A DNA stretch of 17,800 nucleotides from Parcubacteria group bacterium GW2011_GWB1_44_7 (GTDB taxonomy: Bacteria > Patescibacteria > Paceibacteria > UBA9973 > DSPV01), in contig LCJJ01000012.1 of NCBI GenBank assembly GCA_000999175.1, forward strand, positions 1 through 17,800. The letters are read 5' to 3'. Every line of letters starts with the position of its first letter. Within the stretch, counting starts at the first letter, position 1. Position numbers and translations under genes: made by a program. Below the pieces are notes generated by a model. It did not search any database. It was given only the letters and a program-made list of their open reading frames with translations, and was not told where the DNA came from. Below are positions 1-17,800 of this stretch, piece by piece.

Positions 1-479
1 GTTTCCCCTTTTTACCTTTTGATTCAACAAAAAATAGTTATGAAAAAGGCGCGCCGATAGTTTTGGCGAGTTATCCGGCTGGTTTTTTGGGTGGTATTAA
101 TATTCAACAAAATCTTTATATCACCTCTTCTGTCGGCGCAATTGGCGAAATATTTACTTTTAAAGAAAACACCTTTGATTTATTTTCTGTCAGCGGCAGT
201 GTAGTGGCGCAAAAAGGAGCTTCAGGTGGCGCCGTTGTCGGTTCTGACGGCAAATTGATAGGTATTATTACCACTGCCACTGATGCCAATACTACCAGCG
301 AACGCTCACTTCAAGCTATTACCATTGCTCACATTGAAAACAGTTTGAATGAAGAAGTGGGAATGAATTTGGAAAGTTTGTTGAGCGGTAATCTCAACGA
401 ACGATTCCAAAGTTTCCAAAAAAACCTAGTACCAGCATTAACTGGAATTTTAATGAAGGAATTAAATAAGACCAACTAA
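1..479 (+). CDS. Trypsin-like serine protease (S1 family), C-terminal part, truncated by the window edge
   Basis: The reading frame is open from base 3 to the TAA at 477-479 (about 158 residues), so the N-terminal part with the catalytic His and Asp lies outside the window. The segment QKGASGGAVVGSDGKLIGI matches the G-x-S-G-G block around the nucleophilic serine of trypsin-like (HtrA/DegP-like) peptidases, with the downstream G-x-L-I-G-I strand typical of the second beta-barrel. Upstream, a SYPAG turn and alternating hydrophobic strands fit the same fold. No PDZ domain follows; the last 50 residues look helical. Known for the family: cleavage of misfolded or exported proteins, usually at the cell envelope. 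Whether this one is exported cannot be judged without its N-terminus. Its 3' end overlaps the convergent RNHCP gene by 18 bp. Confidence 0.8.
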   Translation, partial: FPFLPFDSTKNSYEKGAPIVLASYPAGFLGGINIQQNLYITSSVGAIGEIFTFKENTFDLFSVSGSVVAQKGASGGAVVGSDGKLIGIITTATDANTTSERSLQAITIAHIENSLNEEVGMNLESLLSGNLNERFQSFQKNLVPALTGILMKELNKTN

Positions 480-776
480 AGTGTCAAAATTATCGGTTTT
501 TTCCAATTTTTTTTGCCTCTCAAAACCGCACACTTGGCACTGATGATTGATGATATAGTTATCCCCTTTTTTCAAAATACCAATAGGCGCCATCAGACCA
601 CCGCATTTTTCTTCCCTATCACCAGGATTTACATCCACATGTTTACTCCACAGACATTTTGGACAATGGTTGGTCCAACCATTACCTTTAATTTCCGTTT
701 TACACTTTTCGCAAACAAAATCTTCAATTTTCCTTTGAAATCGCTTATTCCCCATGTTTTTCATGAAATGTTTCAT
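462..776 (-). CDS. RNHCP domain protein (small zinc-ribbon-like protein)
   Basis: A 104-residue protein with a block close to the RNHCP family signature: a TNHCPKCLWSKHVD segment followed by PGDREEKCGGLMAPI (residues 36-65). The family name residue R is replaced by T here. Cysteines at about 22/25, 38/41, 58 and 80/83 form CxxC pairs that suggest one or two structural zinc sites. The molecular function of the family is not established; translation- or RNA-related roles have been guessed from its small, basic, zinc-binding character. I chose the ATG at 776; a TTG at 794 would add six residues. The start region lies inside a parS-like palindrome (769-784). The gene is downstream of tRNA-Pro on the same strand and converges on the protease gene. 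Confidence 0.8.
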   Translation of the reverse strand: MKHFMKNMGNKRFQRKIEDFVCEKCKTEIKGNGWTNHCPKCLWSKHVDVNPGDREEKCGGLMAPIGILKKGDNYIINHQCQVCGFERQKKLEKTDNFDTLVGLI

Positions 777-784
777 GTGTAACC
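769..784. promoter_or_regulatory. parS-like site A
   Basis: TGTTTCATGTGTAACC matches the bacterial parS consensus TGTTTCACGTGAAACA at 13 of 16 positions by eye. It spans the RNHCP start codon. It is one of three such sites within 300 bp (see 958-973 and 1057-1072). Function as a ParB site is inference. Confidence 0.3.
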
Positions 785-803
785 TATAAAACAAGGTTAA
801 TTT

Positions 804-874
804 TCGGGGTGCCGAGAATTGAACTCGGGCCTCACGTACCCAAAACGTGCATACTACCTCTATACTACACCCCG
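804..874 (-). tRNA. tRNA-Pro (anticodon TGG)
   Basis: The minus strand folds as a full cloverleaf: acceptor CGGGGTG (868-874) with CACCCCG (805-811), D-arm GTAT/GTAT with a short loop, anticodon stem CACGT/ACGTG around loop TTTGGGT (anticodon TGG, reading CCA), and T-arm CCGAG-TTCAATT-CTCGG. The first pair C1-G72 is usual for bacterial tRNA-Pro. The discriminator base is A and no CCA end is encoded, so maturation depends on the CCA-adding enzyme (cca nearby). Its 5' end overlaps the stop codon and last codons of yraN by 10 bp on the same strand. Confidence 0.95.
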
Positions 875-1248
875 ATTATTATGTTTTCCAACATATTTAC
901 TTTTGCTGTTCGGTTTGTTTTGTCAAGAATAACAGTAATAATGTCCGTTTGCCAATCTGTTTCATATGAAACGCGCTTTTGGGCCATATAAATCTGGATG
1001 GCTCTTGCTATCCGCTTTAATTTTCTAGGGCTAACATTTTCTTCAGGTCTATAAAAGTTTTCACATGAAACAGTTTTAACCTCAATAAAATGAATTTTAC
1101 CCCTATTTTTCGCCACAATGTCTAATTCACCGCATTTTTGGGTAAAATTTCGAGTAATAATTTCATAACCATGTTTTATGAGAAATTTTACAGCAATATC
1201 TTCACCTAATTTACCAATTTTTTGGTTTTCTGAAGTAAATTTCTTCAT
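865..1248 (-). CDS. yraN: YraN family protein (UPF0102), putative nuclease-fold protein
   Basis: A 127-residue protein with the YraN pattern: KxGxxGEDIAVKFL near the N-terminus, then RNFTQKCGELDIVAK and IHFIEVKTV. E41, D43, E56 and K58 form the D/E...ExK core of a restriction-endonuclease-like fold (the T5 exonuclease/Holliday-resolvase type of PD-(D/E)xK). The biochemical role of YraN is still poorly defined; it is often found beside rnhB or DNA-processing genes. I chose the ATG at 1248; a TTG at 1266 would add six residues. The start lies immediately next to a TTTTCTATAGGACA repeat, and the region upstream carries two DnaA boxes, so expression may respond to whatever binds there. The stop codon lies inside the 5' end of tRNA-Pro. 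Two parS-like palindromes sit within the coding sequence. Confidence 0.88.
   Translation of the reverse strand: MKKFTSENQKIGKLGEDIAVKFLIKHGYEIITRNFTQKCGELDIVAKNRGKIHFIEVKTVSCENFYRPEENVSPRKLKRIARAIQIYMAQKRVSYETDWQTDIITVILDKTNRTAKVNMLENIIIGV
958..973. promoter_or_regulatory. parS-like site B
   Basis: TGTTTCATATGAAACG contains the perfect 14-bp palindrome GTTTCATATGAAAC (959-972) and matches the parS consensus TGTTTCACGTGAAACA at 13 of 16 positions. It is inside yraN, as parS sites often lie inside genes. The role is inferred. Confidence 0.35.
1057..1072. promoter_or_regulatory. parS-like site C
   Basis: GTTTTCACATGAAACA matches the parS consensus at 13 of 16 positions and shares CACATGAAACA with site A read on the minus strand. 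It lies inside yraN. The role is inferred. Confidence 0.3.
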
Positions 1249-1378
1249 TTTTCTATAGGACAACACTGTCCTTTATATGTCCTTTATCCACAAATCCCCA
1301 AACTTATCCACAGATTTTAAGAAAAAATCACGATTTCAAGCCATTTTCTATAGGACATTTTTTATTTTCTATAGGACA
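1249..1378. promoter_or_regulatory. Cluster 1: two DnaA boxes plus TTTTCTATAGGACA repeats
   Basis: This AT-rich intergenic stretch between yraN and tRNA-Gly holds two perfect TTATCCACA boxes in the same orientation (1284-1292 and 1304-1312, 20 bp apart, about two helical turns). It also holds three exact copies of TTTTCTATAGGACA (1249-1262, 1344-1357/8, 1365-1378) and two related TGTCCTTTAT units (1267-1277, 1279-1288). GGACA-ACAC-TGTCC (1258-1271) forms a perfect dyad. TTATCCACA is the E. coli consensus DnaA box. Whether this is an origin element or a DnaA-controlled promoter for yraN is not decided by the sequence. A -10-like TATAAA read on the minus strand (within 1270-1280) lies upstream of yraN. 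Confidence 0.6.
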
Positions 1379-1403
1379 AAATAAAAATGACCAATTAAAC
1401 CGA

Positions 1404-1474
1404 TGCGGGTAGGGAGAATCGAACTCCCGACATAACATTGGCAATGTTACGTTTTACCACTAAACTACACCCGC
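1404..1474 (-). tRNA. tRNA-Gly (anticodon GCC)
   Basis: The minus strand gives acceptor GCGGGTG (1468-1474) with TACCCGC (1405-1411), anticodon stem TAACA/TGTTA around loop TTGCCAA (anticodon GCC, reading GGC), and T-arm GGGAG-TTCGATT-CTCCC. The discriminator is A and no CCA is encoded. The gene is 29 bp from the repeat/DnaA-box cluster. Confidence 0.95.
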
Positions 1475-1550
1475 GTCAAGAGCTGTTAAATATAAACTTC
1501 CTTCCAAAATTAAATGATACCACAATTATTTATTTTTTCAAAAATCCAGT

Positions 1551-1622
1551 CGCCCTCGGCAGGATTCGAACCCACAATAACTGCTTCGAAGGCAGTTGTG
1601 ATATCCATTTCACTACGAGGGC
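1551..1622 (-). tRNA. tRNA-Arg (anticodon TCG)
   Basis: The minus strand gives acceptor GCCCTCG (1616-1622) with CGAGGGC (1552-1558), anticodon stem ACTGC/GCAGT around loop CTTCGAA (anticodon TCG, reading CGA), and T-arm GTGGG-TTCGAAT-CCTGC with two wobble pairs. The discriminator is G and no CCA is encoded. It is divergent from cca, 57 bp away. Confidence 0.95.
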
Positions 1623-1643
1623 ACCAAACAATCATACGTCAAA

Positions 1644-1679
1644 TTGGCAGAAACGCCAAAGATGTAATACAATTGTTTA
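1644..1679 (+). promoter_or_regulatory. Promoter of cca, with leaderless geometry
   Basis: TTGGCA (1644-1649), an 18-bp spacer and TACAAT (1668-1673) resemble -35/-10 boxes. Only six bases (TGTTTA) separate the -10 from the ATG at 1680, so transcription would start at or next to the start codon. The inverted repeat TTGGC-N6-GCCAA (1644-1659) overlaps the -35 box and could be an operator. Confidence 0.5.
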
Positions 1680-3200
1680 ATGAAAAATTCAACTGAAAAA
1701 AGAATTTTTTCTATACCAAAAGAAATTATCGCTGTAGCTAAAACCCTTGAAAAATCTGGTTTTGAAGCTTATTTAATCGGCGGTTGCGTGCGAGATTTAT
1801 TACTTGATAAAAAGCCGAAAGATTGGGATTTTACAACCAATGCCACGCCGGAGGAAATAATGAAAATCTTTCCCAATACTTTTTACGAAAATGAATACGG
1901 TACGGTTGGCGTGGTCAATGAAAATGTTTCAGATACGCCTTTGGACGAAACGTTTAAAGTTGTGGAAGTTACTCCTTATCGCCTGGAAGCAAAATATTCT
2001 AATAAGCGTCATCCTGATATTGTCACTTTCGGCAAAAAATTAGACGATGACCTCAAACGGCGCGATTTCACCATGAATGCGATTGCTTTGAAAATTGAAA
2101 AAGAATTGAGTTCCGGTTGTGAAGTTTTAGTAGTTGACCTTTTTGGTGGCCAAAAAGATTTAAAAGCGGGAATTATTCGGGCCGTAGGGGAGCCGGCGGC
2201 GCGTTTTGCCGAAGATGCTTTGCGAATTTTACGGGCTATTCGTTTGTCTGCCGAATTGGATTTTACCATTGAAGAAAAAACTGCCGAGGCAATAAAAGAA
2301 AACGCTTGCCATTTGGAAAATATTTCCGCCGAACGGATTCGCGATGAATTTTCCAGAATTTTACTTTCCAATAATCCCCAAAAATCCCTTATTTTAAGCC
2401 ACAATTTAGGTGTCTTAACTTTTGTTTTGCCGGAATTGGAAAAAGGGATTGGCGTCAAACAGAACAGCGCCCACGCTTATGATGTTTGGGAACATTCTTT
2501 GCGAACACTTCAGCATGCCGCCAAAAGAAACTTTGTTTTTGAAGTTAGATTGGCTGCCTTACTTCATGATTTGGGTAAAATACCGACCCGGCGCTGGAGC
2601 GAGGAAAAAAAGGATTGGACTTTTTACGGTCATGATGTCATCGGTGCCAAAATCGCGGAAAAAGTTATCTCACGTCTTAAATTTCCTAAAAAAACTACTG
2701 ATGACGCGGTAAAGTTGGTGCGCTGGCATATGTTTTTTTCCGATACCGAAATAATCACTTTGTCTTCGGTGCGGCGGATGATTAGAAATGTCGGCCAGGA
2801 AAACATTTGGCGTTTAATGGAAGTTCGGACTTGCGATAGAATTGGTACCGGCCGGCCCAAGGAAAGCCCTTATCGCTTGCGCAAGTACCAAGCGATGGTG
2901 GAAGAGGCCTCAAGAGACCCGATTTCCGTCGGCATGCTGAAGATAAACGGTGAGAAAATTATGACGTTTACCGGTTTAGTGCCAGGACCAAAAATTGGCT
3001 TTATTTTACACGCTTTGTTGGAAGAGGTATTGGAAGAGCCAAAGTTAAATACGATTGATTATTTGGAAAAAAGGGTAGGGGAGTTGGCGAAACTTTCCGA
3101 TTATGAATTAAAAAAAGTGGGACAATCAGCGAAAGATAAAAAAACCAAAGAAGAAGAAAAAATCATCAAAGAAATCCGAGACAAGTATTGGGTGAAATAA
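1680..3200 (+). CDS. cca: CCA-adding enzyme / tRNA nucleotidyltransferase with HD domain
   Basis: A 506-residue class II nucleotidyltransferase. The head has GGCVRDLLLDKKPKDWDFTT with the metal-binding pair D48/D50. RRDFTMNAIAL at 127-137 is the second conserved motif, and RFAEDALRILRAIRL (175-189) is the conserved neck helix that opens the RNA-binding part. An HD domain follows (H272, H296-D297, H318-D319), as in bacterial Cca/poly(A) polymerase-related enzymes. Known role: adding or repairing the 3' CCA of tRNAs; the three neighbouring tRNAs lack encoded CCA, so the enzyme is needed here. The C-terminal 50 residues are Lys/Glu-rich. Poly(A) polymerase activity is a possible alternative, since the two share this fold. 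The likely promoter leaves no room for a ribosome binding site. Confidence 0.93.
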   Translation: MKNSTEKRIFSIPKEIIAVAKTLEKSGFEAYLIGGCVRDLLLDKKPKDWDFTTNATPEEIMKIFPNTFYENEYGTVGVVNENVSDTPLDETFKVVEVTPYRLEAKYSNKRHPDIVTFGKKLDDDLKRRDFTMNAIALKIEKELSSGCEVLVVDLFGGQKDLKAGIIRAVGEPAARFAEDALRILRAIRLSAELDFTIEEKTAEAIKENACHLENISAERIRDEFSRILLSNNPQKSLILSHNLGVLTFVLPELEKGIGVKQNSAHAYDVWEHSLRTLQHAAKRNFVFEVRLAALLHDLGKIPTRRWSEEKKDWTFYGHDVIGAKIAEKVISRLKFPKKTTDDAVKLVRWHMFFSDTEIITLSSVRRMIRNVGQENIWRLMEVRTCDRIGTGRPKESPYRLRKYQAMVEEASRDPISVGMLKINGEKIMTFTGLVPGPKIGFILHALLEEVLEEPKLNTIDYLEKRVGELAKLSDYELKKVGQSAKDKKTKEEEKIIKEIRDKYWVK

Positions 3201-3244
3201 AAAAAACCGCCGTTGTTTGGAAGTTTTTCCTTACATCGGCGGTT
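3197..3244 (-). terminator. Intrinsic terminator (minus strand)
   Basis: AACCGCCG (3205-3212) and CGGCGGTT (3237-3244) form an 8-bp GC-rich stem. The inner GGAA/TTCC pairing shortens the loop. On the minus strand the stem runs into eight Ts. The plus strand has no T-run, so it does not look like the cca terminator. A second AACCGCCG at 3259-3266 can compete for the same CGGCGGTT. Confidence 0.7.
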
Positions 3245-3450
3245 AAATGGGTTGAAGGAACCGCCGAGATTGTTTCGTTTGGTTAAGTATCGTGATTTAA
3301 AAGTGGTTTTTAAGTGGTTGAGGATACTTATGCTCCTTACGAAATTTTTCAAGTTGGTCCTTCAAAAGAGAATTGCGCAGCTTCTCTTTTAATGAACTTA
3401 TGTGCCTTTTTGGCTAGAGAGCTAACCTTTCAAAGCACCTGACAACATTT
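3197..3450 (-). ncRNA. Candidate structured non-coding RNA, family not recognised
   Basis: No convincing gene covers the 350 bp between cca and xth. Read on the minus strand it is a chain of hairpins. GGUUAG-CUCU-CUAGCC (3427-3412) pairs fully only on this strand, through a G-U pair. AAAAGAGAA/TTCTCTTTT (3364-3390) is a perfect 9-bp stem. AAGTATC/GATACTT (3285-3291 with 3323-3329) encloses TTAAAA/TTTTAA. The end is the intrinsic terminator at 3197-3244. The repeat/DnaA-box cluster at 3457-3563 lies just upstream and could carry its promoter. I looked for tmRNA, RNase P, SRP and riboswitch hallmarks and found none. The alternative is a long structured 3' UTR of xth. Confidence 0.4.
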
Positions 3451-3456
3451 TATTAC

Positions 3457-3563
3457 TTCTATAGGACATGTAAAGGACAAAATGTGGATAACTTGTCCTA
3501 TAGAAAATTTTTGTCCGATAGAGTGTCCTATAGAATGTCCTTTATAAAAAACCCTTATAGGAC
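3457..3563. promoter_or_regulatory. Cluster 2: DnaA box plus TTCTATAGGACA repeats
   Basis: Units TTCTATAGGACA (3457-3468), TAAAGGACA (3471-3479), TGTCCTATAGAAAA (3494-3507), TGTCCGATAGA (3512-3522), TGTCCTATAGAA (3524-3535) and TGTCCTTTATA (3536-3546), plus CTTATAGGAC (3554-3563) across the xth stop, sit in both orientations around a perfect inverted DnaA box TGTGGATAA (3483-3491). Unit composition is the same as in the cluster at 1249-1378, about 2.1 kb away. It lies upstream of the candidate ncRNA and downstream of xth. Confidence 0.6.
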
Positions 3564-4331
3564 TTCAAGAAAAATGGGACAGTGGTCAGAACCAAAGACA
3601 TTTTCTAGAATTTCTGACTTATTGACTTTTGGTAAAAATTCTTTTGTAACAAAAAAATAGTCTATCCGCCAGCCGACATTTCGGTCGCGAGCAAAAGTTT
3701 TCATGTCCCAATAAGTATAAACGCCTTTTTTATTCGGATGGAAATAACGGAAAGTGTCAATGTAATTTTTTTTCTCTACTTCGTCCAACCATTTCCGTTC
3801 AATTGGCAAGAAACCGGTATTGTTTTCGTTTTCTTTTGGTCGGGCTAAATCAATTTCTTGATGCGCCGTGTTCACATCGCCGCAAAAAATAATATTAGGT
3901 TCACCGACCGGCGAATTTCTGATTTTTTCAATATATTTCAGAAAAGCATCGTAATAGCGTAATTTGAAAGCTAGTCGTTCCGGACCACTGCCGCCGTTAG
4001 GAAAATAAACATTAAAAAGCGTGAAATTACGGAAAAACAAGCCCAAAAAGCGACCCTCTTGGTCTAATTCTTCAATTCCCAAGCCGTATTCCACTTTTTC
4101 CGGCTTAATTTTGGTGTAAACGGCAACACCACTGTAGCCACTTTTTGCTTTGGAGTGGTCAAAATAGGTGTGGTAACCGGAAGGCTGACGAACTCCAGCG
4201 GGTAATTGGTCGGGATGGGCTTTGGTCTCCTGCAAGCAAAAAATATCAGCGCCAGAATTCAAAAGCCAATCAAACCCACCCTTTTTCACATTCGCCCGCA
4301 AGCCATTCACATTCCAAGATATGATTTTCAT
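3555..4331 (-). CDS. xth: Exodeoxyribonuclease III (AP endonuclease)
   Basis: A 258-residue enzyme of the exonuclease III/APE1 family, which incises DNA 5' to abasic sites and trims 3' ends in base excision repair. Visible active-site residues in order: N7 in SWNVNGLRA, E35 in LQETKA, Y109 in NVYFPNG, D152 and N154 in GDVNTAH, D224 in WRIDYFF, and D249-H250 at the end of GSDHCP. Length is normal and no piece is missing. The ATG at 4331 is preceded by TGATAAAAT and six bases, giving a leaderless-type start. It is divergent from the beta-helix gene. Its stop codon lies inside the last TATAGGAC unit of the repeat cluster at 3457-3563. Confidence 0.95.
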   Translation of the reverse strand: MKIISWNVNGLRANVKKGGFDWLLNSGADIFCLQETKAHPDQLPAGVRQPSGYHTYFDHSKAKSGYSGVAVYTKIKPEKVEYGLGIEELDQEGRFLGLFFRNFTLFNVYFPNGGSGPERLAFKLRYYDAFLKYIEKIRNSPVGEPNIIFCGDVNTAHQEIDLARPKENENNTGFLPIERKWLDEVEKKNYIDTFRYFHPNKKGVYTYWDMKTFARDRNVGWRIDYFFVTKEFLPKVNKSEILENVFGSDHCPIFLEVL

Positions 4332-4346
4332 AATAGCATTTTATCA
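4332..4346 (-). promoter_or_regulatory. -10 element of xth, leaderless geometry
   Basis: On the minus strand TGATAAAAT (4346-4338) is an extended -10 box, followed by GCTATT and the ATG. The same TGATAnAAT-N6-ATG layout is found at xer and at the response regulator. Confidence 0.5.
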
Positions 4347-4365
4347 TTTTTTGTTTTTTCTGTGC

Positions 4366-4376
4366 TATGGTAAAAT
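4366..4376 (+). promoter_or_regulatory. -10 region of the beta-helix gene
   Basis: TGCTATGGTAAAAT offers either TATGGT with a TG extension (4366-4371) or TAAAAT (4371-4376) as the -10. The ATG at 4384 is 12 or 7 bases further on. No clear -35 box is seen, and no Shine-Dalgarno sequence fits. Confidence 0.35.
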
Positions 4377-4383
4377 TAATGCA

Positions 4384-7300
4384 ATGAAAATAACGAAACT
4401 TCTTATTTTTGGGATTTTGTTCGCGCTCTTTTTATTTATCGGCGCCGAAGACGCTTTCGCGGCGAATTGGTATGTCTCTCGGAACGGTTCCAATGCCGAC
4501 GGAAGAAGTTGGACAACGGCATGGAATGAAATGGATCGGATCAACTGGAGCAGTATTCAACCCGGCGATATCATTTATTTAGATGGTGGAACTAGCAGTA
4601 TGACTTATAGAGTTCCACTGACTATCGAGAAGGCAGGTTCGGCAGGAAACCCGATTACTATTCGTCCTGCCGCGGCCATGCCAAATGCGGGTTCGCTACA
4701 TTCTGGACTCGTTATTATTGACGCTGGAGGTTCTCCGAATAACGGCATCAATCTCGCGAATTATGTCACCATTGATGGTAATGTTAATAACCAAAGAAAA
4801 ATTCGTCTGCAAAACGGCCGTTTTGGCGTTAGTGGAACCGGGCTTACCGGCGTTACGGTTTCATTTATTCTATTCAATGGTTTTGATGCTGCAATGTCCA
4901 TTTCTAATATGCCACCCACAGGAACACTTTTGTTTGAATACAATTACGCTGAAAATATCGAAGGCTCGTCTCTCGCGGTTGGTGGTGTAGGAGCGCCACT
5001 CGGAAGCCGAATTATTCGTCATAACTATTTGGAAGCGAGAAGATATGATGGAATAGCTGTTGATTCTGGTTTTGATATCTATGGAAATTATCTCAAAAAG
5101 ACGTTCGCAGAAACTTCAACTCACCCAGACGGCATTGTGACACAAGGAGGTAACAATCGAATTCACCATAACTTCATACAAGACTTCAATCAGTATATTT
5201 ACCTCAATGCAATTCTTGAAGCGGGAGACAATCAAGAAATTTGGTCTAATGTTATATGGCAGTCGCCAAATTATAGTATGAGCTATGGACCCGGGATCAA
5301 TGTTCATCCCGAATGGAAAACCATCAGCAATGTTAAAATTTACAACAACGTTTTCCGCGGGCACGGGATCAAATTTGCTGGTGGAAACAGTATTAGTAAT
5401 ATTACGATTAGGAACAACATTGCTGCATCCATAACAACTGAAAGCGCGCAGATCAGCGGTTTTAATAGTGATTATAATTTGTTTGAACCAGGCGCATTCT
5501 TTTGGTGGAGCGGGTACACCAACTCTTTTGCAACCTGGAAGTCTCAGAGTGGCGGAGATGCACACAGTATTCAAGTTGAGCCACTTTATTTTGATGCCTT
5601 AAGTGGAAAACTCTGGGTGACAGCAAATTCACAGGCTATCGATAAAGGTTTCACTTTGGGCACTGCTTATCAAGACGCTTTATCTCCCAATACAACCTGG
5701 CCGGATCCTGGATTTGCGGTTCGCAACGGCGCCTGGGACATCGGCGCGTATGAATACAGTGGTTCAGGCGGCGGAACCCCTACGCCAACCACCGGCCAAT
5801 GCGGAACAACACTTAACGCTTGCGTTGTCGGCGCGTTAGATGATACGGCGGATTCTGCGACTCAATATCTCTGGCAATGTCTCGGTTCAAACGGCGGCAG
5901 AGACGCATCGTGCAATCTTCCCAGGTCAACAAGCGGGGGAGGAGATATATATTATGTCGCCACCAATGGAAGCGACACTAATACCGGAACACTGGCCATG
6001 CCGTTTAGAACAATCCGCAAAGGAATGAGTTACCTGCGTTCAGGGGATACGTTATACATCCGCGGTGGGGAGTATGATGAGAAGTTTGAAAATGACCTGC
6101 CGTTTGACAATTCAGGCGCTACTTCCTGGAGCCAGGCGATTACTATTGCTGCTTACAATAGCGAACAGGTCCTTCTCAAGCCATCTTCGGGATATCGGGT
6201 TTTTACTTTTGAATCTCTCAGATATGCCTACCTTATTCTTGACGGTTTGATCATAGACGCGGCTAATATCAGCGTTGATGCTGTCAAGATAAGTTATGGC
6301 AGTGACCCTCTGCAATCTTCGCATCACATTTGGTTCAAGAATTGTGTTGTCAAGAATTCACCCGGCCAGGGAATTCTAACTACGGGAAACGCTGACTGGA
6401 ATCGATTCACTAATTGCGAAATCTACAATAATGGAACTGATGATTTTGATCACGGTTTCTACATTTCCACCGACAACAATATTATCGAGCAAAGTCGGAT
6501 TCATGATAACACTGGTTGGGGCGTGCAGGTGTATGATGGGGCCGGGACGATTTCTAACAACATCGTTCGATATAGTCTAGTATATGACAATACAAATAGT
6601 GGAAGGGGGGCCGGCATCGGTTTATACTCGGGTCCAGGACATAAGGCTTACGGTAATATTGTTTGGGGAAACAAATATGGCATTTCGCTTAATTACGGAG
6701 CCAGTGGAGCGGAGGTCTCTAATAATACTTTGTATTTAAATGGTGGAAACCCGTTGTTCGATAATGGTGTCAATACTACAAAATACAATAATACTTTAAT
6801 CAACCAAGATGTCCCTAACCCAATACCACCTATTCCTGGTGGAGGCGGCGGTGGTGATACCGGAGGGAATCAACCGCCCTCGGTTTCCATCACCTCTCTA
6901 GCCAACAATACGACATTTAGCCTGGGCGTGCCTATTTCCCTTACAGCGACGGCCAGCGATTCCGCTGACAGCATATCCCAAATTGCTTTCTACCGGAATG
7001 GTTCTTTATTTGCCGGCGGCGTTGATACCACTGCTCCTTGGAATTATCAATGGAGCAATGCCAGTGCCGGCACTTATACTATTTATGCCGAAGCTACGGA
7101 TAGCCGAGGAGCGGTTGGCAGGTCTCCCTCAATCACCATAACTGTCGGTTCACCATCTCCCACGCCGTCATCTTGTATTAATCCCTCAAACCCGCCCGCC
7201 GGTAGCGCCGCGCCTTGCCCGGCGCTCTCGCTTTCAAATTACACTCCGCTTTCCACTGACCAATTAACAATCACCGCCACTCCCGCCGGTTCATACAATT

Positions 7301-7569
7301 ACATTTACAAAACTTTTTATATTTCTGAATATCTAAATGGCGCATGGCAGTGGGGTTCTCCTAAAACTTTTTCTTGCTCTCAAGAAGTTAGTGTCTACTG
7401 CACCACTCTCGCTTCTTTTACCATTCCCATTGCCAATCTTCAAACGGCAAGCCCGGGCATTCACTATATTGCTTCCTGGGATTGGAAATGGATTGATTCT
7501 TGTTGGAAAGGTCCAGAAGGAGCTTGCGGAACCGGCAAGTGGCGGGTGCAGAAGTTTGAGATGAAATAG
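4384..7569 (+). CDS. Secreted double beta-helix protein with Ig-like and Cys-rich modules
   Basis: I start at the ATG at 4384 because it begins a clear signal peptide (residues 1-27: basic KITK, hydrophobic core, cleavage near AFA-A); the frame is open further upstream but that overlaps xth. The 1061-residue product reads as modules. Residues 28-460 are a right-handed parallel beta-helix (NWYVSRNGSNADG entry and many N-N-x-I/V turns). Residues 471-514 are a four-Cys module (CGTTLNAC...YLWQC...ASC). Residues 521-810 are a second beta-helix (DIYYVATNGSDTNTGT, as in DUF1565/pectate-lyase-like proteins). A Gly-rich linker follows, then an Ig-like domain at 831-923 (PPSVSITSLANNTTF) and a Cys/Trp-rich end at 930-1061. 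Such helices usually bind or cleave polysaccharides, but I see no lyase motif I would name. No membrane anchor or LPxTG is present. Likely exported and extracellular. Confidence 0.85.
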   Translation: MKITKLLIFGILFALFLFIGAEDAFAANWYVSRNGSNADGRSWTTAWNEMDRINWSSIQPGDIIYLDGGTSSMTYRVPLTIEKAGSAGNPITIRPAAAMPNAGSLHSGLVIIDAGGSPNNGINLANYVTIDGNVNNQRKIRLQNGRFGVSGTGLTGVTVSFILFNGFDAAMSISNMPPTGTLLFEYNYAENIEGSSLAVGGVGAPLGSRIIRHNYLEARRYDGIAVDSGFDIYGNYLKKTFAETSTHPDGIVTQGGNNRIHHNFIQDFNQYIYLNAILEAGDNQEIWSNVIWQSPNYSMSYGPGINVHPEWKTISNVKIYNNVFRGHGIKFAGGNSISNITIRNNIAASITTESAQISGFNSDYNLFEPGAFFWWSGYTNSFATWKSQSGGDAHSIQVEPLYFDALSGKLWVTANSQAIDKGFTLGTAYQDALSPNTTWPDPGFAVRNGAWDIGAYEYSGSGGGTPTPTTGQCGTTLNACVVGALDDTADSATQYLWQCLGSNGGRDASCNLPRSTSGGGDIYYVATNGSDTNTGTLAMPFRTIRKGMSYLRSGDTLYIRGGEYDEKFENDLPFDNSGATSWSQAITIAAYNSEQVLLKPSSGYRVFTFESLRYAYLILDGLIIDAANISVDAVKISYGSDPLQSSHHIWFKNCVVKNSPGQGILTTGNADWNRFTNCEIYNNGTDDFDHGFYISTDNNIIEQSRIHDNTGWGVQVYDGAGTISNNIVRYSLVYDNTNSGRGAGIGLYSGPGHKAYGNIVWGNKYGISLNYGASGAEVSNNTLYLNGGNPLFDNGVNTTKYNNTLINQDVPNPIPPIPGGGGGGDTGGNQPPSVSITSLANNTTFSLGVPISLTATASDSADSISQIAFYRNGSLFAGGVDTTAPWNYQWSNASAGTYTIYAEATDSRGAVGRSPSITITVGSPSPTPSSCINPSNPPAGSAAPCPALSLSNYTPLSTDQLTITATPAGSYNYIYKTFYISEYLNGAWQWGSPKTFSCSQEVSVYCTTLASFTIPIANLQTASPGIHYIASWDWKWIDSCWKGPEGACGTGKWRVQKFEMK

Positions 7570-7573
7570 AATC

Positions 7574-8473
7574 TTAATTTTGTTGTTTCCTATTCTTGGC
7601 GTGAAAAGTCTGATGGATCTCACGAAGATGTTTGTCGGTTACGTGAGTGTAAATTTGAGTGGTCATAATGTTGGCGTGACCGAGCAAAGCCTGAACCGAA
7701 CGCAGGTCGGCGCCGTTGCGCAATAAATCGGTGGCGAAAAGATGACGCAAACTGTGAGGGACAACTTTTTTGGCGATGCCGGCTTTGACGGCGTAAAATT
7801 TGACGATTCTTTCTACCGAGCGCCGCGTCAGCGCCGTGTTTTTATTGCTTAAAAACAAAGGCTCTTCCATATCTTTGCGCGCCATTAAATAACGCTGAAC
7901 CGCTTCGCGGGCAGCTGGCGAAATGAAAACCAATCGGATTTTTTCGCCTTTGCCGCGAACGGAAATTTCCGGCGCTCGCCAATTCAAATCGCGGGGCAGG
8001 GAACACAGCTCGGTCACTCGCAAGCCGGTGGAAAACAAAAGTTCCAGAATCGCCTTGTCGCGCAAAGTTCGCAAATCGTTGCCTTCGGGCGCCGCCAGCA
8101 ATCGTTCCAATTCTTCTTGGGAAATCAAATCCAATTGGCGCTCGCCAACTCGCGCCAATTCAATCCGTTCCGCCGGCAGCGACACTATTTTTCTTTTTGC
8201 CAAATATTTTAAAAATGTCCGCAGGGCGATGAGGTAATAATTTTGAGTTTTACTTTTCAAAGTGCCGCCAAGCGCGGGTTGTCGGTTTAACCATAATCTA
8301 AATTTTCGGATTGTTTCATCCGTAATGTCGGCGGGATTTTTTGCTTGGGAAAAATTCAAAAACCGCTCCAGATAATGAGCGTAATTTTCCACCGTTCTCA
8401 CGCTTCGGCCTTTTTCAATTTCCAAATGTTCCAAGAATTCCGTTTTCAGTTTGGCTAGTCCTGTTAGTTCCAT
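7574..8473 (-). CDS. xerC: Tyrosine recombinase XerC/XerD type
   Basis: A 299-residue, full-length Xer recombinase. Residues 1-95 are the SAM-like core-binding domain (FLEHLEIEKGRSVRTVENY). The catalytic domain shows R152 in STGLRVTEL, K175 in RGKGEK, H240 and R243 in HSLRHLFAT, H266 in LLGHANI, and the nucleophile Y275 in TTQIYTHV. Known role: resolving chromosome dimers at dif with FtsK; many reduced genomes use a single Xer. C versus D cannot be assigned from sequence alone, and an integrase role cannot be excluded, but no phage or integron genes are nearby. It is convergent with the beta-helix gene (4 bp gap). Its -10 box lies within a 20-bp inverted repeat, suggesting autoregulation. Confidence 0.92.
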   Translation of the reverse strand: MELTGLAKLKTEFLEHLEIEKGRSVRTVENYAHYLERFLNFSQAKNPADITDETIRKFRLWLNRQPALGGTLKSKTQNYYLIALRTFLKYLAKRKIVSLPAERIELARVGERQLDLISQEELERLLAAPEGNDLRTLRDKAILELLFSTGLRVTELCSLPRDLNWRAPEISVRGKGEKIRLVFISPAAREAVQRYLMARKDMEEPLFLSNKNTALTRRSVERIVKFYAVKAGIAKKVVPHSLRHLFATDLLRNGADLRSVQALLGHANIMTTQIYTHVTDKHLREIHQTFHAKNRKQQN

Positions 8474-8474
8474 C

Positions 8475-8494
8475 GCGACATTATATCATGTCGC
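8475..8494 (-). promoter_or_regulatory. xer promoter -10 inside an inverted repeat
   Basis: GCGACAT-TATATC-ATGTCGC is a perfect dyad with 7-bp arms. On the minus strand it contains TGATATAAT, then GTCGCG and the ATG of xer. A repressor bound here would cover both the -10 and the start codon. The RNA would be leaderless. Confidence 0.5.
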
Positions 8495-8523
8495 CAAATG
8501 TTAACAGCAAAACCAAATTTTTC

Positions 8524-8653
8524 TAAACAAAACTCTTTATCGGGTATTCCTTTGTCGAGACACGAAATTTTCCTGCTGAAAAATTTCTCTGCTCCGCCCC
8601 AGTCGGGCTTCGCAAGCTCTCGCCAAAGAAACACCCTCAACGAGTTTTGTTTA
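8524..8653 (-). repeat. 130-bp imperfect palindrome (MITE-like or structured 3' element)
   Basis: This covers essentially the whole gap between xer and the dehydrogenase gene. The outer arms TAAACAAAACTC (8524-8535) and GAGTTTTGTTTA (8642-8653) are a perfect 12-bp inverted repeat. Inside, GGGTATTCCTTTGTCGAGA pairs with TCTCGCCAAAGAAACACCC with three mismatches in DNA; two of these become G-U pairs in minus-strand RNA. The centre has smaller hairpins (GAAATTTT/AAAAATTTC, CCC/GGG, GCTT/AAGC). The right arm includes the TAA stop of the upstream dehydrogenase. It could be a non-autonomous mobile palindrome or a transcript-end structure. The small open frames across it look like by-products. Confidence 0.6.
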
Positions 8654-9502
8654 TTGTTTTTGGTTTTTTCCGCGGAAAATTTTATTGGATTGGAGTATGG
8701 CTTTGAAAAAGTGAGGATTGGACCCATGTTTTTCCATATGTCGGACGATGGCGTTCAAATCTTTCGGCAGACATTTTCCGCCAAAACCCCGAGCATTTTC
8801 GTAAATCAGAGACATTGCTCGGCTGATTCGGCCGTCAAGGAGCAATAATTCTCTGACTTCATGGTAATCGCGTTTTTCTATTTTGCACAAATCATAAAGT
8901 TCATCCCAAAACATTTTTAGAGTAGCCAAATGGGAATTTTCCGCGTATTTAATAATTTCTGCCGTAACACTGTCGGTTTGGGCGTAATGAGGCGCCCAAC
9001 CAGCGATTTTTTGCCAAAGCGAAACCCAAATTTTTGTTTCGATTCGTTGGCCGCCGAAGATATGAAATTCGTGAAGTTTCATATCAGTTGGATGCGGGTA
9101 ACCCTTCCAGTGAGGAATAAAATAACCGCCCTCGCCAATGAACTCCGGACTAAAAACTATTTTTTTGCCGGTTTTTTTGATTAAGCTTTCGGTGGTGCCG
9201 GGTAGCACAGTTGATTTTATTAGATAATGTTTGTGTTCAGAATTTTTTATCACCGATTCAACCAAAGAAGTGTCACAAGAACCGTCTTTTTTGGGCAAAG
9301 TTGGTACGGCAACCACAGCGTAAACCGTTGGTTTTTGTTTGCCTGGTGTGACAATGAGTTTTCTAATTTCTTCCGGCAATGGCCCGGCCGGTTTTGGGTC
9401 TACGATTTGAACTTGATATTTATCCTTCAAAAAATTAAAAATTGCCCGTCCAACATAGCCAAAACCGTAAAGAGTAATTTCTGGAAATAATTTTTCTTTC
9501 AT
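8651..9502 (-). CDS. UDP-glucose/GDP-mannose 6-dehydrogenase family protein, short form
   Basis: A 283-residue protein. Residues 9-40 form an NAD-binding Rossmann fold with GFGYVG (13-18). VAVPTLPKKDGSCDTSLV and KSTVLPGTTE (96-105) follow the UDP-glucose dehydrogenase pattern. FSPEFIGEG is the ligand loop. K185 and N189 (KYAENSHLATLKMFW) and C244 in GFGGKCLPKD are the catalytic lysine, asparagine and nucleophilic cysteine motifs. Family members oxidise a UDP- or GDP-sugar to the uronic acid in two steps. Usual enzymes are about 400-450 residues; this one ends shortly after the catalytic Cys and lacks the C-terminal UDP-binding domain. The substrate is therefore uncertain. The ATG at 9502 is 7 bp after trigger factor, so they are probably co-transcribed; the longer open frame upstream overlaps tig and is not used. 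Confidence 0.85.
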   Translation of the reverse strand: MKEKLFPEITLYGFGYVGRAIFNFLKDKYQVQIVDPKPAGPLPEEIRKLIVTPGKQKPTVYAVVAVPTLPKKDGSCDTSLVESVIKNSEHKHYLIKSTVLPGTTESLIKKTGKKIVFSPEFIGEGGYFIPHWKGYPHPTDMKLHEFHIFGGQRIETKIWVSLWQKIAGWAPHYAQTDSVTAEIIKYAENSHLATLKMFWDELYDLCKIEKRDYHEVRELLLLDGRISRAMSLIYENARGFGGKCLPKDLNAIVRHMEKHGSNPHFFKAILQSNKIFRGKNQKQ

Positions 9503-9509
9503 AATTTTT

Positions 9510-10559
9510 TTATTTTTGATTTTCCAAAAACTGTATGACGAGTTCATTTTTAATAATGGCCTCGGCAAATACTTCCACTTTTTTCGGGTCGGCGTCTTTG
9601 TGGTGCGACAAAATGTGTTCGGTTTCTTTTTTAATTTCTTCCGGTGGAACAATAATTTTCTCTGTCGTGGCAATGGCTTCGAAAATCAACCGCGTCCGCG
9701 CTTTCTTTTCCGCGCCCGGCCGCAAATCCAAACGCAACTCTTCTTTAGTCTTTTTTATTTTCTTCAAATAATCTTCCACATTGCTGCCCATCATTTTCAA
9801 ATCATCGGCAAAGCGAGCTTCCAGATAATCGGTTTCGTTTTCAATCAGCACCGGCGGCAGGGGAATGGTAGTTTTTGCCAAAATATCGTCAATAATCGTC
9901 AGCCGCTTTTTTTCTCGGTTTTGGCGTTTTTTGTCCTCCAAAATTGCGACTTTAACTTTCGTTTTAAAATCAGCGATATCGGTGTAATCACCGAGTTTTT
10001 TGACCACTTCGTCGGTAATCGCCGGCAGTTTATTTTCTTCTTCGGCGGAAAGTTTTTCGGCTGGATTTTTGCCTGCCAATTGATAACGCAAACGAATTAG
10101 CAATTCCTCAATTTCCTTGTCGGAAATTTCCGCCGGCAATTCTTTCTGCTCGTTTATTTTAGCGGCGATTTTTTTGTAATCGGGCAAAGTAAATTTTGGC
10201 ACCACCGCCGTTTTGATTTTGAAACTGGCCGGCTGGCCGGGCGACAGCTTGGTAATGACAATTTCCGGCCGGCCGATGGCGTCGATTTTATGTTCCAATA
10301 AAAGTTCCGGATAAACTTCGTTTAGAGCTACGCCGACCGCTCTTTCCAAAACGCCCATTTCGCCGAATTTTTCCAGGATAATTTTTTCCGGCGCGAAACC
10401 CTTGCGGAAACCGGCGATTTCCGTTTCCTCGCAAAGGTGTTTAAGAATATGAATGCGATGATGAGCTAATTCTTCCGCTGTCAATTCGCTCTCAATTTCC
10501 ACCGTTGAATCCGCCAGTTCTTTCACGCTTGCTGGCCGTTTAGGTTTTTCTTCTGCCAT
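9510..10559 (-). CDS. tig: Trigger factor without the PPIase domain
   Basis: A 349-residue protein. Residues 11-120 are the N-terminal ribosome-binding domain with the signature GFRKGFAP (50-57; usual form GFRKGKxP, which docks on ribosomal protein L23 at the exit tunnel). The tail from about 145 to the end is the helical C-terminal chaperone domain (KKLGDYTDIADFKTKVKVAILEDKKRQ and onward). The FKBP-type prolyl isomerase domain that normally lies between them (about 90 residues) is absent: LRYQLAGKNPAEKL goes almost straight into the C-terminal arm. Chaperone activity without isomerase activity is expected. The gene is 3 bp after the one-TM protein gene and 7 bp before the dehydrogenase, so it sits in an operon. 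Confidence 0.9.
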   Translation of the reverse strand: MAEEKPKRPASVKELADSTVEIESELTAEELAHHRIHILKHLCEETEIAGFRKGFAPEKIILEKFGEMGVLERAVGVALNEVYPELLLEHKIDAIGRPEIVITKLSPGQPASFKIKTAVVPKFTLPDYKKIAAKINEQKELPAEISDKEIEELLIRLRYQLAGKNPAEKLSAEEENKLPAITDEVVKKLGDYTDIADFKTKVKVAILEDKKRQNREKKRLTIIDDILAKTTIPLPPVLIENETDYLEARFADDLKMMGSNVEDYLKKIKKTKEELRLDLRPGAEKKARTRLIFEAIATTEKIIVPPEEIKKETEHILSHHKDADPKKVEVFAEAIIKNELVIQFLENQK

Positions 10560-10562
10560 TAT

Positions 10563-10859
10563 TTACTTTGCCAATTCCTTATCAATATTTTGCAAATCGG
10601 CGTCAAGATTATTCAAATCGGTAGCGTTCAGGTCGGTTTCAATGTCGCCAATTTCGGTGGAAGTGCTTTGAGTTTGTAGTTGATTCAAGGTTTGGTCTTC
10701 GGCGTTCAAAATATCTTCCGGTGTTTGATTGGCTTCTTTATTCAATTTAGCGCCCCAAAAATATAAGGCGCCAACCACTAAAATCAAGATGATAATGACC
10801 GCCCCAATGACCGGGCCGGCCGGCCGATTTTCGGAAGTTTGGTTTGCGTTTGGTTCCAT
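10563..10859 (-). CDS. Small one-TM protein of unknown function
   Basis: A 98-residue protein. A short polar N-terminus (MEPNANQTSENRPAGP) is followed by one transmembrane helix at about 17-36 (VIGAVIIILILVVGALYFW). The rest is an acidic, Asn/Asp/Leu-rich tail with repeated DLNxxDL/DADLQNID units that could form amphipathic helices. No enzyme motif is visible. The N-in or N-out topology is not clear. It is 3 bp before trigger factor and 28 bp after the coiled-coil gene on the same strand, so it is probably co-expressed with them. I do not recognise a named family, although such tails occur in small CPR membrane proteins. Confidence 0.7.
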   Translation of the reverse strand: MEPNANQTSENRPAGPVIGAVIIILILVVGALYFWGAKLNKEANQTPEDILNAEDQTLNQLQTQSTSTEIGDIETDLNATDLNNLDADLQNIDKELAK

Positions 10860-10887
10860 GTTTTTATTGATTTATTTATTGATAATT

Positions 10888-11640
10888 TTAATTACTGGAT
10901 GAAGTGGTGGTGGGGGTGGAAGTAGCGGTCGGTTTGATTTTGTGCGCTCCGGGTTTGAGAGAATTGATGACATCTACCAATGCGGCATGGGCGGCTTTAA
11001 GCGCGTCTTTGGCCTCCTCGGTAATTTGACGGACATTTTCAAAGGCGGTTTTAACATCAGTTGCCGATAAAGCTGTATCGCTGGCAGGTTTGATTTTAGT
11101 TATAGCGTCTTTGGCCGTTTGAATTTTGGTTTTAGCCGCGGCTAAAAGATTTTTGGCTTCTGTCACATTAACCTTATTGGTTTCCAATTTAATCAGTCGC
11201 GATTCAATTCTTTTTGCCAATTCATCCAACCGTTCGGCGGCGGCATTAAGCCGATGGAGCATTTTTTCAATATGGGCGGCGATGCGAGCTTGGCGATTTT
11301 CTTGATATTTGGCTTTGATTTCCTGAAGTTTTTGTTCCACTTGAGCCTTGCGCTCGTCGCGAAGATTTTTAATCTTGTCGGAGGCGTCTTCAATTTTTTG
11401 TTTTACTTCTTCTCGCGCCGACTCTCTAGTTTTACCGGAAGAGGTGGCGGTAGTTCTAATATTTTTAACTTCGGTTTTAGCTTCAACGCGAATCTGACCG
11501 GCTTGTTCTTTAGTTTCTTGGCGAACATCTTTGATTTCTTGCCGCACTTGATTAATACTTGGTGGCGGTACTGGTGCGCCTTGCGCTAAGGCCGTGCCAG
11601 CGATTAAAAAAGAAAGCGCCAATATAATATTTTTACTCAT
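10888..11640 (-). CDS. Exported coiled-coil protein of unknown function
   Basis: A 250-residue protein. Residues 1-20 are a signal peptide (MSKNIILALSFLIAGTALA, cleavage after ALA). Residues 25-235 are almost entirely charged, Lys/Glu/Ala/Arg-rich heptads, predicting long coiled coils (DVRQETKEQAGQIRVEAK, ERLDELAKRIESRL and others). The C-terminus is Thr/Ser/Pro-rich (TATSTPTTTSSSN). No cysteines and no catalytic motif are seen. It is probably an envelope or extracellular structural protein. I chose the ATG at 11640, because it creates the signal peptide; the open frame reaches 11691. It is the first gene of the four-gene minus-strand run that includes tig. Confidence 0.75.
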   Translation of the reverse strand: MSKNIILALSFLIAGTALAQGAPVPPPSINQVRQEIKDVRQETKEQAGQIRVEAKTEVKNIRTTATSSGKTRESAREEVKQKIEDASDKIKNLRDERKAQVEQKLQEIKAKYQENRQARIAAHIEKMLHRLNAAAERLDELAKRIESRLIKLETNKVNVTEAKNLLAAAKTKIQTAKDAITKIKPASDTALSATDVKTAFENVRQITEEAKDALKAAHAALVDVINSLKPGAHKIKPTATSTPTTTSSSN

Positions 11641-11677
11641 ATCTTTATTTTTTATCTTAATAATTCCCTCAACAATG

Positions 11678-11689
11678 GTATTATAATAC
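11678..11689. promoter_or_regulatory. Palindromic bidirectional -10 region
   Basis: GTATTATAATAC is a perfect 12-bp palindrome and contains TATAAT on both strands, between the divergent coiled-coil gene (start 11640) and the MBL gene (start 11739). On the minus strand TTGTTG lies 16 bp upstream of TATAAT as a possible -35. It could fire in both directions. Confidence 0.45.
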
Positions 11690-11738
11690 AAAATTTTCGG
11701 GCAACAAGAGCATTTATAGTTTTTTTGTGGTGTAAATT

Positions 11739-11858
11739 ATGAACACTTTCGGTAAAAAAGCGCGATTCGGTCTTCTGACAATTTTATTTATTGCCAATTT
11801 TTTCATTTGGAGCGCGTTATTGGCCGAAGAACGGGGCGGGGAATTGAAAGTCGATTAA
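11739..11858 (+). pseudogene. Out-of-frame N-terminal piece of the MBL gene
   Basis: ATG at 11739 opens a 39-codon frame with a signal or anchor helix (MNTFGKKARFG, then LLTILFIANFFIWSALLA) and then ERGGELKVD before TAA at 11856-11858. ComEC-type MBL proteins normally have such a hydrophobic N-terminus directly joined to the LRVAFLDIGQGD strand, which here is in another frame. One base lost in the G-rich run GGGGCGGGG (11833-11841) would explain it: adding one G joins the frames as ERGGGIESRLRVAF. Confidence 0.65.
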
Positions 11859-12619
11859 GAGTTGCCTTTTTGGATATTGGTCAAGGCGACGCCATTTACA
11901 TAGAAGCGCCAAACGGCAATCAAATACTTATAGACGGGGGGCCGAATAAAACACTTTTGTCGCAGTTGAGCGAATTAATGCCGGCTTACGATCGCTCCAT
12001 AGACTTGCTTATCGTATCCAATCCCGATAAGGACCATATTGCCGGTTTTATTGAGATTCTTAAATCTTTTTCTGTGGCAGCGGTGATAGAACCCGGAACC
12101 GAGCCGGAGACGGCGGTTTACAAGGAATTTGAAAAATTGGTGGAAACCGAAGGCGCGCAAAAAATTATTGGCCGGCGCGGTCAAATTATTTGGCTTGATA
12201 AAACGCGGGGCGTCTATTTTGTTATTCTTTTCCCGGACCAAGATGTTTCTGCGTGGAAAACCAATGATGGTTCAATTATCGGCAAATTGGTCTACGGCAA
12301 CACTTGCGTCATTTTTTCCGGCGATGCGCCGCAAAACATGGAAAATTACGTTACCGCGCTTGATGGTTCGGCGCTTCATTGCCAGGCGCTTAAAGTTGGG
12401 CATCATGGTTCGCGAACTTCATCGGTGGTCTCTTTTGTCGGCACGGTGGCGCCGGATTACGCGATTATTTCTTCCGGCAAGGACAATAGTTACGGTCACC
12501 CGCACCAAGAAACCTTGGATACTTTAAATCGTTTCGACACCAAAATTCTTAGAACTGATACATTAGGGACAATTGTTATGAGCTCGGACGGTAATTTGGT
12601 TAATTTTCGCACATGGTGA
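11807..12619 (+). CDS. ComEC-type metallo-beta-lactamase domain protein, 5' end frameshifted
   Basis: From the first in-frame TTG this encodes 270 residues of an MBL fold like the C-terminal domain of ComEC/Rec2: FLDIGQGDAIYI (21-32), IDGG (42-45), SNPDKDHIAG (71-80; the DxDH metal motif with the first His replaced by Asn), SGDAP (171-175), KVGHHGSRTSS (196-206) and SSGKDNSYGHPH (222-233). In ComEC this domain is thought to degrade the non-transported DNA strand. The comEC gene at the right end of this window lacks it, so the two may act together; that is inference. The true start is probably the ATG at 11739, which brings a signal helix but is out of frame. Either the gene is damaged, the sequence has an indel error, or a cytoplasmic form is made. 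N72 replacing His may also affect metal binding. Confidence 0.8.
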   Translation: MERVIGRRTGRGIESRLRVAFLDIGQGDAIYIEAPNGNQILIDGGPNKTLLSQLSELMPAYDRSIDLLIVSNPDKDHIAGFIEILKSFSVAAVIEPGTEPETAVYKEFEKLVETEGAQKIIGRRGQIIWLDKTRGVYFVILFPDQDVSAWKTNDGSIIGKLVYGNTCVIFSGDAPQNMENYVTALDGSALHCQALKVGHHGSRTSSVVSFVGTVAPDYAIISSGKDNSYGHPHQETLDTLNRFDTKILRTDTLGTIVMSSDGNLVNFRTW

Positions 12620-12628
12620 TTTTCCATT

Positions 12629-12656
12629 TTGAAACTGGCAGCATCTGTGCTAGATT
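12629..12656 (+). promoter_or_regulatory. Promoter of the two-TM protein gene
   Basis: TTGAAA (12629-12634), a 16-bp spacer ending in TGTGC, and TAGATT (12651-12656) form a good -35 plus extended -10. The leader is about 45 nt and includes a five-codon open frame (ATG at 12697) whose TGA overlaps the ATG at 12708. Confidence 0.5.
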
Positions 12657-12707
12657 AATCTTGGAAACGCAAAATACACAAACTGAAAGTACAAGTTATG
12701 AAAGATT

Positions 12708-13154
12708 ATGAATGAAAAGAAAGACCTGACTCAAAAGATTGGACATTACCGCAAATACTTGAAAATTCTTGTTTTTGTGAGGAATCTTCTCGGAATCACC
12801 GGGGTCGGCGGCGGCGTTACCGCGATTGCGATGCCGTCCACTTCTTTCCTCTTTTGGATTGGGTTTCAGGTATTTTGTCTCGCGGTTGCTCTTTTACTGT
12901 CATTGTTGCCGCTTGTTTCGGCAGTGAGGTCTAATCTTCGGTCAGCCGAAGCTTTGCAAGCGACGCAAGAAGATTGCGATGCGGGTGATGCCCTTGATAG
13001 GTGGCGCCTAAATCACTGGCTGGCTGACTGGAACAGCAAGGAAGCGCAAGAGCTTATCCGAAGGCGGATTGAAACCCGAAAGCAGTTTCTGGAGACTCAT
13101 CCTTTTATCAAGGACGAAGAATCCGTTACTTGTTTGCAAGCCCAATTACGCTGA
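12708..13154 (+). CDS. Small two-TM membrane protein of unknown function
   Basis: A 148-residue protein. A basic N-terminus (MNEKKDLTQKIGHYRKYLK) precedes two hydrophobic helices at about 18-41 (with a Gly-rich TGVGGGVTAI end) and 46-70, followed by a charged 75-residue tail with Trp-rich RWRLNHWLADWNSKEAQELI and a helical RRRIETRKQF. I do not recognise the family. It has its own promoter and an intrinsic terminator, so it is a one-gene unit. It sits between the MBL gene and a leftover 3' tail of an MBL paralogue, which suggests it arrived in, or survived, a region of gene decay. A five-codon upstream frame overlapping its start could couple translation. Confidence 0.65.
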   Translation: MNEKKDLTQKIGHYRKYLKILVFVRNLLGITGVGGGVTAIAMPSTSFLFWIGFQVFCLAVALLLSLLPLVSAVRSNLRSAEALQATQEDCDAGDALDRWRLNHWLADWNSKEAQELIRRRIETRKQFLETHPFIKDEESVTCLQAQLR

Positions 13155-13174
13155 GAGGATGGTAAAGGGGCGCG

Positions 13175-13200
13175 AGCGGCGATGATTCGCCGCTTTTTCT
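13175..13200 (+). terminator. Intrinsic terminator after the two-TM gene
   Basis: AGCGGCGA (13175-13182), loop TGAT, TCGCCGCT (13187-13194), then TTTTCTT. An 8-bp GC-rich stem plus a T-run 20 bp after the stop codon. Confidence 0.85.
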
Positions 13201-13210
13201 TGTATCTTGA

Positions 13211-13291
13211 GTGAGCATAAAAATTCTTCGCACCGACACTTTAGGCACGATTGTTTTTACTTCTGACGGACAGAGTTTTACAAGGGAGTGA
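13211..13291 (+). pseudogene. 3' remnant of a second ComEC-type MBL gene
   Basis: From 13217 the frame reads IKILRTDTLGTIVFTSDGQSFTRE and stops at TGA 13289-13291. The intact MBL gene ends TKILRTDTLGTIVMSSDGNLVNFRTW. Twelve residues (KILRTDTLGTIV) are identical, but the codons differ at many third positions, so it is an old paralogue tail rather than a fresh duplication. A stop (TGA 13208-13210) lies just upstream in frame and nothing else of the gene remains. Confidence 0.75.
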
Positions 13292-13314
13292 AATGCCGAA
13301 TCAAAAAAGTGAAA

Positions 13315-13554
13315 CTAAATCAACCGAGCTTTTTTGAGCGTGGCGTAAGCGCCGTTTTTGTTGATGGTTTTGATGGCTTTGGTGGACAAAGTCAAAACAA
13401 TGGATTTTTTGAGTTCAGGAATGTAAATTCTTTTCTTCTGCAAATTCGGATAGCGGCGAGACGAGCCAACCGGATTAAATTGGGTGGCGCGGGTGCGATT
13501 GCTATAACCGCCGCCGACGCGAGAACCTTTTTTGGTGATGGGACAAATTTTCAT
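13315..13554 (-). CDS. rpmB: 50S ribosomal protein L28
   Basis: A 79-residue basic protein with the L28 pattern: MKICPITKKGSRVGG at the N-terminus, RTRATQFNPVGSSRRYPNLQKKRIYIPE in the middle and LTLSTKAIKTINKNG at the end. It is part of the large subunit near the E-site and 23S domain structures. I chose the ATG at 13554 because it starts the conserved MKxC motif; the frame is open to 13578. It is divergent from the site-2 protease (47 bp apart), so the two promoters share a short region. Confidence 0.93.
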   Translation of the reverse strand: MKICPITKKGSRVGGGYSNRTRATQFNPVGSSRRYPNLQKKRIYIPELKKSIVLTLSTKAIKTINKNGAYATLKKARLI

Positions 13555-13555
13555 A

Positions 13556-13578
13556 TTTTGTGTTAAAGATGCTATCAT
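13556..13578 (+). promoter_or_regulatory. Promoter of the site-2 protease gene
   Basis: TGCTATCAT is an extended -10 (hexamer 13573-13578). A weak -35 (TTCATA) lies 17 bp upstream, at the rpmB start codon. The leader to the ATG at 13602 is about 15-20 nt, with no good Shine-Dalgarno. Confidence 0.35.
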
Positions 13579-13601
13579 AACGAAACATTTTTGCCAAATT
13601 T

Positions 13602-14204
13602 ATGGACACTTTATTTCAAATTGCGATACTGGTGATGTCCGTGGTGATTCACGAAGTGTCGCACGGTTACGCCGCTGAAATTTTAGGCGACCCGACGGCT
13701 CGGCTTCAGGGCCGATTAACTTTGAATCCTCTTAAACATCTTGACCCCGTCGGTTCAATCATCGTGCCGCTTTTAACTTCGTTGTCGGGTTTTACTTTCG
13801 GCTGGGCCAAGCCCGTTCCTTATAATCCCCACAATTTGCGCAATCAAAAATGGGGCGAATTGGCGGTGGCCGGCGCCGGACCGTTAGCCAACATTCTTTT
13901 GGTTATAATTTTTGGTTTATTGATTAGATTCGCTGGCGCAACCTTTGGCGCTGATTTCGCAAACATTGCCGCCGTTATCATTGTTATTAATCTGGTGCTG
14001 GCGATTTTCAATTTAATTCCGGTGCCGCCCTTGGACGGCTCAAAAATCCTCTGGGCTTTTTTGCCCGAACGTTTTCGGCAAGCGCGAGAATCAATGGAGC
14101 GTTATTCTTTCTTATTGGTGATTGTCGTAATTTTTACGATTTGGCAATTTTTATCGCCGCTCATCGTTTGGTTGTTTTCTTTGATTACCGGCTTTCCAGT
14201 GTAA
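13602..14204 (+). CDS. Site-2 protease family (M50) membrane metalloprotease
   Basis: A 200-residue membrane protein. H17-E18-x-x-H21 (VVIHEVSHGYAAEILGD) is the zinc motif in the first helix, and NLIPVPPLDGSKIL (about 137-150) carries the third ligand, Asp, as in M50 enzymes. The GWAKPVPYNP segment and GELAVAGAGPLANILLVIIF are hallmarks of the short M50B-like form. About five or six hydrophobic helices are visible. Known role: intramembrane cleavage, often of anti-sigma factors or signal-peptide remnants. No PDZ domain is present and the substrate is unknown. The 3' end overlaps the convergent response regulator by 20 bp. Confidence 0.9.
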   Translation: MDTLFQIAILVMSVVIHEVSHGYAAEILGDPTARLQGRLTLNPLKHLDPVGSIIVPLLTSLSGFTFGWAKPVPYNPHNLRNQKWGELAVAGAGPLANILLVIIFGLLIRFAGATFGADFANIAAVIIVINLVLAIFNLIPVPPLDGSKILWAFLPERFRQARESMERYSFLLVIVVIFTIWQFLSPLIVWLFSLITGFPV

Positions 14205-14568
14205 TGCCGGCAATCACTTGTTTGGCTTTGGCCACCACATCTTCCGGTATAACCGTAGCTTTGACCATAAAGCCGGAGGCGCCGAGTCGGCTGCCTTTTT
14301 CAAAATCCTCTTTTGAGCCCAGATTGGAAACGATAATCACCGGCACATTTTTTGTTTCCTCTTTTTCTTTCAGTTCTTTCAAAACATCAAAACCGTTTTT
14401 GCCGGGCAAAAGAATGTCAAGGATAACGATGTCGGGTTTTTGGATAATCATTTCTTCGACAACCTCATTGCCATTTTTCAAATGAGCAATGGCAAAATTG
14501 GCTTCCTTAAACTTTGTCGCCAAGGATTCGGCCATAAACTTATCGTCTTCTATAATCAAAACTTTCAT
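14185..14568 (-). CDS. Single-domain response regulator (receiver only)
   Basis: A 127-residue CheY-like receiver: acidic E7-D8-D9 for Mg2+, the phospho-acceptor D51 (DIVILDILLPGKNG), the switch residue S81 (VIIVSNL) and K103 (GFMVKA). There is no output domain, so it would act by protein contact, as CheY or Spo0F do. No histidine kinase is in this window. The ATG at 14568 is preceded by TGATACAAT and six bases, a leaderless-type arrangement. It is divergent from rpsO and convergent with the site-2 protease. Confidence 0.92.
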   Translation of the reverse strand: MKVLIIEDDKFMAESLATKFKEANFAIAHLKNGNEVVEEMIIQKPDIVILDILLPGKNGFDVLKELKEKEETKNVPVIIVSNLGSKEDFEKGSRLGASGFMVKATVIPEDVVAKAKQVIAGITLESR

Positions 14569-14583
14569 GCGGTTATTGTATCA
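14569..14583 (-). promoter_or_regulatory. -10 element of the response regulator, leaderless geometry
   Basis: On the minus strand TGATACAAT, then AACCGC, then ATG. Same layout as xer and xth. Confidence 0.5.
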
Positions 14584-14606
14584 GGTTTTTTGAAAAACAA
14601 GAAGAG

Positions 14607-14635
14607 TTGCGTGAAGGTGTCAGTCGTGCTATTCT
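14607..14635 (+). promoter_or_regulatory. Promoter of rpsO
   Basis: TTGCGT (14607-14612), a 17-bp spacer ending TGC, and TATTCT (14630-14635). The ATG at 14645 follows nine bases after the -10, so the mRNA has almost no leader. The usual rpsO 5' UTR autoregulatory structure would then be impossible. Confidence 0.55.
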
Positions 14636-14644
14636 TTAACGACA

Positions 14645-14911
14645 ATGTTAGCTAAAAATAAAAAACAAAAGGTTATCAAAGCGGCAGCGATTCACGAAAA
14701 AGATACTGGTTCGCCAGAGGTTCAAGTTTCTATTTTAACTAAAAGAATTGAGGAGTTGGCGCGTCACTTGAAAAAACACGCTAAAGATAAACATTCGCGC
14801 CGCGGTTTGCTAAAAATGGTGGCTGATCGTCAGTCACATTTGCGTTATTTGGAAAAGAAAAATGTTAGACGCTACAATTCTTTGGTTCGAAAATTAGAAC
14901 TTAAAAAATAG
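14645..14911 (+). CDS. rpsO: 30S ribosomal protein S15
   Basis: An 88-residue protein with the full S15 pattern: DTGSPEVQVSILTKRIEELARHLKKHAKDKHSRRGLLKMVADRQSHLRYLEKK, including the conserved His and Arg that bind the 16S three-way junction. It is a primary binder of the central domain of 16S rRNA. It opens a plus-strand run rpsO - NYN - rnhA - comEC with gaps of 24 and 10 bp between the first three. In many bacteria pnp follows rpsO; here it does not. Confidence 0.96.
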   Translation: MLAKNKKQKVIKAAAIHEKDTGSPEVQVSILTKRIEELARHLKKHAKDKHSRRGLLKMVADRQSHLRYLEKKNVRRYNSLVRKLELKK

Positions 14912-14935
14912 CAAACATCATAGATTATAAATTAT

Positions 14936-15454
14936 ATGTCCGTAATCAAACATAAAGAACAGAAAGTCGGAGTTTTCATTGACACTCAGAATCTTTATCA
15001 TTGCGCCAAAAATCTTTATCATGCTCGGGTCAATTTCGGTCAAGTGGTCAAGGACGCGGTGGCCGGCCGGGGCTTGATTCGCGCCATTGCTTATGTGGTT
15101 ACGACCGAAAGCGGGGAAGAGAAAGCGTTTTTTGAAGCCCTCGGCAAAGTCGGCATTGAAGCTAAAACTAAGGACTTACAAATTTTCGCCGGTGGCGCTA
15201 AAAAAGCTGATTGGGATGTCGGTTTGGCGGTAGATGCTATCAAAATGGCACCAAAACTAAACGCGGTGATTATCGTTTCCGGCGATGGCGATTTCGTGCC
15301 ATTGGTGGAATATTTAAAAACCAACGAAGGTTGTCAGGTGGAAATCGTTTCTTTCGGCAAATCCACTTCCGCCAAATTGATTGAAGTGGCCGACAGCTTC
15401 ACCGATTTAGATAAAAATCCCCGCAAATATCTTTTGGGTAACACAAGAAAATAA
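14936..15454 (+). CDS. NYN domain protein (LabA/DUF88 family), putative RNase
   Basis: A 172-residue protein of the PIN-like NYN superfamily. VGVFIDTQNLY (D16, N19) is the first acidic motif, DWDVGLAVDAI (D94) the second, and IIVSGDGDFVPLVEYL (D117, D119) the third; these Asp residues bind the metal in PIN-fold nucleases. The end KLIEVADSFTDLD matches the LabA-like pattern. The family is expected to cleave RNA, but targets are mostly unknown. Between rpsO and rnhA, an RNA-processing role is plausible. Spacing of 24 and 10 bp to its neighbours supports co-transcription. Confidence 0.88.
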   Translation: MSVIKHKEQKVGVFIDTQNLYHCAKNLYHARVNFGQVVKDAVAGRGLIRAIAYVVTTESGEEKAFFEALGKVGIEAKTKDLQIFAGGAKKADWDVGLAVDAIKMAPKLNAVIIVSGDGDFVPLVEYLKTNEGCQVEIVSFGKSTSAKLIEVADSFTDLDKNPRKYLLGNTRK

Positions 15455-15464
15455 CTTATTAATT

Positions 15465-15965
15465 ATGAGGAATGAAGTCGTTATCTACACTGATGGCTCC
15501 TCTAAGGGCAATCCGGGGCCGGGAGGATGGGCGGCGGTAATAAAAACTAAAAGCTCAAAGCTAAAATCTAAAAATAAAGAGGTTTTTGAGATTGGGGGAA
15601 AAGTAGAACATACTACCAATAATCGAATGGAACTGACGGCGGCAATTGAAGCTTTTTCTTTTCTTAAAAGCTACCCGCAGCTACCCGCAGCTGTCAGCTA
15701 TAAGCTATTCTCTGATTCTAAATATCTAATAGACGGTATTACCAAATGGATTCACGGTTGGAAAAAGAATGGCTGGAGAACAAAAGATAAAAAAAGCGTG
15801 CTCAACCGCGACCTTTGGGAATCTTTGGATGAACTTGTGACAGAAAGAAATGTAAAATGGAAATATGTGGCGGGTCACGTTGGTCATAAAGACAACGAAC
15901 GTTGTGATGAAATCGCCCAAACTTTCGCTGAGGGTCGGATGCCAAAATTAAATGACGCGCGATAA
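15465..15965 (+). CDS. rnhA: Ribonuclease HI
   Basis: A 166-residue RNase HI that cuts the RNA strand of RNA-DNA hybrids. Catalytic residues are D10 (YTDGSSKGNPGPGGW), E56 (NNRMEL), D84 (FSDSKYL) and D148 (DNERCDEIA), with the catalytic-loop H138 (AGHVGHKDN). WIHGWKKNGWRTKDKKSVLNRDLWE is the basic handle. Compared with E. coli RNase HI it has two extra loops, residues about 28-38 (KTKSSKLKSKNK) and 69-78 (SYPQLPAAVS). Both are encoded by AGCT-type repeats in the DNA. It overlaps a possible upstream start of comEC by 14 bp. Confidence 0.95.
   Translation: MRNEVVIYTDGSSKGNPGPGGWAAVIKTKSSKLKSKNKEVFEIGGKVEHTTNNRMELTAAIEAFSFLKSYPQLPAAVSYKLFSDSKYLIDGITKWIHGWKKNGWRTKDKKSVLNRDLWESLDELVTERNVKWKYVAGHVGHKDNERCDEIAQTFAEGRMPKLNDAR
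15545..15579. repeat. AAAGCT-type degenerate tandem repeat in rnhA
   Basis: ACTAAAAGCTCAAAGCTAAA and the following ATCTAAAAATAAA are a run of CTAAAA/CAAAGCT units with an 8-9 bp period. They encode the extra Lys/Ser loop of RNase HI. No stop codon is created. Confidence 0.55.
15669..15706. repeat. AGCTACCCGC tandem repeat in rnhA
   Basis: Two exact copies of AGCTACCCGC (15669-15678 and 15679-15688) run into AGCTGTCAGCTATAAGCTA. This encodes the second extra loop (SYPQLPAAVSYK). AGCT palindromes recur five times in 38 bp. Confidence 0.7.
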
Positions 15966-15981
15966 GTTTTTTTAGCTAGGA
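15952..15981 (+). other. Probable original start of comEC, followed by an in-frame TAG
   Basis: ATG at 15952 overlaps the end of rnhA and reads M-T-R-D-K-F-F, then TAG (15973-15975), then L-G-L-A-G-F-A-L-G-V-F-F in the comEC frame. ComEC proteins normally begin with such a short basic stretch and then this helix. Without the TAG this would be a normal coupled start. TAG is used as a stop in rpsO, yraN, rpmB and others here, so it is not reassigned. Confidence 0.6.
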
Positions 15982-17487
15982 TTGGCCGGTTTCGCTCTCG
16001 GTGTTTTCTTTCGGTCATTTTACGATTTGGGCGCGAGTTTCTGGAAGTTTTTGATTTTTTTGGCTGGGGCGATTTTGGTCGCAAGCTTAATCTCCAAAAA
16101 GTCCAAAAAGGCGAAACCTTTTTCTGAGAAAAAGGTTTCGCCTTTATTTTTAATTTCGGTGGCTATTTTTGCCAGCGGTTTAGGCGTTTGGCGTTTTGAT
16201 TTTTCCGCTGACAAGGGTATTGTTCGGACATTAGAAGAAAAAATTGGCCAAACAGTTTTGCTTGAAGGAGTAATCAGCGTTGAGCCGGACGAAAGAGAAA
16301 ATAACACTAAACTAACGATTGATATTGAGAAAGACAGGCTTGCTTCGTCGGCGGGTAAAATTTTAGCAACCGTTGCGCTTTATCCGGAATTTTCTTACGG
16401 CGATAAAGTCCAATTGCGCGGCGTTTTAGAAAAGCCAAAGAATTTTGGCGAGCCGAATGATTTGCGGCAATTTGATTACATTTCCTATTTGGCTAAAGAT
16501 GGCATTCGCTATGTGATGTTCCAACCAACAATCACTTTAGTTTCAAGTGGAAACGGCAATTTCGCAAAAAATATTTTGTTCGGTTTTAAAAATTCCTTTT
16601 TGGAAAACATTGGGAAAATTATTCCCGAACCGGCCGTCTCATTATTGGGCGGTTTGGTTGTAGGCGCCAAGCGTTCGCTCGGTGAAGAATGGCTGGAAAA
16701 ATTTAGAACAGTCGGCGTCATTCATATTGTCGTTTTGTCCGGTTATAACATTACCATTGTCGCCGAATTTATTATGCGGCTATTGGCTTTTTTACCTCGT
16801 CTAGTCAGATTATTTTTTGGCGGACTGGCCATTATTCTTTTTGCCGTAATGACCGGCGGTTCGGCAACGGTGGTGCGAGCATCGCTGATGGCAATTCTGG
16901 TAATTGTTGCTCGAGCCACCGGCCGAATTTACGATATCACTCGCGCTTTACTGCTCGCCGGTTTTTTGATGATTCTTCACAATCCCAACATTTTGATTTT
17001 TGACATTTCTTTTCAGCTTTCTTTTCTCTCCACTCTTGGTTTAATTTATTTATCACCGGCGATTGAAAATCGGCTTGGCTTTCTCACCGAAAAATTACAA
17101 CTTCGGCAAATCGTGGCGGCGACTATCGCCACTCAAGTTTTCGTTTTACCGCTTCTGCTTTATCAGATGGGCAAACTTTCTCTCGTTGCCTTGCCCGCCA
17201 ATCTTTTAATTCTGCCAACTATTCCTTGGACAATGTTATTTGGTTTTCTCGCCGGCGCGCTTGGTTTTGTCAGCCAAATTATCGCTTTACCTTTTGCTTT
17301 TATTTCTTATATCTTACTAACTTTCCAGCTCAAAATCGTCGCGTTTTTCGCCGCCTTGCCTTTTGCTTCCATCTCAATTCCATATTTTCCCGCTTGGGCG
17401 CTATTTTTTTGCTACGCCGTTTTCGCTTTACTGAAATTTCTCTCTACGACTTCCCAATTCAAATTAGCAAAAAAATCCTCAATGTAA
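15982..17487 (+). CDS. comEC: ComEC/Rec2 family DNA uptake channel, without MBL domain
   Basis: 501 residues from the first usable TTG. Residues 1-70 hold two or three N-terminal helices (LAGAILVASLIS; VSPLFLISVAIFASGLGVW). Residues 85-185 are the DUF4131-like beta domain with FGEPNDLRQFDYISYLAKDGI. From 200 the Competence domain has GLVVGAKRSL, GVIHIVVLSGYNI (245-257), TGGSATVVRASLMA and FDISFQLSFLSTLGLIYLSP. About nine or ten helices follow. In competent bacteria ComEC carries single-stranded DNA across the inner membrane. It ends without the MBL domain; a separate MBL gene is at 11.8 kb. No good ribosome binding site suits the TTG, and a better ATG at 15952 is cut off by a TAG. A strong 17-bp hairpin lies inside the coding sequence. 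Confidence 0.9.
   Translation: MAGFALGVFFRSFYDLGASFWKFLIFLAGAILVASLISKKSKKAKPFSEKKVSPLFLISVAIFASGLGVWRFDFSADKGIVRTLEEKIGQTVLLEGVISVEPDERENNTKLTIDIEKDRLASSAGKILATVALYPEFSYGDKVQLRGVLEKPKNFGEPNDLRQFDYISYLAKDGIRYVMFQPTITLVSSGNGNFAKNILFGFKNSFLENIGKIIPEPAVSLLGGLVVGAKRSLGEEWLEKFRTVGVIHIVVLSGYNITIVAEFIMRLLAFLPRLVRLFFGGLAIILFAVMTGGSATVVRASLMAILVIVARATGRIYDITRALLLAGFLMILHNPNILIFDISFQLSFLSTLGLIYLSPAIENRLGFLTEKLQLRQIVAATIATQVFVLPLLLYQMGKLSLVALPANLLILPTIPWTMLFGFLAGALGFVSQIIALPFAFISYILLTFQLKIVAFFAALPFASISIPYFPAWALFFCYAVFALLKFLSTTSQFKLAKKSSM
16107..16151 (+). repeat. Perfect 17-bp hairpin plus T-run inside comEC
   Basis: AAAGGCGAAACCTTTTT (16107-16123), loop CTGAG, AAAAAGGTTTCGCCTTT (16129-16145), then ATTTTT. 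It is stronger than the real terminators seen elsewhere in this window. It encodes KAKPFSEKKVSPLF between two membrane helices. It could be a palindromic mobile repeat or an intragenic attenuator. Confidence 0.8.
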
Positions 17488-17800
17488 TTTTGCTTGCCGC
17501 TGGGTTGATAGTCGGTGACAAAAGCGTGTTCCCACATGTCCAAGGCGAGCACAATCTGGCAGGTTGCAAGGTGGCCGAGGTGTTGTTCGTCAACCCATTG
17601 ATTAAGCAACCGTTTCGTTTGCCGGTCATAATACAGAAAAGCCCAGCCGATGCCGCGGGTTAAAGCAATCACTTTGAATCGATGGAGAAAGCTGTCAAAC
17701 AACCCCCACTCTTGCTCAATAGCTTTCGCCAATGAGCCGCTTGCGGTGAGCGGAGTCGAACCACCTTCAAACGCGCCAAAGTAGTACTCATGGTTTCGCA
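17412..17800 (-). CDS. Superoxide dismutase (Fe/Mn family), 5' end outside the window
   Basis: The frame is open to the right edge (about 129 residues). It matches the C-terminal domain of Fe/Mn-SODs: RNHEYYFGAFEGGS (end of the N-terminal helical hairpin with a ligand His), LAKAIEQEWGLFDSF, GWAFLYYD, and VLALDMWEHAFVTDY with the last metal ligands Asp and His (DxWEH), ending NYIEDFFANLNWEVVERNF. It converts superoxide to peroxide and oxygen. Fe versus Mn cannot be assigned: the deciding Gln/His positions are ambiguous here. It is convergent with comEC and their coding sequences overlap by 76 bp, an unusually long antisense overlap. Confidence 0.93.
   Translation of the reverse strand, partial: RNHEYYFGAFEGGSTPLTASGSLAKAIEQEWGLFDSFLHRFKVIALTRGIGWAFLYYDRQTKRLLNQWVDEQHLGHLATCQIVLALDMWEHAFVTDYQPSGKQNYIEDFFANLNWEVVERNFSKAKTA

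Follow-up and report, generated by a model that had tools for sequence, protein, structure and literature searches.

The locus described here raises the question of why perfect DnaA boxes and copies of a second, 14-bp repeat surround cca, the gene of a tRNA nucleotidyltransferase, in the DNA of a Parcubacteria group bacterium. The stretch analyzed, referred to as the window, comprises 17,800 nucleotides, and its closest cca relatives, judged from the best 80 of 222 in a cca protein scan, belong to Taylorbacteria and other Parcubacteria, as befits a genome of the Paceibacteria type. The order around the two clusters is tRNA-Pro, yraN, cluster 1, tRNA-Gly, tRNA-Arg, cca, cluster 2, and xth. The yraN gene (UPF0102; 865-1266, minus strand; Pfam PF02021, E = 1.3e-23) is located directly left of what we term module 1, and the ATG at 1248 looks likelier as its start than the listed GTG. 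The genes for tRNA-Gly(gcc) (1404-1474, minus strand), which reads towards module 1, and tRNA-Arg(tcg) (1549-1623, minus strand) are followed by cca (1680-3200, plus strand; Pfam PF01743, E = 9.2e-33), situated between modules 1 and 2, and by an xth-like exonuclease III gene (3555-4331, minus strand; Pfam PF03372, E = 4.4e-28) beyond module 2. Module 1 occupies the region between yraN and tRNA-Gly and module 2 that between cca and xth, and clusters 1 (1249-1378) and 2 (3447-3549) form inward-facing halves of one locus around cca. Elsewhere in the window, a 1115-aa open reading frame (ORF; 4222-7569, plus strand) resembled by eye a secreted parallel beta-helix protein, and an ORF at 11807-12619, by eye similar to the metallo-hydrolase part of ComEC, was found 3.4 kb from a ComEC-like competence protein (15982-17487; Pfam PF03772).

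The DnaA box TTATCCACA occurs exactly three times in the window, at 1284-1292 and 1304-1312 on the plus strand and at 3483-3491 on the minus strand, compared to a mean of 0.14 in shuffled sequences, none of 200 of which reached three copies. The 14-bp repeat TTTTCTATAGGACA, hereafter the GGACA box, is present in exact form on the plus strand at 1249-1262, 1344-1357, and 1365-1378, the latter two being 21 bp apart, and on the minus strand at 3494. When up to three mismatches were allowed, 10 matches were obtained versus 2.25 expected, a number reached in 0 of 200 shuffles, and the core TCTATAGGACA was found in 6 copies versus 0.01 expected, all of them inside clusters 1 and 2. Two variants, TGTCCTTTAT, start at 1267 and 1278, and a GGACA-N4-TGTCC dyad covers 1258-1271. 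In module 1 (1267-1312, plus strand), the GGACA boxes at 1267 and 1278 run into the two DnaA boxes, between which a weaker box-like ATCCCCA is present. Module 2 (3455-3549, both strands) consists of six GGACA boxes around its DnaA box (3483-3491, minus strand) and a promoter-like pair of elements. The AT content was 71% at 1249-1400 and 57% in the whole window. The sequence-only reading of cluster 1 had listed two perfect DnaA boxes, three exact 14-bp repeats, two variants, and the dyad in an AT-rich setting, and had set three perfect DnaA boxes, all in two clusters, against an expectation of well under one; all of this was borne out.

A search of related genomes for the same repeat next to DnaA boxes, which had been proposed as a check, recovered it in paired form around cca. 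The set comprised the 80 best of the 222 cca relatives plus the window, i.e., 81 loci. A plus-strand TTATCCACA within 2,400 bp upstream of cca was present in 46 of the 59 loci with enough flank, and 52 of 76 had a minus-strand copy in the 800 bp that follow the gene; both were found in 32 of 55 loci and neither in 4 of 55, where these loci are related and the counts do not represent independent events. The background expectation for the same loci was 0.016 upstream and 0.007 downstream boxes per locus, and boxes of the opposite orientation numbered 2 upstream and 6 downstream of cca. This comparison rules out coincidence. At least one extra near-box (at most one mismatch) was located within 40 bp of the upstream box in 33 of 55 cases and none in the other 22. 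Of 38 loci in which a regular expression had located module 1, 34 have a yraN-like ORF on its left (counted by eye), and the first tRNA to the right of the upstream box was a minus-strand tRNA-Gly in 40 of 53.

For module 1 a consensus, TGTCYTTTATRCACATATCCACAGAGTTATCCACAGTTTT, was drawn by eye; window positions 1278-1312 match it without mismatch. With at most one mismatch allowed, the pattern was detected once each in 15 of 30 whole genomes, each time no more than about 1 kb from cca, and the reversed control gave no match in those 30 genomes. The same pattern recovered 26 of the 81 cca loci; genome G005 fails it by a spacer that is one base longer. No match was obtained in 142 genomes drawn from the class, most of them more distant, with this strict pattern. 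This speaks against wide conservation of module 1 in its exact form: either only some members of the class have it, or the pattern asks for too close a match. The module 2 pattern was found in 23 of the 30 genomes, in each case 3' of cca, with the orientation reversed in G015; its control matched once. Among 40 class-drawn genomes, chosen as the 30 best cca scores plus 10 with long contigs, 7 contained it, all 7 at cca, and two more matches occurred elsewhere.

Could the paired modules be the chromosomal origin? oriC usually, if not universally, adjoins dnaA. In the 14 of 30 genomes that carry both genes on one contig, dnaA is located 25.6-40.9 kb downstream of cca on the same strand, and in none of these contigs does the cca locus adjoin it. 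A DnaA box cluster, as expected of oriC, is present at cca, but dnaA has one too: at least two near-boxes were detected in the 500 bp 3' of dnaA in 25 of 28 loci and in the 500 bp 5' in 6 of 28 (two partial dnaA matches, L109 and L110, having been dropped), compared to 1.8% of background windows. Perfect DnaA boxes were found in 12 of 30 dnaA loci and are commoner at cca. One report treats dnaA as the origin marker of Patescibacteria (PMC12102498), a second employs cumulative skew for genome checking (PMC7111523), and a third describes short repeats with DnaA-box-like sequences close to an origin defined by skew in Peribacteria (PMC4736985).

After correction for gene direction, 8 of the 11 informative genomes had their skew switch at dnaA and three (G029, G017, and G013) at cca, "informative" meaning a right-minus-left difference of at least 0.09, a threshold chosen after the values had been seen; for G027, G016, and G008 the corrected skew says nothing. 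The raw cumulative skew reached its minimum no more than 3 kb from dnaA in 4 of 7 contigs (G029, G024, G030, and G027) and at cca or 12-16 kb upstream of it in the other three (G013, G021, and G017), so that corrected and raw skew conflict for G029 and G021. A changepoint fit gave the sharpest switch at dnaA for G024 and G021 and placed those of G017 and G027 beyond dnaA. The mean skew over up to 81 loci was -0.15/-0.10 for the 2 kb preceding cca and climbed to about 0 to +0.03 past the gene. This climb, the corrected switches at cca in three genomes, the three raw minima at or upstream of cca, and the frequency of perfect boxes would fit a bipartite oriC on both sides of cca, for which the GGACA-binding protein would serve as co-factor. 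We nevertheless regard such an oriC as unlikely in view of the corrected switches at dnaA, sharpest in G024 and G021, and of the near-boxes on the 3' side of that gene. On balance, oriC probably lies at dnaA, with the cca locus as a satellite. The designation of cluster 1 as an origin element is thus probably wrong if oriC is meant, given the distance to dnaA and the corrected skew. Skew placing the origin elsewhere had been named as an argument against that designation, and this largely came about, the corrected skew speaking for dnaA in 8 of 11 genomes; the 3 of 11 at cca and the raw minima, split 4 to 3, do not follow. As a separate observation, the C-terminal DNA-binding part of DnaA alone was matched in long ORFs of 933 aa (G001) and 1375 aa (G012) and in smaller ones; such stretches are G001:C34:15898-17381, G001:C10:707-919, and G012:C8:27071-27280.

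The GGACA boxes led to a second locus. Their general form in the relatives is TGTCYTTTA, of which TGTCCTATAGAA in the window is a local variant, and copies on the same strand are spaced with peaks at 11-12 and 22 bp and a weaker one near 34 bp. The 600 bp following cca contained 5.9 boxes per kb and the 2,400 bp preceding it 2.1 per kb, versus a background of 0.56 per kb. On the 14 contigs (2.2 Mb), 33 dense clusters were counted, 22 at cca, 7 at a gene for a winged-helix protein, and 4 elsewhere, whereas one random placement of the boxes yielded 7 in all; two contigs, those of G030 and G008, contained no dense cluster. A general promoter repeat was rejected as an explanation, since dense clusters exceed chance only at the cca locus and the winged-helix gene. 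Occurrence at many unrelated promoters, which would have spoken against a specialized element, was accordingly not seen on these contigs.

The winged-helix gene, known here from the genomes of relatives, has GGACA boxes in 25 of 28 promoters, at a density of 10.7 per kb compared to 0.56 per kb in the background; in the remaining 3 of 28 promoters, with gene starts picked by script, no box was found. Two entries, L221, a second entry for the L203 gene, and the masked L197, had been dropped from this count. Boxes over its own promoter make the winged-helix product the probable binder of the GGACA boxes. The proposal that the 14-bp repeat is the site of a partner protein is probably right; the DnaA boxes are real, and the repeat beside them is conserved. 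The family is present in 29 of the 30 genomes and 35 of the 40 class-drawn ones and comprises 2177 relatives among 2878 candidates. GGACA boxes were also found within its coding sequence. In the predicted structure, the winged helix is combined with an N-terminal half that has the fold of the S23/Avd four-helix bundle; the regulator differs from S23-family and Avd bundles by the winged helix, attached via a long linker of low confidence. The S23/Avd-type bundle would point to a pentameric protein carrying five DNA-binding heads, by comparison with chains A-E of 2gsc and 2rld, the model itself being a monomer. Searching PDB sequences with an alignment of the regulator family returned no match up to E = 0.1. 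In G029, G024, and G013 (L112, L143, and L172), the next gene after the regulator encodes, by eye, a repetitive S-layer-type surface protein; its long leader holds a ACTTTGAAAAC-like stretch, with ACTTTGACAAC in G029. In both G029 and G024 this gene is preceded by a perfect DnaA box, and G027 has one after its regulator gene.

Phased repeats, DnaA boxes, and a winged-helix protein that regulates its own gene are the components of iteron replicons and of Vibrio chromosome 2 (RctB). Here, too, phased direct repeats with adjacent DnaA boxes and autoregulatory boxes over the regulator promoter are found, and no more than two target loci exceed chance. The locus could be a replication-control circuit of the iteron kind, perhaps a domesticated replicon, in which the winged-helix protein handcuffs the cca locus to its own gene. 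We consider this very unlikely, because Pfam and NCBIfam searches with three members (sequence profiles only) revealed no Rep family, the family of iteron initiators, up to E = 1, because the model has one winged helix only, carried by a bundle of the S23/Avd type, a fold different from that of iteron regulators, and because the corrected skew is mostly against an origin at cca, the locus probably being none.

Module 2 resembles a promoter. On the minus strand (3447-3474), TTTACA (3469-3474) and TAAAAT (3447-3452) are separated by 16 bp; one GGACA box ends in TTTACA, the -35 element, and a second lies in the spacer. TGTCYTTTACR followed at 14-18 bp by TANNNT was present in 41 of 52 loci, among them the window, and in these 41 a conserved DnaA box is located just upstream of the promoter, as in DnaA-regulated promoters. 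This putative promoter reads into a candidate structured non-coding RNA of about 240 nt (3201-3440, minus strand), proposed from its folding and a hairpin with T-run at its end; the 5' end was placed from the promoter position, and the 3' end adjoins the cca stop codon.

The folding z score was -5.10 for window positions 3201-3437 and averaged -3.8 over 52 loci versus -0.94 for 40 random stretches, the 52-locus value being inflated because the RNA ends were placed at a stable hairpin; the lengths (122-448) were set by a crude rule, and the crude terminator rule was satisfied in 28 of 52 loci. Two of four groups were folded as alignments, L016 being left out of the first. Column shuffling gave z scores of -20.8 for six sequences and -8.3 for five; 28 of 118 pairs had changed on both sides in the six-sequence alignment and 21 of 43 in the five-sequence alignment, many of the latter being broken in other sequences. 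Rfam models gave no match to the window up to E = 1. An ordinary Rfam RNA was rejected, as the RNA region yielded sub-threshold matches and none at the gathering score. These results make the region a candidate for a conserved structured RNA lacking an Rfam counterpart. GTTCTTT or GCTCTTT was found within the RNA in 38 of 52 loci versus 5.4 in shuffles; a boxA reading of this motif is not needed, since its bases pair in a long-range helix in alignment A2.

We give a probability of about 50% to the reading that cluster 1 is one half of a two-module locus at which DnaA and the winged-helix protein jointly control this RNA. GGACA boxes on and between the -35 and -10 elements of the RNA promoter and over the regulator promoter suggest repression: the winged-helix protein would bind the boxes and block RNA polymerase at both promoters. 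DnaA boxes directly beside GGACA boxes suggest modulation by DnaA, which, bound at both modules, would make the switch depend on its level or nucleotide state. Expression of the RNA would thereby be tied to the replication cycle, and perhaps that of yraN, too. Module 1 is separated from yraN by 11 bp in the window and from yraN or a preceding small ORF by about 40-350 bp in relatives (estimated by eye), and because of this proximity it may control the yraN unit as well.

Joint control of the RNA has to be weighed against a DnaA-control site. E. coli datA is likewise a DnaA box cluster off oriC, downstream of a tRNA-Gly operon and with a partner-protein site (PMC10950094); DARS1 and DARS2 are also non-coding DnaA-control sites outside oriC, DARS2 using IHF and Fis. 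By analogy, the modules and their partner, in place of IHF or Fis, could loop to titrate DnaA or alter its nucleotide state and thereby set the timing of initiation at the origin by dnaA, the RNA being secondary. This is possible, if rather doubtful. The locus lies near yet apart from the probable origin, on a constant side of dnaA in all 14 contigs, its DnaA boxes are paired and inward facing, and module 1 is located downstream of tRNA-Gly as is datA, with boxes within coding sequence suggesting an architectural role. The likeness to datA is one of layout; the cca locus differs in its two inverted modules, unrelated partner, promoter-like module, and RNA. From DARS1 and DARS2 it is set apart by its putative promoter and RNA and by its position about 30 kb from dnaA. 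Speaking against a DnaA-control site are the clear likeness of module 2 to a promoter and the small number of boxes per module for titration, with 22 of 55 upstream boxes having no second near-box within 40 bp. In the open-access literature searched, no earlier description of a paired DnaA/GGACA locus at cca was found. For Paceibacteria there are now a defined locus, a candidate DNA-binding family, a site consensus, and a candidate RNA, each of them accessible to tests in vitro.

GGACA boxes also occur inside the cca coding sequence, at nucleotides 330-620, with at least one in 50 and at least two in 33 of the 81 loci; the cca of the window has none there. This segment contained 119 sites in 23.6 kb, compared to 78 in 96 kb of the remaining cca sequence. 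On one strand were 110 of the 119, in two main frames (52 and 50), and they encode YKGH/YKGQ-like protein repeats. They may have a protein-level cause, but selection on DNA is suggested by the occupation of two frames and by the presence of some copies in reverse. Boxes within cca and the regulator gene exceed what simple repression needs and count against the proposed joint control of the RNA, as do the 3 of 28 regulator promoters lacking a box, the two contigs lacking a dense cluster, and the low recovery of module 2 (7 of 40) and module 1 (0 of 142) in class-drawn genomes, even if most of these are more distant and both patterns strict. A pentamer would account for boxes both flanking and inside cca, as it could bridge the two modules and the internal boxes into one loop. 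We put forward, tentatively, that in Paceibacteria a possibly pentameric, autoregulated winged-helix protein and DnaA form a looped complex around cca, at a distance of about 30 kb from the origin, that controls both initiation and the candidate RNA. To our knowledge, replication timing in the reduced genomes of Patescibacteria has been little studied, and such a complex, if real, would be a replication-control system whose parts differ from those of datA, DARS, SeqA, and iteron systems. Three loci had eight boxes at cca nucleotides 330-620, and in L034, L037, and L069 long GGACA arrays within cca constitute a repetitive insertion in the enzyme.
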